Part shown: piece after piece, positions 1-64,000 of the stretch
How the letters are laid out: the number at the start of each line of letters is the position of its first letter
Numbering within the stretch: position 1 is the stretch's first letter
NCBI GenBank assembly: GCA_038843675.1
Contig: JAWBRV010000006.1
Coordinates: forward strand, 292 to 64,291
Source: Candidatus Bathyarchaeia archaeon
GTDB lineage: Archaea; Thermoproteota; Bathyarchaeia; 40CM-2-53-6; CALIRQ01
Reading direction: 5' to 3'
DNA: 64,000 nt
Made by a program: the position numbers and the translations under genes
The notes under the pieces: generated by a model
What the model was told of the DNA's origin: nothing
What the model saw: only the letters and a program-made list of their open reading frames with translations
Database searches by the model: none

Positions 1-174
1 CGCCCTCAACTCAGCCCTTAGATCGGCCAAATCCCTTTTCGTCGCCACGTCAGTTATTAGGGCGTTTATCATCGCGAACCCTATATCGGGCTCGATGACC
101 AATAGCTCGGCTATCCTCTTCCTAGCCCTCGGATCCCTTTCGAGCTCCTCGATAAGCCCTTCGGATAATGACAA
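1..174 (-). CDS. hypothetical protein, 5' part only
   Basis: About 58 codons are visible, running off the left edge of the window on the minus strand. The likely start is TTG at 174, just inside an in-frame TAG. A TATA-like stretch at about 201-212 lies some 30 nt upstream, which fits a leaderless or nearly leaderless message. The visible protein begins LSLSEGLIEELERDPRARK and is charged and helical. It ends in a heptad-like run (TKRDLADLRAELRA) that looks like the start of a coiled coil. Such an N-terminus occurs in archaeal coiled-coil proteins of unknown function (DUF3782-like), but I cannot assign a family from this piece. Confidence 0.5.
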   Translation of the reverse strand, partial: MSLSEGLIEELERDPRARKRIAELLVIEPDIGFAMINALITDVATKRDLADLRAELRA

Positions 175-391
175 TGAGTTATCAATAGACGTTTTGCCCT
201 AGCCTTATAAAAGGGCTTCTATCGAGGCAGCCGCCCCGCGGCCCATGGCTTGGGGCTGATGCGCAGGGGGTCATCGCGGGCCCCAAAGGCCTTGGAAATT
301 GAGCAGAACCCGCTCAGATAGCATAAATCCCGCCGGGAACCCTTTAATAGGATTCGGGGGATCAAGGAGCGAACCGATCCGGTGAAAGGGC

Positions 392-1000
392 TTGGATCCC
401 ATGGCCTTCCAGCTGGCGATCGTATGCGGCATATTATCGGGGGGGATATCCTTCCTATTCAAGCGGCGCGAAAAGGAGGGGCGGGCCCAAGCGGAGGCGA
501 TCGGCAGCGCCCGGGCCGGATCCTTGGAGGAATTGAGGCGGGAGTTGGCCTTACCCATGCTCAGGAGGCAAATAGCCTCTTTCGCGGTCGATGCCCTGCG
601 GGATGCTATCGCCAAGGGGATGGGGGGGCCGGGCTTGAGGAGCCTCTTGGAGCGCTATGAAGAGGAGCTCAGGGCCTTGGATGAGGCCCTATACCCTAAG
701 GAGGTGGAGCTCAGGATCCTCGAGCTGGAGGAGGCTAAGGCGAGGCTGAGGGAGTTCTTGGAGTCCAAGATCGGCGAGATAGATTCGAAAATAGCGGAGC
801 TGAGGAGGGCTCTGGAGCTCGGGGAGAGGGTTAAGCTGGATTTCGAAGCGCCAAGGCCGGAGGATTATGAGGGCAAGGCGAAGGCCCTTATCAAGGACCT
901 CGGGGGGCGGGCCGGGGAGCTGGAGAGGGAGCTCGAGGCGATAGATAAGGAGGTACTCTCGGCCTTGGAGCGGCTGGAGAGGCTGGAGGCGGAGGGTTGA
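392..1000 (+). CDS. membrane-anchored coiled-coil protein of unknown function
   Basis: A 202-residue protein of no family I recognise. Residues about 5-22 are hydrophobic (FQLAIVCGILSGGISFLF) and followed by a basic stretch, consistent with a single N-terminal membrane anchor. The remainder is almost pure charged helix, rich in Glu, Arg and Leu with heptad spacing, interrupted near residue 150 by a short Pro-containing linker. The start is read as TTG at 392 because GGTGA at 381-385 sits six bases before it; ATG at 401 is the alternative. The 3' end overlaps the TTG start of rpiA by four bases, so the two are probably translationally coupled. Function unknown; a cytoplasm-facing scaffold is only a guess. 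Confidence 0.75.
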   Translation: MDPMAFQLAIVCGILSGGISFLFKRREKEGRAQAEAIGSARAGSLEELRRELALPMLRRQIASFAVDALRDAIAKGMGGPGLRSLLERYEEELRALDEALYPKEVELRILELEEAKARLREFLESKIGEIDSKIAELRRALELGERVKLDFEAPRPEDYEGKAKALIKDLGGRAGELERELEAIDKEVLSALERLERLEAEG

Positions 1001-1695
1001 AGGGGGATCGACTCGAGGCTGCCAAGAGGGCGGCCGCCGAAAGGGCATCGGCCCTCGTCCGAAGCGGCCAACTCGTCGGCCTAGGGAGCGGCAGCACGAT
1101 CGCCCTCGTCGTAGAGGCCTTGGCCAAGAGGGTTGTGGAGGAGGGGCTGAGGGCCGAGTTCGTCCCATCCTCGTATCAAATCCAGCTCTTGGCGATGGAG
1201 AGGGGCCTGAGGGTCGTGGACTTCTTGGGGGTCGATAGGATAGATTTAGCCATAGATGGCGCGGATCAAGTCGATCGGGATCTGAATCTCGTGAAGGGGA
1301 AAGGGGGGGCCCTAACGAGGGAGAAGATATTGGATGCGTTCGCCTCCGAGCTCGTCATAGTCGTGGACGAGGGGAAGCTTTCCGATCGGCTCGGCGTTGG
1401 CCAGCCGATACCGATCGAGATCCTACCCTTCGCCCTCCCATTGGCCATGAGGGAGATTAAGAGGCTCGGGGGCAGGCCGAGCTTGAGGTTGGGGACTGGA
1501 AAGGTCGGGCCCGTGGTCACCGACAACGGGGGCTTCATCCTCGATGCGGACTTCGGCCCCATAGATGACCCCAAGCGCCTTGATGCGGATCTCAGGGCGA
1601 TACCTGGCGTTGTGGAAACGGGCATATTCGCCGGCATGGCCCATGAGGTCTACGTGGGAAGGGCCGATGGAACCGTGGAGATCCTGAGGAGATAA
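997..1695 (+). CDS. rpiA: ribose-5-phosphate isomerase A
   Basis: Interconverts ribose 5-phosphate and ribulose 5-phosphate, supplying ribose for nucleotides and for the PRPP that feeds histidine synthesis. The 232-residue length is normal for RpiA. Visible signatures are the phosphate-binding loop GLGSGSTI (about residue 28), the catalytic segment IDGADQVD and the KGKGGALTREK motif, which carries the active-site Lys and Glu. The TTG start overlaps the stop of the preceding gene (TTGA), with a Glu/Gly-coding, G-rich ribosome-binding stretch before it. A tRNA gene follows on the other strand two bases after the stop. Confidence 0.95.
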   Translation: MKGDRLEAAKRAAAERASALVRSGQLVGLGSGSTIALVVEALAKRVVEEGLRAEFVPSSYQIQLLAMERGLRVVDFLGVDRIDLAIDGADQVDRDLNLVKGKGGALTREKILDAFASELVIVVDEGKLSDRLGVGQPIPIEILPFALPLAMREIKRLGGRPSLRLGTGKVGPVVTDNGGFILDADFGPIDDPKRLDADLRAIPGVVETGIFAGMAHEVYVGRADGTVEILRR

Positions 1696-1696
1696 G

Positions 1697-1828
1697 TGCC
1701 GAGGGCGGGATTCCCGGCCGTTTCAGCTGTCGAACCCGCGACCTCTGGATCGCCCAGAGGGGCTCAATCCCTTATGAGTCCAGCGCTTTGGCCCTTGCGG
1801 GCTCTGACCGCAGCTGAGCCACCTCGGC
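1697..1828 (-). tRNA. elongator tRNA-Met(CAU) with three introns, one in the T-loop
   Basis: The gene reads from 1828 to 1697. Acceptor arms GCCGAGG (1828-1822) and CCTCGGC (1704-1698) pair fully, with discriminator A at 1697. D-stem GCTC/GAGC, anticodon stem CTGGA/TCCAG and T-stem GCGGG/CCCGC are perfect once three insertions are removed. These are 16 nt at 1785-1800 (between positions 25 and 26), 22 nt at 1750-1771 (after position 37/38) and 18 nt at 1712-1729 (inside the T-loop, restoring TTCGAAT). The spliced product is 76 nt with anticodon loop CTCATAA. The body matches archaeal elongator Met rather than initiator, which usually begins with A1. A TATA-like tract lies at about 1853-1866. 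CCA is not encoded. Confidence 0.9.
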
Positions 1829-1943
1829 ATGTTGCCCCAAGGATGAAGCGGTAAAAAAGTTTTAATGAAGGATTGCTGGCCCCTTCGGGCGGCGGCTTTT
1901 TTAAATGGGATGGCCGCAATCCCAAGGGCGGTGGCGATGCCCC

Positions 1944-3167
1944 TTGGGGCGATACCTTAGGATTGAGGATCTCGACCTAAGGGATAAGGCCGTTTTCCTC
2001 AGGGTCGATATAAATTCGCCGATCGATCCCAAGACGGGCCGGATCCTTGACGATACCAGGATCAAATCGGTTAAGGAGACGTTGGATGCCCTATCCGGAT
2101 CTAGGGTCGTCATAGGGGCCCATCAGGGCAGGCCTGGGGATGAGGATTTCACATCCCTCAGGGCCCATGCGGAGCTGATGGAGAGGGCCATTGGGAGGCG
2201 CGTCGAGTTCATTGAGGATATATTCGGCCCATTAGCTAGGGGGGCCATAGGGGGCATGAGGGCGGGCGATATAATCCTATTGGAGAACCTCAGGTTCGCA
2301 TCGGAGGAGATCCTCGATGCCCCGCCCGAGGCCCTCGCCAAGACCCACTTGGTCAGGAATCTGGCCCCGCTCCTCGATGCCTACGTCAACGATGCCTTCG
2401 CGACGGCCCATAGGGCCAGCGCGTCCATAGTGGGCTTCCCGGAGGTTTTGCCATCCGCGGCAGGGAAGCTCATGGAGGCGGAGCTGAGGGCCTTGGAGGC
2501 GATAACCGAATCCCCTAGGAGGCCTTGCGTATTCGTCATCGGCGGCGCCAAGGTGGAGGATAAGGTCCCGGTCGTGAAGAATGCCCTCGAGCGGGGCTAT
2601 GCCGATAGGGTCTTGGTCGGGGGGCTGGTCGCGAAGGTCTTCCTGAAGGCGGCGGGCCTCGAGCTCGGCAAGGGGGAGGAGGCGGCCCTATCGAAGAGGG
2701 GGGCCCTCGTGGGGATGGCGAGGGAGGTCATCGGGAAATGGGGGGATAGGATAGCCATGCCTAGGGATGTCGCCGTGAAGCGCGATGGCGGGAGGGAGGA
2801 GGCCCCGGTTCAAAGGATGCGCGAGTTCGATTCCTCGATGGACATTGGGGCGGCGACGATCGAGGAATACTCCTCTATCATAAGCGGGGCCGGGACGATC
2901 GTGGCGAACGGCCCGATGGGGGTCTTCGAGGAGGGGAGCTTCGCGCTTGGCACAAGGGCCATATTGGAGGCGATCGCCAACTCCAAGGCCTTCAAGGTCA
3001 TCGGCGGGGGCCATTTGGCCGTTTTGGCCCAAGAGCTCGGGATTTCCGATAAATTCTCCCATATTAGCACGGGAGGCGGGGCGCTGCTCAAGCTCCTCTC
3101 CGGAGGGTCCCTCCCGGCCATCGAGGCCCTCGAGAGGGCAGCCGAGAGGTACCGACATAAGGCCTAG
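1944..3167 (+). CDS. pgk: phosphoglycerate kinase
   Basis: Converts 1,3-bisphosphoglycerate and ADP to 3-phosphoglycerate and ATP, or the reverse in gluconeogenesis. The 407-residue protein has the archaeal signatures DINSPID (residue about 24), AHQGRPGDED (the substrate Arg loop) and near the C-terminus NGPMGVFEEG and IGGGHLA (nucleotide site). The frame is open from ATG 1905, but a TATA box (TTTTTTAAAT, 1897-1906) covers that codon, so transcription should start near 1930. I therefore choose TTG at 1944, preceded by a GGTGG element near 1930. Monocistronic or co-transcribed with the downstream dehydrogenase, which has its own TATA element. Confidence 0.95.
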   Translation: MGRYLRIEDLDLRDKAVFLRVDINSPIDPKTGRILDDTRIKSVKETLDALSGSRVVIGAHQGRPGDEDFTSLRAHAELMERAIGRRVEFIEDIFGPLARGAIGGMRAGDIILLENLRFASEEILDAPPEALAKTHLVRNLAPLLDAYVNDAFATAHRASASIVGFPEVLPSAAGKLMEAELRALEAITESPRRPCVFVIGGAKVEDKVPVVKNALERGYADRVLVGGLVAKVFLKAAGLELGKGEEAALSKRGALVGMAREVIGKWGDRIAMPRDVAVKRDGGREEAPVQRMREFDSSMDIGAATIEEYSSIISGAGTIVANGPMGVFEEGSFALGTRAILEAIANSKAFKVIGGGHLAVLAQELGISDKFSHISTGGGALLKLLSGGSLPAIEALERAAERYRHKA

Positions 3168-3236
3168 CGGATGGATTCCCGCCCGATCCGCGATGCCTAT
3201 TTAACGGCCGGAGGGGAAAGGGGCGTCGGAGGGGTG

Positions 3237-4169
3237 ATGGGGTTGATCTCGGAGGCGATTTCCCCGGATAGGACGAGGGTGGGTTGGATAGGAACGGGGG
3301 TCATGGGCAAGCCGATGTGCGGCCATATCCTGAGGGCCGGCTATCGGGTCACCTTGTATAACAGGACCAAGGCGAAAGCGGAGGAGCTGATAGCGAGGGG
3401 CGCCAAATGGGCCGGGAGCCCGAGGGAGGTGGCTGAGGAGGCCGATGTGATCTTCACGATGGTGGGCTATCCCGAGGACGTTAGGGAGGTATACCTAGGC
3501 CCGAACGGGATCTTGGCCGGGGCCAAGAGGGGCTCGATAATGATCGATATGAGCACCAGCCAACCCTCATTGGCCGTTGAGATATATTCCAAGGCGAAGG
3601 CCATCGGCGCCCACGCCTTGGATGCGCCCGTATCGGGCGGCGATATCGGGGCCAGGGAGGGGACCCTCTCCATAATGATCGGCGGGGATAGGGATATCGC
3701 GGAGCGCGTCAAGCCCCTCTTCCAGCTCATGGGCAAGAGCATCAGATATATGGGGCCCGCTGGGTCAGGCCAAAGCGCCAAGCTTTGCAATCAAATCCTG
3801 ATAGCCTCCACGATGATAGGCGTTGTCGAATGCCTCCTCTACGCCCATAAATCCGGCTTGGACCTGATGGACGTTATAGCGGCCGTTGGAAGCGGCGCGG
3901 CCGGATGTTGGTCGATAAATAATTTGGGGCCCAGGATCGTCAGGAGGGATTTCGATCCGGGCTTCATGGTGGAGCACTTCGTGAAGGATATGGGGATAGC
4001 CCTCGAGGAGGCGAGGAAGATGAACCTAGCCCTGCCGGGGCTCGCGATGGCGCATCAATTCTACGTCGCCCTCAAGGCCAAGGGCAAGGGGAGGCTGGGG
4101 ACTCAAGCGCTCGCGCTGGTATTGGAGGAATTGAACAACGCCAAGATCGAGGGGGCCCCTAATCGCTAG
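3237..4169 (+). CDS. NAD(P)-dependent beta-hydroxyacid dehydrogenase (HIBADH family)
   Basis: Belongs to the 3-hydroxyisobutyrate / tartronate semialdehyde / glyoxylate reductase family. Visible features are the Rossmann motif GWIGTGVMG near the N-terminus, the substrate segment DAPVSGGDIGAREGTLS, and GSGQSAKLCNQ carrying the catalytic Lys. The C-terminal all-helical domain is complete. The exact substrate cannot be read from sequence; succinic semialdehyde, glyoxylate or tartronate semialdehyde are all possible. ATG at 3237 is chosen over an open upstream extension from 3171 because a TATA-like CTATTTAA at 3198-3204 falls inside that extension, and GGAGGGG lies at 3228-3234. The 3' end overlaps the convergent PIN-ATPase gene by 11 bp. 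Confidence 0.88.
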   Translation: MGLISEAISPDRTRVGWIGTGVMGKPMCGHILRAGYRVTLYNRTKAKAEELIARGAKWAGSPREVAEEADVIFTMVGYPEDVREVYLGPNGILAGAKRGSIMIDMSTSQPSLAVEIYSKAKAIGAHALDAPVSGGDIGAREGTLSIMIGGDRDIAERVKPLFQLMGKSIRYMGPAGSGQSAKLCNQILIASTMIGVVECLLYAHKSGLDLMDVIAAVGSGAAGCWSINNLGPRIVRRDFDPGFMVEHFVKDMGIALEEARKMNLALPGLAMAHQFYVALKAKGKGRLGTQALALVLEELNNAKIEGAPNR

Positions 4170-5685
4170 CGACCTCCAGCTGTAAATTGAGCCTCTTGCA
4201 TAACTTCAGGATCCTGCTTTGGCATTTCTTCAGATAGGCCCTCTTATACTCGGAGGGTATGAAGAGCCTCACTGCCTCCTCGTCGATATCCACATCGTAC
4301 TCCGGCACGTGCCTCGATAGGATCTTGGCTATCAGGGCCCTGTTCCGATCGCCCCCCTCGCCGGCCGGCCTCTTAATGGGAACGACGAATGTCCTCTCGC
4401 CGAATACATAGAGCTCATACTCCACCTCCCCAGTCGCGAAGTTCTTCACGAGGACCGTTGGCCTCGCGAGATCCCCCCTCCTCAGCCCGGCCGGCACCTT
4501 CACCGTCATCTCCAATGTATGGATCTTGGAAACGACCCCGCCATCCATGAAGATCACCGTATCCACTATCGATGGTAGGACGCCCACGTCGACCTTGTTC
4601 GCGACCCTTTGGATGGCGTCTATCGGGTTCGTCGCATGGATGACCCCAACCATGCCTATCCCGGCGAACCTCAGGTCGATGAATACCTTGAAGTCCTCAT
4701 CATCCCGCATCTCATCGAATATCGTATAATCCGGCCTGCTTAGGAGGAGGACGTCGTGGAGTTCCCCTTCCTTCGAGGCGCTTTTGGAATACTGGGTTAT
4801 GTCCGGCGGGAGCTGTAGATCCCTAGGGCTCTCTATGGTCTTCACGACCTTGTTCAAGGATCTATAATGCTCGGCCAGGGCTTGGGCGAATGTGCTCTTC
4901 CCCATCCCCGGCGGGCCCGCTATCATTATGCCCTCCGCGCCGCTCTCCAAGCGCTCGACCAGCCTCGGTGGGAGGTTATAATCCTTCAGCCTCCTCCTCA
5001 ATATGGGCCTGACGACCGTTATCTCGAGGCCATCGGAGAACGGGGGCCTAGTTATGACTATCCTATAATCCCTGAGCTGCATTATGGTGGCGCCGGGCTT
5101 GCTGACCTCTATGAACGCCTCCTCGCCCAAGGAGGCGTAAACGTCTTGGGTTATTTGCGAAATGATCATCTCCAAGTCCTCCCTCGATAGCGGATCGCTC
5201 CTGAGGTCCTCGAAGAACCATTTCGATGGCGCCCCCCTCTTCACCCTGGGCGGGACCCCCTCCTTCAGGTGGAGGCTCATGACATCGCCGGAGAATATCT
5301 CCTCCAGCTTCAGGAGGCGCTCAGGCGATTCGTAAACCACCCTCGCCCCCAAGGCCTCCGCCAACTTGGCCATTATTGGATCGCAGGTCACTATGGAGGC
5401 GCCCAAGGCCAAGGCCGCCTCGCTCAGGGTCCACCTCATGTTATTGCCCGCTTGGGCCCCATCGCCTATGTATTCCAACCCAACGCCCATCTCGGCGCAA
5501 GCGAGCCTTAGCTCGTTCAGGCCCGAGATCCCGGAGAGATCGCCTAGGTCGCCCTTGGCCTCCAAGCTCGATATGATGCCCCTATGTATCAGTATCTTGC
5601 CCCCTATCTTCCCCTGCTTCAGCATCCGCGGTACCGCTTTGATCCTTATGGCCGATTCATCCGGGATATATGCCATAGGAGACAT
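4159..5685 (-). CDS. PIN domain-VirB11-like ATPase-KH protein
   Basis: A 508-residue protein of the conserved archaeal PINc/PilT-N ATPase family (COG1855), thought to act on RNA; its exact role is unknown. The N-terminal PIN-like domain (about residues 1-130) includes DESAIRIKAVP, the LSEAALALGASIVTCD segment and acidic residues expected of the nuclease fold. The ATPase has Walker A GPPGMGKST and, further on, the PDYTIFDEMRDDEDF Walker B region. The C-terminus (SEYKRAYLKKCQSRILKLC) resembles a KH-type RNA-binding element. ATG 5685 (or 5676) is selected over a longer open frame that runs under the upstream gene, because a TATA box (TTATAAA, about 5738-5748) lies just upstream. It shares a divergent promoter region with the citramalate synthase gene. 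Confidence 0.85.
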   Translation of the reverse strand: MSPMAYIPDESAIRIKAVPRMLKQGKIGGKILIHRGIISSLEAKGDLGDLSGISGLNELRLACAEMGVGLEYIGDGAQAGNNMRWTLSEAALALGASIVTCDPIMAKLAEALGARVVYESPERLLKLEEIFSGDVMSLHLKEGVPPRVKRGAPSKWFFEDLRSDPLSREDLEMIISQITQDVYASLGEEAFIEVSKPGATIMQLRDYRIVITRPPFSDGLEITVVRPILRRRLKDYNLPPRLVERLESGAEGIMIAGPPGMGKSTFAQALAEHYRSLNKVVKTIESPRDLQLPPDITQYSKSASKEGELHDVLLLSRPDYTIFDEMRDDEDFKVFIDLRFAGIGMVGVIHATNPIDAIQRVANKVDVGVLPSIVDTVIFMDGGVVSKIHTLEMTVKVPAGLRRGDLARPTVLVKNFATGEVEYELYVFGERTFVVPIKRPAGEGGDRNRALIAKILSRHVPEYDVDIDEEAVRLFIPSEYKRAYLKKCQSRILKLCKRLNLQLEVASD

Positions 5686-5811
5686 TCCTTCTGACTTGCC
5701 CGAGCGATTGGGCTTGGAGAGCGAGCTCCGAACTCCCTTATAAACCGCTCCCTTCGCCCTCGGGCCGCCGGGCATTAGGAAATCTTTAAGAGGATCCCCC
5801 ATGGATTCCCT

Positions 5812-7464
5812 TTGAGAGTTGTTGGGGATTGGGTGAACGTAAAATCGGTCAATGAGGAGGGGGTCCCCGGATGGGGGCTCCGTAAGCCGGAGCGGTTGAT
5901 AATATACGATACAACGCTCCGGGATGGGAATCAAGCGTTCGCCGTGAATTTCTCCGTGGAGGACAAGCTGAAGATAGCCAGGAAGCTCGATGAATTTGGC
6001 ATCCATTATATAGAGGGTGGATGGCCGAATCCCACCAACCCAAGCGAGCTGGAGTTCTTCAAGCGAGTCAAACGCGAAGGGTTGAGGGCCAAGGTGGCGG
6101 CGTTCGGCATGACGAGGAGGGCCGGATCCAAGCCCGAGGAGGATCCGAACCTGAACTCCCTCCTCGAGGCCGAGCCGGATTGCATCACGATCTTCGGGAA
6201 GACTTGGAGGCTCCACGTCGAGAAGGTATTGGAAACGACGGCCGAGGAGAACTTGGCCATGATAACCAGTTCGATAGAGTACATAAAGGAGCACGGCTAC
6301 GAGGTCATTTACGATGCGGAGCACTTCTTCGATGGCTATAAGAACGATCCCTACTATGCCATAGAGACGCTGAGGGCCGCCTCCGAGGGTGGCGCGGATC
6401 AAATGGTCCTTTGCGATACTAGGGGCGCATCCCTGCCGATGGAGATATTCAAGGCCACCGAGGAGGTCGCCAAGGAGTTTCGGGGGACCGTGATAGGCAT
6501 ACATGCTCATAACGATAAGGGATTGGCTACTGCCAACTCTCTCTTCGCCCTGATGGCCGGCGCGAGGCATATTCAAGGAACCATAAACGGAATAGGGGAG
6601 AGGTGCGGCAACGCCGATCTGATCGAGGTCCTGGGCAACGCAAAGCTTAGCTTGGGGATGGATTTGGAGCTTGACCTCTCGGCCCTTTCCAAGTTGTCGA
6701 GCTATGTCTATGAAATAGCTGGGTTGAGCCCCAACGATCGCCAGCCCTTCGTTGGGAAATGCGCCTTCGCCCATAAGGGAGGGGTCCACGGCCACGCTGT
6801 CCTGAAATGCCCCGAGGCATACGAGTTCGTAGATCCGGCGGTCCTCGGCGGGAGCCGGTTCATATTGGTATCCTCCCAAGCCGGAAGGGCCAACTTATTG
6901 GCAAAGGCCAAGGAGTTCGGATATGAGCTCGAGAGGGATGATCCCAAGTTGGCAAGGATCCTCGAAAGGGTCAAGGAGATGGAGGGAGCGGGATACCATT
7001 TCGAGAACGCCGATGCCACCCTCGACTTGGTCTTGGCGAGATCCCTTGGGGTTGATCCAAAATACTTCGACATAGAGGGGTGGAGGGTCATAGTGAGCGG
7101 GGACAAGGGCGGCGTGACCTCGGAGAGCACCGTTAAGTTGAGGGTCGATGGCGATGAGCTCCTGACGGCCTCGGAGGGAAATGGGCCCGTGAACGCCTTC
7201 GACCTAGCCCTCAGGAAAGCCTTGGGATCGAGGTATCGGGAGCTCTCGGGAGTGAGGCTTGTGGGGTATAGGGTCAGGGAGATAGATGTGGAGCGGGGCA
7301 CGGCCGCGAAGGTCAGGGTCCATATAGAGTTCGAGGCCGATGGGAGGAGGTGGTCCACGGTGGGCGTTTCGACAAATATCTTGGAGGCGAGCAAGGAGGC
7401 GCTTGAGGATGGCTACCTCTATTATCTATACAGGATAAGGGGTTCAAAAAGGAGTGGGAGTTGA
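5812..7464 (+). CDS. cimA: citramalate synthase (LeuA/HMGL family)
   Basis: Condenses pyruvate and acetyl-CoA to (R)-citramalate, the first step of the threonine-independent isoleucine pathway. The 550-residue length and the pair IIYDTTLRDGNQAFAV and YIEGGWPNPTNP match the citramalate synthase branch rather than classical 2-isopropylmalate synthase. HAHND supplies the metal-binding histidines. The C-terminal third (from about residue 420) is the LeuA-type regulatory dimer domain, which normally binds the end product. TATA-like CTTTAAG lies at about 5783, so the TTG at 5812 would be leaderless; GTG at 5833 is possible. A 2-isopropylmalate or homocitrate synthase role is less likely. Confidence 0.85.
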   Translation: MRVVGDWVNVKSVNEEGVPGWGLRKPERLIIYDTTLRDGNQAFAVNFSVEDKLKIARKLDEFGIHYIEGGWPNPTNPSELEFFKRVKREGLRAKVAAFGMTRRAGSKPEEDPNLNSLLEAEPDCITIFGKTWRLHVEKVLETTAEENLAMITSSIEYIKEHGYEVIYDAEHFFDGYKNDPYYAIETLRAASEGGADQMVLCDTRGASLPMEIFKATEEVAKEFRGTVIGIHAHNDKGLATANSLFALMAGARHIQGTINGIGERCGNADLIEVLGNAKLSLGMDLELDLSALSKLSSYVYEIAGLSPNDRQPFVGKCAFAHKGGVHGHAVLKCPEAYEFVDPAVLGGSRFILVSSQAGRANLLAKAKEFGYELERDDPKLARILERVKEMEGAGYHFENADATLDLVLARSLGVDPKYFDIEGWRVIVSGDKGGVTSESTVKLRVDGDELLTASEGNGPVNAFDLALRKALGSRYRELSGVRLVGYRVREIDVERGTAAKVRVHIEFEADGRRWSTVGVSTNILEASKEALEDGYLYYLYRIRGSKRSGS

Positions 7465-7486
7465 GGGCTCTATAGGGGTTTGGGAG

Positions 7487-9163
7487 TTAATCGCTGGAGC
7501 TTTCGCTCTCGCTCTCGCTTTCGCCTTTGCCCTTGGATGTCGAGGGGGTCGTCTCCTTCGATTTCCCGGCCGCTATGATATCGTCGATCCTCAATATCAT
7601 CGAGGCGGCCTCGGTGGCAGATTTAATGACCTGCTCCTTGACGACCAACGGCTCGATCACGTTGTTCTTATACATGTCCTCGACCTTCCCGCTGAAAGCG
7701 TTCACCCCGGCCCATTTTTCGCCCTTCTCGTGGCGGGACCTGAGCTCCACGAGTATATCGATCGGGTCCAAGCCCGCGTTCTCCGCCAAGGTCGTGGGTA
7801 TCTCCTCCAAGGCCTCGGCGAAGGCCATTATGGCGAGCTGTTCCCGCCCCGAGAGCGTACCGGCGAAACGCTTGAGTTGAACGGCCACCTCCATCTCAGG
7901 GGCTCCGCCGCCCGCGACGATCTTCGGCGTTTGGACCACATCCCTGACGACTGCCAGTGCGTCATGTATGCCCCTCTCTATCTCATCGACTATTCTCTCA
8001 GCGCCGCCCCTCGCTAGGATCGTTACGGCCCTCGACTCCTTGCATCCCTCGATGAACGTCATCTTATCATCCGCGACCTTCCTCTCCTCCACCAGCTTCG
8101 CGTTGCCCAAGTCAGAGGGCTTTAGGTCCTCTATGTTCGTGACGATCCTCCCACCGGTTGCCTTGGCAAGCTTCTCCATATCCGATTGCTTGGCCCTCCT
8201 CACGGCCAATATGCCCTTCTTGGCCAAGAAGTGCTGGGCTATATCATCGATGCCCTTCTCGCATATCAGCACGTTGGCACCGGTCGACGCTATCTTCTCC
8301 ACCATGTTCCTCAGGATCCTCTCCTCCTCATCGAGGAAAGCCTTCATCTGGTTCGGGTCCTGGATGTTTATCTTGGCGTCGAATTCCGTCTTCTCCACCT
8401 CCAATGGGCAATTGAGGAGGGCGATCTTCGCGTTCTCGATGCGCTTCGGCATCCCGGGATGGACTACCTCCTTATCCAGCACTATGCCATCTATGAGCTT
8501 CGTATCTGTTACCGAGCCCCCGGCCTTCTTCTCCACCTTCACGTCGTCTATGTCCACCTTATAGCCCTCGGGCGTCTTCTGCGCCACCTTGAGTATGGCC
8601 TCGACGGCCATATCGGCTATCAGATCCGCGTGCTCGGCCGATGCCTTGCTCGCTTGGGAAACCGCGGCGATCCTCCTAAGGACCTCCTTATCGGTGGGGT
8701 TCACATCGATGGCGATCTTCCTGAGGATCTCCAAGGACTTCTCGGCCGCCTTGCTGAATCCATCCACTATTATGGTCGGATGGACCTCCTTCTCTATCAA
8801 ATCCTCGGCCCTTTCCAAGAGGGCGCCGGCCAGCACGACGGCCGTGGTCGTCCCATCGCCGACCTCGTCGTCTTGGGCCTTAGCCACCTCCGACATCATC
8901 TTTGCGGCCGGGTGCTGTATGTCCATCTCCTTCAGCATTACGGCCCCGTCCCCGGTTATGGTGACGTCTCCGAAGCTTGAGACGAGCATCTTGTCCATGC
9001 CCCTAGGCCCTAAGGACGATTTGAGGCTCTCAGCGATCACCCTTGCCGCCATTATGTTAGCCCTTTGGGCATCCCTTCCCCTAGCCCTCGTGGTACCCTC
9101 CTTCAATATCAGCACGGGTACCCCTCCTATTGAGGCGGGCACAGCTTCTGCCAATTTGATCAC
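7487..9163 (-). CDS. ths: thermosome (group II chaperonin) subunit
   Basis: ATP-dependent cytosolic folding chamber of archaea. The 558-residue protein starts [19 protein letters not shown] and shows the chaperonin signatures [26 protein letters not shown] and [16 protein letters not shown] (ATP and magnesium site), with the apical domain in the middle. The C-terminus ends in an acidic [10 protein letters not shown] tail, where many thermosomes end in a GGM repeat, so the cavity-lining tail is unusual but not unique. Start choice: GTG at 9163 or TTG at 9154; the second is preceded by GGTGA at a five-base spacing. TATA element GTTTATAT at about 9205-9212. Confidence 0.97.
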
Positions 9164-9303
9164 CCCAAACTTTTCCGTCTTTGGAGGAGGAAAAAAGCCC
9201 GAGATATAAACTTTTTACCCTTTCGGATCGGCCGCTCCGGGGTCCCGAACGCGCGCATCAAGCCGGGGCGTTGGAGGCGGATTCCAGCCGCGCCCGAATC
9301 GGC

Positions 9304-9714
9304 TCAGGTCGAGATAGGGCCGCAGCTGATCACCTCGGCCTTCCCCTCCCTCTCCAATAGGGCCTTGAGCTCCTCCGGCCCCAAGGGGCATTTGGAAACA
9401 TCCATTATGGCGTGCCATTCGGCCGATTCCCCCCTCCTAAGGGTCCTCGATTGGCTCCAAAGGAGATCGACGCCTTTCGAGGCCAATATCGCCGCAACGT
9501 TCGCGAGCGCCCCCGGCTCATCCCTCAGGCGGACCCTCAATTCGGATAGCTTCGCTCCGTGATCCGCGAAGGGCAATACCCTGATCTCCTTTGTCTTCGG
9601 CTCCGCGATCAAGAGGAACGACATGCCCTCCGAGAGGCCGAGCGTATCCCTTATGGAGGAAGGCAGGAGTATCCTGCCCTTGGAATCCATCTTCACTATC
9701 TCGGATACTCTCAT
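9304..9714 (-). CDS. AbrB-ACT transcriptional regulator, candidate his repressor
   Basis: 136 residues in two parts. Residues 1-50 form an AbrB/SpoVT swapped-hairpin DNA-binding domain (VSEIVKMDSKGRILLPSSIR). Residues about 55-130 form an ACT domain (SELRVRLRDEPGALANVAAI), a small fold that usually binds amino acids. The gene is transcribed away from hisZ. Between them lie a palindromic TATA element (9741-9748) usable in both directions and a perfect 30-bp inverted repeat (9752-9781). AbrB-fold proteins bind as dimers to symmetric sites, so this protein is the obvious candidate for that operator. Histidine as ligand is inference from the neighbour operon. Autoregulation is likely because the promoters overlap. 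Confidence 0.85.
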   Translation of the reverse strand: MRVSEIVKMDSKGRILLPSSIRDTLGLSEGMSFLLIAEPKTKEIRVLPFADHGAKLSELRVRLRDEPGALANVAAILASKGVDLLWSQSRTLRRGESAEWHAIMDVSKCPLGPEELKALLEREGKAEVISCGPIST

Positions 9715-9737
9715 CTTCGCAAAGGGCTTGCGGGGGT

Positions 9738-9781
9738 AACTTTATAAATGTGAATATTGTGGGTATGATCCCACAATATTC
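9738..9781 (+). promoter_or_regulatory. his operon promoter with perfect palindromic operator
   Basis: TATA element ACTTTATAAATG (9739-9750) is followed at once by the inverted repeat GAATATTGTGGG (9752-9763), a six-base spacer TATGAT, and CCCACAATATTC (9770-9781). All 12 pairs match. With the usual archaeal spacing the start of hisZ transcription falls near 9770, inside the repeat, so a bound protein would block RNA polymerase loading or escape. The TATA core TTTATAAA is self-complementary and could also serve the divergent AbrB-ACT gene, whose start at 9714 would then be nearly leaderless. The ATG at 9765 inside the operator is in the hisZ frame but lies upstream of the predicted transcript start. 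Confidence 0.8.
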
Positions 9782-9806
9782 CCACCAAGGGGCCAGAGAT
9801 GCTTTG

Positions 9807-11048
9807 ATGCTCAGGACCCCCCTCGGGACGAGGGATTACGCCTTGGAGGATGCGGAGGCCTACAGCCGCATAGAGGGGGAGCTGGAGAGGACGTTCCAAC
9901 TCTGGGGCTATAGGGAGGTTCGAACTCCCTGCCTCGAATCCCTCGAAGTCTTCTCGGGGACCGTCGGCCCCAGCGCCGTGGATAGGGCGTTCAAGTTCCA
10001 AGACTACGATGGGAAGCTCTTGGCGTTGAGGGTCGAGGGAACCGCTCCTACAGCGAGGCTTTTCGCTGCATCGCTCATGAACGAGCCCCGCCCCTGTAGG
10101 CTGTTCTATATAGCGAAGGCCTTCAGGTTCGCGGCGGATTTCCCCGGCGATTATAGAGAGTTCTCCCAAGCGGGGGCTGAGCTCATAGGATCTGGGGACC
10201 CCTCCTCGGATGCCGAGGTCATGGCCCTCTCCATCGAGGCGCTCAAGGGCTTGGGCCTAAGACCGAGGGTCGACTTGGGACACGCAAACCTGATGAGGGA
10301 AGTTATCTCAAGCTACTTGGGGGAACCCGATAGGGGGCGCGCCTTAGATCTTTTGAGGAGGAGGGATCTGGGCGGAATATTGAATTTGTTCAAGGAAAGG
10401 GGCCTGTCCCGCGATGCCTACGATTCGATCGCGAAGCTCCTCCGATGCCGAAGGGCCGATGAGTTCTTGGCTATGGATCTCCCGATCGCGAACGAGGGGA
10501 TGCGCGATATGCTAAGGGGCTTCTCCAAGGTGATCGAGGAGGCGGAGGAGTACGGCGTCGGGGATGGGCTGTTCTTGGATTTCTCGCTGATAAGGGATTT
10601 GGAGTATTATACCGGGGCCGTATTCGAAATATCGATCGAGGGCCTCGGGATGCCCGTTGGCGGAGGCGGCAGGTATGATGGCCTCATAGGGAAGTTCTGC
10701 GGGGCGAATGTCCCGGCCGTTGGGTTCGCGCTGAACATCAATAGGCTGATGGAGGCGATGGGCCCTGGATCGGCCAAGGGGGATCGCCGGAAGAGGTTCG
10801 CGATAAGATCCAAGAACAAGGGGGAGGCGATGAGGATCGCGAGGACGTTGAGGGGGAGGGGTTTCGCTGCCGTGGTTTCGCTCGAAAGTGATTGCTCGAT
10901 GTCAAAGGGACCGGATTTGGAGGGTTTCGATTACCTCATAGTCCCGGGCTCGGGGGGCTTGGTGAGGGTCATGGACCTCCGAGATGGATCGATCAGGAGC
11001 TCGACCTTGGAGGAGCTCTTGGGGGAGTTGGGGGAGGGAGGGCTTTGA
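9807..11048 (+). CDS. hisZ: ATP phosphoribosyltransferase regulatory subunit HisZ
   Basis: A class II aminoacyl-tRNA-synthetase-like paralog (413 residues) that activates short-form HisG and makes it sensitive to histidine. It aligns with histidyl-tRNA synthetase through the core (RTPLGTRDY at the start, IRDLEYYTGAVFE, VGGGGRYDGL). However, the motif 2 region reads AFRFAADFPGDYREFSQ and lacks the Glu of the catalytic R-x-E, which argues against a true synthetase. It is the first gene of the his operon and is followed directly by a short hisG lacking a regulatory domain, as expected for a HisZ-HisG pair. ATG 9807 is chosen because earlier in-frame starts lie within the promoter. Confidence 0.85.
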   Translation: MLRTPLGTRDYALEDAEAYSRIEGELERTFQLWGYREVRTPCLESLEVFSGTVGPSAVDRAFKFQDYDGKLLALRVEGTAPTARLFAASLMNEPRPCRLFYIAKAFRFAADFPGDYREFSQAGAELIGSGDPSSDAEVMALSIEALKGLGLRPRVDLGHANLMREVISSYLGEPDRGRALDLLRRRDLGGILNLFKERGLSRDAYDSIAKLLRCRRADEFLAMDLPIANEGMRDMLRGFSKVIEEAEEYGVGDGLFLDFSLIRDLEYYTGAVFEISIEGLGMPVGGGGRYDGLIGKFCGANVPAVGFALNINRLMEAMGPGSAKGDRRKRFAIRSKNKGEAMRIARTLRGRGFAAVVSLESDCSMSKGPDLEGFDYLIVPGSGGLVRVMDLRDGSIRSSTLEELLGELGEGGL

Positions 11049-11692
11049 ATAGGAAGATAAGAATGGCGATTCCGAGCAAGGGCAGATTGCACGGGCCCTC
11101 CATCGATTTAATGGCCAAGGCCGGCGTGGAGATATATCGCGATGGCAGATCCTATCTTTCCGAAACCTCGGATCCATCCCTCGAGGTAATCTTCGTTAGG
11201 GCGAAGGATGTGCCGCTATATCTCCACTATGGCGCGGCGGACATAGGGATAACCGGGCGCGATTTGATAATAGAGAGGGACGTCGAGCTCTATGAGCTGT
11301 TGAGCCTCCCATATGGCGAATGCAAACTGGTGGTGGCGGTGCCGGAGGGCTCCGATATCCGCTCCATCGAGGACGTTAAGCCAGGGAGCATCGTTGCCAC
11401 ATCGCACCCGAGGACCGTGGGCAGGTTCTTCGAGGGCCTGAACAAGGACGTCAAGGTCCTAGAGCTGGATGGATCGATCGAGCTCGCGCCGAGGCTCGGC
11501 CTCGCGGATCTAATAGCCGATATATCCTCAAGCGGGGAAACCCTGAAGAGGAATGGCTTAAGGGTCATCTGCTCGATACTCGAGTCGACCGCGAAGCTGG
11601 CCTGCAATAAAATATCCTATAGGGCCTTCGAGGATCGCATCGATGGGCTCTTGAGGAGGATCGAGGCGACGATGAGGAGAGGGAGGCCATGA
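11045..11692 (+). CDS. hisG: ATP phosphoribosyltransferase, short form
   Basis: Catalyses the first step of histidine synthesis, joining ATP and PRPP. At 215 residues it is the short catalytic form (HisGS): it has the periplasmic-binding-protein-like fold with AIPSKGRLH near the N-terminus, GAADIGITGRDL, and the PRPP-binding neighbourhood before GLADLIADISSSGETLKRNGL. It ends about there, so the C-terminal ACT-like histidine-binding domain of long HisG is absent. Feedback must come through HisZ or at transcription. TTG 11045 overlaps the hisZ stop (TTGA) and is preceded by a G-rich GGGAGGGAGGG ribosome-binding stretch. Confidence 0.93.
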   Translation: MNRKIRMAIPSKGRLHGPSIDLMAKAGVEIYRDGRSYLSETSDPSLEVIFVRAKDVPLYLHYGAADIGITGRDLIIERDVELYELLSLPYGECKLVVAVPEGSDIRSIEDVKPGSIVATSHPRTVGRFFEGLNKDVKVLELDGSIELAPRLGLADLIADISSSGETLKRNGLRVICSILESTAKLACNKISYRAFEDRIDGLLRRIEATMRRGRP

Positions 11693-12984
11693 GGATCCTG
11701 CGCGGGAGGGCGCAAGGGGAGAAGTTCCTGAATGGGCTGAGGGAGAGGAGGGGTGAGGAGCTCAAGGGGATTTCGAGGATTGTCGAGAGGATAATAAGGG
11801 ACGTTAGGAGGTTCGGGGATCGCGCGGTTAGGAAATATACCAAGAAGTACGACGGCGTTTCCCCAAGGGAGCTCAGGGTTGGCCCGAGGGAGCTGAGGCT
11901 TTCGATGAGGAGGCTCGATGCGAAGGGGATCGAGGCCCTGAGGGCGGCGAAGCGAAATCTTGAGCGATTCCACAGGGCCCAGCTCAGGGATGGGTTCTCC
12001 ATAAGGATCGCGAGGGGAGCTGAGATCGGGCAGCTCCCAAGGCCCTTGAGGCGCGTCGGGGGATACGTCCCCGGCGGGAGGCGTCCCTATCCATCATCGA
12101 TGCTTATGTGCGCCGTCCCGGCCTTGGCGGCGGGCGTTGAGGAGGTGGCGATCTGCACTCCGCCGGGCGAAGGTGGGCGAATCCATGATGCCGTTTTGGC
12201 TGCTGCCGGAATATGCGGCGTTGAGGAGGTTTACAAAGTCGGCGGGGCCCAAGCGATAGCGGCGTTGGCATATGGGACGGAGAGCATAGAGAAGGTGGAT
12301 AAGATAGTTGGACCCGGGAACATCTATGTGACAATCGCGAAGCTCCTCGTGAGAGACGATGTCGCCGTCGATCTGCCGGCTGGGCCGAGCGAGATCGTCA
12401 TAATAGCGGATTCGACGGCGAACCCCAAGTTCGTGGCTGCCGATCTATTGGCGCAAGCGGAGCACGGCCCGACATCCTTGGCCCTATTGCTCACGGATTC
12501 AACAGCATTAGCGAAGGCCGTCGTGAGGGAGGTCGAGGGGGAATTGGGCTCCCGCGCTTCGGATCGGGCCGCCGCGGAGGCCATAAGGGGGAACGGTGCG
12601 ATCGTGATCCTAAAGGGGATTGGGGAATGCGTTGCTTTAGCGAACGCGATCGCCCCGGAGCATTTGGAGATAATGGTCAAGGAACCGGAGGAGCTCTTGG
12701 GCTCGATCGAGAGCGCGGGCGCCGTATTCCTAGGGGAATATTCGCCAGTCGCCCTAGGGGATTACTCGGCGGGCCTCAACCACATATTGCCGACGCATGG
12801 ATTCGCCAAATATTACTCGGGGCTCTCGAGCTGGGATTTCGTAAAGTGGCTGAATTATTTATCGTGCTCCAAGGAGGGTTTCGAGAGGCTATGTGGGGCA
12901 GCGATCAAGTTGGCGGAGATCGAGGGCTTTCGTTATCATTCCAAATCCATTAGGACGAGGCTCGAGGGGGATGGGGGCTCATGA
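11689..12984 (+). CDS. hisD: histidinol dehydrogenase
   Basis: Zinc- and NAD-dependent oxidation of histidinol to histidine, the last two steps of the pathway. The 431-residue length is standard. Visible signatures include VGGYVPGGRRPYPSS, VGGAQAIAALAYGT, the NAD/zinc segment VDLPAGPSEIVIIAD, and AQAEHGPTS with the catalytic Gln/Glu/His cluster. GDYSAGLNHILPTHGFA follows near residue 360. The ATG start overlaps the hisG stop (ATGA), so translation is coupled. Confidence 0.96.
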   Translation: MRILRGRAQGEKFLNGLRERRGEELKGISRIVERIIRDVRRFGDRAVRKYTKKYDGVSPRELRVGPRELRLSMRRLDAKGIEALRAAKRNLERFHRAQLRDGFSIRIARGAEIGQLPRPLRRVGGYVPGGRRPYPSSMLMCAVPALAAGVEEVAICTPPGEGGRIHDAVLAAAGICGVEEVYKVGGAQAIAALAYGTESIEKVDKIVGPGNIYVTIAKLLVRDDVAVDLPAGPSEIVIIADSTANPKFVAADLLAQAEHGPTSLALLLTDSTALAKAVVREVEGELGSRASDRAAAEAIRGNGAIVILKGIGECVALANAIAPEHLEIMVKEPEELLGSIESAGAVFLGEYSPVALGDYSAGLNHILPTHGFAKYYSGLSSWDFVKWLNYLSCSKEGFERLCGAAIKLAEIEGFRYHSKSIRTRLEGDGGS

Positions 12985-14168
12985 GGCGCTTATCGGGGAT
13001 CGATCTGCCGTATATCGCAAAGGGCTTCGAGCCATCAATGATCCGAAAGATTTCGGTGGATTTCGATGGAGTCATATCCGGCGCCAATAAGGCCTTTTAT
13101 GAGGGGATCTCCTTGGCCGTGGAATGTTATTACAGGGCCATACTGGGCCTTGAGGGGGCCGCGAGGAGGCTGGTGAGCGAGGAGGAAATATCGGCCCTGA
13201 AGGGGACGGGGCTCTTCAACAACGATTGGGATCTAACGCGCATCCTCATAGCCTACCACCTCGCCTTGGCCCATAGGGAGCTCGGGAGAAGGGGGGGCGC
13301 TGAGGAGTTCCTCAAAATGCTCGAAGGGTTGGAGGGGATGGGGCAAAGGGATCTGATAGGCGGGATCCGGAAGCTGGGGGAACATATGCGCTCAAGGGGC
13401 TTGGATCTGGCGGCGTTGGCCGAGGGCAAGGGGGCCTTTCCGATCGAGGAGTTGGCCTCAAGGCTCGGGAGCGCGGGGCTGGGCGGGGAGGGAGCCCTCG
13501 AAGTGGTGATCGAGTTCCTAACGCCGACCCAAATAAGGGGGCCCTTGAGTCAAGTATTGAGGCGCTTGGTCGGATTCGATGCGAGGGAAGGGGAGGATCT
13601 CGTCAAGGACCTCTTCGAGGAGATATATCTCGGCCCGGATCTTTATCGTAGGTTCTACGGAAAGGATCCGCCCTTTGGCTTTCAAGCAGGCCTAATATCC
13701 TTAGAGCGCCCCCTGCCAACCGAGGAAACCCTGAGGGGGCTCTATGATGTATTCGGAAGGTTAGGCATATATTCCGAGCGCCCGAGGGCACAGGCCGAAT
13801 ACCTTTTGGGGGAATGGGGGCTCCTGGAGGCCTTTGATTTATCGAGATCCGTCTTCGTTGAGGAGATCGCGGGCCATGCCTCCTCCAAGGGAGCCCCACG
13901 CTCCGCCATGGGGAAGCCAAACCCGGAGCCCTTCCTCAAATTCCTAGCCTCCTTCGCCGAGGGCCTAAACGCGATCTACGTCGGGGATTCGCTCTCGGAC
14001 CTTTATTTGGTCGAGAATGCCAAGGCGATGGGGTATGGGAGCGTTTACTTCGCCGGGGTCCTGAGCGATTGCCGGGACCCCGGGGCCATGGCCTCGGCGT
14101 TCCGAATGGGCGGCGCCTCTGCAATAATTTGGGACCTGAATCAGCTAGCGGGGGTGCTCGGCGCTTGA
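12981..14168 (+). CDS. HAD-superfamily phosphatase with large insert, candidate histidinol-phosphatase
   Basis: A 395-residue HAD hydrolase lodged between hisD and hisB with four-base overlaps on both sides. All four HAD motifs are present: motif I ISVDFDGVISG (about residue 24), motif II Ser in IYSERPR (about 255), motif III Lys in GKPNPEPF (about 315) and motif IV YVGDSLSDLYLVE (about 335). Between motifs I and II lie some 220 residues, much more than a usual cap domain, rich in helix. Small HAD proteins beside hisB occur in some archaea, and a HAD histidinol-phosphatase is known from Thermococcus. No other phosphatase for that step is in this operon, so histidinol-phosphate dephosphorylation is the best inference. 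The long insert is unexplained. Confidence 0.72.
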   Translation: MRRLSGIDLPYIAKGFEPSMIRKISVDFDGVISGANKAFYEGISLAVECYYRAILGLEGAARRLVSEEEISALKGTGLFNNDWDLTRILIAYHLALAHRELGRRGGAEEFLKMLEGLEGMGQRDLIGGIRKLGEHMRSRGLDLAALAEGKGAFPIEELASRLGSAGLGGEGALEVVIEFLTPTQIRGPLSQVLRRLVGFDAREGEDLVKDLFEEIYLGPDLYRRFYGKDPPFGFQAGLISLERPLPTEETLRGLYDVFGRLGIYSERPRAQAEYLLGEWGLLEAFDLSRSVFVEEIAGHASSKGAPRSAMGKPNPEPFLKFLASFAEGLNAIYVGDSLSDLYLVENAKAMGYGSVYFAGVLSDCRDPGAMASAFRMGGASAIIWDLNQLAGVLGA

Positions 14169-14758
14169 GCGGGAATGGGGGGAGGAGGGCGAAGGTGGAG
14201 AGGAGGACCTTTGAGGTGAGCATAATTGGGGAGCTTAATATAGATGGCTCCGGTAGGGCCAAGGTATCGACGGGAGTCCCATTCTTCGACCATATGCTCG
14301 CCACTCTGGCTAAGCATGCCCTATTCGATCTGGAGCTGGTCGCGAAGGGGGATTTGGAGCACCATTTGATAGAGGAGGTTGGGATTGCGTTGGGATCGGC
14401 GCTCGATGCCGCCTTGGGGGATAGGAGGGGGATAAGGAGGTTCGGCTCCGCCCTTATCCCGATGGATGAATCCTTGGCGAGCGCGGCGGTCGATTTGAGC
14501 GGGAGGGGTTCCGCCCATTTGAACTTGGGGCTCCGTTGCGATGCGATCGAGAGCCTCAAGGCGGAGCATTTGGAGCATTTCCTAAGGTCCCTCGCGGCAG
14601 CCTCACGAGCGACAATTCACGTGAACTTGATCTATGGGATGGATGAGCATCATAAGGCCGAATCCTCCATCAAGGCCCTAGCCCGAGCCCTGAGGGAGGC
14701 GGTTAGTAGGGATCCGAGGGCCCCCGATGAAGTCCCGAGCGTTAAGGGGGGTTTATGA
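14165..14758 (+). CDS. hisB: imidazoleglycerol-phosphate dehydratase
   Basis: Manganese enzyme converting imidazoleglycerol phosphate to imidazoleacetol phosphate. The 197-residue monofunctional protein contains the two metal-binding repeats, GVPFFDHMLAT with DLEHHLIEEVGIALG and, later, LEHFLRSLA with DEHHKAESSIKALARA. The TTG start overlaps the stop of the HAD gene (TTGA). It is not fused to a phosphatase as in enterobacterial HisB, which leaves room for the separate HAD protein upstream. Confidence 0.95.
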   Translation: MSGNGGRRAKVERRTFEVSIIGELNIDGSGRAKVSTGVPFFDHMLATLAKHALFDLELVAKGDLEHHLIEEVGIALGSALDAALGDRRGIRRFGSALIPMDESLASAAVDLSGRGSAHLNLGLRCDAIESLKAEHLEHFLRSLAAASRATIHVNLIYGMDEHHKAESSIKALARALREAVSRDPRAPDEVPSVKGGL

Positions 14759-14759
14759 T

Positions 14760-15368
14760 TTGCCGAACATATTGATAGCGAATTACGGCGTGGGCAACCT
14801 CAGGAGCCTTAGGAGGGGCTTGGAGCGGGCCGGGGCGCGCGTTACGATAGGCTTGGGCCCGAAAGAGGTCGAGGCCTCCGATGCGATCGTTCTGCCCGGG
14901 GTTGGAGCCTTCCGGGCGGCGATGGAGGGGCTCGATGCCATAAGGGGGGCATTGATCGCGCAAGCCGAGGGGGGGAAGCCCATCCTGGGGATCTGCTTGG
15001 GAATGCAGCTCCTCCTCTCGAGGAGCCATGAGAACGGCGTTTGGGATGGGCTCGATCTGGTGAAGGGCGAGGTCACGAGGCTCCCGGGCTTCGTGAGGCT
15101 GCCCCATATGGGCTGGGACGAGGTGATCATAACAAGGGATTCGGGGATAGCGGAGGGAATCCCGAGCGGGGCCTTGATGTACTTCGCGCATTCCTATGCG
15201 CCGGAGCTCTTGGATGGATCGGCGGAGGTGGCCTATACGGAGTACGGTAGAAAGTTCGCATCGATAATCGAGCGCGGGAACCTCTTCGGGACCCAATTCC
15301 ACCCGGAGAAGAGCGGGGAGCTGGGGACGAGGTTGTTGAGGAATTTCGTATCGATCGCTAAGAGGTGA
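14760..15368 (+). CDS. hisH: imidazole glycerol phosphate synthase, glutaminase subunit
   Basis: Class I glutamine amidotransferase that feeds ammonia to HisF. The 202-residue protein has the nucleophile elbow GICLGMQLL (catalytic Cys) and the His-Glu pair in GTQFHPEKSG. The oxyanion strand loop includes PGVGAF. TTG at 14760 lies one base after the hisB stop, with a G-run ribosome-binding stretch at 14746-14751. Its stop codon TGA (15366-15368) is part of the GAGGTGA element that seems to direct the next gene. Confidence 0.95.
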   Translation: MPNILIANYGVGNLRSLRRGLERAGARVTIGLGPKEVEASDAIVLPGVGAFRAAMEGLDAIRGALIAQAEGGKPILGICLGMQLLLSRSHENGVWDGLDLVKGEVTRLPGFVRLPHMGWDEVIITRDSGIAEGIPSGALMYFAHSYAPELLDGSAEVAYTEYGRKFASIIERGNLFGTQFHPEKSGELGTRLLRNFVSIAKR

Positions 15369-15374
15369 CCTAGG

Positions 15375-16091
15375 CTGTACATAATACCGGCGGTTGATAT
15401 AATGGGCGGCAAATGCGTCAGGTTGATTCGCGGAGCGCCCCATCTGAGGAGGGAGTATTACGAGGATCCCGTGAAGGCCGCCAAGCTCTGGGAGGCCGAG
15501 GGGGCCGAGTGGATTCACGTCGTGGACTTGGATAGGGCCATGGGGATCGGAGATAATCGCGATAAGGTATACGCCATATTGGAGGGGGTCGATTGCAAGG
15601 TCCAAGTCGGGGGCGGCATAAGGAGCCTCGAGGCCGCCGGCGAGATGTTCGAGAGGGGGGCCTCGAGGGTGGTCATTGGAACAAGGGCCGTTAGGGATCC
15701 TGATTTCCTCCGGAGCTTGGGGAGGGCCTTCGGGGACGAAAGGATCGCCGCGGCCGTCGACGTGAGGGGGGGATCGATTGCCATCGAGGGTTGGAGGGAG
15801 GTTACGGAATTGGATCCGCTTCGGTTCGCGGGATCCCTTAAGGGCGCGGGCTTTTTGGTGCTGACGCTCGCCGATTACGATGGGACCCTCAAGACCCCTG
15901 CCCTCGGACTCGTGGAGGATGTGAAAAGGATTGCGCGGATCCCATTGATCGTCGGCGGAGGGATAAGCGATATCGAGGGCCTTAGGGCCTTAGCGAGGAT
16001 CGGGGTTTGGGGCGCGATAATCGGTAGGGCGCTTTACGAGGGGGCGCTGGATTTCAACGCCGCCGTGGAGGCGGTCGCCGATGTTGACTAA
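15375..16091 (+). CDS. hisA: ProFAR isomerase HisA with apparent CTG start
   Basis: TIM-barrel isomerase acting on ProFAR, before the HisH-HisF step. The family begins with strand 1 ending in a catalytic Asp (PAVD). Here [13 protein letters not shown] is encoded from 15387, but between the in-frame hisH stop (15366-15368) and ATG 15402 there is no ATG, GTG or TTG. Starting at 15402 would remove strand 1 and the catalytic Asp. CTG at 15375 lies six bases after a perfect GAGGTGA ribosome-binding site and gives YIIPAVDI, a normal HisA N-terminus and 238 residues. The second catalytic Asp is in AVDVRGG. The 3' end overlaps hisF by 11 bp. Confidence 0.9.
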
Positions 16092-16851
16092 GAGGATAAT
16101 ACCGTGCTTGGATGTGAAGGATGGGAAGGTCGTGAAGGGGGTTAGGTTCGAGAACCTCAGGGTTGAGGGCGACCCGGTCGAGCTCGCCTCCCTTTACGAG
16201 GATTCTTTGGCCGACGAGCTCGTCTTTTTGGATATAACGGCATCCAAGGAGAAGAGGAAGATATTGATCGACGTCGTGGAGAGGACCGCAGAGGAGCTCA
16301 CGATACCGTTCACGGTCGGGGGAGGGATAGGGGATCTTGGGATGATACAGGAGTTGCTTTGCGCCGGCGCGGATAAGGTTTCATTGAATACGGCCGCCGT
16401 CAGGGATCCGGACCTCATTAGGATTGCATCGGATCGATTCGGGAGCCAATGCATAGTGATCGCAATAGATGCGAAGAGAGTTGGGGACCCCATGGCGGGG
16501 CCGAGGTGGGAAGTCTACGTGGAGGGGGGATCCAAGGGGACCGGCCTCGATGCGATAGAATGGGCCAAGAGGGTCGAGGGGCTGGGGGCCGGGGAGATCC
16601 TCCTGACCAGCATGGATAGGGATGGGACCCAATTGGGCTATGACATAGAGCTCACCCGGGCCATTTGCGAGGCGGTGAACCTCCCCGTCATAGCGAGCGG
16701 CGGGGCCGGCTCGCCGGAGCATATTTTGGAGGTTTTCGAGAAGGGGCTGGCGGATGCCGCTTTGGCGGCATCGATATTCCATAGGGATATCCATCCCATA
16801 AGGGAGGTCAAGGCGTTCCTAGCATCCAGGGGGATCCCGGTGAGGTTGTGA
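16081..16851 (+). CDS. hisF: imidazole glycerol phosphate synthase, cyclase subunit
   Basis: TIM-barrel cyclase that joins ammonia from HisH to PRFAR, giving imidazoleglycerol phosphate and AICAR. At 256 residues it is the normal size. The catalytic Asp residues are visible in [16 protein letters not shown] (about residue 11) and VIAIDAKR (about residue 129). The phosphate sites FTVGGGIG and [12 protein letters not shown] are present, as is [14 protein letters not shown] at about 16068 precedes the ATG. Confidence 0.97.
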
Positions 16852-16852
16852 A

Positions 16853-17509
16853 ATGGGCGGCGTGGCGAGGTCGGAGGGGATCGAGGGCTTGATCGATAAG
16901 GTTGATTTCGAGAAGATGAACGGCTTGGTGCCCGTAGTGGTCCAAGATTTCGATACTGGCGAGGTCCTCATGCAGGCCTTCATGAATCGCGAGGCGCTCA
17001 GGCTAACCTTGGAGACGGGATTGATGCATTATTGGAGCAGGACCAAGGGGAGGATCTGGATGAAGGGGGAGAAGAGCGGCCATACCCAATCGGTCATAAG
17101 CGCGAGGCTGGATTGCGATGGGGATGCGATCCTCTTCTCAGTGAGGCAGAGGGGAGTTTGTTGCCATACGGGCGAGGGTAGCTGCTTCCATAGGGCCTTG
17201 GTGGAGGGGCCGGCGGGCGGGAGCGCGAGGATCCTTGGGGAGGTTTTCCAAGTAATAAAGGGGAGGGTGGAGGCGCCGCGGGCCGGCTCCTATGTATCCG
17301 GCCTAGCATCCAAGGGGGAGGATTCGATATTGAAGAAGATCGGGGAGGAGGCGGCGGAGTTGGTGATATCGGCCAAAGAGGGCGAGGGGATCGTCCACGA
17401 GGCCGCGGACCTCCTATTCCATTTGATGGTCCTCTTGGCGTTCAAGGGCATAGGGCTCGAGAGCGTTTATGCAGAATTGGAGAGGAGGAGAAGGGGGCGG
17501 GGAGGCTAG
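16853..17509 (+). CDS. hisIE: phosphoribosyl-AMP cyclohydrolase / phosphoribosyl-ATP pyrophosphohydrolase fusion
   Basis: Bifunctional 218-residue protein for steps two and three of histidine synthesis. The N-terminal HisI domain (to about residue 115) carries the zinc and magnesium motif SARLDCDGDA with GVCCHTGEGSCFHR. The C-terminal HisE domain (from about residue 125) has the MazG-like helices KKIGEEAAELVISA and HEAADLLFHLMVLL. ATG lies one base after the hisF stop. It is the last gene of the his unit; hisC, the aminotransferase, is not in this window. Confidence 0.95.
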   Translation: MGGVARSEGIEGLIDKVDFEKMNGLVPVVVQDFDTGEVLMQAFMNREALRLTLETGLMHYWSRTKGRIWMKGEKSGHTQSVISARLDCDGDAILFSVRQRGVCCHTGEGSCFHRALVEGPAGGSARILGEVFQVIKGRVEAPRAGSYVSGLASKGEDSILKKIGEEAAELVISAKEGEGIVHEAADLLFHLMVLLAFKGIGLESVYAELERRRRGRGG

Positions 17510-17616
17510 GGGCGAGGCCAAGGATCTCCGGTCCCGACGTATCTCCGTTCCACTCGGAAACTTATATAATGGCCACGCCTCTCACCACAGCAGAAGCGAG
17601 GGGCGCGGCGAGCGAG

Positions 17617-17973
17617 TTGGGCGATGAGGACGCCTTAATCGACCTGCTTAAGAAGATAAACGAGAACCTAGAGGAGCTCGGCAAGAAGCTGGATAGGATA
17701 ATAGAGATCCAAGAATCCTCGAAGCCCATCGCCAAGGCCATAACATCCGGCGAGATGCCGCTCGATGTCGATACGCTCCTATCCCTACCGGATCATTTGA
17801 GGAAGACCGCCATGGCCATATGCGCCTTAGGGGAAGCGACCGCCGCTCAAGTGGCCGCCGAAACCTCGAGGGCGAGGGCGGCCGAGAGCGATTACCTCAA
17901 TCAGCTCGTTTCGCTCGGGCTCCTTAAGAAGAAGAGGAAGGGCAGAGACGTTTATTTCTACATTGAGAAGTGA
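17617..17973 (+). CDS. coiled-coil winged-helix DNA-binding protein
   Basis: 118 residues. The first part (LLKKINENLEELGKKLDRII) is a likely coiled-coil dimerisation helix. The second (from DHLRKTAMAICALGEATAAQV) is an ArsR-like winged helix ending with the wing KKKRKGRDVYFYIEK. An ATG at 17569 opens the same frame, but it is covered by the TATA box TTATATAAT (17562-17570), so transcription should begin near 17592 and TTG 17617 is the next in-frame start. The ParA-like ATPase begins seven bases after the stop. The pair recalls archaeal partition cassettes, where a winged-helix adaptor accompanies ParA, but a plain transcription factor cannot be excluded. Confidence 0.72.
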   Translation: MGDEDALIDLLKKINENLEELGKKLDRIIEIQESSKPIAKAITSGEMPLDVDTLLSLPDHLRKTAMAICALGEATAAQVAAETSRARAAESDYLNQLVSLGLLKKKRKGRDVYFYIEK

Positions 17974-17979
17974 TGTTCC

Positions 17980-18744
17980 ATGAAGGCGATCTCCCTCCAT
18001 TCCTACAAGGGCGGCACGGGCAAGACCTCGATAGCCGCAAATCTAGCGGCCATATATGCCCGCCTTGGGCACAAGGTCTGCCTCCTCGATTACGATTTCA
18101 GGGCCCCGAGCTTGAGCGTCCTCTTCAAGCCGAACCCGAGGTTTTGGTTGAACGATTACTTGAACGGCCGATGCGGGGTGGAGGAGGCCTTGGTCGACGT
18201 CGGGAGGGGATTGGGCCTAAAGGGCGCGATCTTCGCCGGGTTCGCCGATCCCAGCACAAAGGCCATAAGGGATATGATGACGAAGGACAGGGCTTGGGAG
18301 ATGGGGGCCCTCCATAGGACCCTCTCGGCCAAGAGGGTCGTGCAAAAAGCCTTGGGGGCGGATTATCTGATATTCGATACAAGCCCGGGCATACATTATT
18401 CATCGGTCAACGCCTTGGCCAGCTCCGATGCGATAGCCCTCGTCATGAAGGGGGACGATTTCGATATGGAGGGGACGAAGGAGATGGTCCAAGGGATATA
18501 TGACGTCCTCGGGAGGAAGGCGGGGATAATCATGAACAAAATACCGATGGGCCTGCTCGGCGAAGGCGAGGAGGCATTCGCCAAGGGTATCGAGGATGCG
18601 CTCGGGATACCGGTTCTCGGGGTTATACATTGTTATTGCGAATTGATGGCCATTGGGGGGCGATCGATATACGCGATCGAGCGCCCGGACCATCCCTTCT
18701 CGAGGGCCCTCGAGGAGTTATCGAAGAGGATAGCCGAGATGTGA
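17980..18744 (+). CDS. ParA/MinD-family ATPase
   Basis: 254 residues with the deviant Walker A motif KGGTGKTS at residue 10, including the signature Lys of the ParA/MinD class. The A' box is LLDYDFRAPSL and Walker B is YLIFDTSPG. This family positions DNA or protein cargo by ATP-driven dimer cycling. There is no C-terminal amphipathic membrane-targeting helix of bacterial MinD type that I can see. Co-transcribed with the coiled-coil winged-helix protein upstream (six-base gap), which could provide DNA binding in place of ParB. A chromosome or cargo partition role is inference. Confidence 0.85.
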   Translation: MKAISLHSYKGGTGKTSIAANLAAIYARLGHKVCLLDYDFRAPSLSVLFKPNPRFWLNDYLNGRCGVEEALVDVGRGLGLKGAIFAGFADPSTKAIRDMMTKDRAWEMGALHRTLSAKRVVQKALGADYLIFDTSPGIHYSSVNALASSDAIALVMKGDDFDMEGTKEMVQGIYDVLGRKAGIIMNKIPMGLLGEGEEAFAKGIEDALGIPVLGVIHCYCELMAIGGRSIYAIERPDHPFSRALEELSKRIAEM

Positions 18745-18761
18745 GCCCAAGGAGCTCGGGG

Positions 18762-19736
18762 CTATCCCCTCCCGAGCTTCCTCTCGTATTCCTCCTTCAG
18801 CCTTTGATATTCGGAGTCCGTTATCCTCCCGAGGGCCTTCAGCTCCTCGAGCCTCGCGAGCGCCCTAGCCGCCGCCAAATACTCCAGATCGGGCTTCCCC
18901 GCCCGGGCCATTTTAGCGCGCCTCCTCCTGAGGGCCATATATGCGCCCAAAAGGGCCAAGAAAGTTGCCAGCGCCGCTAGGGCTGAGCCGGGGGCTCGCC
19001 ACCAAGCTTCCCTTACGATCAAGCTCAGCGCCGCGGCTCTTACGATCCCGCCCCCCGATGCCATCGCCGTTATATTATATCTGCCCACGGGCGCGTTCGC
19101 TGAGCAAATGAGCTCCAAAAGGACCGAGGAGGGTGGCTGGGCGGGGTTCCTGCTGAACCTGAAGGAAACGCCCTCGGGCAAGCCCTGCAGGCTCAACTCC
19201 ACCAATGAATCGAAGCCGTGGAGGGGTTCGATCGAGATCGCGACCTTCGAGGATCCCCCCTGCTGGACCTCCAAGACGGTTGGATGAGCGGATAACCTGA
19301 AATCCGGCTTGAAGATCCCGAACGTAAGCTGGGCCCTCGCCTCCCCGAAACCGATCTTCTCGGCCAATAGGTATACAGTATAGTTCCCCGACGCGTATTC
19401 GCCCCTGAGAGCGAACTCATCCTCGTAGGCCCCATCGGCCCCTGTGAAGAGAAGGGCTATGTGGACCGTGGAGCCCCTCGGATCCTTGACTTGAAGCGAA
19501 ACGGCGGCGTTCGGAACGGCCATGCCTTGAGGGGTGATCACCCTCCCCTTTATCCTAACGATGTGGAGGCCCGAGCGTAGCTCCGTCTCCGCCAAGAGGG
19601 AGGCTTGGATCCCTTGGGCCGAGGCCGGCTCGAGGATGGCGGAAAGGACTAGGACGGCTATCAGGGCGAGGACGATCGTTCTCCGCAAGCGCCGAGCACC
19701 ATCCCCGGCCACCGGAGGACCGGGGTTCCATCTCAT
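18762..19736 (-). CDS. surface-anchored Ig-like protein with C-terminal SHOCT-like tail
   Basis: About 324 residues. N-terminal signal peptide (RRTIVLALIAVLVLSAILEPASA) is followed by an Ig-like domain with VKGRVITP-type strands (GMAVPNAAVSLQVKDPRG, a carboxypeptidase-regulatory/MG2 pattern), a second beta domain, a transmembrane helix near residue 260-280 and a basic stop-transfer RRRRAK. The cytoplasmic end LEELKALGRITDSEYQRLKE is a SHOCT-like helix pair. The start is uncertain: ATG 19736 is given, but a TATA-like TTTTTTAA at about 19748-19757 suggests a later start such as TTG 19688, directly before the signal peptide. It is followed convergently by the ParA gene 17 bp away. Confidence 0.75.
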   Translation of the reverse strand: MRWNPGPPVAGDGARRLRRTIVLALIAVLVLSAILEPASAQGIQASLLAETELRSGLHIVRIKGRVITPQGMAVPNAAVSLQVKDPRGSTVHIALLFTGADGAYEDEFALRGEYASGNYTVYLLAEKIGFGEARAQLTFGIFKPDFRLSAHPTVLEVQQGGSSKVAISIEPLHGFDSLVELSLQGLPEGVSFRFSRNPAQPPSSVLLELICSANAPVGRYNITAMASGGGIVRAAALSLIVREAWWRAPGSALAALATFLALLGAYMALRRRRAKMARAGKPDLEYLAAARALARLEELKALGRITDSEYQRLKEEYERKLGRG

Positions 19737-19847
19737 CTTCGCGGCTGAGTTAAAAAAGATGTCCCGAAATGGAGAGAGGTTTAATAGCGGCCGTTTTTGC
19801 GGCAATTATCTCCACTGCTCGGCTGGCTCTTAAGGGGGTGGATGTTC

Positions 19848-20909
19848 ATGAGGATAGGTGTGATATCTACCCCTCATGAAAGTACGCCCCCAAGGAGATA
19901 CGGCGGAGTAGAGAGGGTCGTCCACTACTTGGTCGAGGGGCTCGTCAAGAGGGGGCATGAGGTCATCCTCTTCGCCACGGGGGATTCATCCACCTCGGCT
20001 GAGCTGAGGTATCTATTCGAGTCCCCCAGAAGGCCCTACAGCGAATATTCCGAAATCATGCATTTGGAGCGCGCGCTATCCGAGCTCAAGGATCTTGGGG
20101 TGGACTTCATACATAATCATTGTAATGGGATAGGGGGCATGAGGTTGCTTGAGCGGGCATCGCGTGAAGTGCCCCTCCTCACGACCTTGCACGGGATCTT
20201 TCGCCGAAGGCAGTTGAGCACTGCGTTCGAAGGCCTTGCATTCGCGGCCATAAGCAATAGGCAGATGGCGCTCCACCCCTTCCTCAGATTCGTCGGGAGG
20301 GTGTATAATGGCATCGAGGTTTCGGAGTACCCCTTCAGGAAGGATAAGGAGGATTATCTCCTTTATGTCGGAGTTATGGCCCCGCATAAGGGGCCCCACA
20401 TAGCAATAAATGTGGCGAAGAGCGTGAGGGCAAAGTTGATCCTAGTGGGGAAAGTTGAGGCCATCTATTGGGATTATTTCGAGAAATGGATCAAGCCCCA
20501 TCTTTCTGAGAACGTAAAGTTCCTCGGGGAGGTTAGCGAAGCCGAGAAGAGGGCGCTAATGGCGGGGGCCAAATGCGTCCTTTTCACATCGATCCACGAG
20601 GAGCCCTTCGGCTTGGTCATGGTAGAGGCGATGGCCTGCGGCACACCAGTGATCGGCTTCAGGAAGGGAGCAGTTCCGGAGGTGATCGCCGACGGGGTCT
20701 CGGGCTATGTTGTAAATAACCTCCGCGCCATGCGTGAAGCCGTAAGAAGGGTGGAGTCGATAGAGCCTAAAGCTTGCAGGAGTCATGTGGAGAAAGAATT
20801 CAAGGCGGAGAGAATGGTTGAGGAGTATCTTGGGCTGTATGGGGCATTATTGCGCGAGCCCCTTCCGATCCTCGAGGCAAGCGGCGGAACCCTTCGATCC
20901 GATGCGTAG
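19848..20909 (+). CDS. GT4-family glycosyltransferase
   Basis: 353-residue GT-B fold transferase. N-terminal acceptor half begins MRIGVIST and has the YGGVERVVHYLVEGLVKRGH pattern typical of GT4. The C-terminal donor half shows PHKGPHIAI, the catalytic EEPFGLVMVEAMACGTPV (EX7E) and GAVPEVI. Donor and acceptor sugars cannot be read. ATG 19848 follows a GGGGGTG element by seven bases; ATG 19842 is the alternative. A TATA-like GGTTTAATAG lies at about 19780. Its divergence from the Ig-like protein suggests a possible link to glycosylation of surface proteins, which is only inference. Confidence 0.87.
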   Translation: MRIGVISTPHESTPPRRYGGVERVVHYLVEGLVKRGHEVILFATGDSSTSAELRYLFESPRRPYSEYSEIMHLERALSELKDLGVDFIHNHCNGIGGMRLLERASREVPLLTTLHGIFRRRQLSTAFEGLAFAAISNRQMALHPFLRFVGRVYNGIEVSEYPFRKDKEDYLLYVGVMAPHKGPHIAINVAKSVRAKLILVGKVEAIYWDYFEKWIKPHLSENVKFLGEVSEAEKRALMAGAKCVLFTSIHEEPFGLVMVEAMACGTPVIGFRKGAVPEVIADGVSGYVVNNLRAMREAVRRVESIEPKACRSHVEKEFKAERMVEEYLGLYGALLREPLPILEASGGTLRSDA

Positions 20910-21003
20910 GTGCCACTGGAGCGGGGGGGAATACGTAGCCAAGCCCTAGCGAGTCGATTCGATGGGAGCGCCTCTCAGTCAGCCCGCATCCAGTTCCACG
21001 CGC

Positions 21004-22557
21004 CTAGCTGAAAAGCCTATCGAGCCTCTCCTTAGGCGGCTTTGGCGTCAGGAGGCTGACGAGGAAGTATAAGGCGCCGCAACCGATGAACGTGGCCAAT
21101 TGCCAGTACCCCCATCCCCAAGCATTGATCGTATAGACGTAGTATCCCCCCAAGGCGCACATCGCCATGCCGTACATTATGCAAGCCATCGCCCCGTACT
21201 TGGTGGCCCCCTTCCAATAGAAGGAGACCGCGACGACGAAGAAGAATATGCTCCCAAGCCCGACGGCCGCCCCGGCCATCAAATAGGCCAGTAAGGGAGG
21301 TGGGCGCGCTATGGCCCAATAGAGCGGTATGAGAGCGAAGATCAGTATTAGGATCCGAGTGATCGCCAAAAGGATCCCCTTGCTCGCTTTGGGCATGTAA
21401 AGGCCAAGGATGTCCCTTGTAACGTTGCCCGCCATCACCATCACCATCGCGGCCAAAGTCGATAGCGAAGCGGCGAATACCGCCACCAAGTATAGCGTTG
21501 AAAGCGGAACGCCTCCTACGACCATTGCCAGCAACGGGGCTGCCGCATCCCTCCCGAGGCCGCTAGGCATGCCTGGGATTGCGGCCAGCCTCGGCCCGAA
21601 ATGGGCCCTAGCCGCCAAGCCCGTTATAAGGTTCACCCATGGGACGGATCCGCCAATAGCTATAACGGCCATCATGATGGCGAAGTCCCTCTTGGTGAAC
21701 CTTCTCATCCCGAGGAACCTAGCGACGTTGTGGGGGAACCCTATGGCCATCGTGAAGAACATTATCGCCGTAGCCAACACGCCAATCCAATCGGCAGCGA
21801 ACTGCGCGGCTGGGACCGCGGAGAGCTTTGGGTTCACCAGCCCAACCAGCTCCGGGGCCTGCGCCGCCAATCGGGCGTTCAAAGCCTCGGGGCCGCCTGC
21901 GAAGGCAAGGGAGGCGATGCCCAAAGCGAAGCATCCGATCGTCAGCAAAAGGCCTTGTAGGGCCAAGGTCCATTGGGTCCCGGTATAACCCCCGAAGGCC
22001 AAATAGACGAAGGCGACGGCGGCGCTGAGGAGCATGCAGATCTCCCAAGGATAGCCCGTTATGGCATACCAAGCGGTCGCGCTGGCGCTGTATTGGCCCA
22101 CGGAGTAGACCATCAGCAGGATTATCATGGCCGCGGCGGCCATGGCTTGGGTCAACTTGCTATCGAACCTTATGCCTATTACGTCGGGCACGGTCACGGC
22201 CCCGAACTTGGCCGAGTAAATCCTCATCTTCGGGCCCGTTATGAGGGCCGCCGGCGCCAAGCCCAAGAGCGTCCAAACGCCGGCCAGCCACATCCCGGGC
22301 CAGCCGAACCAATAGGTGATCCCCATAAGCCCCAAGGAGGCCCAACCGCTCATCCAAGTGGCGCAGAGGGCCAAGCCCGTTATGATGGGCCCTATATCCC
22401 TCCCGCCTACCAAGAATAGCTCGAAGCTTGAGGAGCGCTTCTTGGCCATAAGGCCGAGCAATATGCAGGCGATAAGGAAGCCCGCTAGGGCGAGGGCCCC
22501 GCTCATGAAGTACTCGGGCGTGGGCTTCGGTGGATCGGGCCAACTGGACATCCTCAT
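21004..22557 (-). CDS. sodium:solute symporter (SSS family)
   Basis: 517-residue integral membrane transporter with about 13 hydrophobic segments. The family core is visible: VGGRDIGPIITGLALCATWMSG near TM2-3, the Na-site region near YSVGQYSASATAWYAITG, and FAASLSTLAAMVMVMAGNVTRDI (TM8-9) with conserved Ser/Thr residues. The substrate is not readable; organic acids or amino acids are usual. Its ATG overlaps the stop of a 34-codon membrane protein gene (ATGA), indicating tight coupling. Confidence 0.9.
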   Translation of the reverse strand: MRMSSWPDPPKPTPEYFMSGALALAGFLIACILLGLMAKKRSSSFELFLVGGRDIGPIITGLALCATWMSGWASLGLMGITYWFGWPGMWLAGVWTLLGLAPAALITGPKMRIYSAKFGAVTVPDVIGIRFDSKLTQAMAAAAMIILLMVYSVGQYSASATAWYAITGYPWEICMLLSAAVAFVYLAFGGYTGTQWTLALQGLLLTIGCFALGIASLAFAGGPEALNARLAAQAPELVGLVNPKLSAVPAAQFAADWIGVLATAIMFFTMAIGFPHNVARFLGMRRFTKRDFAIMMAVIAIGGSVPWVNLITGLAARAHFGPRLAAIPGMPSGLGRDAAAPLLAMVVGGVPLSTLYLVAVFAASLSTLAAMVMVMAGNVTRDILGLYMPKASKGILLAITRILILIFALIPLYWAIARPPPLLAYLMAGAAVGLGSIFFFVVAVSFYWKGATKYGAMACIMYGMAMCALGGYYVYTINAWGWGYWQLATFIGCGALYFLVSLLTPKPPKERLDRLFS

Positions 22558-22658
22558 TCACCCCAATGCCTCAACCTTAACCAAGTCCCGATCAGGACCA
22601 ATAGTAAGCTGCCTATAACCACCGCCATCAAGGCGGTCCAAGGGCTCGGCTCAGCCAT
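22554..22658 (-). CDS. 34-residue membrane protein, symporter accessory
   Basis: Small ORF of 34 codons starting ATG at 22658 (MAEPSPWTALMAVVIGSLL) and ending TGA inside the start of the SSS symporter. It has a single hydrophobic helix (about residues 9-26) and a basic end (RLRHW). GGGGGTG lies about nine bases before the ATG. It matches the pattern of tiny proteins encoded next to SSS-type transporters, and a second protein of the same length lies before the symporter at 33.5-35 kb. Function as a symporter subunit is inference from position. Confidence 0.75.
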   Translation of the reverse strand: MAEPSPWTALMAVVIGSLLLVLIGTWLRLRHWGE

Positions 22659-22867
22659 GTCGGCAACACCCCCATCCTGGTCCGGGCATGGACCGGGCCG
22701 AAGATCCGATATCGTTTTGAAGCCGTTCCAAAAACCGCACCTCCGCCGTTCAGCGCGGGGTGGGCTCAGCGGAAGAAGAACGCCGAGCCGAAGAGAGGCA
22801 TCCTAAACCCCACGCTTCGCGGCAACCCCAATCGCGGGATGCGTGCGCCCGTCTATATATATAAAAC
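22659..22867 (-). promoter_or_regulatory. long structured leader and TATA box before symporter operon
   Basis: A strong, nearly symmetric TATA stretch (TCTATATATATAAAAC, about 22852-22867) is the only good promoter upstream of the 22658 start. Read on the minus strand it implies a leader of about 170-180 nt. The leader contains GC-rich inverted repeats, for example GGTCC and GGACC flanking ATGCCC near 22680, and an 11-codon ORF (MPLFGSAFFFR) near 22770-22802. The TATA element could also fire on the plus strand into the gene-poor side before 22970. No known riboswitch was recognised. Confidence 0.35.
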
Positions 22868-22969
22868 TTGCGCTCCTCATTCCTCTCGCGGCGAGGGCGC
22901 GCGAGCGAAGGGGCTCCCCCACCCGCTTATGAGTGCTGGGCCATTGGCAATGGCCGGAATGGGCCCATC

Positions 22970-23335
22970 TCATTTGAGGATTGCCCTGAGCGGCCTCAGC
23001 ACCCTCTTCAGAGGATCCAGCATCAAGCCGAATATCTCCAAGGTCACGGTGCCCAGCAGATCTTCATCCTCGGGTTCGCCCAATATTATCGGGCTGTGAT
23101 ATTCCCCATGGGGCGGGAGCTCTATGATTGCCTCGGAGAGCTTGCGGGATACCGCGGAGCCGTCGGCGAGGATCAGCTCCACGGTCCTCTTCGGCTCCAA
23201 TCCCAAGCGCTCCCAGAGGCTGCGCCGGAGGACCGTATAGGTGGCGCCTGAATCGACAAGGAATCTAACCCTCTCCTCCTTACCCCTCCACTTCACGAGG
23301 CCCTCTACGTAAACAATACCCACAAGGGTTCGCAT
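22970..23335 (-). CDS. retropepsin-like aspartic protease domain protein
   Basis: 121 residues, one domain. FLVDSGATYTVL (about residue 26) is the active-site D-S-G-A/T of single-domain aspartic proteases; ADGSAV and PIILGEPEDEDLLGTVTLEIFG match the flap and the hydrophobic C-terminal signature. Such clan AA proteins act as homodimers, each giving one Asp. No signal peptide is seen, so it is cytosolic. ATG 23335 or GTG 23323 may start it; TATA-like GATTTATTT at about 23347-23355 favours a leaderless message. Substrate unknown. Confidence 0.75.
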   Translation of the reverse strand: MRTLVGIVYVEGLVKWRGKEERVRFLVDSGATYTVLRRSLWERLGLEPKRTVELILADGSAVSRKLSEAIIELPPHGEYHSPIILGEPEDEDLLGTVTLEIFGLMLDPLKRVLRPLRAILK

Positions 23336-23382
23336 CCGAGTTTGGCAAATAAATCTTTCCAGCTCGCTCGGCCCAGCCTCAA

Positions 23383-24660
23383 TTATCTCCTCAAGGGGGA
23401 TGGTAACGTCGATCCAGCGTAGGGCATGAGTATTACGGAGGCATCGTTCCCATGCTCATCGAAGGCTGCTCGAAGGGCCTCCTCGGCGGAGCTCGCCGAT
23501 TCCAAGAGGCCCTTCCCCTTCAGGCTCTCCGAGATTATCCTCCGGAGCCCGGAGCCGGAAACGAGGACGATCCTCGCGCGCTTGGCGAGCCTCGCCATCG
23601 CGAAGGCCTTATGGCCACCTAAGGCGAATCCCCCTTTCAGCCTCTCGATTATGTCGTCTGGGCATGTGGCCTCCATCATCCATTCCTCAAACGTCTCATC
23701 CCCCAAACCCTCGGGGCACTCCGCCAATAATATGATTGTCCCTCCGTCCTTAACGGCGTACAAGGCGTTGTCCAAGGCCTTCTGGGCTTGATAGAGGTTT
23801 ATGTCCTTCGGGAATCCCCCGGCCGAGGCTATCACTATATCGGCCCTCCGCTCTATCGGGACCTTATACATGAGGTCGTTCGTTTTAACGGCCACCCTAT
23901 GGGCCTCGACGAAATCCCCGGCCACCGCTTGGACGATGCCCTTGTCCTCGTTGAGGACCACGTTGATCATGTAATCCATGCCCGCGATCCTAGCGCCCTC
24001 CTCGATATCCTCCCTGACCGGGTTCCCATCCACGATGCCCGGCTCGGCCCTCGGGAGCGTCATCATGGAATGGTTTTGTTGTATGGTTTCGAAGGATGAA
24101 ACGCCCGGCAAGAGGGATTTCCCCCCTCCGCTATAGCCCGCGAAATAATGTATGTCCACATTGGCTATCCCTATCGTGAAGTCGCAATCTAGTACTTGCT
24201 TGTTTATCGAAACGTCCGTGCCGCGCCTCGTCCTCCCAACGTATTCCAAATTCGCCTTGTCCTTCGAATCGTGGTTCACGGCCCTTATCCTGCCCAAGAT
24301 CCCCGGGCCGACCAGCTTGTTCATATCCTCGGTCGTTTGCTTCCTGTGCATCCCATTCGCGAAGAATATCGTTATATCCCCGTCCCCAACCCCGGCCCCG
24401 TTCAGCTCATCGATGACGTGGGGCAGGATCTTATGACTCGGGCAGGGCCTGGTTATATCGCTGACCAATAGGGCGATCTTCATTCCCCTCCGGACGAGGC
24501 CCCTCAGCTTCCCATGGCCTATGGGCCGCTCGAGCGCGCCCCTTATCTCTTCAGCCTCGTTCTTGGCTGGGAGCTCGGATGGCTTGAGTATCGAAACGAG
24601 GTTCCTCTCGGGAATTTCTACCTCCAAGTCCCCCCTCCCGTATTTTAGCCAAACCCTCAT
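23383..24660 (-). CDS. larA: LarA-family nickel-pincer 2-hydroxyacid racemase/epimerase
   Basis: 425 residues, the usual LarA size. Residues expected for the nickel-pincer cofactor and catalysis are visible: SDITRPCP (Asp/Arg), GMHRKQT (His), DIHYFAGYSGGGKSLLPG (His and the cofactor Lys) and QQNHSMM (His). LarA homologs racemise or epimerise lactate and other 2-hydroxy acids; which one cannot be read. The cofactor-making LarB, LarC and LarE are not in this window. ATG 24660 follows GGGAGGGATGGA. It lies downstream of, and in the same direction as, a DASS anion transporter, suggesting uptake and conversion of a hydroxyacid. Confidence 0.85.
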   Translation of the reverse strand: MRVWLKYGRGDLEVEIPERNLVSILKPSELPAKNEAEEIRGALERPIGHGKLRGLVRRGMKIALLVSDITRPCPSHKILPHVIDELNGAGVGDGDITIFFANGMHRKQTTEDMNKLVGPGILGRIRAVNHDSKDKANLEYVGRTRRGTDVSINKQVLDCDFTIGIANVDIHYFAGYSGGGKSLLPGVSSFETIQQNHSMMTLPRAEPGIVDGNPVREDIEEGARIAGMDYMINVVLNEDKGIVQAVAGDFVEAHRVAVKTNDLMYKVPIERRADIVIASAGGFPKDINLYQAQKALDNALYAVKDGGTIILLAECPEGLGDETFEEWMMEATCPDDIIERLKGGFALGGHKAFAMARLAKRARIVLVSGSGLRRIISESLKGKGLLESASSAEEALRAAFDEHGNDASVILMPYAGSTLPSPLRR

Positions 24661-24737
24661 TCCATCCCTCCCTCGCTCGCTTCTACGAGCATGATGTCCA
24701 AAAATAAAAAGGAGGGGTTTGGAATGAATGATGTTGG

Positions 24738-26150
24738 TCAATATAGGCCGAGGAATTTCCAATAGGGGAAGCCTAAGACGAACCATATCACTATATGAAC
24801 CACCGAGATCAGGAAGCCGTAGGCCCACCATTCCTTTATGTCAACGTAGCCAGCCCCGAAGTATATCGGCGCGGGCCCGGTGCCGTAGTGGGTCATCGCG
24901 GCGTTAAGATTGGACATGTAGCCTAGCATCAAGCCGACCAGTAGCGGAGGCGCACCCGCGGCGGCCATCACGGCCGCGAATGGCGGGAAGAACGCGGTCA
25001 CATGTGCCGTCATGCTGGCCATGAAGTAATGGGCATAGAAGTATACCAAGGTGAGCGCTATGAAGGCCATTAGCCAAGTCCAGCCGGAAACATATTTCGC
25101 GGTCGAGTCCGCCATCCATTTCATGAAGCCGAGCTTTTGCAGCCCGGCGGCCATCCCCACGAGGCCGCCGAACCATACCAAGGCGTCCCATGCGCTCTTC
25201 TCTCCGATCACGTCCTGCCAGCTCAATACCCCAGTTATAACCATCAGGGCCGCGCCCAACAACGCCGTGGTCGTGGCGCTTATCTTCAGAGTTTCGCTCA
25301 GTATCCATAACGCCAAGGCCAAGATGAATACGAAGATCAGTATCTTCTCTTCCCTCTTCAGTGGACCCATCTCCTTGAGGCTCTTCTCGGCTAGCTTAGC
25401 GGCCTCTGGGCTCTCCTTGATCTCGGGCCTAGTCATGAAATATACGAGCAGGGGCACCAAGAAGAATGCCACGAAGCCCGGCACGATGGCCCCTAGGAAC
25501 CACATGGCCCAGCTGATCTCCACCTTCAGGGTCTGCTTGGCGAGGGACACCAACAGCGGATTGGCCGCCATACCGGTCATGAACATGGCTCCGGTCACCA
25601 AGGTCGTTTGATATTCGTTGAACATTAGGAAGTTGCCGATCCTCTTGGCCGTGGGGCCCGGCTCGGAATCATAAGCCTTGGCTATGCTCCTGATTATCGG
25701 GAATATTACCCCGCCCGCCCTAGCGGTGTTGCTGGGGGTCCCTGGCGCTATGACCAGATCCGTCAGCGATAGGGCATATCCAAGCGTTAGGGTCTTCTTC
25801 CCGATGGTCCTTATGAAGATCCACGCTATCCTCTCCCCGAGCCTAGTCTTCAGGAAAGCCCTCGCGAATAGATAGGCCGATATTATGAGCCATACTGTGG
25901 TATCGGCGAATCCGGCAATCGCCTCCCCGATGGTAAGGGCTCCTGAAAGCGCGGAGGCGACCACGCCTATCAATACGACGGCGCTCATCGGCAACGGCCT
26001 CAGAATCAATCCGGCTATTACCGACACGAAGATTGCGAAGAGCAACCAAGCCTTAGGATCTACCCCGGATGGTCTCGGGAAAGCCCATATGACCAAGAAG
26101 GCCAGTATGGGAATTATCGCCGATGCTGCCTTCTTCGCATCCATTTTCAT
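24738..26150 (-). CDS. DASS-family (SLC13) anion transporter
   Basis: 470-residue membrane protein with two homologous halves, each with a helical hairpin and a family motif: APGTPSNTARAGGVIFP in the first half (the SNT-type substrate loop) and NLNAAMTHYGTGPAPIYFG near the end. Family members import dicarboxylates, 2-oxoglutarate, tartrate or citrate, by sodium symport or exchange. The pairing with LarA 78 bp downstream points to hydroxylated carboxylates such as malate, tartrate or lactate, but this is inference. A TATA-like AACCATAAATC lies near 26180. Confidence 0.88.
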   Translation of the reverse strand: MKMDAKKAASAIIPILAFLVIWAFPRPSGVDPKAWLLFAIFVSVIAGLILRPLPMSAVVLIGVVASALSGALTIGEAIAGFADTTVWLIISAYLFARAFLKTRLGERIAWIFIRTIGKKTLTLGYALSLTDLVIAPGTPSNTARAGGVIFPIIRSIAKAYDSEPGPTAKRIGNFLMFNEYQTTLVTGAMFMTGMAANPLLVSLAKQTLKVEISWAMWFLGAIVPGFVAFFLVPLLVYFMTRPEIKESPEAAKLAEKSLKEMGPLKREEKILIFVFILALALWILSETLKISATTTALLGAALMVITGVLSWQDVIGEKSAWDALVWFGGLVGMAAGLQKLGFMKWMADSTAKYVSGWTWLMAFIALTLVYFYAHYFMASMTAHVTAFFPPFAAVMAAAGAPPLLVGLMLGYMSNLNAAMTHYGTGPAPIYFGAGYVDIKEWWAYGFLISVVHIVIWFVLGFPYWKFLGLY

Positions 26151-26244
26151 TTACCTCGAGTTTTAGATCAAGATTTATGGTTAAAAAAATATCGATAGAG
26201 GGCGATCGGGCTATTTGTATAATAGTAATCCAGAGCTACAATTC

Positions 26245-26689
26245 CTAGATCGATCGATGTCCTAAGGATCCCCCGGGCTCTACCTCAAGGGGGATTGCAG
26301 CCGAAAAGAATTTGGGAATGGCAGGCTCGTTCGTATCCCTTTCCCGTTTTCGCGTAATCATGATCCTCTTCTCCGCTCCCGGAGGCACATATACCCAGAA
26401 CAGCTTTATCGTCTCCGAGCTCGTTGACGAACGTATGCCCAACGCCAAGCGGAACGTAGACTATCGCGCCTGACTGGAACGTTTCATCGCCTATTATCGC
26501 CTTCCCCTTCCCGGAGGCCGCGTAGAGTATCTCCTCGGAGGTGAGGTGCACGTGTTTGGGATGGGCCACCGTATGCGGATAGATTATGGTCGCGCCGAAC
26601 GTGGCCTATTTCGAGGCGAGGTTCCCCTCCACCTGCTCCGGCGACGCGAATATCTTTATGAATCGCTCATAGGGCTGTGGTAGTTTCAC
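26245..26689 (-). pseudogene. decayed cupin-domain gene (amber stop plus frameshift)
   Basis: Read from about GTG 26687-26689, the frame gives KLPQPYERFIKIFASPEQ, then an in-frame TAG, then ATFGATIIYPHTVAHPKHVH and the cupin core HPKHVHLTSEEILYAASGKG with VPLGVGHTFVNELGD. Just after ELGD the natural continuation, TIKLFWVYVPPGAEKRI, is in another frame, so one base has been lost near 26435-26440; that frame ends at 26245. Together they restore a single-domain cupin of about 147 residues. Two independent lesions suggest a true pseudogene, though sequencing errors are possible. The only intact pieces left are about 94 and 67 codons. Confidence 0.7.
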
Positions 26690-26839
26690 GCCCTTAACAT
26701 CGTGTTCGTTAATAATCGGTACAGGTGATCGCCTCGCGATCATGGGATCTGTGATTTCGCATAAAAGTTTTTCCAAGCTTGTTGGTCGCCCTCGTAGGAT
26801 GCAGTTTCCTGCCTAGGGTTGCGAGAGTAACCAGTTGAG

Positions 26840-27997
26840 CTACTTGGTCCTTATCTCGACTATATCCCGATCCATCAGGATATGGGAGGGCCCGACCCTC
26901 TCGCCCGGGTATTTGCTTGATGGCCCCCAAACCCTCGCGTATTTATAATTCTCCAAGAGCGAGGAATGTATTCTCTTTGCGAGATCTGCAACGCTAGATC
27001 CCGCCTTTAAGATGAATGGCTCCCCGCTCGGCTCCCGCTCATTCGGCTCCTTCGTATAAACCCTGATTATGCCCAATGCCCTCAACAGCTCGGGCCCTAT
27101 CAGGCCCAAGCCCTCCCCGGTCGAGGCTGAGACCTTTAGCACTGGGATCTTATCCCCGGCTATTTCCTTGAGCCGGGCGAATTTTTCGGGATCGGCCCCC
27201 AAATCGGATTTATTCGCCAATACGAGGCAGGGCTTGTAGATCTTCCGGATGCTCAGCAGGGCGTCCTCTATTTCCTCGAGGCTTACATTCCCTTGGATCC
27301 TGATGATCATGCCCCTCAGGCCCAGTCCGAGGACCAGCTTCTTGACGTCGTCAATTGTGCAACCCACCAGCCTCCCGGATGTGATTATCTTCGGCTCCCC
27401 AATGCCCTTCGCCCTCTCGACCTCCACGCTGGACCTTGGGGGAGTCGGGGATATCCCAGCGGCATCAAGATCCCTGAGTATCCAATCCAAATCGTTGGCG
27501 GGATCTCCGCCCAAATCCACCATTATAATTAGGCCGTCCGCCCTCCTGATCATATCGATCGCCTCCGCCTCCAATCCGCCCTCGACGAGCGCAGGCATCT
27601 CCACCAGCTGAAACCTTATGTCCTCGAACCGCATGACGCCGGGCGTTGGAACCCTCGTCGTGAATGGATGCGACGCTATCTCCGGCCTCGCGTTCGTCAA
27701 GGCCGATAGCAGGAGGCTCTTCCCGACGTTCGTCGGCCCAATGATCAATATCTGGGCGGCCCCCTCCTTCTCCAAAACGGGCTTGGAGGGGCCCTTCCTC
27801 CTCTCCCTCCGCTCCTCCAGCTCCGCCCTAAGGGCGGCTATCTTCCTCTTCACCTGATCCCTTAGCCTCTCGTTGCCCTTATGCTTCGGTATGGCCGATA
27901 GGAACTCTTGAAGGGCCTTGATCTTCTCCTCCGGGTCCTTTATGGCGATGGCCCTCTCCCACTTCGCCTTCGCCTCGGCGGTGAGGTTGGCCGGCAT
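26840..27997 (-). CDS. OBG/DRG-like GTPase with TGS domain and divergent G3 motif
   Basis: 385 residues: an N-terminal helical basic region (to about 80), a GTPase domain, and a C-terminal TGS domain (about 315-385: ILKAGSSVADLAKRIHSSL). G1 is GPTNVGKS and G4 is NKSD, both intact. The G3 motif, normally DxPG in this family, reads VEMPALVEGG, with Glu for Asp and Ala for Gly. The protein relates to the Rbg/DRG and YchF group linked to translation, but it is not a standard DRG. ATG 27997 is preceded by TATA GGATAAAAGG at about 28029-28042; the frame is open further upstream but lies over that promoter. Confidence 0.82.
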   Translation of the reverse strand: MPANLTAEAKAKWERAIAIKDPEEKIKALQEFLSAIPKHKGNERLRDQVKRKIAALRAELEERRERRKGPSKPVLEKEGAAQILIIGPTNVGKSLLLSALTNARPEIASHPFTTRVPTPGVMRFEDIRFQLVEMPALVEGGLEAEAIDMIRRADGLIIMVDLGGDPANDLDWILRDLDAAGISPTPPRSSVEVERAKGIGEPKIITSGRLVGCTIDDVKKLVLGLGLRGMIIRIQGNVSLEEIEDALLSIRKIYKPCLVLANKSDLGADPEKFARLKEIAGDKIPVLKVSASTGEGLGLIGPELLRALGIIRVYTKEPNEREPSGEPFILKAGSSVADLAKRIHSSLLENYKYARVWGPSSKYPGERVGPSHILMDRDIVEIRTK

Positions 27998-28291
27998 CCC
28001 TGGCGCCCCGATGGGATTTTGAAAGGGGGCCCTTTTATCCCTGTCCCTCGGCGATCCTATCCCTTTGCCGCCATCCCATCGCCGCTTTAGCCCTTTTCGG
28101 TCCCGAAGATTAACGATCCAAGGCCTCGATGCTCGATCCCAGTTCCCATATCGGCTCCCCGCCATGGTCGATCCCGGACCGGGATGGGCTTTCTAGGGGT
28201 CCATGGCGATCGCCCGACTTAGGATTTGGCTGGGGGGCGAAGAGCCAACGAAAGATAGGCTTATTAATAAAACCCGCCCATGACCTAAAAC

Positions 28292-29787
28292 ATGGGGCTT
28301 CGCTCAAATCAAAACTCATTACAATATTAATGGCGCTTCTCCTTTTAGTCCATGGCTTCCCCATTGTCGATGCGGCACCGAGCGGTTCCATAGGCGCCCC
28401 CAGTGGGTCCGTTGCGGATAACGTATTAGTGCTAGGCCAAACGGAGCAGGTCACCATCACCTTCAGGAATACGGCGGGGGCCAGCATCGACGACGTCGCC
28501 TCTACGATTCAATACATCGCCCTCGCCGCCGCGAACCTCAACCCAATGCGCGCGAGGATCGATCCCCTTACGGCCTCATGGGAGATATACAGGCCGGATA
28601 ATACCATGAGGGCCAGCGGGACCGTTGTTGGCTCCAAGGAGGCGAACGCCATTTATTCTCCCCACTCCACCACCCAAGGAGTTTACTTATACGTCTGGCG
28701 GATCGGGCCTCCCAGCGATGGCCTTGACGCCTATACCGATCCGAGTCAATTCAACGACGCGCTCAGGGTTTTGAGGCCGGGGGAGTCTATAAGATTGACG
28801 ATTACCGTGAAATGCGAGAATGAGTTTGGCCAATCCTTGGTTGGCGACTCCGTGTTCTGGTTCTTCTTCAGGGCCACCGAGGCCCATTATGGAGCGGGCA
28901 ACTATCCTGCTAGCATCGGCGATATTCCCCCCGAGCATAGGATGAACCTATACTATTCCAATGGATTTTGGCTACCGTTGCACAACAGCTACGACCCGTA
29001 CGATCCCGACATAAATACGGGGCACAACTTCGGCCAAAACTCTTGGACGAGGGGCCCGACGAAAAACGCCTTCGCCAAAGCGAATAAGATGGTCCATCAG
29101 AAGCCCCCTGAAGATCCGCCAGCCCTCAAATATTCGTTTCACATATGCGGCATAAAATTCCACGATGTTAATGGTAATGGCAAATATGACGTCGATACAG
29201 AGGGAGTTGGCATTGAGCCCGGGATCAATGGCATTGAGGTCGTCCTCTTGGGCGCGGATGGAAAAACGAAGGCCGAGGAATATTATCCCGGGGCCTTCAC
29301 ATACCCTCCCCCCGAGGGAAATCCCCTATTAACGGGCGAGAACGGTCTCCCGGGGGCCTATTGTTTCAATATGGAGAACGTAAATCCGAATGGGGGCGTT
29401 AATGGAGGCAAGACATACATATTCTACGTCAAATTGATAGAGAAAGCGGGGTGGAGCGCGACCACTCCAACAATCGTAGGGCCAATAATATTGGAGGCGG
29501 ATGAGGATGGGCCTTATGAGCGCCTCGATGTCCACTTCGGGAACGCCCCCTCAGCTATAACCACAACAGCTACTACGATCACCACAACAACTACGGCGAC
29601 CGCCCCGCCCCCACCGCCGCCACCGCCCCCCTCCTCGCGCAGGAGGCTCGTCGGAGGATACCTGATGCCCACCGATGGGCTCGCCGTGCTGGCGCCTTAC
29701 TTGGCCCCGATAGGCTCGGCCTTCGCTGTGGCATTGGCCGTGACCCTCATTAGGCGGAGGCGCAAGGCCTCACGCGGCATCCCATAG
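28292..29787 (+). CDS. secreted cell-surface protein with SdrD-type B domain (start frameshifted)
   Basis: About 500 residues. Signal peptide KLITILMALLLLVHGFPIVDA, a beta-rich N-terminal region, a Cna_B/SdrD-like segment with the calcium-type loop FHDVNGNGKYDVDTEG (about residue 345), a Thr-rich then poly-Pro linker, a membrane helix (PYLAPIGSAFAVALAVTLI) and a basic end. TATA TTATTAATAAAA (28261-28272) places the transcript start at ATG 28292, but that frame stops at once. If the GGGG at 28294-28297 had one more G, the ATG would read MGASLKSKLITILMALL into the long frame. The only intact in-frame ATG is 28330, which gives a signal peptide without its basic end. Confidence 0.72.
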
Positions 29788-29798
29788 GGAGGCCATGG

Positions 29799-29993
29799 AT
29801 GGCCGGGCGCAAGGGGCGTTCTATGCCCAAGAGGCTCGGGGTTAAGCCCCATCAGGCTAGGCTTATGGCCATAGGCCTGTTCTTCGCCTCGATCCCATAC
29901 TTGGCCTTCGCCCCCCAGCCAATCCTCAGGGGCGTCCAAGGAGCGCGACCGAAACGGCCAGATATGTCCTATCAAATCCCGGACCGATTATAA
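29799..29993 (+). CDS. possible small membrane protein
   Basis: 64-codon ORF that begins 11 bp after the surface protein gene. Its N-terminus is strongly basic (MAGRKGRSMPKRLGVKPHQ) and is followed by a hydrophobic stretch (LMAIGLFFASIPYLAFA), so a one-helix membrane protein is possible. The tail is basic and polar. There is no convincing ribosome binding site and I do not recognise the sequence; it may be a chance frame. Confidence 0.3.
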   Translation: MAGRKGRSMPKRLGVKPHQARLMAIGLFFASIPYLAFAPQPILRGVQGARPKRPDMSYQIPDRL

Positions 29994-30185
29994 ACATGAG
30001 CGCCTCTGATCTCTAGAGATGGTGTCAGAAAGGTTCTGAAAATATCCAAAACCCTAGGTTCAGAAAAGTTCATCCTATTGAGGATGGTTGAGGGCATCGA
30101 GGAGGGGCCCATTTGGGTGTACCCAGTTTATTTAACTGAGAAATTATTGGAGAAGATTTGAAGGATCTCGAATCCTCGACGCGCT
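29994..30185. other. non-coding stretch with small palindromes
   Basis: No gene is seen. It contains a perfect 12-bp palindrome ATCTCTAGAGAT (30009-30020), two similar direct segments GGTTCTGAAAATATCC and GGTTCAGAAAAGTTCATCC (about 30032-30075), a short GGGTGTACCC palindrome (30115-30124) and a TATA-like GTTTATTTAAC at 30126-30136. It lies between a plus-strand and a minus-strand gene, so it is a convergent terminator region. Confidence 0.4.
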
Positions 30186-30974
30186 TCAACGCCCGGCCCT
30201 GATGGCTTCCTCCCGCTCGCGGCAGCCCTTCAAATAGCTCTCGGCGGCCGATGCCAAGAAGTTGGTCACGCCCGTGCAAAGGTACTGGAAGCCGACCCTT
30301 CGCCAGCGCTCGTAGGCGGCCGGGTCCCTAGCTATGGTCCCCGCGGCCTTCCCGGCGGCGATCGCCATCCTCCCAACGCGCTCTATCGTCGCCAATACCT
30401 CCGGATGGGAGGGTTGGCCGGGATAGCCCATCGAGGACGAAAGATCCGTTGGGCCAATGAATATGGCGTCTATGCCCTCGACCTTGACTATATCGGCGGC
30501 GTTCCTGACGGCATCGACCGTTTCCACTTGCACTATCACCAACGTCTCCTCGTTCGCCATCCTGACGTAATCCCCCAAGGGCCGGTCGATGCCATATCCC
30601 GCCGCCCTAACGGCCGCCAAGCCCCGGCGCCCCATCGGCGGATACTTCGCAGACCTCACGACAGCCTCCGCCTCCGCCACTGAGTTGACCAAGGGGATCT
30701 GGATGCCCATCGCCCCCGCATCCAAATAACGCAATATATTCTGCTGCAAGTTCAGGGCGATGCGCACCAAGGGCGTTATGCCGACGGCCTCGGCGGCCCG
30801 CACCATATGCTCCACCGTCTCCAGATCCGGTATCCCATGCTCGGCGTCTATTATGGCGAAATCGAAGCCCAATAGGCCCAGTATCTCAATGGCCGCCGGG
30901 GAGGGTATATTGCAAAAGGCCCCGATGACCGCCTCCCCGCTTCGGAGCTTCTCCTTGACCGGGTTCCTACGCAT
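30186..30974 (-). CDS. HpcH/HpaI-family class II aldolase
   Basis: 262-residue TIM-barrel aldolase with metal-dependent pyruvate enolate chemistry. Visible signatures are GFDFAIIDAEHGIPD, IPLVNSVAEAEAVVRSAKYPP, GRRGLAAVRAAGYG (with the conserved Arg) and VQVETVDAVRNAADI, where Glu is a metal ligand. GPTDLSSSMGYPGQ follows. Homologs cleave 4-hydroxy-2-oxo acids such as 2-keto-3-deoxy sugar acids or 4-hydroxy-2-oxoheptanedioate. The neighbouring enolase-superfamily dehydratase, on the same strand, supports 2-keto-3-deoxy sugar acid cleavage. ATG 30974 is preceded by GAAGG. Confidence 0.87.
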   Translation of the reverse strand: MRRNPVKEKLRSGEAVIGAFCNIPSPAAIEILGLLGFDFAIIDAEHGIPDLETVEHMVRAAEAVGITPLVRIALNLQQNILRYLDAGAMGIQIPLVNSVAEAEAVVRSAKYPPMGRRGLAAVRAAGYGIDRPLGDYVRMANEETLVIVQVETVDAVRNAADIVKVEGIDAIFIGPTDLSSSMGYPGQPSHPEVLATIERVGRMAIAAGKAAGTIARDPAAYERWRRVGFQYLCTGVTNFLASAAESYLKGCREREEAIRAGR

Positions 30975-31095
30975 CAATGCGCCTTCAACCGCCAAACCCC
31001 AAGCCCGGCTTGGGATCGCATCCCCTACGCCCTTTTGGCCCTTTTAGCCTTTATCCCATTCCGCTGGGGCATAGGAATGGCTGGCGATCCAATCA

Positions 31096-32241
31096 TCAAA
31101 CGTACGCGGGCCCATCGATGCCCGGATGATCCTCGACGAAGCCCTCGTCGATCTCTATGCCGAGCCCGGGCCCCTCGGGAGGCTCAAGGAAGCCATCTAC
31201 GGCCCTTATGGGGTTCTTCAGGAGGCCCGTTATCAACGGATTATCCCCCGGGGGCTCGTATTCGGCGATCAAGGCGTTTGGGACGCTGACGAGGAGGTGG
31301 AGCGCCGCCGCCATCCCAACGCCGGAGGGGTATATATGGGGCGCGAGGGATATGCCCCAAGCATCCGCCATCGCGGCTATCTTCCTCAGCTCGGTTACCC
31401 CTCCCGATTTCGTCACATCGGGCTGGGCTATGTCTATGAGGCCCCATTGGATGAGGGGCTGGAAGCCGAATCGGGTGAAGTGGTTCTCCCCGGCCGCTAT
31501 CGGGATCCTCGCCCTTTTGGCCAAGGCCCTATATGGGGCGAGCCTGTCGGATGGGAAGGGCTCCTCGAGCCAAGCAACCCCCAGCTCTGCCAATCGATCA
31601 GCCAGCCTGATCGCCTCCTTCGCCGACGAATAGCGAGAATTGGCATCGACCATTAGATCCACCTTATCCCCGAGCCCCTCCCTCGCGGCCCTGACCAGCT
31701 CGACGTCCTCATCGACCCCGCGCCCGATCCTGAGCTTCAAGGCCGTGAACCCCTCGCTGACGTAGCGACGCGCCTCCCCCAAGAGCTCCTCGATCCCCTT
31801 CCATCCCAGCGCCAGCCCGCCGACGTAGGCCCTGATCTTTGGGCGGTACCTCCCGCCCAATAGGTTATAGAGGGGCTGGCCCAAGGCCTTCCCCAATAGG
31901 TCCCAAAGCGCTATATCGACTCCGCTCAGGGCTATGATGCCGGCCGAGCCCACGCCATGGGTTGGTGATGCTGGGGAATATTGGGAATAAAGCGTTTGCC
32001 AAATCAGCTCTATCTGGAACGGGTCCCTCCCGAGCAAAAGGGGCCTTAGGTTGGCGTTGATGAGTTTCTCGATGACCGTGGGCGATTTCGCGTGATGCGC
32101 CTCCCCTATGCCTACGAGCCCATCCCCAGTTTCGATCCTCACCAGGACCGTGTCCCTCTTGACGAACCTCCCAAACCCGGCCCTCGCCTCGCCCTCGAGG
32201 GGGACTGAAACGGCCCTAGCCACAACATTGCGTATCTCCAT
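31096..32241 (-). CDS. enolase-superfamily sugar acid dehydratase (mandelate racemase group)
   Basis: 381 residues: N-terminal capping domain with a flexible loop, then the barrel. Catalytic landmarks are KLRIG (general base Lys), the metal-binding trio LMVDANSRYS, WLEEPFP and IAAGENHF, and APHIYPSGVG with the His of the C-terminal strand. These are features of acid sugar dehydratases such as galactonate, gluconate or rhamnonate dehydratase. It lies 121 bp upstream of the HpcH/HpaI aldolase on the same strand, and dehydration followed by retro-aldol cleavage is a common sugar acid route. Substrate not readable. Confidence 0.88.
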   Translation of the reverse strand: MEIRNVVARAVSVPLEGEARAGFGRFVKRDTVLVRIETGDGLVGIGEAHHAKSPTVIEKLINANLRPLLLGRDPFQIELIWQTLYSQYSPASPTHGVGSAGIIALSGVDIALWDLLGKALGQPLYNLLGGRYRPKIRAYVGGLALGWKGIEELLGEARRYVSEGFTALKLRIGRGVDEDVELVRAAREGLGDKVDLMVDANSRYSSAKEAIRLADRLAELGVAWLEEPFPSDRLAPYRALAKRARIPIAAGENHFTRFGFQPLIQWGLIDIAQPDVTKSGGVTELRKIAAMADAWGISLAPHIYPSGVGMAAALHLLVSVPNALIAEYEPPGDNPLITGLLKNPIRAVDGFLEPPEGPGLGIEIDEGFVEDHPGIDGPAYV

Positions 32242-32454
32242 TTTGGATTCCCCCGACTATTTGGATGATTAACGCGTTGTTTTAATAAATCCGCCCTCAA
32301 TTTTTACCATCACTCCTCAGGGTTATGCGAAGATTGATTTGAAATTTTCGCGGCGTAAATTGGAAATTCGGATCCTCAAGGCAAAGAGAAATGATGCAAC
32401 GAATGATCTTGGCATAATTAAAGAAAGATAGGGAAGAGTCGATCCTCCTAGATT
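32242..32454. other. AT-rich intergenic region
   Basis: About 210 bp with no gene that I can support. It is clearly more AT-rich than its surroundings (for example TTGTTTTAATAAATCC near 32275-32290, the probable TATA for the dehydratase on the minus strand) and separates two minus-strand genes. Confidence 0.4.
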
Positions 32455-33498
32455 CTAATACTTCTTCCATACTATTTTGAAGAGCCTTAACCAATTTTCT
32501 CCCAATATTTTTTTGATCTCATTCTCAGAATATCCTTGAGCCATTAAGCCCCTTGTTATATTGATTATGCCACTGACGTGATCTTCTATTCCCTTAGCGA
32601 CTCTGTTCTCATAAGTGTAATGGCGGACTAGCTCTGGGTATTGCGATGCCCAAGCTTCGAAATCCCCCTTTGGCCATCCCGGTGATAAATCTAGCCCTAG
32701 GCCGACGTGGTCTATCCCGACTAGGTCGACCATGTGGACGAGATGGGCTATATAATCATCAACCGTGGGCCTAACCCCCTTCTTGAGCTCGCAGAATGGA
32801 GACCAAGCGAAAACACCTATGATCCCGCCTTTTTCAGCGACGGCCTTGATCACTTCCTCAGGCTTATTCCTGAAGCCGTCGCACATAGTCCTACTTGCCG
32901 CATGCGTGATCGCCACAGGATCCTTGGAGCATTCCGTTGCGTCCAGCGTTGTCTTGTCGCTACAATGTGAGAGGTCTATTAATACACCAAGCTTGTTGCA
33001 TTCCTCCACGATCCTTTCGCCAAAGTATGTAAGGCCCGAGTCGATCCGGTTATATCCCTCATAGCATCCCGAGCCGGCGTAGTTTTGCTCATAATAGGCT
33101 ATCTGAAGGATTCTCACGCCGAGCTTGTGGAACGCCTCCAATAACCTCAAATCGTGCTCTATCGGCGTAGTGTTCTGGAATCCCCCTATGATCGCGATCG
33201 CATTTTTTGCCTTCGCCTTCTCGATATCCTCCGCCTCATTCACGAGCAATAGCTTATCGCTCCCCAGAATAGTCTTGCGCCATTCGGCGACCCTGCTGAA
33301 GGCCAAGCCGCTCTCTGCGGATGGTTCCGCCATCGTCACATGAATCCCCGTAACAACCCCAGCGGCCAGCAATCGGTCTATATATGAAATATCGGTCAGC
33401 GTTGGAATATAAGTCAGGGCATCTATCACTATCGATTTCTTAACGATGTCCATGGCATCGTCTTCTTTGACTTGGGTATAGGTTCTTATTTGACGCAT
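32455..33498 (-). CDS. membrane dipeptidase (M19) family protein with altered metal site
   Basis: 347 residues of the renal dipeptidase fold. GVLIDLSHCSDKTTLD and PVAITHAASRTMCDGFRNKP keep the two later metal-ligand His residues of M19 enzymes, and GIDHVGLGLDLSPG keeps the C-terminal signature. However, the N-terminal H-x-D pair that normally holds the first metal is replaced by IVIDALTYIPTLTD, with no His. The Glu bridge may be in AYYEQNYAGSGCYE. Activity may thus differ from dipeptidase. It lies 26 bp from the symporter on the same strand, suggesting substrate uptake and processing. Start may be ATG 33498 or 33453. Confidence 0.8.
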   Translation of the reverse strand: MRQIRTYTQVKEDDAMDIVKKSIVIDALTYIPTLTDISYIDRLLAAGVVTGIHVTMAEPSAESGLAFSRVAEWRKTILGSDKLLLVNEAEDIEKAKAKNAIAIIGGFQNTTPIEHDLRLLEAFHKLGVRILQIAYYEQNYAGSGCYEGYNRIDSGLTYFGERIVEECNKLGVLIDLSHCSDKTTLDATECSKDPVAITHAASRTMCDGFRNKPEEVIKAVAEKGGIIGVFAWSPFCELKKGVRPTVDDYIAHLVHMVDLVGIDHVGLGLDLSPGWPKGDFEAWASQYPELVRHYTYENRVAKGIEDHVSGIINITRGLMAQGYSENEIKKILGENWLRLFKIVWKKY

Positions 33499-33523
33499 CC
33501 TAGGTCGCCCCAGATCCCATTTC

Positions 33524-35032
33524 TTAGGGGAGTAATTCCGCGGCCACCTTGGGAACGGCGCTTTCGCCCTTCAGCTTAAGGACGATGGGGTTCACAATGA
33601 GGAACGCTAGGAGAGATGCTAGGATGCCGAAGGTCCCATCAACCGCGTAGCCCAAGCCCGGCCCTACTCCAGGCGTGGAGCACCACGTGAATCCTATCAG
33701 CCCGGCCAAGGCCGAAGCCAGAGCGGCTTGTGACGTAGCCTTTTTGTAATAGAGAGCGATCCCCATGGGGACAAGTAGCGCAGACATCATCCATCCGGCC
33801 ACGTAATACATGAGGAGGCTCAGGAGAGGCGGCGGGGAGATGAAGGTCCAAGCCGCGCCTATCAATATGAAGACGAAAACCATTACCCGGCTGATGAGTA
33901 GCGCGTTGTTTACGACCTTTGGATCGTCCTGTTTCGCTCTCCTCAAGATCCTGCGGTATATATCGTTGCCGAGCGCAAGCCCAGCAGCGTGGACCACGTG
34001 ATCCACCGTGGACATGATTGCGGCCAATATCGCCACAAGCCCTACGACCACCAAGGCCGGATGCAGAAACCTCACTATAAGCTCGGGGACGACCATATCG
34101 GCTCCGTAGGGCGGTGTGGCCGAAATCCCCATGGCCCTCGCAGCGCCGCCGCACCACCAAAGGATTATTTCGAATGTCTGGCCAGCTTGAAAGCCTATCA
34201 GGAACTTGAGGACCTCGCGCCAGTACTCTTTGCCACCCCTCAGGGCTAGCCATTTGTTGTTATAGAATGGCATGGAGGCATAGAATCCGAACCAATATGG
34301 GAATAGGCAGGCGGCGAATAGGGGAGTCCACCACTTGTAAAATGGTTGCGCCAGCCCTGGATCGATCTTGGCCAAACCAGCGCTCATGCCCTCGAACCCG
34401 CCCACGGCGCTAAGTACCACGGGCACCAAGGCGATCGATATCAATATCATGAAGGCGGCTTGGAAAACGTCCGTAAGGGCTGCGGCGAGCATTCCCCCCA
34501 CCACTACGTAAATCAGGATTACGATGGCTGAAACCAAAACTCCGACTTCGAATGGACCTGCTACAATGTATCGGAAAAGGGTACCAGAACCTTTAAACTG
34601 GGCTATCATCCACCCAACCGTGATGACCATTAATACTATTGAGATTATCAGCCTCAAGATCGTGCCGCATATTCCGCCATATCTAAATTCTATATAATCC
34701 TGCAGGGTTAGGGCGCCAAGTTTCTCGCCTTGCCACCTCATCCTCCTAGTAAATAATATAATGGCTATCACGGGTCCAATTGTGGTAGACATTGGCAACC
34801 ACCAGAAGGACCAGCCGAAGGTATACATAAGGGCCGGGACGCCCATATAGGCGCTGGCGCTACCCCAAGTCGCAAAGCCGCTCAGACCCCATGCGAAGCC
34901 CGATAGCCACCTTCCCCCCAGCGCGTAGCCTTCCAGAGTCTTTGAATGCTTAGCGGCTCTTTGGCCCAACCATAGGAGTACGCCAATGTAAATCGCGAGA
35001 AATGCTATGACATATACAGTCAACTCCGCCAT
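33524..35032 (-). CDS. sodium:solute symporter (SSS family)
   Basis: 502-residue transporter. It starts MAELTVYVIAFLAIYIGVLL (ATG 35032, after GGAGGGC), and has YALGGRWLSGFAWGLSGFAT at TM2, the region DVFQAAFMILISIALVP in the middle, and AAIMSTVDHVVHAAGLALGNDIYR with the conserved Ser and Asp near TM8-9. The codon mix here is visibly more AT-rich than in the flanking his or pgk genes, which may indicate transfer. It is preceded by a 34-residue membrane protein gene and followed by the M19-like protein gene. A peptide or cyclic peptide substrate is only a guess. Confidence 0.88.
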   Translation of the reverse strand: MAELTVYVIAFLAIYIGVLLWLGQRAAKHSKTLEGYALGGRWLSGFAWGLSGFATWGSASAYMGVPALMYTFGWSFWWLPMSTTIGPVIAIILFTRRMRWQGEKLGALTLQDYIEFRYGGICGTILRLIISIVLMVITVGWMIAQFKGSGTLFRYIVAGPFEVGVLVSAIVILIYVVVGGMLAAALTDVFQAAFMILISIALVPVVLSAVGGFEGMSAGLAKIDPGLAQPFYKWWTPLFAACLFPYWFGFYASMPFYNNKWLALRGGKEYWREVLKFLIGFQAGQTFEIILWWCGGAARAMGISATPPYGADMVVPELIVRFLHPALVVVGLVAILAAIMSTVDHVVHAAGLALGNDIYRRILRRAKQDDPKVVNNALLISRVMVFVFILIGAAWTFISPPPLLSLLMYYVAGWMMSALLVPMGIALYYKKATSQAALASALAGLIGFTWCSTPGVGPGLGYAVDGTFGILASLLAFLIVNPIVLKLKGESAVPKVAAELLP

Positions 35033-35036
35033 ATGT

Positions 35037-35141
35037 TTAGCCCTCCTTTTTCTTAAGGAGCCATCCATATATGCCTATTAGAATCCATGAAAGCACGTAG
35101 ATCGCAACCCATAGAGATAACATCATTTGCCAAGGCTCCAA
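35037..35141 (-). CDS. 34-residue membrane protein, symporter accessory
   Basis: TTG at 35141 begins MEPWQMMLSLWVAIYVLSWI, one hydrophobic helix, and ends in a basic LLKKKEG. The stop (35037-35039) lies four bases before the symporter ATG, and GGAGG overlaps the end of the ORF. An AGAAGGAAA element precedes the TTG. It is exactly as long as the small protein before the 21-22.5 kb symporter and has the same plan (acidic Glu-Pro start with Trp, one helix, basic end). Short, but position and plan support a real gene. Confidence 0.7.
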   Translation of the reverse strand: MEPWQMMLSLWVAIYVLSWILIGIYGWLLKKKEG

Positions 35142-35383
35142 TTTCCTTCTCGGATGTTAATTCATTTTATTCTATTAAAGAATTTCGATAATTTTCTCCC
35201 CTTTTTTTGACAATTTTGTTATTTCCTTTTTTATTTAGCGTGCTCTTAAATACCAGGCTTTATGAGCATCAAGGTACGAAAAAGTAAGCGCAGGAGGCGG
35301 GAAAATATAGCATCTCATGGTTCATCACGAGAAAAAGGGGTTATTAGACTTATTTAGATCAGCTTTAGGGGGTGTCAATTTTG

Positions 35384-35566
35384 GCTATCTCAGAGGCTTT
35401 AGACACTTTCGAACAAGCAATTAAAGCGGGTCGCGATCTAATGCACGCATCATATAATCGCTCACGAGCCGGTCTTCCTAAGGATCTCCCTAGCCGCTAT
35501 TATCCCCGAGGCGGAGGCTTGGACCAAGCCTCTGCTCACACCGGCTCCATCGCCGATGGCATATAG
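35384..35566 (+). CDS. possible truncated gene with its own promoter
   Basis: A TATA-like CTTATTTAGATC at about 35349-35360 and GGGGGTG at 35369-35375 precede TTG 35384, which opens 60 codons beginning LAISEALDTFEQAIKAGRDL. The first 29 residues look like a real helical protein. From about 35460 the frame runs antisense through the end of the FAD oxidoreductase gene and becomes low-quality sequence rich in Pro, Arg and Gly. This is best read as the 5' remnant of a gene cut off by that neighbour, or a chance frame. Confidence 0.3.
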   Translation, partial: AISEALDTFEQAIKAGRDLMHASYNRSRAGLPKDLPSRYYPRGGGLDQASAHTGSIADGI

Positions 35567-36847
35567 GCCGCTTATCCTCGTCTCGAGGCCCTTCGTCAGC
35601 TCGAGCCTTGAGCTATAGAACTTCACCTCTACGCCGTATAGCAGCGTATGCTTCGAGTAGACCCCGGGGCAGACTTGGTCCATGGCCTTCAGCATCTCCC
35701 TTATGTTCGATAGATGCCTATAGGGCAGGACGAAGCTCAAATCCCCGGGCGTGAAGGACTTCAGGGTCGGGGAAACGGTGTTCCGCTCTATCCTCTCGGC
35801 CGTAGATCGCCGGCCCATATCCAAGTCCCCCAGCCTTTGGACCAGTATGCCGCCCCCCAATAGGTTCGCCATCTTCGCTATGTACTTCCCATAGGCTATT
35901 GGCTCCTTGAAAGGCTCCGTGAACGACGTGCTCACCAAGACGGCGAAGTTCGTATTCCCGGTCTTCCTCTCCGAATAGCTCTGCCCGTTGACGGTTATGA
36001 CATCGTCGTACGACTCCGTTATGACCTCCCCGTTCGGGCAAACGCAGAATACCCTGACCTTGTCGTCGAAGGCTTTGGAATAATAGATGAGCTTGGGCTC
36101 GTATAGGGCATCGGTCAGCTCCTCCATCACCGGGGCGGGTACCTCGACCCTGACGCCTATATCGACCGGGTTGTTCAAGGTCCTCAGGCCGAGCCTCTGC
36201 ATAGTGGATTTTAGCCACTCCGCCCCGATGCGGCCCGGGGCCAAGATGACGTTCCTCCCCATGATCCTATCCCCATCGGCCGTCTCGATGCCCTCGACCC
36301 TCCCGTTCCTTACGAGCACGTCCTTGACCTCCGTATCGACCATTATCTCGGCCCTCTCCTTGAGGTGGTCCCTCATCCTCCTTAGCAGCTTGGGCGAGTT
36401 ATCGGTCCCCAGATGGCGGATCTTGCTCGGCAAGAGCTTCAAGCCCGCGAAGGCCGCCCGGCGCTCTATATCCTCTATCTTCTCGGCATCTGTGCCGTAT
36501 AGCTCCTTTGGGGCCCCGAACTCGAGGTATATGGAATCGACGTAATCGATCAGCGCCCTCAGCTCCTCCTCGGAGACGTACTCGCGCAGCCACCCCCCGA
36601 TCTCCGTCGAAAGGGTAAGCTTCCCATCGCTGAAGGAGCCGGCCCCTCCCCATCCGGTTAGAAGCGGGCATGGATCGCATCTGAGGCAACCGGTCCCCCT
36701 ATCCGATTTGCATCTCCTGACCTCTATATCCGGCCCTTTATCGATCATCAGGACCCTCAGGTCGGATTTGAGGGTCAGTTCATAGGCTGAGAATATTCCG
36801 GCCGGTCCGCATCCGACGATTATCACGTCGTAACCCTTGGAGCCCAA
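35462..36847 (-). CDS. FAD-dependent oxidoreductase (COG2509 family)
   Basis: 461 residues. The N-terminal Rossmann motif DVIIVGCGPAGIFSAYEL binds FAD and the C-terminal YAIGDGAGVSRGLVQASASG closes the fold. A Cys-rich piece CKSDRGTGCLRCDPCPLLTGWGG and GAGSFSDGKLTLS are typical of this family of uncharacterised dehydrogenases, related to electron-transfer flavoproteins and HI0933-type enzymes. Substrate unknown. ATG 36847 is 14 bp from the end of the MFS gene upstream, so the two may be one operon. Confidence 0.85.
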   Translation of the reverse strand: MGSKGYDVIIVGCGPAGIFSAYELTLKSDLRVLMIDKGPDIEVRRCKSDRGTGCLRCDPCPLLTGWGGAGSFSDGKLTLSTEIGGWLREYVSEEELRALIDYVDSIYLEFGAPKELYGTDAEKIEDIERRAAFAGLKLLPSKIRHLGTDNSPKLLRRMRDHLKERAEIMVDTEVKDVLVRNGRVEGIETADGDRIMGRNVILAPGRIGAEWLKSTMQRLGLRTLNNPVDIGVRVEVPAPVMEELTDALYEPKLIYYSKAFDDKVRVFCVCPNGEVITESYDDVITVNGQSYSERKTGNTNFAVLVSTSFTEPFKEPIAYGKYIAKMANLLGGGILVQRLGDLDMGRRSTAERIERNTVSPTLKSFTPGDLSFVLPYRHLSNIREMLKAMDQVCPGVYSKHTLLYGVEVKFYSSRLELTKGLETRISGLYAIGDGAGVSRGLVQASASGIIAAREILRKTGS

Positions 36848-36861
36848 GTTCCCCCCAGCCC

Positions 36862-38049
36862 CTAGGAGCCGGATGCGTCCTTTTTATGGTTTCGCAGGCC
36901 CGGGGCCCATTGAAGGATCCCGGTAAAGACTAGGGAGGCCGCCATCGGGATCGCCGATGCCATGATCGCGGCCGGTATCCCCCATAGGGTCGCTATGCCC
37001 GAAGCGAATAGGGGCCCCATTATCGCCCCCAAGTTCCAAGAGAGCAGGTAGAAGGAATTGGCCCTCACGAGCGATTCCGGGCCGATCTCATCGGCTATGA
37101 TCATCGCCCCGGTCGGGTATATGATCCCGTGGGGTATGCCCATCAGGACGAAGGCCATGGCGAAGGCTTGGGAGGATTCGGAGCTCGACATGATTGACGA
37201 AAGCGCGATGGCTCCGGCCGCGGATAAGGCCAGCGCCATCCTCTTCCCGATCGAGCGGACGAGCCTCCCGATGAAGAATCTGCCCAAGGCCGTCATGGAG
37301 AAATACCCGAAGAATAGGAGGGCCACTCGATCGCTCGAGAAGGATAGGCCCTCCCTGGCGTATATGGTGGCGTAGGCCAAGAATACGGAATATATGATTG
37401 CGAAGGCCCAATAGATGCTTATGGCTGATAGGAAGGCCCTATTCCCGAATATGCCGCCAAGCGAGGCCCTCCTCCCCCTCCTCGGGGCCACCCTCATATC
37501 CGGGCCCCTTATTGAGAGCCATACCAATGCGATCGCCGCCGCGGGGAAGAGGGCCGCTAGGAAGAACGTATTCCTCAAACCCAACAATGCTATGGCCAAG
37601 CTCCCCATGGCCGGGCCGGCCATCATCCCCAAGGCCAAAGAGGATGTATATGCGACTATCGAGGCATCCCTTTCGCTGGGGGAGCTCGATGTCATCGAGC
37701 ATAGGGTCAGGGCCGTGGTGCTGTAAAGGGCGAGGGCGAACCCCTCGAGGGCCCTCGAGGCCATCAGAATGAGGGGATTCTTGGCCAGCCCATAGGATAT
37801 GGGGGCCATCGATATCAGGAATAGGCTGATGATCAATGAAGGTCTTGGATCCCTCCATCTGGCGACCATCCCGATTAGGAAGTTGGATGCGGCGGAGGTC
37901 GCGTAGAAGGCCGATATTATCAAGGCCACGTCTGATATGGAGGCTCCCAGCTGCCCCTTGGCGTATATGGCCAAGATCGATGATGTCATCTGGAAATACG
38001 CCGATATCAATAGGCCCAAGATGCGGATCGATGCCATTAGGCCCGGCAT
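36862..38049 (-). CDS. major facilitator superfamily transporter
   Basis: 395 residues with 12 predicted membrane helices in two halves. The loop 2-3 region MVARWRDPRPSLIISLF is the MFS motif A equivalent, and GRFFIGRLVRSIGKRMALAL repeats it in the second half. No substrate-specific motif was recognised; drug or sugar efflux types share this plan. The ATG start is 63 bp from the end of the phosphoesterase gene on the same strand. Confidence 0.87.
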   Translation of the reverse strand: MPGLMASIRILGLLISAYFQMTSSILAIYAKGQLGASISDVALIISAFYATSAASNFLIGMVARWRDPRPSLIISLFLISMAPISYGLAKNPLILMASRALEGFALALYSTTALTLCSMTSSSPSERDASIVAYTSSLALGMMAGPAMGSLAIALLGLRNTFFLAALFPAAAIALVWLSIRGPDMRVAPRRGRRASLGGIFGNRAFLSAISIYWAFAIIYSVFLAYATIYAREGLSFSSDRVALLFFGYFSMTALGRFFIGRLVRSIGKRMALALSAAGAIALSSIMSSSESSQAFAMAFVLMGIPHGIIYPTGAMIIADEIGPESLVRANSFYLLSWNLGAIMGPLFASGIATLWGIPAAIMASAIPMAASLVFTGILQWAPGLRNHKKDASGS

Positions 38050-38112
38050 ATCCCCAATCGCCCCTAGCGCTATTTTCTCGACCTCCGCCCCAGCGATGGA
38101 TTGCGGATGGGG

Positions 38113-38919
38113 CTAATCGCCCCGAATTAAAGCCTTCGCCTTCCCGAGATATGTCCCATCGAGCATGTATACGTCCGATTCTCCCAGCTCCATGGAGCGG
38201 GATCTGAGGATCGGGCCTATGTACTCCCTCTCCTCAAAATCCTCCCTGTTTATCGATTGCCCGCCCAAGAAGTCGTTGAAGGAGGGCATTATCAGGCAAT
38301 CCAAATCCCCCCTCTTCCCCTCGCCCCCTCCGAGCCCCTCGACCTCCTCCCTGAGCCTTTTGCGATCGCACTTCCCCCTAACCCACACCTGTTGAACTAT
38401 CCTAAACCCTAGTGGATCCGAGAGGGAAACCGTGGGATGCATATGGGCCATGATTAAGAGGTCGCATTCCAGCAAATCCGGGCTAGGCCAAGCGTGGCCA
38501 TGGAGGAGCCCATACCTATCCCAGAGCCTCATGCCCGATGCTCCCATCACCCTTATCCCCGAGGGCAGGAGGGGATCGATCCCCCCATCGTGGTTCCCCA
38601 AGACGAGTATGACCTCCCGAACCGAGTGCTTCAAGGCCTCGAAAAATTCCGGGACATCCCTCCATTCCGCCATCTCGGCCCTCGCGATCGTATGTTTTAC
38701 ATCCCCGAGCAGTATTAGGGTCGAGGGCGAATGGGCCCTTATGAGGCCCAAAATCCTCTCGAGGAACCTCCCTGTTTGGGAGGGTATATGGATCCCCTGC
38801 TCCGATAGCGCCATCTCCCAGCCTATGTGGAGGTCCGCGATCACGAGGGCCTTCTCCCTTCCCCTCGTCAGCAACAAAGCCGGATGCGGGAAAAGGGGCA
38901 TAGCCTTCGTTCGGCCCAT
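38113..38919 (-). CDS. calcineurin-like metallophosphoesterase
   Basis: 268 residues. Metal-binding motifs are DLHIGWE (D-x-H), LLGDVKH (G-D-x), VLGNHDGGID (G-N-H-D), LLHGHAWP and MAHMHPTVS. The order and spacing match the YkuE/SbcD-like single-domain phosphoesterases of archaea (COG1407), which lie near Lhr helicases in many genomes, as here. ATG 38919 is chosen because the divergent TATA pair (38962-38981) lies upstream of it; the frame is open to 39003. Confidence 0.87.
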   Translation of the reverse strand: MGRTKAMPLFPHPALLLTRGREKALVIADLHIGWEMALSEQGIHIPSQTGRFLERILGLIRAHSPSTLILLGDVKHTIARAEMAEWRDVPEFFEALKHSVREVILVLGNHDGGIDPLLPSGIRVMGASGMRLWDRYGLLHGHAWPSPDLLECDLLIMAHMHPTVSLSDPLGFRIVQQVWVRGKCDRKRLREEVEGLGGGEGKRGDLDCLIMPSFNDFLGGQSINREDFEEREYIGPILRSRSMELGESDVYMLDGTYLGKAKALIRGD

Positions 38920-38954
38920 TCGATTCCCTTTTTCGCCCGCTTTAGGATCAGCGG

Positions 38955-38985
38955 CCCTCCGATTTAAACCCAGATTTAAATCCCG
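38955..38985. promoter_or_regulatory. divergent promoter with two TTTAAA elements
   Basis: Two TATA elements, ATTTAAAC (38962-38969) and ATTTAAAT (38974-38981), lie 12 bp apart between the divergent phosphoesterase and SWIM genes. Each is about 30 bp before a plausible start (minus strand near 38935, plus strand near 39003-39010). Expression of the two genes may be mutually exclusive or co-regulated. Confidence 0.5.
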
Positions 38986-39011
38986 GGATCTCAAAAGCCC
39001 CATTGGCGAGG

Positions 39012-39434
39012 ATGGGAGCGGCGGATTGGGGGCCCCCGGAGATCCGGGATATTGTTAAGAAAGCGGGCGGATTGACCGAGGAGGTCAAGGAGGTCCTGAG
39101 AAACGCGTTCCCGAAGGGCTTCGATCGGGCGATGGAGGTGGTCTCCAAGGGAGGCGTGAGGAGGATCCTATTCAAGCCGAGCCGTAGGATCGTTTGGATC
39201 GTAAAGGGGAGGAGTGGGGAATATCAGGTCATCCCGGAGGCGCCCTTTTGCGATTGCAATGATTTCTATTTCAGGGTGATCGGCGGGGAGAAGTCCATAT
39301 GCTATCACATATTGGCTCAATCCATATCTGAGGCGCTGGGGCTCTTCGAGGAGGTCGAATTAGGGGATGGGGAGTACGAGGGGATCGTCAATAGGCATTT
39401 GCCAAGGCCCAGCCCTCGGGAGGAAGGTTTTTAA
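39012..39434 (+). CDS. SWIM zinc-finger protein
   Basis: 140 residues with the SWIM signature C-x-C...C-x-H in APFCDCNDFYFRV and SICYHILA. The N-terminus is helical and basic. SWIM domains bind DNA or proteins; in archaea and eukaryotes some partner RadA/Rad51 paralogs (Sws1-like). Nothing here proves that role. ATG 39012 or TTG 39003; the message is probably leaderless given the TATA element at 38974-38981. Its close upstream partner is a phosphoesterase and downstream lies the Lhr helicase, so a nucleic-acid context is plausible. Confidence 0.8.
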   Translation: MGAADWGPPEIRDIVKKAGGLTEEVKEVLRNAFPKGFDRAMEVVSKGGVRRILFKPSRRIVWIVKGRSGEYQVIPEAPFCDCNDFYFRVIGGEKSICYHILAQSISEALGLFEEVELGDGEYEGIVNRHLPRPSPREEGF

Positions 39435-39477
39435 AAGGTATTGGGCTGCCACTAGGCAAAAAAGAGGGCGCGGTCGA

Positions 39478-39585
39478 TTGTCGGCCGATGAGCTATATAG
39501 CTTGGTCCAGATATTATTGGTTCTGACGGCCTTCATCGCCATGATCCTCTCATTCATTGAGCTTAGCTATGAGGGAGGGGGCTAG
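39478..39585 (+). CDS. 35-residue membrane protein
   Basis: TTG 39478 opens LSADELYSLVQILLVLTAFI, then AMILSFIELSYEGGG and TAG. It is a single hydrophobic helix with an acidic N-terminus. TATA-like TTTTTAAAAGG (39427-39437) lies about 45 nt upstream and GAGGGCG precedes the start. No family recognised. Confidence 0.5.
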   Translation: MSADELYSLVQILLVLTAFIAMILSFIELSYEGGG

Positions 39586-39647
39586 CCGGCCTCGGGAATC
39601 CGCGAGGCCCTAGGCCGCCGGAATTCGGCCAAGGGGGTGGCCCAGCC

Positions 39648-42452
39648 TTGGCGTTCGGGCGAGTTTTGGAACTCTTGAGGGATAAGGGAGTAAGGGAGCT
39701 GAGCGGGATCCAATCGCTCTCCTTCCCTGAGATCCTCAGCGGTAGCAACGTCCTCCTAATATCACCCACGGGATCGGGCAAGACCTACGCGGCCCTCATC
39801 CCGGTGCTGGAGCTATTCTTGAGGGCCAGATCCGAGGGGCGGACCGAGGGCATCTCCATTCTCTACATAACCCCTCTGAGGGCCCTCAACAGGGATTTGT
39901 TGAGGAGGGTTGGGGAGCTGGCGGAGGCCTTGGAGATGGGGGTCAGCGTGAGGCACGGGGATACCTCCAAATGGGTTAGGCGGAGCCAAGCGCGCAGCCC
40001 GCCAGATATGCTCATAACAACGCCGGAGACCCTTCAGGCCATCCTGCCCGGCAAGGTCATGCGGAGGCATTTGAGGGGCGTCAAATGGGTCATAATCGAT
40101 GAGGCTCATGAATTGGCCGGCGATGAGAGAGGCGTCCAGCTCTCCGTGGCCTTGGAGAGATTGGCGAGGCTGGCCGGAGAGTTCCAAAGGATCGGGCTAT
40201 CGGCGACCGTTGGGGATGCGGAAAAGATAGCGAAATTCTTCATCGGCCCCTCCCGGCCCTTCAAGATAATCAGATCATCGGATCTGAGGGGACTTGAGAT
40301 CGCCATAAAGTACCTCTCGCCGAGCCGGGATGATGAGGAGCTCGCCGAGAGGCTCGGGATCTCGCCCGGCGCCGTGGCTAGGGCTAGGGAGATAATAGAG
40401 CTCATCAAAGCGCATAGATCCACGATAGTGTTCACGAATACGAGGGAGCACGCGGAAGCGCTGGGGGCCCAGATAAAGATCCTAGAGCCGAACCTCCCGG
40501 TTGCGGTTCATCATGGATCGTTATCAAGAGAGCTGAGGGAAGAGGTGGAGGGAGCGTTCCTCAGGGGGGAGTTGAAGGCCATAATATGCACCTCATCGAT
40601 GGAACTCGGCATAGATGTGGGGAGCGTCGATTTCGTGGTCCAATACCTCTCGCCGAGGCAAGCCTCGAAGCTGGCCCAGAGGGTAGGGAGGAGCGAGCAT
40701 AGGATCGGGGGCGTCGCGAGGGGATGCATAGTATCGAATTGGGTGGACGATCTATTAGAATCGATCGTCCTGAAGAGGAGGGCCATGAATGGGGAGTTCG
40801 AAAGGACGAGGATGCATGAAGGGGCCTTGGATGTCCTCGCCCATCAGATCGTCGGGATCGCGCTGGATTCGGGCGCCATTGGTTTGGAGGAATGCCTCGA
40901 GGTCCTCAGGAGGTCTTATCCGTTCAGGGATCTGAGCCGTGAGGATTTAGCCTCCGTTATCGATGTCCTAGTGAAGGAGGGGATCCTGCGGGCATCCGAT
41001 TCTTTGATCCGGGCGAGATATCCGAGGGCCTTCAGATATTATTACGAGAACCTCTCCATGATACCGGACGCCAAGCGATACGTCGTTTACGATTTCTTCA
41101 GGAGGAAGAGGATAGGGACTCTGGACCAGGAGTTCGTGGCGCGCAGGTGCGAGCCCGGATCGGAGTTCATAATGCATGGATCCACTTGGAGGGTGCTCCG
41201 GGTGGACGATGAGGAGGGAATTATCGAGGTGGAGGGGGTCCCACCGAGCTTGAGTGCGATCCCGAGTTGGGAGGGAGAGATGATCCCAGTTGAGCATGAG
41301 GTGGCCGAGGAAGTGGGGAGGCTTAGGGAGAAACTGCTCCAAGGGGATTGTGTCCATTTGGCGGGGATCGATGGGGCTGCAAGGGAGGAGGTCATGGGAT
41401 TCCTCAAGGGGCATGCCGCCAAGTTCCCCCTCCCAACCGATCGGAGGGTCTTCATAGAGCAATATGAAAATTGCATAATATTGCATGCATGTCTTGGGAC
41501 CTTAGCCAATGAGGCCCTCGGGATGGGGCTGGCGGCCCTCCTGAGCTCAAAGTATGGCTTCAAGATCCTCCATCAATCGGATCCGTATAGGGTGGTCCTG
41601 ATCGGGCCGGCCAAGATGAGTCCAGAAGAGGTCCATAAAGAGCTCATGGGATTGAGCCCGGATTCCTTCCCCGAGATCGTGGATAGATGCTTGGATGAAA
41701 CGGACCTCTTGGCTTGGACGCTTTGGCATGTGGCCAAGCGCTTCGGGGCCGTGGGTAGGGATGCCGAATATAGCGCCAGCAGGGCCAAGCTCATCGCCAA
41801 GGCCCTCAAGGGAACCGCAATAGAGAGGGAGGCGAAGCGAGAGATATACACAGAGAGGGTCGACTTAGAAAGGGCGGAGGAGTTCTTGGAAATGTTGAGG
41901 AGGGGGGAGATCGTCTTGGATTTCATGCGCCAGATTGGCCCAGCCCCCTCCCCCCTTGCCGCGCCGCTCTTGGATAAGATATTCCCTAGGGATTTCCTCA
42001 TGCCTCAAGTCCCAGCCGACTCCCTCTTGGAGATAGTCAAGGATAGGATCCTTTCCACCAAGGTCAAGCTCGTTTGCATGTTCAAGGGCGATTGGGAGGG
42101 GATCAGGGTGGTCGGGGATTTGCCCGAGAAAATAAAATGCCCCTCATGCGGCTCAACGCTGATAGCGCTGACGAGTCCAAGGGATGATGTACTCGCGAAG
42201 GCCGTGAGGAAGAGAATCAAGGGATCCAAGCTATCCCCGGAGGAGGAGGCGGCCCTCAAGAGCGCTTGGCTCAGCGCGAGCTTGATACAGGCTTCGGGGA
42301 AGAAGGCCGCGATCATACTCAGCGGCCACGGCATAGGCCCGGCGACGGCTTCGAGGATCATTAGGAAGCTCTTCAGGAGCGAGGCTGAGATGTACGCGGA
42401 GATAATAAAGGCGGAGAGGCTTTATGCTAGGACGAGGGCCTTTTGGGGATAA
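39648..42452 (+). CDS. lhr: Lhr-type (aLhr2) superfamily 2 helicase
   Basis: 934 residues. Helicase motifs in order: Q-like LSGIQSLSFPEIL, motif I SPTGSGKT, Ia TPLRALNRDLL, II VIIDEAHE, III GLSATVGD, IV IVFTNTREHAE, V CTSSMELGIDVG and VI QRVGRSEHR. A winged-helix and Lhr-core extension follow. The last 150 residues include KCPSCGSTL (only two Cys) and the helix-hairpin-helix-like GHGIGPATASRIIRKL. These helicases unwind DNA or RNA-DNA hybrids in repair. TTG 39648 follows GGTGG by seven bases. It lies between the SWIM protein and RPA genes. Confidence 0.92.
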   Translation: MAFGRVLELLRDKGVRELSGIQSLSFPEILSGSNVLLISPTGSGKTYAALIPVLELFLRARSEGRTEGISILYITPLRALNRDLLRRVGELAEALEMGVSVRHGDTSKWVRRSQARSPPDMLITTPETLQAILPGKVMRRHLRGVKWVIIDEAHELAGDERGVQLSVALERLARLAGEFQRIGLSATVGDAEKIAKFFIGPSRPFKIIRSSDLRGLEIAIKYLSPSRDDEELAERLGISPGAVARAREIIELIKAHRSTIVFTNTREHAEALGAQIKILEPNLPVAVHHGSLSRELREEVEGAFLRGELKAIICTSSMELGIDVGSVDFVVQYLSPRQASKLAQRVGRSEHRIGGVARGCIVSNWVDDLLESIVLKRRAMNGEFERTRMHEGALDVLAHQIVGIALDSGAIGLEECLEVLRRSYPFRDLSREDLASVIDVLVKEGILRASDSLIRARYPRAFRYYYENLSMIPDAKRYVVYDFFRRKRIGTLDQEFVARRCEPGSEFIMHGSTWRVLRVDDEEGIIEVEGVPPSLSAIPSWEGEMIPVEHEVAEEVGRLREKLLQGDCVHLAGIDGAAREEVMGFLKGHAAKFPLPTDRRVFIEQYENCIILHACLGTLANEALGMGLAALLSSKYGFKILHQSDPYRVVLIGPAKMSPEEVHKELMGLSPDSFPEIVDRCLDETDLLAWTLWHVAKRFGAVGRDAEYSASRAKLIAKALKGTAIEREAKREIYTERVDLERAEEFLEMLRRGEIVLDFMRQIGPAPSPLAAPLLDKIFPRDFLMPQVPADSLLEIVKDRILSTKVKLVCMFKGDWEGIRVVGDLPEKIKCPSCGSTLIALTSPRDDVLAKAVRKRIKGSKLSPEEEAALKSAWLSASLIQASGKKAAIILSGHGIGPATASRIIRKLFRSEAEMYAEIIKAERLYARTRAFWG

Positions 42453-42507
42453 AAGTCCCTTTAGGCTTTAATAGGATCGGGGCATCGATCGGATTGGGAT
42501 TCGGATC

Positions 42508-43161
42508 ATGAGGGCTGAGGCGGGATCTTCGGGGGAGGCCGCTTTGAAGGGGGTCGCGGAGGCCCTCGAGAGAAGGGGGTTCAAGGCCTTCGTGGCTAGG
42601 GATCGCGGAGAGGCCTTGGGAAAGGTATTGGAGCTCATACCCAAAGGGGCGAATGTGGGGATAGGCGGATCGCTCACCGTGAGGGAGGTCGGGATACCCG
42701 AGGCCTTGGAGGCGAGGGGCTGCAGGATCGTCCAGCATTGGATCCCCGGGATACCCCCCGAGAGGGATATGGCCTTGAGGAGGGAGGCGCTCACGACCGA
42801 TTTTTACCTTACGAGTGCCAATGCCATAACCGAGGACGGGTTAATAGTCAACATGGATGCTGTCGGGAACCGAACATCGGCGATGGCCTTCGGGCCATCT
42901 AACGTGATAATAGTGGCGGGGCTGAATAAGATAGTGAAGGACCTCAATGGGGCAATCGAGAGGATACGCAACATTGCAGCACCCTTGAACGCCTCAAGGC
43001 TCAAGAGGAACGTTCCCTGCGCCAAGGAGGGTAAATGCGTGGACATAAGGGAGGGGTGTGATTCCCCGGAGAGGATATGCAGGGTCATGACCATATTCGA
43101 GCGGAGGCCCGCGAGGACGAACGTTTTCGTCGTCCTCATCGGGGAGGCTTTGGGTTGCTAG
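42508..43161 (+). CDS. LUD (DUF162) domain protein, LutC-like
   Basis: 217 residues. The LUD core NVGIGGSLTVREVGIPEAL, TSANAITEDGLIVNMDAVGNR and VIIVAGLNKIV match proteins of lactate utilisation (LutC/YkgG). These are CoA-transferase-like folds whose exact role is open. A Cys-rich patch near the C-terminus (CAKEGKCVDIREGCDSPERIC) has four Cys, suggesting an iron-sulfur or zinc site seen in some archaeal members. It could belong with the LarA and GlcD/GlcF genes of this window. TATA CTTTAATAGG at about 42465-42474. Confidence 0.82.
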   Translation: MRAEAGSSGEAALKGVAEALERRGFKAFVARDRGEALGKVLELIPKGANVGIGGSLTVREVGIPEALEARGCRIVQHWIPGIPPERDMALRREALTTDFYLTSANAITEDGLIVNMDAVGNRTSAMAFGPSNVIIVAGLNKIVKDLNGAIERIRNIAAPLNASRLKRNVPCAKEGKCVDIREGCDSPERICRVMTIFERRPARTNVFVVLIGEALGC

Positions 43162-43170
43162 GCATGGGCC

Positions 43171-44682
43171 TTGGGTGATCGGGGCGGTTTGCTGAGGGAT
43201 ATAGTGAGGCGCATACTTGATGCGAGGAAGGATCTAACGGAGGGGGATTTGATCAAGTTAATAGAGGAGGTGAAGGCCGAGGCGAGGGGCCTCCTCTCGG
43301 ACGAGGGGGCGGCTAGGCTCGTTGCCCAGCGCCTATCCGTCAGCCTCGGGGATGGGGGGATCAGAAGGGTCAAGATAAAGGACTTGGTCAGCGGGCTGAG
43401 GGACGTTTCGATGGAGGGGGATGTGATCGGGCTTTCCCCTCCGAGGGATTTCAAAAGAAAGGATGGCTCCGCGGGCAGGTTATTGAGCTTAATACTCGCT
43501 GATGAAAGCGGCCAAATAAGGTGCAACGTGTGGAACCCCCCGGAGGATTTGATCAAGGACTTGGAGGGCCTTCGGGGTTCCAAGGTTAGGATCGAGCACG
43601 GGTATACAAAGGTCGGCTTAGATGGGAACTTGGAGCTCCATTGTGGGAATGGGGGGCGATTGGAGATCGTATCAAAGCCCGAGGCCCCGGGGCGGGCGAT
43701 GGAAGGCCAATTCAAGAGCATTGGAAAGATCTCGAACGATGATAGGGTCGTGAGCGTAATAGGGGTTGTGAAGGGGGAGCCGAGGATCACTGCCTTCAAG
43801 AGGGATGGCGGGGAGGGGTTGGTGCTAAGGGCCCTGATAACCGACGGCAGTGGGACCATACCGCTGGTCCTTTGGGACGATTTGGCCGAGGGGCTTAGGG
43901 ATAAGATAAGGGATGGCGTTGGGGTCGAGATCATCGGGGCCAAGGTGAGGAAGGGATTGAGCGGGCTCCTCGAGCTCCATTTGGATTACGGGGAGGGTGT
44001 TAGGGTTTTGGAGGAGGTTCCCCTATCGCTCAAGGAATCCGCCTCCAAGGTGTATAGGGTTAACGAGCTGAGGGCGGGCATGAGGGGAGTCGACATAGCG
44101 CTCAGGGTGGCGAGGAAGGGGGAGCCGAAGAAGTTGGCGAGGGAGGGGGGCATCTCGGAGGTCAGGAGGGCGCTATGCTTCGACGAAACGGGCCTGATAA
44201 TGGCATCGTTCTGGAACGAGAACTCGGCGGCCTTGGAGGGCGTTGAGGAGGGCGATATCATCTTCATAAGGAACGCTGTTTGTAGGGAGAGGCTCGGGGA
44301 GGTGCAGCTGAACTTGGGCGGGGAGGGGAGCTTGGTGCCCGGCGCCAAGGTAAGGGATCTGCCGCTCATCCCGAAGATAACAAAGCTCGCCTCGATAGCG
44401 AGCGCCAAGGGCCCCGTGGCGGTCGAGGGCATCATAGTGGATGGCCCATCCACCAGCGAGGTTCTGACGGCCGATGGGAGGCCCGTGGAGTTGACGGCGC
44501 TTCTACTCGACGATGGATCTGCGATCACGAGGGTGGCGTTCTGGAGGGATTCATCCAAGCTGGCCAAGGGGTTGGAGCCGGGCTCCAAGGTGAGGATAAT
44601 CGGGTTGAGGCCTAGGGCTAGGCTTAACGGTTCCTATGAGCTCTCCTCCTTGGATTCGCTGACAAAGATAGAAATCCTGTAG
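43171..44682 (+). CDS. rpa: multi-OB-fold replication protein A
   Basis: 503 residues. An N-terminal helical piece (DIVRRILDARKDLTEGDLIK and GAARLVAQRLSVSLGDG) is typical of archaeal RPA large subunits. It is followed by at least three, probably four, OB folds (about 65-165, 180-285, 290-385 and 390-500). Repeated strands such as RVKIKDLVSGLRDVSMEGDV, GTIPLVLWDD and LIMASFWNENSAALEGVEEG mark them. I do not see the C-terminal zinc finger common in RPA41. Binds single-stranded DNA in replication and repair. TTG 43171 is nine bases after the LUD gene; TTG 43189 is an alternative start. Confidence 0.87.
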   Translation: MGDRGGLLRDIVRRILDARKDLTEGDLIKLIEEVKAEARGLLSDEGAARLVAQRLSVSLGDGGIRRVKIKDLVSGLRDVSMEGDVIGLSPPRDFKRKDGSAGRLLSLILADESGQIRCNVWNPPEDLIKDLEGLRGSKVRIEHGYTKVGLDGNLELHCGNGGRLEIVSKPEAPGRAMEGQFKSIGKISNDDRVVSVIGVVKGEPRITAFKRDGGEGLVLRALITDGSGTIPLVLWDDLAEGLRDKIRDGVGVEIIGAKVRKGLSGLLELHLDYGEGVRVLEEVPLSLKESASKVYRVNELRAGMRGVDIALRVARKGEPKKLAREGGISEVRRALCFDETGLIMASFWNENSAALEGVEEGDIIFIRNAVCRERLGEVQLNLGGEGSLVPGAKVRDLPLIPKITKLASIASAKGPVAVEGIIVDGPSTSEVLTADGRPVELTALLLDDGSAITRVAFWRDSSKLAKGLEPGSKVRIIGLRPRARLNGSYELSSLDSLTKIEIL

Positions 44683-45122
44683 GGCGTCAGTGAAGTTGAT
44701 CCGATCGTTTAATCGCAGCGATTATAACACCGTAGTTTTCATATAGAGGATGTAGGGGCCGCTTAAATGAGTTTTTGAAATGGGTCAATGGGCCGGGGAT
44801 CGGGAGAGCTCTCTATTGACCCTCAGGATCGGGATGGGGAGCCTCTCGCCTCCTCCCTCGCATGGGCCACGTGATCCGCGAAACCCCCAGCCGGGCCTAT
44901 CCTCGGGGGCCAAGCCGAGCCTTCGAAAAAGATTTTCCGCGCTTCAATCCCGCATCCAGGGCCATGATAAATGCCGTAATTGAGCAGCTGAAAATTCATC
45001 ACGCGATCCAAGCGCGAGGGAGCCCGCAATGCGCAGGAAGGCCGTACGTAGGGGCGTTTACCATACGACTCCTAGGAGGTCGATGGGCTCATAGAATCGG
45101 CCCGAAGCCTGATTAGGGCTGG
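44683..45122. other. 440-nt gene-free stretch with hairpin, possible structured RNA
   Basis: No convincing gene. A TATA-like CGCTTAAATGAG (44762-44773) is followed 12 bp later by an inverted repeat GGGTCAAT and ATTGACCC enclosing GC-rich sequence with the palindrome GAGAGCTCTC (about 44809). The following 300 nt are GC-rich and contain CCCCCAGCCGGGCCTATCCTCGGGGG-like stem material near 44883-44910, in separate arms. I searched by eye for SRP RNA, RNase P and tRNA signatures and found none. The weak ORF at 44823-45029 on the minus strand is probably spurious. Confidence 0.35.
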
Positions 45123-45446
45123 CTAAAACCTAAATAGGATCCTCTCGAAGTTCAGGATCTTGCCATCCTCCACTTCCACGCCCTCCTCCCTTAGTATCCG
45201 GATCTTCCTTTCGACTTGGGCACCGGAGGCCCTCCCCATATAACCCCCCACCCTACCATCGGAATTTACGACCCTATGGCAGGGGACCTTCGGAGCGTTT
45301 GGATTCCTGCTGCACGCGTTTCCAACGGCCCTATAGGCCTTCGATCCCAACTTCTCAGCTATTATCTTATAAGTCGTAACTCTGCCCCTTGGTATCATCT
45401 CGATGAGGGCCCAAACCTCTTCATCGAACCCCATCTTGGATTTCAA
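45123..45446 (-). CDS. ogt: methylated-DNA-protein cysteine methyltransferase
   Basis: 107 residues, only the active DNA-binding domain of MGMT proteins. The active site PCHRVV with its acceptor Cys is intact, preceded by RGRVTTYKIIAEKLGSKAYRAVG and GNACSRNPN, and followed by GGYMGRASGAQVERK. It removes alkyl groups from O6-alkylguanine by suicidal transfer. Start at ATG 45446 or 45434; TATA-like CTTAATATGG lies about 45465. Confidence 0.93.
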   Translation of the reverse strand: MKSKMGFDEEVWALIEMIPRGRVTTYKIIAEKLGSKAYRAVGNACSRNPNAPKVPCHRVVNSDGRVGGYMGRASGAQVERKIRILREEGVEVEDGKILNFERILFRF

Positions 45447-45589
45447 ATCGGATGGTCATCCATATTAAGCATTTTTATGGGCCAGAGGGGCCGCTCTGGC
45501 CCGAGGGATCCAAACGCGAGGGGGAAACAGATAATAGAGTTTGATTTTCAATCCTTGAAGAGGGCTGGAGGGGGCGGGGAGAGGATCCG

Positions 45590-46633
45590 ATGCGCGAATC
45601 CAACGTTGAGAGGTTCCTCGTTGGGCGGGTCGAGGCCTTGGAGGTGATCCCGAATAGGAGCATCGGTGAACTCCTCAAGGCCATGGGGAAGACCGGGTTC
45701 CAGGGCAGGAGGCTTTCCGAGGCCGTTGATATCATAACGGAGATGATAACCGATGAGGACGTCACCGTCCTGATGGGATATGCCGGGAGCCTCTCCGTGG
45801 CGGGGCAGTGGAAGATAATAAAGTGGTTCATCGAGAAGGGATACATAGATGTGCTCGTCCCGACCGGGGCGAATATATCGGAGGATATAGTGGAGGCCAT
45901 GGGCCATAGCTATTATCAGCTGGAGGGCGGGGACGATCCACATCTCTTCAGGGAGGGGTATAATAGATACTTCGATCTTTGCGGGGTCGAATCGGATTAC
46001 TTCGAAATGACTAGCCTTATCGCCGAGTTCATCTGCGATCTTGTCGACGCCGAGGGCGGCAACCCCTCCATGTCCTCCAGGGAGTTCTTGCGCCGCTTTG
46101 GGGAGTTCTTGAATGGGCGCGGGATAGATTGCATCGTTTCGGCCGCGTATAGGCATGGGGTGGATATATTCTGCCCCGCGATCGTGGACAGCCCCTATGG
46201 CGATGCCATATTGATGGCCTATGGGCGGGGGAGGAGGATAAGCATCGATAACGCCGCCGATTACATAGAGTTCATGAGCATGGCCGAAAGGGTGAGGGAG
46301 ACGGGGGTCATATACATAGGCGGGGGCGTGCCCAAGGACTTCATCCAGCTCTTCGCGGTCACCCCCGACCTCATGTACGATCGATTGGAGATCCCGGGCC
46401 GAAAGGGGTTGAAAAGGAGGGGAGTCAAGGAGACCTTTTATCCCCATAAATACGCCGTACAGATAACGACCGATTCGCCTCAGTGGGGAGGGCTCAGCGG
46501 CGCAACGCTGGAGGAGGGCATAAGCTGGGGGAAGGAGTTGATCGGAGGAAAGATGGTCACCGTGTACTGCGACGCCACCATAGCGCTGCCCATAATAGCC
46601 CACGCCATAGCGGAGAGGCTCGGATCCCGATGA
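45590..46633 (+). CDS. dys: deoxyhypusine synthase
   Basis: Transfers the aminobutyl group of spermidine to a lysine of translation factor aIF5A, an archaeal and eukaryotic hallmark. The 347-residue length is normal. Signatures are GKTGFQGRRLSEA, the NAD region VPTGANISEDI, and the active-site Lys in LEEGISWGKELIG, followed by VTVYCDATIALP. The neighbours are unrelated. Confidence 0.96.
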   Translation: MRESNVERFLVGRVEALEVIPNRSIGELLKAMGKTGFQGRRLSEAVDIITEMITDEDVTVLMGYAGSLSVAGQWKIIKWFIEKGYIDVLVPTGANISEDIVEAMGHSYYQLEGGDDPHLFREGYNRYFDLCGVESDYFEMTSLIAEFICDLVDAEGGNPSMSSREFLRRFGEFLNGRGIDCIVSAAYRHGVDIFCPAIVDSPYGDAILMAYGRGRRISIDNAADYIEFMSMAERVRETGVIYIGGGVPKDFIQLFAVTPDLMYDRLEIPGRKGLKRRGVKETFYPHKYAVQITTDSPQWGGLSGATLEEGISWGKELIGGKMVTVYCDATIALPIIAHAIAERLGSR

Positions 46634-46726
46634 CCCCTTGAATCATCCTCAATTCATTAGTAAATCTGTGCTACACAGAAACATTTAAATATCTTAAAAC
46701 TCTCTTTAAAAAGCGGTGCGAAGCGA

Positions 46727-48118
46727 ATGAGGCGAGAGTTCGCATCGGTTCTGATGCTATTGTTATTGGTCGGAAGCGTGGGGCCCGCGATTGCCATCGG
46801 GGGCAATCCGGCGAAGCCTCTTGGGGGCGATGACAAGAAGGGCCGCGCGAAGGCTGAGGAGGATTTCCTCCTAGATCTCACGCCCTCCTCGAGGATCGTT
46901 CCCCTTGGAAGGCTCTCCATAGTCAAGTACGCGATCTCCGTGAAAGCGATGGGCCACTTCAGGGAGAGGGTTGAGCTCAGCCTCAAAGGGGTGCCGCCCG
47001 GCGCCACGGGGATCATTGATAAATCATATGGCGTACCGCCCTTTGCCACGACCCTGACGGTGATAGTAACGCCCAGCGTTGCGGGGGGAGTCTATACCCT
47101 AACGGTCATTGGGAAAAGCGGGGATATAGCCCATTCCGCTGAGGCGGCCTTGGTAGTTGGCAGGGGAGGGAACGCCACCTCCACCGTTACTACGGCCACA
47201 ACCACAACGGCCGTTACGACGACTGCAACTGGAGCCCCAACTGGAGTTTTGATGGTATCCGTGGGGACTGACAAGCAAAGCTACGCGCAAGGGGAGGCCG
47301 TTGAAATAAGGGGATTCGTCAAGGATTCATTCGGGAACTTGGTCGAAGGTGTAAGGATTTCGATACAAGTGGATGGCCCCTCTGGGGGAGCTGTGCAAAC
47401 AGATTTGGCTTCCACGGATTCCATCGGCTCCTTCCGCAGCGGATTCACCTTGCCGAAGGATGCCCAATCCGGAACCTATACGGTCTACGTAACGGCCAGC
47501 AAGGAGGGTTACATGGATGGCCGTGGGCAGGCATCCTTCAGCGTCGGGGAGAGCCAAACCCCGGCCGTGACTATAGCGGCTCTCTACCTGAGCGATATGG
47601 GGAACGCCACCAAGTCCACCTTCTCGCCGGGCGAAACCCTCATAGTGTGGGTGGTCGTCAGGAACGCGGGCGCCCCGCTGGAGAGGGGCACGATTTGGGC
47701 GGAGGTCGATGACCCGGGCAGCGTCCCATTGATGGTTCAGTTCCAAATAGCGGCCATTGGGCGGGGGGCAGAGGTCAGGGCTGGGTTCAGCTTGACCCTC
47801 TCGGCCGAAGCCTACCCCGGAGCCTATAGGGTAAAGGCATTCGTCTCCGATAAGATGATATCAGAGGGGGGAAAGTTCTTGGCCAGCCAAGTGGCGTCCT
47901 TCGCAGTTGCTCCCCCGGAGGCCGTTACCACGAGCGAAACAACGAGCGCCACCGGCACGACTACGACGACCTCCTCCACGACCAGTACCACGACGGGTAC
48001 AATCGAAACTGTAACGACCACAACTACAACGACAACTACCACTAGCACAACGAGCGGGGAAGCAACAACCACCTCGACCTCCACGACCACATCGGAGGCC
48101 GCGACCCAGTCAGGGTAG
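46727..48118 (+). CDS. secreted Ig-like protein with Thr-rich mucin-like tail
   Basis: 463 residues. Signal peptide MRREFASVLMLLLLVGSVGP, then an Ig-like domain, a Thr-rich linker (TTATTTTAVTTTATG), a CarboxypepD/MG2-like Ig domain (KQSYAQGEAVEIRGFVKD), another beta domain, and a C-terminal 75-residue Ser/Thr-rich region with long Thr runs. There is no C-terminal membrane helix, so it may be released or held by other surface proteins. The Thr tracts are likely O-glycosylated and act as a stalk, by analogy with archaeal S-layer proteins. TATA CATTTAAATATC (46681-46692) gives a short leader before ATG. Confidence 0.78.
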   Translation: MRREFASVLMLLLLVGSVGPAIAIGGNPAKPLGGDDKKGRAKAEEDFLLDLTPSSRIVPLGRLSIVKYAISVKAMGHFRERVELSLKGVPPGATGIIDKSYGVPPFATTLTVIVTPSVAGGVYTLTVIGKSGDIAHSAEAALVVGRGGNATSTVTTATTTTAVTTTATGAPTGVLMVSVGTDKQSYAQGEAVEIRGFVKDSFGNLVEGVRISIQVDGPSGGAVQTDLASTDSIGSFRSGFTLPKDAQSGTYTVYVTASKEGYMDGRGQASFSVGESQTPAVTIAALYLSDMGNATKSTFSPGETLIVWVVVRNAGAPLERGTIWAEVDDPGSVPLMVQFQIAAIGRGAEVRAGFSLTLSAEAYPGAYRVKAFVSDKMISEGGKFLASQVASFAVAPPEAVTTSETTSATGTTTTTSSTTSTTTGTIETVTTTTTTTTTTSTTSGEATTTSTSTTTSEAATQSG

Positions 48119-48216
48119 ATCCCCGGCCCCGATGCTTTCCGGGAAATACCTAAACCTTTTATTCCCATGTCCATACGAGCCGGCTACGCGCTGGCCATGG
48201 GAAGGTGGTGATCGAT

Positions 48217-48711
48217 TTGAAAAGGCTCGCGAGCGCGTTGCTCTTGGCGTCATTGGCCATCGCGCTCGCCGCCCTCCCGATGGCGGAGGGGGCGAAGCTC
48301 TCGCTGACCGCCTCTATGTCCAAGCCCTCATATGGCATGGGCGAGGCCATAGCTATCTTCGGGGTGCTTAAGGACGAGGAAGGAAACCCCGTGCGGGATG
48401 CGGCGATATCGATCCAAGTCAACTCAGAGTCGGGGAGGCCGATAAGCTTGGCCTTGTTATATACGGATGGCGAGGGCCGATTCAATTATGAATTTAAAAT
48501 GCCGGCCGGCTCCGAGGCCGGGCCCTACAGGGCTTTCTTGACCGCCAGCAAGCCCGGATTCGAGGACGCCAGCGCACAGCTCGGGTTCACGTTCATCCCG
48601 GAGGCCCCAAAGGGCTCGTTCCCCGTATTGGCGCTTACGCTGATGGCATCGGCCCTTTCGCTATTGGGCCTTAATCGCCGCAGAGCGATCGGCTCCCGCG
48701 CCGTCCGTTGA
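48217..48711 (+). CDS. surface Ig-like (MG2-type) protein
   Basis: 164 residues. Signal peptide (LASALLLASLAIALAALPMAEG), one MG2-type Ig domain (SKPSYGMGEAIAIFGVLKDE, then a YTDGEGRFNYEFKMP strand pair), and a C-terminal hydrophobic helix (FPVLALTLMASALSLLGL) with a basic end, so membrane anchored. The Ig domain is clearly similar to that of the preceding protein (KQSYAQGEAVEIRGFVKDSF), suggesting tandem duplication. TTG 48217 is preceded by GGTGAT; GTG 48205 is possible. Confidence 0.75.
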   Translation: MKRLASALLLASLAIALAALPMAEGAKLSLTASMSKPSYGMGEAIAIFGVLKDEEGNPVRDAAISIQVNSESGRPISLALLYTDGEGRFNYEFKMPAGSEAGPYRAFLTASKPGFEDASAQLGFTFIPEAPKGSFPVLALTLMASALSLLGLNRRRAIGSRAVR

Positions 48712-48724
48712 ACCGAAGCGGGAC

Positions 48725-49888
48725 TCATCCCCCATCCATGGCTCCCTCGAGGAACGTCGGGAGGTCGTAAACGGGCATATCCCTCCCGAGCTTCTCAATC
48801 CCCCTCCTCAGGTTCACAACGCAGAAGGGACATGCTGTGACGATCGCATCGACGGCCAAATCGGATAGCTGCTTTGCCCTCCTAGTAGCCTGCCTTATCG
48901 AGAGCTCCCCATGGGCGGATCTGAAGCCGCCGCCGGCGCCGCAGCAGGAGGCGAGCCAACGCGATTTCGAATGCTCGATTATCTCCGCCCCGGCGCCCCG
49001 GAGTGCGTTCCTCGGGGGATCGTACACCCCCATATGCCTCCCCAGATGGCATGGGTCATGGTAGGCCACCTTCATACCAATGCCCGATGCGCTTATCCTA
49101 CCCTCCTTCAACAGCCTCTCGAAGAGCTGGGAGGAGTGGAGTATCTCCAAGCCCAAATCTCGTTCCAAGTCTATCCCGAAGAGCCTTGGGTAATCATTGG
49201 CGAAAGTCCTGAAGCAGCCGGGGCAGGAGGTCACGAGCGCCTCTACGCCAAGCCCCTCGAACTTCCTCGCGTTCTCCCTCGCTAACCTCTCGGCCTCCCG
49301 CCAATGGCCCGTCCTTATCAGGATCGATCCGCAATCCCCCTCCGCCCTGCCAAGCGTTATGAAATCCAACCCAGCTGCGTTCAGGATCTTCGCCGTTGAA
49401 ACGGCCGTTTCCTCGAGCCTATACGACGCCATGCAACCGGCCCAGTAGAGCACTTCGGCCCTTCCCCCGGCCTTCAGCCAAGGGGGTATCCAGCGCTCCC
49501 TATCCTCCTCCGCCTCCCCGAAGGGGTTGCCGAGCTTCAATACGCTCCCAACTATCCTTAGGTGTTCCCCCGGAGTCCTGAGGCCGAGCGCCACGAAAGC
49601 TGCCCTAGCCGCCTCGAAGGCCTCGTTCGTCCTAACGCCGGATGGGCACCTCTTCGAGCAATAGCCGCATGTCGTGCAGAAATACATCCGGTCTATTACG
49701 TAATCGGAAACTCCGAGGTTCCCTTTCGCCAAGGCCTTCAGCAACTGTACCTTGCCCCTTGGGAAGTTCGCCTCCCATGGATAGAGGTCGCCCACGGGAC
49801 AGAGCTCCCTGCAGAACCCGCACCTGACGCATTTCTCCAAATCCCCAAAATAGCCCTTCAAGGAATCCTCCAAGGCGCCCGTTGTCAA
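48725..49888 (-). CDS. iron-sulfur subunit of a 2-hydroxyacid dehydrogenase (GlcF/LutA-like)
   Basis: 387 residues. Two 4Fe-4S motifs CVRCGFCRELCPVG and CTTCGYCSKRCPSG are at the N-terminus, then two CCG domains (SCPGCFRTFANDY and SCCGAGGGF, with TACPFCVVNL) as in GlcF, HdrB and D-lactate dehydrogenase partners. The TTG 49888 start overlaps the GlcD stop (TTGA), so the two are translationally coupled and probably form one complex passing electrons from the flavin subunit to a membrane or soluble acceptor. Confidence 0.86.
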   Translation of the reverse strand: MTTGALEDSLKGYFGDLEKCVRCGFCRELCPVGDLYPWEANFPRGKVQLLKALAKGNLGVSDYVIDRMYFCTTCGYCSKRCPSGVRTNEAFEAARAAFVALGLRTPGEHLRIVGSVLKLGNPFGEAEEDRERWIPPWLKAGGRAEVLYWAGCMASYRLEETAVSTAKILNAAGLDFITLGRAEGDCGSILIRTGHWREAERLARENARKFEGLGVEALVTSCPGCFRTFANDYPRLFGIDLERDLGLEILHSSQLFERLLKEGRISASGIGMKVAYHDPCHLGRHMGVYDPPRNALRGAGAEIIEHSKSRWLASCCGAGGGFRSAHGELSIRQATRRAKQLSDLAVDAIVTACPFCVVNLRRGIEKLGRDMPVYDLPTFLEGAMDGG

Positions 49889-51378
49889 TGCAATCCCCCG
49901 ATCCCCATGGGCGGTGGCCAAGGTCCGCCCTTCGCCTTATATGGATTCAGGATCATATTCGGGTCAAATATTCTCTTGATCTCGCGCATCAGGCCCACCG
50001 ACTTCGCTCCATGCTCAAGCTCAATGTAATCGCCCCTTGAGAACCCGACCCCATGCTCCCCGGTGATGCTCCCGCCCAATGGAATGACGACCTCCCTATA
50101 CAAGAGGTCGAGGGCCTTCAAGAAGGCCCTCCTCTGCTCCGGATCGTTCCCATCGAAGAGGAAGTTCGGATGGAGGTTCCCCTCCCCTATGTGGCCGAAG
50201 GTGCTTATACTAATCGGCGCATCCAGCTCCTCCGGTATTCTGGCTATCCTCGCGTAGGCCTCCGGTATCTTCGTCACGGGGACGGTGAAATCTTCCATGA
50301 ATATCGTGGGCGCGGCCCTTGAGAGGGCGGGGAGGGCGGCCTTCCTAGCGGAGATGAGGCGCTCCCCCTCCTCTGGGGAAGAGGCCCTTTCGAAGAACTT
50401 GGGCCTCCTCCTCAGGGCTATCCTATGGATCGATTCCGCCTCCCTCTCCACCGCCTCCCTCCATCCATCGCATTCCACTATGACCGCGCATCCCTCTGGG
50501 TAATCCATCTTGGCGTATTCGAAGGAGGCCTTCGTTGAGGTCTCATCCATAAACTCCAACATACTCGGCAGGATTCCCGAGGACTTTATCTCAACTGCAG
50601 CCCCTACGGCCCCTTCGACATCGTCGAATATATACAGGGATACCGCGCGGGCCTCGGGAAGGGGCATCACCCTTAGCCCGACCTTTGTGATGACGGCCAG
50701 TGTCCCTTCGGAGCCCACGAGGAGCCTAGTAAGGTCGTAGCCCGAAACCGATTTTAAGGTCCTCGAGCCCGTCCTTATGACCTCCCCGGTCGGCAGGACC
50801 GCCTCCAGCCATAGGACGTGATCCCTAGTAACGCCATACTTCAGGGCCCTGTTCCCGCCGCTGTTGTTAGAAACCATTCCGCCTATCGTGGCGGCCGAGC
50901 TGCTGGCCGGATCCGGGGGGAAGAAGAACCCGCGATCCGCTAAGTAATCGTTCAAGGTATCGCATACAACGCCAGGCTCCACGGCGATCGTCTGGTTCGC
51001 CCCATCGAACTCCAGTATGGCCTTCATGGAGCTCATATCGAGGCATATGCCGCCCGCTACCGCCAAGGAGTTACCGGCCAAGCTGGTGCCGGCCCCCCTC
51101 GGCGTAACGGGTATGCGATGGCGATTCGCCAAGAGGAGGATCTCAGAAACCTGCTCCGCGGTCCTCGGCGCCAAGATCAAGTCCGGCCTATACTCCATTA
51201 ACGGGGTCGCCTCGTAGGATCCGCAGAGGAGATCCTCGGCCCTCGTGGATATATTATCCGGCCCCACTATGGCCTCCAGCTCGGCGATCAACCCCTCGCT
51301 CAAGCGCCCGTATTCCAAGCCTGACCGGGGTTGATCCCCCGCTGGGACAATATAACCATGCCGCGGATCAGGGGCCAT
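49885..51378 (-). CDS. FAD-binding 2-hydroxyacid dehydrogenase subunit (GlcD-like)
   Basis: 497 residues of the FAD-linked oxidase family. FAD-binding motifs are PRGAGTSLAGNSLAVAGG and TIGGMVSNNSGGNRALKYG, and the C-terminal domain has STFGHIGEGNLHPNF and GGSITGEHGVGFSRGDY. Homologs oxidise glycolate or D-lactate. No GlcE gene is adjacent; the iron-sulfur partner is directly downstream with a four-base overlap. The LarA-family racemase in this window could supply the D-isomer. Confidence 0.9.
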   Translation of the reverse strand: MAPDPRHGYIVPAGDQPRSGLEYGRLSEGLIAELEAIVGPDNISTRAEDLLCGSYEATPLMEYRPDLILAPRTAEQVSEILLLANRHRIPVTPRGAGTSLAGNSLAVAGGICLDMSSMKAILEFDGANQTIAVEPGVVCDTLNDYLADRGFFFPPDPASSSAATIGGMVSNNSGGNRALKYGVTRDHVLWLEAVLPTGEVIRTGSRTLKSVSGYDLTRLLVGSEGTLAVITKVGLRVMPLPEARAVSLYIFDDVEGAVGAAVEIKSSGILPSMLEFMDETSTKASFEYAKMDYPEGCAVIVECDGWREAVEREAESIHRIALRRRPKFFERASSPEEGERLISARKAALPALSRAAPTIFMEDFTVPVTKIPEAYARIARIPEELDAPISISTFGHIGEGNLHPNFLFDGNDPEQRRAFLKALDLLYREVVIPLGGSITGEHGVGFSRGDYIELEHGAKSVGLMREIKRIFDPNMILNPYKAKGGPWPPPMGIGGLH

Positions 51379-51383
51379 TAGCC

Positions 51384-52004
51384 TTAAGCGATCCCAAAAT
51401 CCGAGATGAGGGCCCTAAGCCTCTCGAAGTCCTCCCGCATCGAGGCCATCAGCCGCGCCTTGTAGAGAGCGGCCGAGGGATGGTACATGGGCAATAGGAA
51501 GGAGTAGCCGACCTTGAGCACTCGGCCGTGGAGCTCGCCGATTCTATATTTGGTATATTCGGCTAGCCCATGCCTCTTGAGGGCGTACCTAGTGGCCGTA
51601 TCGCCCAAGGCGCATATTATCCTCGGCCTTATGAGCTCCAGCTGCTTATCCAAATAGGGCGAGCAGGCCTCGATCTCCTCCTTCTTAGGCCTCCTATCCC
51701 TGCCCCGCACATCGAGGGGCCGGCATTTTACCACGTTCCCTATGAATACCCGAGCCCGCTCGAGTCCTATCCCGGATAAAAGTCCGTCGAGGATCTTGCC
51801 GGCCCTTCCGACGAAGGGCCTGCCCTCACGGTCCTCGGCCCTCCCAGGACCTTCCCCTATGAAGAATATAGCGGCGTCATGAGGGCCTTCGCCGGGCACG
51901 GCCCTGTTCCTAGTCCTGTGCAAGGGGCATTTCCTACAACAGCGTATCGCCTCGGCCAGCCTCTTCAACCCCAGCCGGGGATCCGGCCCAGCGGATTCCT
52001 CCAT
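51384..52004 (-). CDS. uracil-DNA glycosylase, family 4
   Basis: 206 residues. Removes uracil from DNA, important at high temperature. The family 4 iron-sulfur cysteines are visible in IRCCRKCPLHRTRN, EACSPYLDKQL and the later segment. The active-site motif is GEGPGRAEDREGRPFVGRAG, and the substrate-loop HPSAALYKA lies near the end. It is the first of three repair genes in a row on this strand, five bp from the neighbouring dehydrogenase stop. Confidence 0.93.
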   Translation of the reverse strand: MEESAGPDPRLGLKRLAEAIRCCRKCPLHRTRNRAVPGEGPHDAAIFFIGEGPGRAEDREGRPFVGRAGKILDGLLSGIGLERARVFIGNVVKCRPLDVRGRDRRPKKEEIEACSPYLDKQLELIRPRIICALGDTATRYALKRHGLAEYTKYRIGELHGRVLKVGYSFLLPMYHPSAALYKARLMASMREDFERLRALISDFGIA

Positions 52005-52019
52005 CCCCGGCCCCTGCCC

Positions 52020-52478
52020 TCAGCCCTTCTTCTTAAAGAACAACCAATTCTTGCCGCCCGCCTCCGGCCTGAACTTGATGAGGCAGTATTCGCCCCTCAG
52101 TCTCTCGCCGTTTATGCGGAATACCCATTTGCCCTCGCCCTCCTCGATCGGATCGTAGGTCCCTCTGTCCCATATCTCCACCCTCCCGGCGCCGTACATC
52201 CCCTCGGGTATGATCCCCTCGAAATTCGCGTATTCGATCGGGTGATCCTCCGTTTGCACGGCGAGCCTCCTCACCCCGGGCCTATCAGGGGGCTCCTTCG
52301 GTATGGCCCAGCTCTTGAGGACCCCTTCCCTCTCCAGCCTTAGGTCGTAGTGGAGGTGCGATGCGTAATGTTTTTGTATGACGTAGACCCGGCCCGGGCC
52401 CCGTCCCGGGCTTCCCTCTCCGCTGGGCTCCGGGGTCCTTCGGAAGTCCCTCTTCCTCCTATACTCCTCCAAGCCCAT
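52020..52478 (-). CDS. stand-alone LigD-type DNA 3'-phosphoesterase
   Basis: 152 residues, equal to the phosphoesterase (PE) domain of bacterial LigD and to free-standing archaeal PE proteins. Motifs are [17 protein letters not shown] (metal His/Asp), [31 protein letters not shown] and [20 protein letters not shown]. It trims 3' phosphates or ribonucleotides before ligation. No Ku or polymerase or ligase module is present here. It sits 12 bp from endonuclease III, suggesting it processes ends left by base excision. Confidence 0.92.
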
Positions 52479-52490
52479 CCCAAATCGCCA

Positions 52491-53138
52491 TCATTTGACT
52501 TTAAAGGCCGAGGGGCAAAGCTTGCTCACCGCGCAAGCATCGCAAGCGGGCTTCCTCGCCCTGCAAACCTTCCTCCCATGCTCCATCAGGAGATAGGTTA
52601 TCCTGCTCCAGTATTCCTTGGGAAGTATCGCCATCAAATCCCTCTCAATCGCATCCTGATCCTCCTCCTTCGTCAACCCCAGCCTCCTCGATAGCCTCCT
52701 TACGTGGGTATCCACGGCGATCCCCTCCACGACCCCATAGGCGTTTGCCAAAACTATGTTCGCGGTCTTCCTCGCCACGCCCGGCAATTCGAGCAACGCA
52801 TCCATCTCCTTCGGGACCTTCGAGCCGAACCTCTCCACGAGGATCCTCGCGGCCCTTTTCAAGTTCCTAGCCTTGGCCCTATAGAACCCGGTCGGCCTTA
52901 TCATCGCCTCCAATTCCGAGAGGTCGGCGTTTGCATAATCCTCCGCCGTTCTATACTTCTTGAAGAGCTCCTTCGTGACCTTGTTCACCCTTTCATCGGT
53001 GCATTGGGCCGAAAGCATCGTTGCGACCAATAGCTCGAGCGGATTGCTATAATTCAGCGCTATCCTCGCGTTCGGATACTCCCTCTCCAAGAGAGATATG
53101 ATCTCCTTCGCCCTCTCCCTCCTCTCCGATATGGCCAA
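52491..53138 (-). CDS. nth: endonuclease III
   Basis: 215 residues. HhH motif LPGVARKTANIVLAN with the catalytic Lys and VDTHVRRLSRRLGL with the catalytic Asp are intact. The 4Fe-4S cluster motif (C-x6-C-x2-C-x5-C) is CRARKPACDACAVSKLC. It removes oxidised pyrimidines and nicks at abasic sites. TTG 53138 follows GGGGATAA; the frame is open to 53174. Adjacent to the phosphoesterase and UDG genes. Confidence 0.95.
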   Translation of the reverse strand: MAISERRERAKEIISLLEREYPNARIALNYSNPLELLVATMLSAQCTDERVNKVTKELFKKYRTAEDYANADLSELEAMIRPTGFYRAKARNLKRAARILVERFGSKVPKEMDALLELPGVARKTANIVLANAYGVVEGIAVDTHVRRLSRRLGLTKEEDQDAIERDLMAILPKEYWSRITYLLMEHGRKVCRARKPACDACAVSKLCPSAFKVK

Positions 53139-53203
53139 ATTATCCCCTCCACCCTCAGCCGGCCCCGATCCCAACAGGGGCTAATGTCATCAGGACCTAA
53201 GGC

Positions 53204-53503
53204 TCAGCCTATCCTATAGGGCGGGCAATCGTAGACGTAGGCCCTCAAGGGGGGCGACGGGCGCATCATAATGACCGGCGGGGGCTGGTAGATGATCCGC
53301 TCGGGCGGCCTAGGGATCTCTATGATCCTCGGGGGCGGCTGATAATAAATCTCGGGGCTTGGGATGTGCCAGAATATTTGGGGCGGCGGTTGATATATGA
53401 GGGGCTGAGGTGGAGCTTGGCGGATGAGGTAATATCCCAATGGCGGAGCTGGGGCCGAGGGCTGGGGGGCCCGCACGAATTGGCGATAGGGGACGTATGA
53501 CAA
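53204..53503 (-). CDS. Pro/Tyr-rich repeat protein of unknown function
   Basis: 99 residues, about one third Pro with many Tyr and Ile. It contains at least four similar units of the form YQPPP plus a hydrophobic pair (IYQPPPQIF, YYQPPPRII, IYQPPPVIM), separated by 10-17 residues, and no clear signal peptide or membrane helix. A TATA element GCTTATTTATC (minus strand, about 53538-53548) supports transcription; the start is TTG 53503. Such sequences may be disordered and bind SH3-like or WW-like partners, or form a surface coat, but I have no evidence for either. The base composition matches its neighbours. Confidence 0.55.
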   Translation of the reverse strand: MSYVPYRQFVRAPQPSAPAPPLGYYLIRQAPPQPLIYQPPPQIFWHIPSPEIYYQPPPRIIEIPRPPERIIYQPPPVIMMRPSPPLRAYVYDCPPYRIG

Positions 53504-53598
53504 TGCGATTCCCCGGCCAAGACTATCCGCCGCCCGATAAATAAGCTTGACTCGACCCGATCGAATGGGTCGGGGCGTCCCGATCCATCCGATATGGA

Positions 53599-55188
53599 TC
53601 AGATCCTCCTATAGTATAGCCTAGTCCTTCGCTTCCTTCCCCGCGCCCTCATATAAGCGAATATGGCCACCCCAAAAAGGATTGCCAACACTACCCATGA
53701 CCAAGGGAAGGGGGGAATCGCAATCGGGAGTTGCCATCCACCTTTGGGCCCTATTTCCAACATCACGGAGGCCGTCCTAGTGAGGCCTTCCGAGAAGCCC
53801 ATTATGGAGAGGTTTCCAGCCCATTGTTTGGTCGCCTCGGGGGCGAATATCGCGATCGAGGAAGTGGCGTTGGGTTTCAGGATCGCCTCGTGCTTAATGG
53901 AGAGGCCCGTCGGACCCCCTTGGATCTTCAAATGAATGGGGGCCGGGAAGCCCCTCAGGGCCACCACCGTGACTTTGATCTCCCCCCCGCTGCCGGCCTC
54001 GATCCTCAATGAGCTGGGCTCCGCTCGGAGCTCGAAATCCCCCATCGCTGAGAAGGAATACCGGATCCTATACTCCTTGGAGGCCCTTGAGGCGCCATGC
54101 CATACGAGATGCAATGTCCCCCAAGGGCTTATGGCCAAGCACGGGGACCATTGGGGTCCCTCGCCCTGCGAGATCGCCTCCAAGGGGCCCCATCCCCCTC
54201 TTGGATCCCTAGCCCTTCCCTTCAACGAGCCCGGGGCCATCCAAGCGACGTGAACCCTTCCGGAGCCTGAAACGGCCAAGGTTGGAAGGCTGGCGCCGGG
54301 CTCATCTGTGACCTGCTCCACAGCCCCAAATGTGCCTCCCCTGCCGCTGGCGTACCATATACCTCCACCGCTCCAAACCACATGGATGCGCCCCTCTGAA
54401 TCGGCGAGGACCTGGGGATCCCTTTTCGACCCCGCCCCACTAGTCAGCTCTAAGACTTCGGACCATTTGCCATCCGGGGCCATTCGCCTATACCTGATCT
54501 GCTCATCCACGGGGCTCGATGCGGATCGGCCGCTCCAAACCACGTGGACCGATCCGTCCGGGGCCACTGCCACATCTGCCCTCCCCTGTTCGAACTCCTC
54601 GGCGGTAAGGGGCAGGGGCTCCCCAATCCCCCCACCCGGCCTCCATTTGGAATAGAAAACCTGCTCCTTTAGGGGGCTGGAGGCCGATGTCCCAATCCAA
54701 ACGGCGTGGATGGATCCATCCGGCCCAATGGCCAGCCTCGGATATCGCTGGCTATAGGGGCCCTTCGTTATCTGCTCTGGCCCCCTCCAAGGGCCCCCGG
54801 GGGGCCGCCAAGCGTAACGGATCTGCGTCGCCCCGCCGCCAGCGTCGCCGAACCAAGCTATGTGGACCGATCCATCGGGCCCCAAGGCCAAATCGGGCGC
54901 GTATTGGCCTCCGCCTTGGGCCAAGGCTTCTTTAGGCCTCCATGCGCCATCCGGCGCCCTTTCCAGATAGAATATCCCTTGCGCTTGGCCCGATCCCCAC
55001 CAAGCGATGTAAAGCGTTCCGTTGGTGCCCACGGCCGCCTTTGGGTCGAATTGATCGCCCTCGGCCGTCAGATCCATTGGGGCGGGCCAGATCCCGGGCC
55101 AAGTTTGGGCTGAGGCGATTCTCAATCCAATGGGAAGGGATGGCAACAGCAGAAGCAACAAGGCCGGGGCGAGGAGGGTTCGCTTCAT
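53599..55188 (-). CDS. secreted beta-propeller protein anchored by a C-terminal helix
   Basis: 529 residues. Signal peptide (LLAPALLLLLLPSLPIGL) is followed by about six or seven repeated blades with the motif LAxGPDGSVHxxW (for example LALGPDGSVHIAWFG, LAIGPDGSIHAVWIG, VAVAPDGSVHVVWSG), a sialidase-like propeller without obvious catalytic Asp-box series. Then an Ig-like NEW3-type domain (about 380-470), a membrane helix (WVVLAILFGVAIFAYM) and a basic tail. Probably a surface adhesion or binding protein. Confidence 0.78.
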   Translation of the reverse strand: MKRTLLAPALLLLLLPSLPIGLRIASAQTWPGIWPAPMDLTAEGDQFDPKAAVGTNGTLYIAWWGSGQAQGIFYLERAPDGAWRPKEALAQGGGQYAPDLALGPDGSVHIAWFGDAGGGATQIRYAWRPPGGPWRGPEQITKGPYSQRYPRLAIGPDGSIHAVWIGTSASSPLKEQVFYSKWRPGGGIGEPLPLTAEEFEQGRADVAVAPDGSVHVVWSGRSASSPVDEQIRYRRMAPDGKWSEVLELTSGAGSKRDPQVLADSEGRIHVVWSGGGIWYASGRGGTFGAVEQVTDEPGASLPTLAVSGSGRVHVAWMAPGSLKGRARDPRGGWGPLEAISQGEGPQWSPCLAISPWGTLHLVWHGASRASKEYRIRYSFSAMGDFELRAEPSSLRIEAGSGGEIKVTVVALRGFPAPIHLKIQGGPTGLSIKHEAILKPNATSSIAIFAPEATKQWAGNLSIMGFSEGLTRTASVMLEIGPKGGWQLPIAIPPFPWSWVVLAILFGVAIFAYMRARGRKRRTRLYYRRI

Positions 55189-55273
55189 CCCCTGATCGGG
55201 ATGGATTCGAGTCCCTGAAGGATTTAAGCCTTAAACCAATTTTGATAATCAAAGGACGTGCTGAACCCTTTAG

Positions 55274-55450
55274 AGTTTTGCTCCGGATGAATTTTACGCC
55301 AAGGATGTCCCGAGGCCCGAAAGGCTGAGAAAAGCCGGGCTATCCGATGTCCCCGAGGCGCTGTCGAGATACATCCGGGATTCCGACAAACCCTTCTCCC
55401 CTCCTCTAGGGGCTCGGAGGCCCCGGGGGACGGATCGTTCCCGATCGATC
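55274..55450 (+). other. possible remnant of a coding region
   Basis: Between two surface-protein genes on the minus strand, the plus strand reads SFAPDEFYAKDVPRPERLRK and then AGLSDVPEALSRYIRDSDKP, with codon use like nearby genes and no stop before about 55550. There is no start codon or promoter and no continuation that resembles a protein. It may be a gene fragment left by deletion, or chance. Confidence 0.2.
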
Positions 55451-58327
55451 CTAGGCATCGGTTGCGGGGGCTTGGGGATCGCTTGCTCTCCACTTACGCG
55501 AGCGCAGGGCCAAGAGCGCAGAATGGGCCAAGAGGAAGCCCGCGAAAAGCCCCGATAGGACCATGACCGAGGATCCCATGGCTACCAAGGGCCCGGATCC
55601 CAAGGCCTCGCCGATCATTAGGGCTAGGATTGCGGCAGCCAGCAATGCGGCCGCTAACTTGGCGAAGGCCCTATGGGGCCACCTGCGCCTCGAGGCGAGC
55701 ATGGCCAAGGGCGATGCGTAAACGGCCCCTATCATCGCGCTGGCGACCAGCCCGGCCAAGGCTACCCCGAGCTCCGGGCTCCAGCTGGCCGCTGAATAGA
55801 CTTCGCGGGAGGCCATCAATATCCCAATCAATGGATAGAGGAGCAATTTGACCCCTTGTCTCAGGGCCTCGTTGCCATATAGGAGGGCCGCCACGGACGG
55901 GCTGAAGGAATAATACCAAGCGTTGAAAACGCCCATGAACTCCCTGCCCGCGAAGGTCGAAAGGACGTCGCGATCCCTGAAGGCCCTGAGGAACGCCACT
56001 TCGGGCGTCAGCTCCGAGCCGAAAGTCGCCGTGGCTATCAGGCAGCCGGGCGTCGAGGGCCCCGCCACAGTTATGGTTATCGCCAAATCGACCTGATGAC
56101 TCAGCGAGCCGCTGGCGCCGTTCACCCTCAAGGTGAAGGTCCCGGTCGGGGAGGTGCCGGAGGTGCTCACTTGCAGGGTCGAGGTCCCGGATCCCCCGGA
56201 GGGCGGCGTGACCGGGCTCGGAAGGTTCACCGTTACCCCGAGGGGCGCTGCCCCGACCCATGAATATGAGAGGGCGACGGGGGCGCTGAACCCGCCCAAG
56301 CTGGTGATGGTTATGGTCGAAGTGGCCGATGCCCCCTTGGCCACCGAGATCGCGCTCGGATAGGCCGCAAGGGCGAAGTCCGGTGTAGGGCCGGTCGTGG
56401 TCGTGGCGGTGCTGGTCGCCAAGATCAATGTTAGCGAGAGGGTCCTCGATATTCCACCCCCGGTCCCAGTGATGACTATACCATAGGTGCCCGGGATCGT
56501 GGAGGCCGTCGTTGTGATGCTGAAGGTCGTGACGAAGGGCGGGCTACCAGATGGCGCGGTGAAGGAAGCGGTCGCGCCGGGCGGGACCCCCGAGGCGCTC
56601 AATGCCACGGGCTGCGGGGATCCCGAGAGCAGGTTTATGGATAAGTCGAAATTAGCCGTTTGGCCCAAGATTATGCTGACGCTCGATGGGGATGTCGCCG
56701 CGATCTCGAAATCGAAGGCGGGCGGCGGGGCAGTGATCGTTAGGTCGACCGTAACCGAGTGGGATAGGGCTCCGCTCGTGCCGGTTATGGTAAGGGTATA
56801 GGTTCCTGGCGCCGCCGATGCGGCCACGTTGATCGTCATGTTCGAATTGGCTGATCCCCCCGCGGGAGGCGTTACTGAGGGGGGCGAGAAGCTATGGGAT
56901 ACGCCGGGCGGCTCCCCGGATACGCTCAACGCAACGGGCGCGCTGAACCCAGCGGCCGAGGTTATTGTCAGCGTCAGGTTCTTAGATGAGCCGGCAGCGA
57001 TCTCGATGAGCGGGGCGGCAACGGCGATTCCGAAGTCCGGGCCCGATGTAATCACCAACGTGACGGCGATTGATCGAGTTAGGCCCCCACCCGATCCCGA
57101 GATGGTCAAGGTATGGGATCCAGTGGGCGTCGTTGGGGAAGTCGTGATCGTTAGGAGCGAGAGGAAGGATGGATTCCCCGCCCCATAGGAGAAGGAGAAC
57201 GATGCGCCGGCCGGGAGGCCGGATACCCCGAGGCTAACGGATTGGGAAACGCCGCCTATCAGGATCGCCCCTACCAGGTAAGTGGTCGAGGATCCAGCAG
57301 CGATCGTCCTAGAGGGCGGCAGGGCATCGATGACGAAATCGAAGTCCGAGTAGTGGCGTATTGTGCCGGATGCGCCAACCGCCCATCCCGCGGTGCTGGA
57401 GGCGAAGTGGACGTCGAAGAGGTTGTCGGCCGTCCCGCTCGAAACGATCGACCAACTCGACCCACCGTTTGTCGTATGTAATATCACGCCGCCCGCCCCT
57501 ACCGCCCAAACCTCGTTATCATTGACCGCATGGACCGAGTAAAGATTGGCCGTTGTAACCCCAGCGCCCTGCTGGACCCAAGTCGTCCCTCCGTCCGTCG
57601 TCTTCAGGATCGTACCGTCGTCCCCAACGATCCATCCCACAAGTGTGGAAAACATATCTATGGCCCTGAGGTTTTTCACCACCGGGGAGCTTTGCTTCGT
57701 CCAAGTGTTGCCGCCGTCGGTGGTCTTGAATATAGATGCGTGGGTTGTGCCAAAGAGCGTGTATTTGGAGCCCACGGCCCAGCCTATATTTGGCTGGGAG
57801 GTTATGAAATCGACCCCGTAGAAGTCTGGGCTCGCGAGCGGCCCCGCTATGCCGAACGTCAACTGCTTCTCCCAACTCAAGCCGCCGTTCGTGGTCTTCA
57901 GGAATGTATCGCTGGAGCCGACGATGAAGGCGATGGAGTCTGATACTTTATCGACCGCATATAGGGTCTGAGTCGTCCCACTGGTTTGCGGAGACCAAGA
58001 TTCTCCGGCATTACCCGTCTTCAGGATCGTGCCTTGCGCCCCAACTGCCCAGCCAACGCTCCCCGTGATCGCTATATCCTCCAGCTTGTTCGTTGTACCC
58101 GAGGTTTTAGTCAACCAAGTATAGCCCTTGTTCGTGGTCTTCTTGATGATCCCGTTGGCGCCTACCGCTATCGCCACGTCAGACGAAAGGGCCCTCACGG
58201 CTTGGAGGTCGTTGGTGGTGCTGCTCGATTCGTAAACCCATGCGGTCGCGGCCGAGGCAGGGGAGATCTGTAAGGAGCCACCAATTAGGATTCCTAATAG
58301 AAGGGTAATAAGGAGCCTTTTATCCAT
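55451..58327 (-). CDS. large envelope protein with YCF48-like propeller, Ig repeats and CFI-box C-terminus
   Basis: 958 residues. Signal peptide (LLITLLLGILIGGSLQI). Residues about 30-330 form six or seven repeats with TTNGGxSW and GWAVGxxGTIxxT, a YCF48-like propeller. Residues about 335-745 hold four or five similar Ig-like domains with the TYTLTITGTSG pattern, and a TTTTGPTP linker. Near residue 755 the CFI-box motif CLIATATFGSELTPEVAFLR appears, then several hydrophobic helices. The CFI-box CTERM signal is a known C-terminal domain of many prokaryotic envelope proteins. The membrane tail after it is unusually long (about 200 residues, perhaps five helices). Confidence 0.8.
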   Translation of the reverse strand: MDKRLLITLLLGILIGGSLQISPASAATAWVYESSSTTNDLQAVRALSSDVAIAVGANGIIKKTTNKGYTWLTKTSGTTNKLEDIAITGSVGWAVGAQGTILKTGNAGESWSPQTSGTTQTLYAVDKVSDSIAFIVGSSDTFLKTTNGGLSWEKQLTFGIAGPLASPDFYGVDFITSQPNIGWAVGSKYTLFGTTHASIFKTTDGGNTWTKQSSPVVKNLRAIDMFSTLVGWIVGDDGTILKTTDGGTTWVQQGAGVTTANLYSVHAVNDNEVWAVGAGGVILHTTNGGSSWSIVSSGTADNLFDVHFASSTAGWAVGASGTIRHYSDFDFVIDALPPSRTIAAGSSTTYLVGAILIGGVSQSVSLGVSGLPAGASFSFSYGAGNPSFLSLLTITTSPTTPTGSHTLTISGSGGGLTRSIAVTLVITSGPDFGIAVAAPLIEIAAGSSKNLTLTITSAAGFSAPVALSVSGEPPGVSHSFSPPSVTPPAGGSANSNMTINVAASAAPGTYTLTITGTSGALSHSVTVDLTITAPPPAFDFEIAATSPSSVSIILGQTANFDLSINLLSGSPQPVALSASGVPPGATASFTAPSGSPPFVTTFSITTTASTIPGTYGIVITGTGGGISRTLSLTLILATSTATTTTGPTPDFALAAYPSAISVAKGASATSTITITSLGGFSAPVALSYSWVGAAPLGVTVNLPSPVTPPSGGSGTSTLQVSTSGTSPTGTFTLRVNGASGSLSHQVDLAITITVAGPSTPGCLIATATFGSELTPEVAFLRAFRDRDVLSTFAGREFMGVFNAWYYSFSPSVAALLYGNEALRQGVKLLLYPLIGILMASREVYSAASWSPELGVALAGLVASAMIGAVYASPLAMLASRRRWPHRAFAKLAAALLAAAILALMIGEALGSGPLVAMGSSVMVLSGLFAGFLLAHSALLALRSRKWRASDPQAPATDA

Positions 58328-58388
58328 ATTAATCGTCCTTTAACGTTTATTGAGGCGCCTATGGAGATAAGGCTTTCGGTGGGCTGGT

Positions 58389-59126
58389 GTGGCCGAAGTG
58401 GACGTCCTTTTGAAGGGGTTTCCAGGAATTTCGAATAGGGGATATTTCGGCTGGTGCAACGTCGTCCTCATTAAAAGCGAAGGGGAGAATTTGCTCTTCG
58501 ATACAGGATCGCATGGCGATAGGGCCCTTTTGCTCAAGGAGCTCGAAAGGCGCGGTTTGAGGCCCTCGGACATAGATTGCGTGATCATAAGCCATTTGCA
58601 TTTCGATCATTGCCTCAACGCGGACCTATTCAAGGGCTCGAGGCTGCTGATGAGCGAAGATGCCACAAGATATGCCTGCTCGGATCAGCCCGATGCCGTT
58701 GGGGATACATTCGTGCCTAGGGCCCATGCGGAGAAGTTGGCCGAGAGGGCCGAGCCGATGGGTGATGGGGATAGGATAACCGGCGAGGTGGAGGCGATGG
58801 CCCTCCCGGGCCATACCCCAGGCTTGATGGGCCTTTTCCTAAGGGGCGAGGGCATCGCCATAGCGAGCGATTCCATCAAGAACGCTTGGGAGTTCGTCAG
58901 GATGGATCCAACCGCATGTTTCCATAGCAAAGAGGAGGCCATTAGAAGCATGAGGAGGATAGCCGAAAGGGCGAAGGTCGTGATCCCGGGCCATGATAGG
59001 GCCTTCGAGATCAAGGACGGAAGGGTGGAATACAGGGGCGGCATAAGGATAGAGATATCGGCTATGCTCGCGCCCGAGCTGGAGGGGCCAATCCGCTATT
59101 CGATCTCGGTCGGCCCCGAGCCTTAA
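58389..59126 (+). CDS. metallo-beta-lactamase-fold hydrolase
   Basis: 245 residues. Metal motif SHLHFDHCLN (H-x-H-x-D-H), the second His in LPGHTPGLMGLF and the last metal His in VIPGHDRAF. This resembles the AHL-lactonase/quorum-quenching branch, but substrate cannot be read. GTG 58389 starts it, 61 bp from the divergent envelope protein gene, so promoters overlap. Confidence 0.87.
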   Translation: MAEVDVLLKGFPGISNRGYFGWCNVVLIKSEGENLLFDTGSHGDRALLLKELERRGLRPSDIDCVIISHLHFDHCLNADLFKGSRLLMSEDATRYACSDQPDAVGDTFVPRAHAEKLAERAEPMGDGDRITGEVEAMALPGHTPGLMGLFLRGEGIAIASDSIKNAWEFVRMDPTACFHSKEEAIRSMRRIAERAKVVIPGHDRAFEIKDGRVEYRGGIRIEISAMLAPELEGPIRYSISVGPEP

Positions 59127-59260
59127 GGAGACTTTTGATATCGGCGCGGCAGGATCCCTTGATCCTCCCAAGGAAGGGTTCTGGAGCTATTGGGAAAATA
59201 TCTCTAATCCTTTATTTCAAAAATTTCAAAAAGGGGGAGGTTTATGGGAGGCGGCGAAGC

Positions 59261-60730
59261 CTATTCGATGCCGTAGATCACCTTCGAGAAGAGTCCGTGG
59301 AACTTCCTCTGCTTCTCCGGCGATGGTGGAGGGGTAACGAAGGCCAACACCAAGAAGACTATGCCGCCGACGATGAAGCCCCAAACGGCGTTGTGGAAGC
59401 CAAAGGGCATCGTCCAGAAGGTCGCCAAGGCGGCGGCCCCGCCGGCCAATAGGCCCCCGAGGGCCGCTATCTTGCCGGGCCTAGGCCAGAAGAGGCAACC
59501 TATGGCTGGGAAGAAGTACCCGGCCACGCAAATCGCAGCGCCGGCCGTCCCAAGGACGACCAGCGGGGCTAGGCTGTAGAGGGAGAGCACCCACATCAAG
59601 ACAGTGATCACTAGGACGAATATTTGCCCTATCCTAGTCTCCTCCAATTCGCTGGCCTTGGGGCGTATGTATTTGACGTAAAGGTCTCGGGTCACCAAGG
59701 AGCTCGCGGAGAGTAGTTGCGAATCGAGCGTCGACATCCCAGCGGCCAAAGCCGCCGCCACGACCACTGTACCCAAGACCGGGGAGTATTTGGCCATGAA
59801 CATGACAATGAATTGATCCGCGGCGACCCCCTTGAGGCCCGGTATTATGGCCGTTCCCAAGGATCCCGTCAAGGCCACAGAGACGCTTTGGACCCAAGCG
59901 CTTAGTATGAATAAAAGAGCGGCGCTCTTCAAGATGACCTTGGGGGATTTGGCCATGAAACACCTTTGCAACATATGGGGGAGCAGGGGCGATAGCCCCC
60001 AAGTCAGGACGAAGCCGAGCCATTGGCCATAGGCATATTTCCCAGCTTGGAATACTCCGGGGTTGGCCGCCGCAACCGCGGCCGGCCCGCCACTCAATGA
60101 AAGCACCCAAGGTATCATGACGGCCCAGAGGAAACCTAGGAAGAATATGCCCTGTAATACGTCGGTCCAAGCGACCGCCCTAAGGCCGCCTATGAACGTG
60201 TAAATGCCTATGGCGATGACCACGTAAAGCGATCCGGCCCAATAGGGGATAGCTCCTCCTGTCGCCGCTTCAAAGGCCAAGCCGGCCCCCATGAGCTGGA
60301 TGGCCATATAGGGGACTAGGGCTATCAGGCCTATTATGGAGGCGATCACCCCGATCGCCTTGCTATCGTAATAATCGGCGAACATATCGGAGGGCGTGAG
60401 ATATCCATACTTACTCCCAAGGACCCACATCCTCGTGCCCATCGCCAAGAGCATCAGCGGCCATAGCGTGTTCCAAGTGATCATGCATTGATGGAACGAA
60501 ATGCCGATTCTATAATTGGCTCCGACGGCCCCCATGAAGGTCCACATGCTCGCGTAGGTCGCTATGAAGGTCATGGCCAAGACGAACGTCCCAAGCTCTC
60601 TCCCGCCCAAGAAGTAATCCACAGGGGTTAGCTTCGTCTTCTTATAGCCATAGTATCCCACTATCAAGGTCGCTATTATGTAAACTGTTACGACGATCAG
60701 GCATATAACGGCGAGCGATATCTCCGCCAT
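59261..60730 (-). CDS. sodium:solute symporter (SSS family)
   Basis: 489 residues with about 13 membrane segments. Features include FLGGRELGTFVLAMTFIATY at TM2, GLRAVAWTDVLQGIFFLGFL (TM6), and AALAAGMSTLDSQLLSASSL (TM8) with the Ser/Thr Na2-site residues. YFFPAIGCLFWPRPGKIAAL is near the end. It is the third SSS protein in the window. The gene immediately upstream (two bp gap) encodes a 90-residue two-helix membrane protein. Substrate unknown. Confidence 0.9.
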   Translation of the reverse strand: MAEISLAVICLIVVTVYIIATLIVGYYGYKKTKLTPVDYFLGGRELGTFVLAMTFIATYASMWTFMGAVGANYRIGISFHQCMITWNTLWPLMLLAMGTRMWVLGSKYGYLTPSDMFADYYDSKAIGVIASIIGLIALVPYMAIQLMGAGLAFEAATGGAIPYWAGSLYVVIAIGIYTFIGGLRAVAWTDVLQGIFFLGFLWAVMIPWVLSLSGGPAAVAAANPGVFQAGKYAYGQWLGFVLTWGLSPLLPHMLQRCFMAKSPKVILKSAALLFILSAWVQSVSVALTGSLGTAIIPGLKGVAADQFIVMFMAKYSPVLGTVVVAAALAAGMSTLDSQLLSASSLVTRDLYVKYIRPKASELEETRIGQIFVLVITVLMWVLSLYSLAPLVVLGTAGAAICVAGYFFPAIGCLFWPRPGKIAALGGLLAGGAAALATFWTMPFGFHNAVWGFIVGGIVFLVLAFVTPPPSPEKQRKFHGLFSKVIYGIE

Positions 60731-60732
60731 GG

Positions 60733-61005
60733 CTATGCCCCCTCCTTCAAGGCCTTTTCAGCGTTCCTCTCGAAATCCTTCCCCCATATGGCATAAGTGG
60801 CTATCCCGGCTATGGTAGCTAAGGCTGTTATGGCCCACATGAAGAACAACGAGAACGGCAGCCCCCCGATCCAAGGCTCGAGGGAGGTGGCGATGATCCC
60901 AAGGGCTTGTAGGTTCATCGCAATGAACCATATGGCGAATATCGCCGCCAACGCTTTGTTAACCGGAGATCTGGGTAGGATTGGCATGTCTTTTCCCGCC
61001 TCCAT
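60733..61005 (-). CDS. two-helix membrane protein, symporter accessory
   Basis: 90 residues. Two hydrophobic helices (ALAAIFAIWFIAMNLQALGI and FSLFFMWAITALATIAGIAT), with a charged cytoplasmic end (YAIWGKDFERNAEKALKEGA). It resembles DUF997/DUF3311-type proteins beside SSS transporters. Two bp upstream of the symporter, so almost certainly co-translated. TATA AATTTAAATTTTAC (61020-61035) would make ATG 61005 almost leaderless. Confidence 0.85.
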   Translation of the reverse strand: MEAGKDMPILPRSPVNKALAAIFAIWFIAMNLQALGIIATSLEPWIGGLPFSLFFMWAITALATIAGIATYAIWGKDFERNAEKALKEGA

Positions 61006-61089
61006 TTAAACGAATGGATAATTTAAATTTTACTTTGATTACCTTTTTCGCCATCTAGCGACTTCGGGCCCTTCCGAAATGGCTCGCCT

Positions 61090-61503
61090 TCACCTGACTA
61101 TGAGGACTGGGCATTTGGCGTGATGGCTAACCTTATCTGAAACGCTTCCCAATAGGAACGCCTTGACCCCGCTCAGGCCCCTGCTCCCAATAGCTATCAG
61201 GTCGACCTTCTCCTCCTCCGCCGCCCTCAATATTTCCTCCGCCGGTATCCCTTTCCTCAGCCTTTGGTCGACCTCTGCACCCAAGGACCTCGCGAGCTCC
61301 ATTCCTCTCCTAAGGATCTCCTCGCCCTCCTCCACATCCTCGCTGAGTACCGCGCCGACCTCCGCGAAGGCATAAACCCTCACAGGGATGACGTGCAACA
61401 AAATCAGCCTAGATCCGTATTTCTTCGATAAATCGACGGCGTATTTGACGGCCTTATCGGCATGGGGGGACCCATCAATCGGGACCAATATCTTGGCGAA
61501 CAT
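61090..61503 (-). CDS. universal stress protein (UspA family)
   Basis: 137 residues with the Usp fold. KILVPIDGSPHADKAVKYAV is the N-terminal signature. The ATP-binding loop (G-x2-G-x9-G-S/T) is IGSRGLSGVKAFLLGSVSD, and the end is HHAKCPVLIVR. Likely an ATP-binding Usp. Located 85 bp from the symporter operon and 14 bp from the unknown gene upstream on the same strand. Confidence 0.93.
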   Translation of the reverse strand: MFAKILVPIDGSPHADKAVKYAVDLSKKYGSRLILLHVIPVRVYAFAEVGAVLSEDVEEGEEILRRGMELARSLGAEVDQRLRKGIPAEEILRAAEEEKVDLIAIGSRGLSGVKAFLLGSVSDKVSHHAKCPVLIVR

Positions 61504-61517
61504 CTCCCAAGGACCTC

Positions 61518-62045
61518 TTACATATAGGGCAACAGGGTTTGCCCGTACTTCCTATACAGGAGCCTTTCTAAGCCCTCCCTAAGCTTGGCGTCCAAACGCC
61601 TCTGCCTCTCCGAGAGGATCTCGCCGGGCTTTGGCAAATGGATCACCGGCCCTTGGAGCACGATCGGGGTCTTTATTGCATGGATCGGCTTGGGCTCGCT
61701 TCTCATTATCTTGGCCATTAGGGCATCTACCGGGCCCCCCTTATCCAAGAGCTCCATTATCTCTTCCATCCTATCTTGGCTCAGGGGCCTGAATCCGAAT
61801 GGGAACGGCGATATATCCGCCAAGGGAGATGGGTCCTCTATCTTATCCTTTACGCCCAGCCCGACGGTCTTATAGGGCGATATAACCTCCTCCTTGGTAA
61901 GCCACATCTCATCTCCCTTTATCACTATGAAGCCGTAGAACCCTTTGGGATCCCTGCTGATGAAGACCTGCCAGCGCTTTGGATCCTTATCGTATTTAGC
62001 GGAGATCTCCCTCTTTATCTCCTCCGCGTCCCTTATCCTAGGCAT
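61518..62045 (-). CDS. conserved-looking protein of unknown function
   Basis: 175 residues, no family recognised, no signal or membrane segment. The N-terminal half is beta-rich (KRWQVFISRDPKGFYGFIVI, then GDEMWLTKEEVISPYKTV), suggesting a small alpha/beta domain. The C-terminal third is helical and basic (LSERQRRLDAKLREGLERLL). Codon use and an ATG start with an upstream gene-free stretch make it a credible gene. Its 3' end is 14 bp before UspA, so the two may be co-expressed. Confidence 0.75.
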   Translation of the reverse strand: MPRIRDAEEIKREISAKYDKDPKRWQVFISRDPKGFYGFIVIKGDEMWLTKEEVISPYKTVGLGVKDKIEDPSPLADISPFPFGFRPLSQDRMEEIMELLDKGGPVDALMAKIMRSEPKPIHAIKTPIVLQGPVIHLPKPGEILSERQRRLDAKLREGLERLLYRKYGQTLLPYM

Positions 62046-62118
62046 GGCCGGGGGGCACGGTTCCTAGGGCGGGAGCCTCGCTATATAAGCTTTCATCAGG
62101 GGTAGCTAAAGGCTCCGG

Positions 62119-62538
62119 TCATTCGCCTATCACGTGGACGGCCAATCTCCTCCTCCTAGCCCTGACGTCGAGTTCTATGAAGACTATCTGCTGCCAAGTG
62201 CCCAGTAGGAGCGAACCATCCCTGATGGGCAAGGTTATGCTCGGGCCCAAGAGGGAGGCCCTGACGTGAGAGTGGCCGTTCCGATCGTGCCAGCGCTTCT
62301 CGTGTTCATATGGGATCGCCTTGGGGGCTATCCTCTCCAGCATCGCCGGGAAGTCCTTCAAAAGGCCGGGCTCGTACTCCATAGTCGTAACCGCTCCTGT
62401 GGCCCCGATCACCGAGATCGTCGCTATGCCATTCCTTATTCCGGATTCCCTGACGATCCTTTCAACCTCTCCCGTTATGTCCAATATATCGGCTTCGCCC
62501 TTGCTCTCGACCGTCATCTCGCCACAGAATACCGCCAA
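62119..62538 (-). CDS. YjbQ/UPF0047-family protein
   Basis: 139 residues. The family begins near MAVFCGEMTVESKGEADILD, which starts at TTG 62538 after a GGGGGAGG run; ATG 62517 or 62559 are alternatives. The signature H-x3-NGHSHVRASLLGPS, DGSLLLGTWQQIVFIELD and the end RRLAVHVIGE match. E. coli YjbQ has weak thiamine phosphate synthase activity, but the true role in archaea is unknown. Confidence 0.92.
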   Translation of the reverse strand: MAVFCGEMTVESKGEADILDITGEVERIVRESGIRNGIATISVIGATGAVTTMEYEPGLLKDFPAMLERIAPKAIPYEHEKRWHDRNGHSHVRASLLGPSITLPIRDGSLLLGTWQQIVFIELDVRARRRRLAVHVIGE

Positions 62539-62615
62539 TTGCCTCCCCCATCCCTTCAATCCATTGGGGCGCCCCTTTTCATCGAATCCGCGGAGCCGTA
62601 TGGCTATGGAACCCC

Positions 62616-63149
62616 CTACTCGAACTCGAGCGACTCCATTATCACCTCGAGCGGTTCGGCCGCTTTATCCAGATCCAATTCCGCGGCCGGCAACTCGATT
62701 AGGGATTTTGAGTTCTCCTTCATGACCTTCTCGATCCCCTCCCGGGACAGCAATTGGAGCTCGCCGGCCTCCTTTATCTTGGCCAAGGCGTATCCTATCT
62801 TCAGCACGCCCTCTCCCGCCCAGCTCAAGAATAGGGCGATCGCCCCACATCCGAGCTTGTTCGGCTCCTTTATGAACCAAGGCCTGATGTCCACCTTGCC
62901 CTTCTTGAACCCCATCCTTTCCAAAAGAGCCCTGGGCAATTTCATCGATAGGCCTTTCTCGGCCTTACCCAAGCTCGCGCTCAGCCCGGTCTTCTTGCCG
63001 CCTTCATCGAGTATTTCCATAAAAAGCTCCGTATCTGATCCGGCCAAATCCCATCGATCAATTCCCTTGATCGATGGGTCTTTAAAGTTTACGAGGCCCA
63101 GTCGGCGCGAGGCCAAGGCTCTCCTAATCCCCTCCTTGGATTGGCCCAA
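62616..63149 (-). CDS. conserved-looking protein of unknown function
   Basis: 177 residues with no family that I can name. No signal peptide or clear membrane helix. Its opening RRLGLVNFKDPSIKGIDRWD and middle LSMKLPRALLERMGFKKGKV (an AbrB-like or swapped-hairpin strand-turn) are soluble, and IALFLSWAGEGVLKIGYALA is the only hydrophobic stretch. It is divergent from the korDA start, with about 125 bp between. Probably a real cytosolic protein; function not inferred. Confidence 0.68.
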   Translation of the reverse strand: MGQSKEGIRRALASRRLGLVNFKDPSIKGIDRWDLAGSDTELFMEILDEGGKKTGLSASLGKAEKGLSMKLPRALLERMGFKKGKVDIRPWFIKEPNKLGCGAIALFLSWAGEGVLKIGYALAKIKEAGELQLLSREGIEKVMKENSKSLIELPAAELDLDKAAEPLEVIMESLEFE

Positions 63150-63275
63150 GGGCCCTCGATTTCAGTGCATCCATTTTCGTGAAAAAGCTGCTTCGAAATG
63201 CCCCCTTCGGATTTATAGCAACTTGTTGCCCTGCCAAGGGTCCAAAATAAACAAATTTATACGGCCAAGGATGCG

Positions 63276-63566
63276 ATGGTTAGGACAAAGGTTTCCGGGA
63301 AGGGTGTCAAGGGGTTGTCCGAGGTAACGGTATCCGTTAAGGGAGGCGGGAAGGCCGAGATAAAGGTGATAGAGGATAGGTGCAAGGGATGCGGGTTCTG
63401 TATAGAGTTCTGCCCAATGCATGTGCTTGATTACTCCCCAAAGATAAATGCGAGGGGCGCGCATCCCCCATATGCGAAGAGCCCAGATGCCTGTACGGCC
63501 TGTGGGCTATGCGAGCAATTCTGCCCAGATTTGGCCATATACATAGTCAAGAAGAAAGGGGTTTGA
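63276..63566 (+). CDS. korD: 2-oxoacid:ferredoxin oxidoreductase, ferredoxin-like delta subunit
   Basis: 96 residues with two 4Fe-4S clusters: CKGCGFCIEFCPMHVLDY and CTACGLCEQFCPDLAIYI. It is followed at once (three-base gap) by a korA-type alpha subunit, so it is the electron-transfer subunit of a 2-oxoglutarate- or related 2-oxoacid:ferredoxin oxidoreductase. TATA CAAATTTATACGG (63251-63263) gives a very short leader before ATG 63276. Confidence 0.9.
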   Translation: MVRTKVSGKGVKGLSEVTVSVKGGGKAEIKVIEDRCKGCGFCIEFCPMHVLDYSPKINARGAHPPYAKSPDACTACGLCEQFCPDLAIYIVKKKGV

Positions 63567-63569
63567 ACA

Positions 63570-64000
63570 TTGAGGCGCGATGTGTTAACTGGTAGCTATT
63601 TCACGTTGGGGGATATAGCCTGCGCCGAGGGGGCCCTAGCGGCAGGCTGCAGATATTTCGCAGGCTATCCCATAACGCCAGCCACCGAGATAGCCGAGCA
63701 CATGGCTAGGAGGATGCCGGAGGTGGGCGGGATCTACATCCAGATGGAGGACGAGATAGCCTCAATAGCTTCCGCCATAGGTGCCTCCTACGCGGGCATG
63801 AAGGCCATGACCGCCACTTCGGGCCCCGGCTTCAGCTTGATGCAGGAGAACATAGGCCTAGCCGTCATGACGGAGGCCCCGCTGGTGATCGTCAATGTAA
63901 TGAGGGGAGGGCCGAGCACTGGCCAACCAACGAGGGGCGGGCAGCAGGACGTGATGCAAACGAAGTGGGGATCCCATGGGGATTACGAAGTCATAGCCTT
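63570..64000 (+). CDS. korA: 2-oxoacid:ferredoxin oxidoreductase alpha subunit, partial
   Basis: TTG 63570 (three bases after korD) opens an unbroken frame to the window edge, about 143 residues. Signatures of the alpha subunit include GYPITPATEIAE, MEDEIASIASAIGASYAG, TATSGPGFSLMQENIGLAV and VNVMRGGPSTGQPT, where the thiamine- and CoA-binding surfaces lie. The beta subunit should follow beyond 64000. The enzyme oxidises 2-oxoglutarate or other 2-oxoacids to acyl-CoA with ferredoxin, or works in reverse. Confidence 0.93.
   Translation, partial: MRRDVLTGSYFTLGDIACAEGALAAGCRYFAGYPITPATEIAEHMARRMPEVGGIYIQMEDEIASIASAIGASYAGMKAMTATSGPGFSLMQENIGLAVMTEAPLVIVNVMRGGPSTGQPTRGGQQDVMQTKWGSHGDYEVIA

Follow-up and report, generated by a model that had tools for sequence, protein, structure and literature searches.

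The closest described systems to the gene analyzed here combine several introns in a single tRNA. In Pyrobaculum islandicum, tRNA-Pro(UGG) has introns at positions 25/26, 37/38 and 56/57; in addition, 22/23 and 59/60 are each listed as known tRNA intron insertion points, and the anticodon-loop pairing of the archaeal bulge-helix-bulge (BHB) motif has been described for the canonical intron (PMC4090602). The multi-intron tRNAs of the Thermoproteales occur in a lineage with an (alpha beta)2-type splicing endonuclease (EndA). In (alpha beta)2 EndA, a lysine of the crenarchaea-specific loop (CSL; Lys44 in A. pernix numbering) is the determinant of broad substrate specificity, and enzymes of this type reportedly accept relaxed motifs (PMC6379350). 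The maximum number of introns per archaeal tRNA gene in the literature that we found is three. Outside the archaea, the nucleomorph of Guillardia theta likewise carries a three-intron elongator tRNA-Met, with some introns non-canonical in position, yet that nucleomorph is eukaryotic and of unrelated origin, and its insertions of 3-24 nt are removed by a splicing process that is not understood (PMC4090602). In a red alga, the same three arms are interrupted as in the gene described below, albeit in another tRNA and with a eukaryotic Sen enzyme that lacks the CSL (PMC6379350).

Here, we describe an elongator tRNA-Met(CAU) gene in a 64-kb window (the whole stretch of DNA that was analyzed) from a member of the archaeal phylum Thermoproteota that is apparently uncultured. 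Based on sequence comparison, we consider it very probable that the gene is functional, is probably the sole elongator tRNA-Met gene of its genome, and carries three BHB introns at 22/23, 37/38 and 59/60 that are spliced by EndA. Similar to P. islandicum tRNA-Pro(UGG), it combines one canonical intron with one in the D-arm region and one in the T-loop, and its lineage likewise encodes a predicted (alpha beta)2-type endonuclease. It differs from that gene in the tRNA concerned, in the exact positions and in belonging to another class of the phylum. Three-intron tRNAs and T-loop introns at 59/60 are already known, in line with an earlier sequence-only reading of this DNA that had called the gene rare rather than new; what is new is the lineage in which they occur. 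No description of a three-intron elongator tRNA-Met in the host lineage was found in the literature.

Results

The gene spans 132 nt on the minus strand (1697..1828), is read from 1828 to 1697 and does not encode the CCA end. Exon 1 (1804-1828, 25 nt, GCCGAGGTGGCTCAGCTGCGGTCAG) is followed by intron 1 in the D-arm (1788..1803, 16 nt, 22/23, AGCCCGCAAGGGCCAA; central helix G18GUC : GGCC), exon 2 (1773-1787, 15 nt, AGCGCTGGACTCATA), intron 2 at the canonical position (1751..1772, 22 nt, 37/38, AGGGATTGAGCCCCTCTGGGCG; central helix CUCA : UGGG), exon 3 (1729-1750, 22 nt, ATCCAGAGGTCGCGGGTTCGAC), intron 3 in the T-loop (1711..1728, 18 nt, 59/60, AGCTGAAACGGCCGGGAA; central helix UUCG : CGGG) and exon 4 (1697-1710, 14 nt, TCCCGCCCTCGGCA), all on the minus strand. 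The exons sum to 76 nt (25+15+22+14), and in this spliced form every stem is paired and ARAGORN calls tRNA-Met(cat), as expected from the sequence-only reading, which had already recognized an elongator tRNA-Met with introns of 16, 22 and 18 nt, one of them inside the T-loop. The unspliced gene receives no ARAGORN call and no Rfam match, and across the 64-kb window both tools return no tRNA at all. The three-intron structure explains why both miss the methionine elongator, the difficulty for annotation that had been anticipated. A split or permuted tRNA was rejected, as the four exons lie in order inside the 132 nt.

The gene is flanked by a convergent rpiA (997..1695, plus strand, Pfam PF06026), whose stop codon is separated from the 3' end of the tRNA by a single base, and by a divergent pgk (1905..3167, plus strand, Pfam PF00162; ORF as listed, its true start may be further in). 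The tRNA 5' end is preceded, at a distance of 24-37 nt, by a TATA-like A/T-rich box, TTAAAACTTTTTTA (1852..1865, minus strand), which is kept in both congeners in spite of diverged flanking sequence. We infer that it is a putative promoter element.

The window sequence by itself does not fix the intron junctions, each of which could slide by one to three bases. In the archaeal BHB motif of the canonical type, intron bases -6 to -3 pair with a stretch of four exon bases that is followed by the last two bases of the 5' exon. These pairs were counted both for the proposed register and for seven registers slid against it. Intron 3 at 59/60 shows 4/4 central pairs in 25/25 orthologues, and 0/25 do so at each of the seven shifted registers. 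For intron 2 at 37/38, at least three of the four pairs form in 26/26 orthologues (4/4 in 16); for intron 1 at 22/23, the same holds for 25/25 intron-bearing orthologues (4/4 in 12), with none reaching 4/4 at any of the seven shifted registers. Over the three introns, shifted registers gave 4/4 pairs in at most one case, a contrast that is partly built in as the registers were picked with the motif in mind, while that choice has no bearing on the consistency between families or on the empty sites described below. The junction pairing that the sequence-only reading had proposed to check is thus present, with the central helix kept in all intron-bearing orthologues parsed.

BHB geometry and relatives together assign the introns to 22/23, 37/38 and 59/60, which shifts all three slightly from where that reading had put them. 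Intron 1 keeps its 16 nt and its mature sequence, but moves from 25/26 (1785-1800) to 22/23 (1788-1803); both 25/26 and 23/24 were rejected by BHB geometry and by the relatives. Intron 2 likewise keeps its length of 22 nt and the mature sequence, at 1751-1772 instead of 1750-1771. In the case of intron 3, the length of 18 nt stands, but 58/59 (1712-1729) was rejected on the same two grounds in favor of 59/60 (1711-1728), and here the mature base 59 changes from A to C. The sequence TTCGACT found at the empty sites of the relatives L053 and L058 supports this C, since the 58/59 register would leave A59.

All three introns have the 4-bp central helix of archaeal, EndA-spliced BHB introns. In the host genus, intron 1 has no strict inner helix next to the central one; there, the intron hairpin (GCCC/GGGC) and the central helix are mutually exclusive, hence a relaxed motif. 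In the T-arm of the host genus, the strict BHB form has a predicted energy of -10.0 kcal/mol vs. -14.0 kcal/mol for the minimum (a gap of 4 kcal/mol for the isolated T-arm), owing to an alternative pairing of UUC with GAA, and the central BHB pairs have a probability of about 1% or less at 37 °C. The central helix does belong to the predicted T-arm minimum in 19 of the 25 orthologues. Folded in isolation, the whole 132-nt precursor adopts another structure.

When 101 genomes were searched, orthologues came up in the two congeners, at 96% identity, and in many further genomes of the order and class. In the congeners (L032, L033), the exons show 0/76 differences to the window gene and all variation is intronic. 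The T-loop insertion was followed by eye and by script in 25 collected genes, the window's own included, which belong to families f1, f3 and f4 of the host's order and to f13 of another order. Once spliced, all 25 are called tRNA-Met by ARAGORN, and chance is excluded by their common T-loop intron position and nearly identical exons. Across these orthologues, intron 3 measures 15-22 nt and is variable in sequence except for a CGRR segment that pairs with UUCG. The elongator gene is spread across the order, mostly next to the same neighbors: rpiA adjoins it in 23 collected loci (families f1-f4) and pgk in 16, including L056 of another order, which identifies these genes as the same locus.

Relatives carry the introns in various combinations. 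Family f2 (L053, L058) and L056 have intron 1 alone, introns 2 and 3 occur without intron 1 in L057 and L059, L060 has only intron 2, and family f5 has no intron at 37/38 or 59/60. Consequently, each site is found empty somewhere: that of intron 1 in L057, L059 and L060, that of intron 2 in L053, L056 and L058, and that of intron 3 in L053 and L058. Beside rpiA like the window gene, L053 reads CTCATAATCC and TTCGACTCCC uninterrupted. This distribution indicates that the three introns were gained or lost independently of one another, and as the same locus exists with and without each of them, gain and loss are directly traceable.

The host genome encodes two EndA genes, L061 and L062, both with PF01974 and PF02778. 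L061 is closest to 3p1z, the catalytic EndA subunit of A. pernix, contains the Tyr/His/Lys triad and aligns its Lys40 with Lys44, the CSL lysine; in L062 the triad is absent by inspection. Judged by these residues, L061 is assigned as the catalytic alpha and L062 as the non-catalytic beta subunit, a pair predicted to form a broad-specificity (alpha beta)2 heterotetramer. The hint at the endonuclease type contained in the sequence-only reading is thereby borne out by the gene pair. Its pointer to the Thermoproteales does not hold: genome G307 contains a locus with 100% identity to the Pyrobaculum aerophilum EndA chain (2zyz; partner named PAE0789), and this genome is of the same phylum as the host but of a different class. 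The host class therefore excludes Pyrobaculum and hence the Thermoproteales. It comprises 257 genomes in the searched collection, which resemble metagenome assemblies in size and completeness, consistent with its probable identity as Bathyarchaeia.

Discussion

For a gene with three interruptions that is missed by ARAGORN and Rfam, in a genome assembly that is not fully closed, a pseudogene has to be considered, i.e., a tRNA-Met broken by small insertions with a functional copy elsewhere. The exons, on the other hand, are unchanged in three species while the introns drift, and the same three interruption points, together with BHB complementarity, return in several families. Searches for a second intact elongator tRNA-Met gene, which the sequence-only reading had named as pointing to a pseudogene, used BLAST, the CAT pattern and both the precursor and the spliced sequences, and recovered none in the 97.7% complete assembly. 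The genome thus likely has no second elongator gene, with room for an unseen copy at that completeness, and we regard a pseudogene as very unlikely.

The gene shares its CAT anticodon and class I body with tRNA-Ile2 of the agmatidine type, and could be that tRNA instead of the methionine elongator. Three CAT-anticodon genes were found in the host genome: the window gene, a separate initiator on C2 (L251; A1:U72, GGG/CCC anticodon stem) and a gene on C13 (L190/L025) with a different acceptor stem, GGGCCCG...CGGGCCC. The latter is presumably Ile2, judging from archaeal acceptor-stem patterns. The acceptor GCCGAGG of the window gene is held among its orthologues with at most a G5 change. On sequence grounds, the gene is classed as an elongator tRNA-Met with CAU anticodon, neither initiator nor Ile2, and an Ile2 identity seems just as improbable as a pseudogene. 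Least probable of all is that only the other two introns are spliced and the T-loop insertion is retained as an enlarged mature T-loop. The predicted T-arm minimum of the host genus, which differs from the BHB form, would be compatible with retention, but the insertion is missing from the same-locus orthologue L053, varies in length and in sequence apart from the CGRR facing UUCG, and 18 additional nt would probably disrupt the elbow of the tRNA.

In the favored reading of a functional gene with three EndA-spliced introns, the gene would be transcribed with all three BHB introns, and the predicted (alpha beta)2 EndA with its CSL lysine would cut both ends of each. A ligase would then join the exons; in other archaea, the exon-joining ligase is RtcB. 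Removal of the T-loop intron would restore TTCGACT and thereby allow the D-loop/T-loop elbow to form. The order of splicing and the final aminoacylation are likewise presumed steps. The finding as a whole predicts an EndA of broad specificity, which in vitro assays could examine.

The T-loop position is also interrupted in the initiator Met, Phe, Tyr, Pro(CGG) and Glu(CTC) tRNAs of the host genome. At 37/38 as at 59/60, the intron enters a 7-base loop between the sixth and the seventh base, which makes the T-loop intron geometrically equal to the canonical anticodon-loop intron. The pairing follows base 57: with G57 the intron has C at -6 (UUCG faces CGRR), with A57 it has T (UUCA faces TGRR), the latter for example in tRNA-Glu(CTC) (L231, G000:C1:209697) and tRNA-Pro(CGG) (L286, G000:C1:3823). 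The T-loop scan used no central-helix rule, so this change is no scan artefact for the initiator Met, Phe, Tyr and Glu tRNAs, with the proviso that two scanned loci, Glu included, were originally fetched by patterns and that Pro(CGG) was found with the TGRR pattern itself. By eye, the six T-loop introns are alike in position and pairing and unlike in sequence, without a sign of recent intron copying among them inside the genome.

Several of these neighboring tRNA genes appear to be interrupted four times, which is the part likely to surprise a specialist. The initiator tRNA-Met gene (G000:C2:152063-152211, 149 nt) contains introns of 16, 21, 18 and 18 nt at 4/5 in the acceptor stem, 22/23 in the D-arm, 37/38 and 59/60; without them, a 76-nt tRNA accepted by ARAGORN remains, and the congeners L252 and L253 agree. 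Part of the motif at 4/5 lies in the 5' leader, so our script scored no pairs for this intron; leader GT plus AG, read by hand, gives GUAG facing CUAC. If the BHB indeed uses leader bases, splicing must precede leader removal. Initiators of families f2 (L254) and f3 (L266) have four introns as well, at partly different positions that include the variable loop. In tRNA-Phe (G000:C15:3101-3248, L290; also L006, minus strand), introns of 19, 17, 17 and 21 nt lie at about 9/10, in the D-loop, at 37/38 and at 59/60, and the congener genes L291 and L292 have the same exons with introns of other lengths. The tRNA-Tyr gene (L022, 1711-1902, plus strand, on G000:C2) can be parsed with introns at 9/10, 30/31, 37/38 (48 nt) and 59/60, with full central helices. 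We found no archaeal tRNA gene with four introns in the literature. The host order probably carries genes for initiator Met, Phe and Tyr tRNAs that are each interrupted by four BHB introns, above the published archaeal maximum of three, with 59/60 introns in no fewer than six tRNAs of a single genome. A heavy load of tRNA introns at multiple positions is therefore not peculiar to the Thermoproteales and occurs also in a separate, apparently uncultured class.

As a side observation, just 19 tRNA matches in the 97.7% complete host genome (G000) pass the Rfam cut-off. Many of its tRNA genes seem to be hidden by introns, and the total load may rival that of Pyrobaculum calidifontis, with 71 introns in 46 tRNA genes (PMC8450103).

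Follow-up and report, generated by a model that had tools for sequence, protein, structure and literature searches.

A probable histidine-responsive, autoregulating AbrB–ACT repressor of archaeal histidine biosynthesis and its putative GTGGG direct-repeat operator

Introduction

In the 64,000-nucleotide stretch of Bathyarchaeia DNA analysed here ("the window"), a histidine biosynthesis operon is transcribed away from a small gene on the opposite strand, whose product joins an AbrB-type DNA-binding half to an ACT domain. The arrangement raises the question of whether this protein controls the operon and, if so, through which DNA site and in response to which signal. No archaeal regulator of histidine biosynthesis is described in the open literature that we searched, although most subscription papers lie outside it and the absence is no proof; nor did literature searches return anything on the combination of AbrB and ACT. 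The author of the preliminary description likewise knew of no such regulator for his operons, and none of this type was found in the open literature searched. The full-length homologues form the family NF006352/PRK08577, whose members are named "hypothetical protein"; for this widespread orphan family, the evidence below proposes a function, specifies the operator exactly and names a ligand that can be put to the test.

Results

The regulator gene and the his operon

The genes concerned are as follows.

9304..9714, minus strand: AbrB–ACT regulator gene, 136 aa, identified by profile matches and predicted structure
9807..11048, plus strand: hisZ, by profile match, first gene of the operon read as regulator-controlled
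11045..11692, plus strand: hisG, short form with the catalytic domain only, by profile match
11689..17509, plus strand: hisD, a HAD-type hydrolase gene, hisB, hisH, hisA, hisF and hisIE, the remainder of the operon (his names from translations and conserved gene order)

The regulator consists of a DNA-binding half (residues about 1–49) and an ACT half (about 56–133). Its N-terminus matches the AbrB profile TIGR01439 over residues 6–36 (29.6 bits, cut-off 28.3), that is, above the curated cut-off and within the N-terminal 40–50 residues, which is how an AbrB-type protein was defined here. For the C-terminus, assignment to the ACT domain combines a match to PF01842 over residues 58–122 (27.9, gathering cut-off 27) with the beta-alpha-beta-beta-alpha-beta fold seen in the predicted structure. 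The AlphaFold2 model (pLDDT 90.5) has this ACT fold at its C-terminus, and Foldseek aligned it to the ACT domains of PHGDH and TyrA and, for the AbrB part, to SpoVT. Profile matches to the PDB also place the DNA-binding half in the AbrB/SpoVT swapped-hairpin family. The composition proposed in the preliminary description, a 136-residue AbrB–ACT protein divergent from hisZ, is thus confirmed by both profiles, the model and Foldseek.

Other family assignments are less direct. The MraZ profile PF02381 reaches 21.9 bits against a cut-off of 23, over 25 residues only, and the Pfam MazE profile on the N-terminus is likewise below its cut-off. The regulator scores 130.8 bits over residues 1–121 against the NF006352 model, short of the cut-off of 140, a value exceeded by some his-linked relatives, among them L135 with 147.4 bits. 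The nearest named records are the metagenome-assembled "uncultured archaeon S1_Bin_METABAT" and "Candidatus Bathyarchaeota RSWS8", with 96% and 93% protein identity, respectively. Most non-archaeal loci (Rhodobacteraceae and others) gave weak, mostly partial matches and were left out of the comparison. At least ten further AbrB/MazE-type domains are encoded in the window's genome.

Downstream, HisG was found to be the short form, as previously proposed: PF01634, the catalytic domain, is its sole profile match, the C-terminal regulatory domain is absent and hisZ is present. HisG is longer, about 330–370 aa, in same-class genomes that lack the regulator (L219–L231; f5, f6, f8), and there its family match falls in two parts, as if by insertion. 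The HAD-type hydrolase between hisD and hisB (12981–14168, plus strand) matches TIGR01548 weakly (54.7 bits, cut-off 140.2) and is retained in the his operons of several related families; it is a candidate for the missing histidinol-phosphate phosphatase.

A shared promoter with four phased boxes

The region between the two divergent genes contains the following elements.

9741..9748: TATA element TTTATAAA, self-complementary and common to both divergent promoters, from sequence
9748..9752: box 1, ATGTG (degenerate GTGGG), overlapping the end of the TATA element on the BRE side of the regulator promoter
9759..9763: box 2, GTGGG
9770..9774: box 3, CCCAC, near the his start predicted from TATA spacing
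9781..9785: box 4, CCCAC
9752..9781: 12-bp perfect inverted repeat, arms 9752–9763 and 9770–9781, 6-nt spacer

Both the shared, self-complementary TATA element and the exact inverted copies had been pointed out before, and both are present. When extended, the inverted repeat has 15-nt arms that match at 93%. No perfect arm of 12 or more arose when the 92-bp intergenic region was shuffled 2000 times with its dinucleotides preserved. The palindrome had been taken for the operator, a role that the relatives do not bear out: in most of them the inverted arms shrink to 4–8 bp, and the perfect palindrome is conserved only in close relatives, being largely private to the window's genus. We therefore rejected it as the conserved operator. 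What the relatives share is a direct repeat, GTGGG-N6-GTGGG, which is partly contained in the palindrome and which, on the sequence comparison, is the conserved putative operator, usually as a dyad of two such pairs. In the window, boxes 3 and 4 (9770–9785) form a perfect CCCAC-N6-CCCAC, the unit conserved across the phylum, and the full array (ATGTG-N6-GTGGG-N6-CCCAC-N6-CCCAC, starting at 9748, 9759, 9770 and 9781) comprises two mirrored pairs. The 12-bp inverted repeat is a by-product of these mirrored pairs and their matching AATATT spacers. Conservation of the repeat upstream of his genes had been named as the check on the original proposal; taken literally, the loss of the palindrome in most relatives counts against it.

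Conservation in his-linked relatives

Linkage of the AbrB–ACT gene to his genes in other archaea, another check suggested earlier, is conserved: the regulator stands beside a divergent his operon in nine families. In the shared promoter of all his-linked relatives examined from these families, GTGGG-N6-GTGGG is present with at most one mismatch, a TATA-like element lies at the corresponding position, and the boxes follow the his TATA and span the start predicted for his transcription. The box-pair score of each region was equalled in 0–3 of 400 shuffles. With no sequence assumed, direct 5-mer repeats of period 11 were found in 12 of 12 non-redundant regions against 1.24 expected (none of 300 shuffles reached this), while no other direct period attains half of the period-11 count. 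This period equals one helical turn.

A perfect site lies at the regulator/his promoter in 12 of 17 genomes. Genome-wide, G027, G043, G073, G124, G087, G085, G194 and G008 each contain exactly one perfect CCCAC-N6-CCCAC, which lies at the his promoter, and the only perfect match of G256 is likewise at its regulator/his promoter; G136, G040, G032 and G091 have a perfect site at the his promoter too. The four-box, 11-bp register is retained in L071–L073, L076, L077, L135, L140 and the Brockarchaeota locus L147. Boxes 1, 3 and 4 are retained in L139 and L142, boxes 3 and 4 in L138, and a single GTGGG pair in L136, L137 and L167; the f17 members (L170–L172) deviate in box spacing, with two pairs around a longer centre.

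The site in trans

The regulator gene is unlinked from the his genes in f15 (five hisG genomes tested), f41 (G115) and f23 (G024), and despite this a perfect site is found at the hisZ or hisC promoter in all three families. In f15, GTGGG-N6-GTGGG directly precedes the hisZ TATA, and in G115 the perfect pair GTGGGAAAAATGTGGGAAAAATTTAAA lies upstream of a hisC-type first gene; in both families the pair directly adjoins the his TATA on its upstream (BRE) side. Searching for box pair and TATA combined recovered the f15 and f41 his sites along with a few other matches. Within about 1.5 kb of hisG, no perfect site was found in 14 same-class genomes without the regulator, nor in five crenarchaeal genomes having only a sister-clade protein. 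Overall, a perfect his site is present in 19 of 24 genomes with the regulator type against 0 of 19 without it (Fisher p = 5e-8, kinship ignored), a comparison in which the 19 control genomes are imperfect, as most of them have HisG of another, long form and unmapped operon starts. Because the same site occurs at the his promoter even where the regulator is unlinked, the protein appears to switch the his genes across much of the phylum. The feature on which we based the functional class of amino-acid biosynthesis repressor, a conserved putative operator at a biosynthetic promoter, is found both linked and in trans.

Transporter promoters and the ACT motif

Amino-acid ABC transporter genes stand divergent to the regulator in the Thermofilum-like L143 (G236) and L145 (G206) and in the Thermoproteota MAG locus L078, and hisG was not found in these genomes. 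Pfam confirmed SBP_bac_3, the ATPase and the permease for L078 and the first two for L143; the L145 permease was read from its translation. The intergenic region has a perfect GTGGG-N6-GTGGG in L078, one mismatch in L143 and looser boxes only in L145; these transporters are candidate histidine uptake systems.

A second GTGGG-N6-GTGGG site, CCCACCTATTTCCCAC, is present in the window's genus, outside the window (G000 contig 9, 26880–26895; L043), at a promoter whose genes encode a 74-aa membrane protein and an SSF symporter. A 17-bp block at this site is identical in three species, with less conserved flanks, and the two genes are a candidate histidine or amino-acid importer. The reading set out here yields predicted transporters for two uncultured archaeal groups. 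A large regulon in the window's genome was considered and rejected: four perfect sites exist in total, two of them within coding sequence and set aside, and sites with one mismatch are hardly more frequent than those of a reversed-pattern control (91 vs. 74). A site at a dipeptide transporter (C2:36800; perfect in G136) lies inside the coding region and was excluded from the count.

The ACT motif SRT-x2-(R/K/Q)G-x3-AEW, or a close form of it, is common to all his- and transporter-linked members apart from f17, which has STT...PG...AEW. The SRT...AEW positions may well form the ligand pocket.

Discussion

Proposed mechanism and alternatives

We consider it likely that the protein is a histidine-responsive, autoregulating repressor of histidine biosynthesis with direct-repeat recognition like that of MraZ and AbrB. 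The AbrB/MraZ-type half would recognise GTGGG boxes 11 bp apart, a spacing that would place identical subunits on one face of the helix; between 9748 and 9785, the four boxes would offer it two mirrored pairs between the shared TATA and hisZ. An archaeal TATA element lies about 26 bp before the transcription start, so the his start is predicted near 9771, inside box 3; boxes 1 and 2 lie over the BRE side of the TATA as read by the regulator gene. Once the array is occupied by protein, both promoters would be blocked, with histidine sensed by the ACT domain as co-repressor. The regulon would also take in the second, transporter promoter in the window's genus, and in lineages without hisG the regulator is found beside an amino-acid ABC transporter. 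Physical binding by the regulator, repression over activation, histidine as ligand and the oligomeric state are what we infer. The original proposal, an amino-acid-responsive his regulator that also controls itself, is supported by the single site beside a shared TATA serving both genes, by the conserved linkage and by the site in trans; its palindromic operator is not supported.

The sign of control is not fixed, since the f15/f41 site immediately precedes the TATA, a position equally suited to activation. Archaeal activators do use the BRE side as one place of action, and the same regulator and operator might form a his activator or a switch, in which unliganded protein recruits TBP/TFB and histidine releases it. 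We regard this as unlikely: in all his-linked genomes the boxes come after the his TATA and cover the predicted start, which fits a roadblock, and the same array lies upstream of the regulator's own TATA. Somewhat less unlikely, though still improbable, is the same regulator with an ACT domain that binds something other than histidine, be it another amino acid or a metabolite of the pathway, e.g., PRPP, AICAR or ATP/AMP, given the many ligands that ACT domains bind and that neither PDB profiles nor Foldseek gave a structure with a matching ligand pocket. Against it, the regulon combines his genes with amino-acid transporters, the ACT motif is common to both sets of members, and amino-acid repressors, HisR for one, as a rule respond to the end product of their pathway (PMC9413887).

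That some other factor binds the conserved site, the AbrB–ACT protein being merely a conserved neighbour, might be argued from the further AbrB/MazE-type domains in the genome; we think it very improbable, as the site tracks the regulator type even when unlinked and does not occur near hisG in genomes that lack the regulator, and TGG/GTG repeats are the known sites of the AbrB/MraZ superfamily, of which the DNA-binding half is a member. The inverted repeat could also be read as an RNA hairpin, a leader or attenuator of the his transcript, and arms of 12 bp around a 6-nt loop could indeed fold. Judged from the TATA position, however, his transcription would begin within the repeat and include only one of its arms, relatives have direct repeats but no palindrome, and the f15 and f41 sites precede the TATA; we rejected this reading as barely conceivable.

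Relation to known systems

The regulator shares the swapped-hairpin DNA-binding family of AbrB and SpoVT of Bacillus, and SpoVT resembles it further in adding a small-molecule domain to AbrB. In SpoVT this domain is GAF, not ACT, and the two proteins act on sporulation or transition-state genes. The sites of AbrB are bipartite, with TGGNA (PMC11135676), a parallel to the spaced boxes described here. MraZ, the AbrB-fold repressor of the bacterial dcw cluster, is the best Pfam match of the DNA-binding half, below the cut-off. In Mollicutes, MraZ binds tandem GTG boxes, (AAAGTGKN3)3, with a 10-bp period (PMC5282649), and MraZ has its site at the mraZ promoter itself (PMC8475190). Tandem GTG/GTGGG boxes at the own promoter are thus common to both, but the period here is 11 bp, and MraZ lacks ACT and controls bacterial cell-division genes. 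Judged from protein and site, the regulator would work like MraZ yet is not filed as MraZ, and it would add amino-acid sensing to the AbrB/MraZ fold. Functionally the parallel is HisR, a single-copy TrpR-family protein of Firmicutes that controls the his operon and histidine transporters, is often autoregulated and uses histidine as co-repressor (PMC9413887). His operon plus transporter, autoregulation and histidine as co-repressor would recur here, although HisR is an unrelated helix-turn-helix protein with a 20-bp palindromic operator and is confined to bacteria.

Sister clade and Heimdallarchaeal homologues

Two Heimdallarchaeal proteins (L074, L075) have the his-type ACT motif; there is no hisG in their records and no site in the promoter. 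Their nesting among Bathyarchaeota proteins in the tree suggests lateral transfer, possibly into a new role.

In a crenarchaeal sister clade (99/98 in the tree), Cys replaces both Ser and Trp of the motif (Ser89, Trp100), hinting at a changed sensed signal. The NF006352 model fits this two-cysteine clade best (185 bits), and the clade is absent from his operons. Some members (L151, L161, L165) have CCCAC-N6-CCCAA at the regulator promoter, which suggests that autoregulation is older. More tentatively, and with somewhat less than even confidence, we propose a phylum-wide his regulon in which AbrB–ACT proteins read phased GTGGG repeats as an oligomeric array, MraZ-like but gated by an amino acid, with the Cys-pair clade sensing another signal, e.g., redox or metal. 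In this sister clade (L148–L151, L160–L169; f13, f22, f25, f30, f38), a gene that from its translation looks to be of DUF72 type often stands before or after the regulator.
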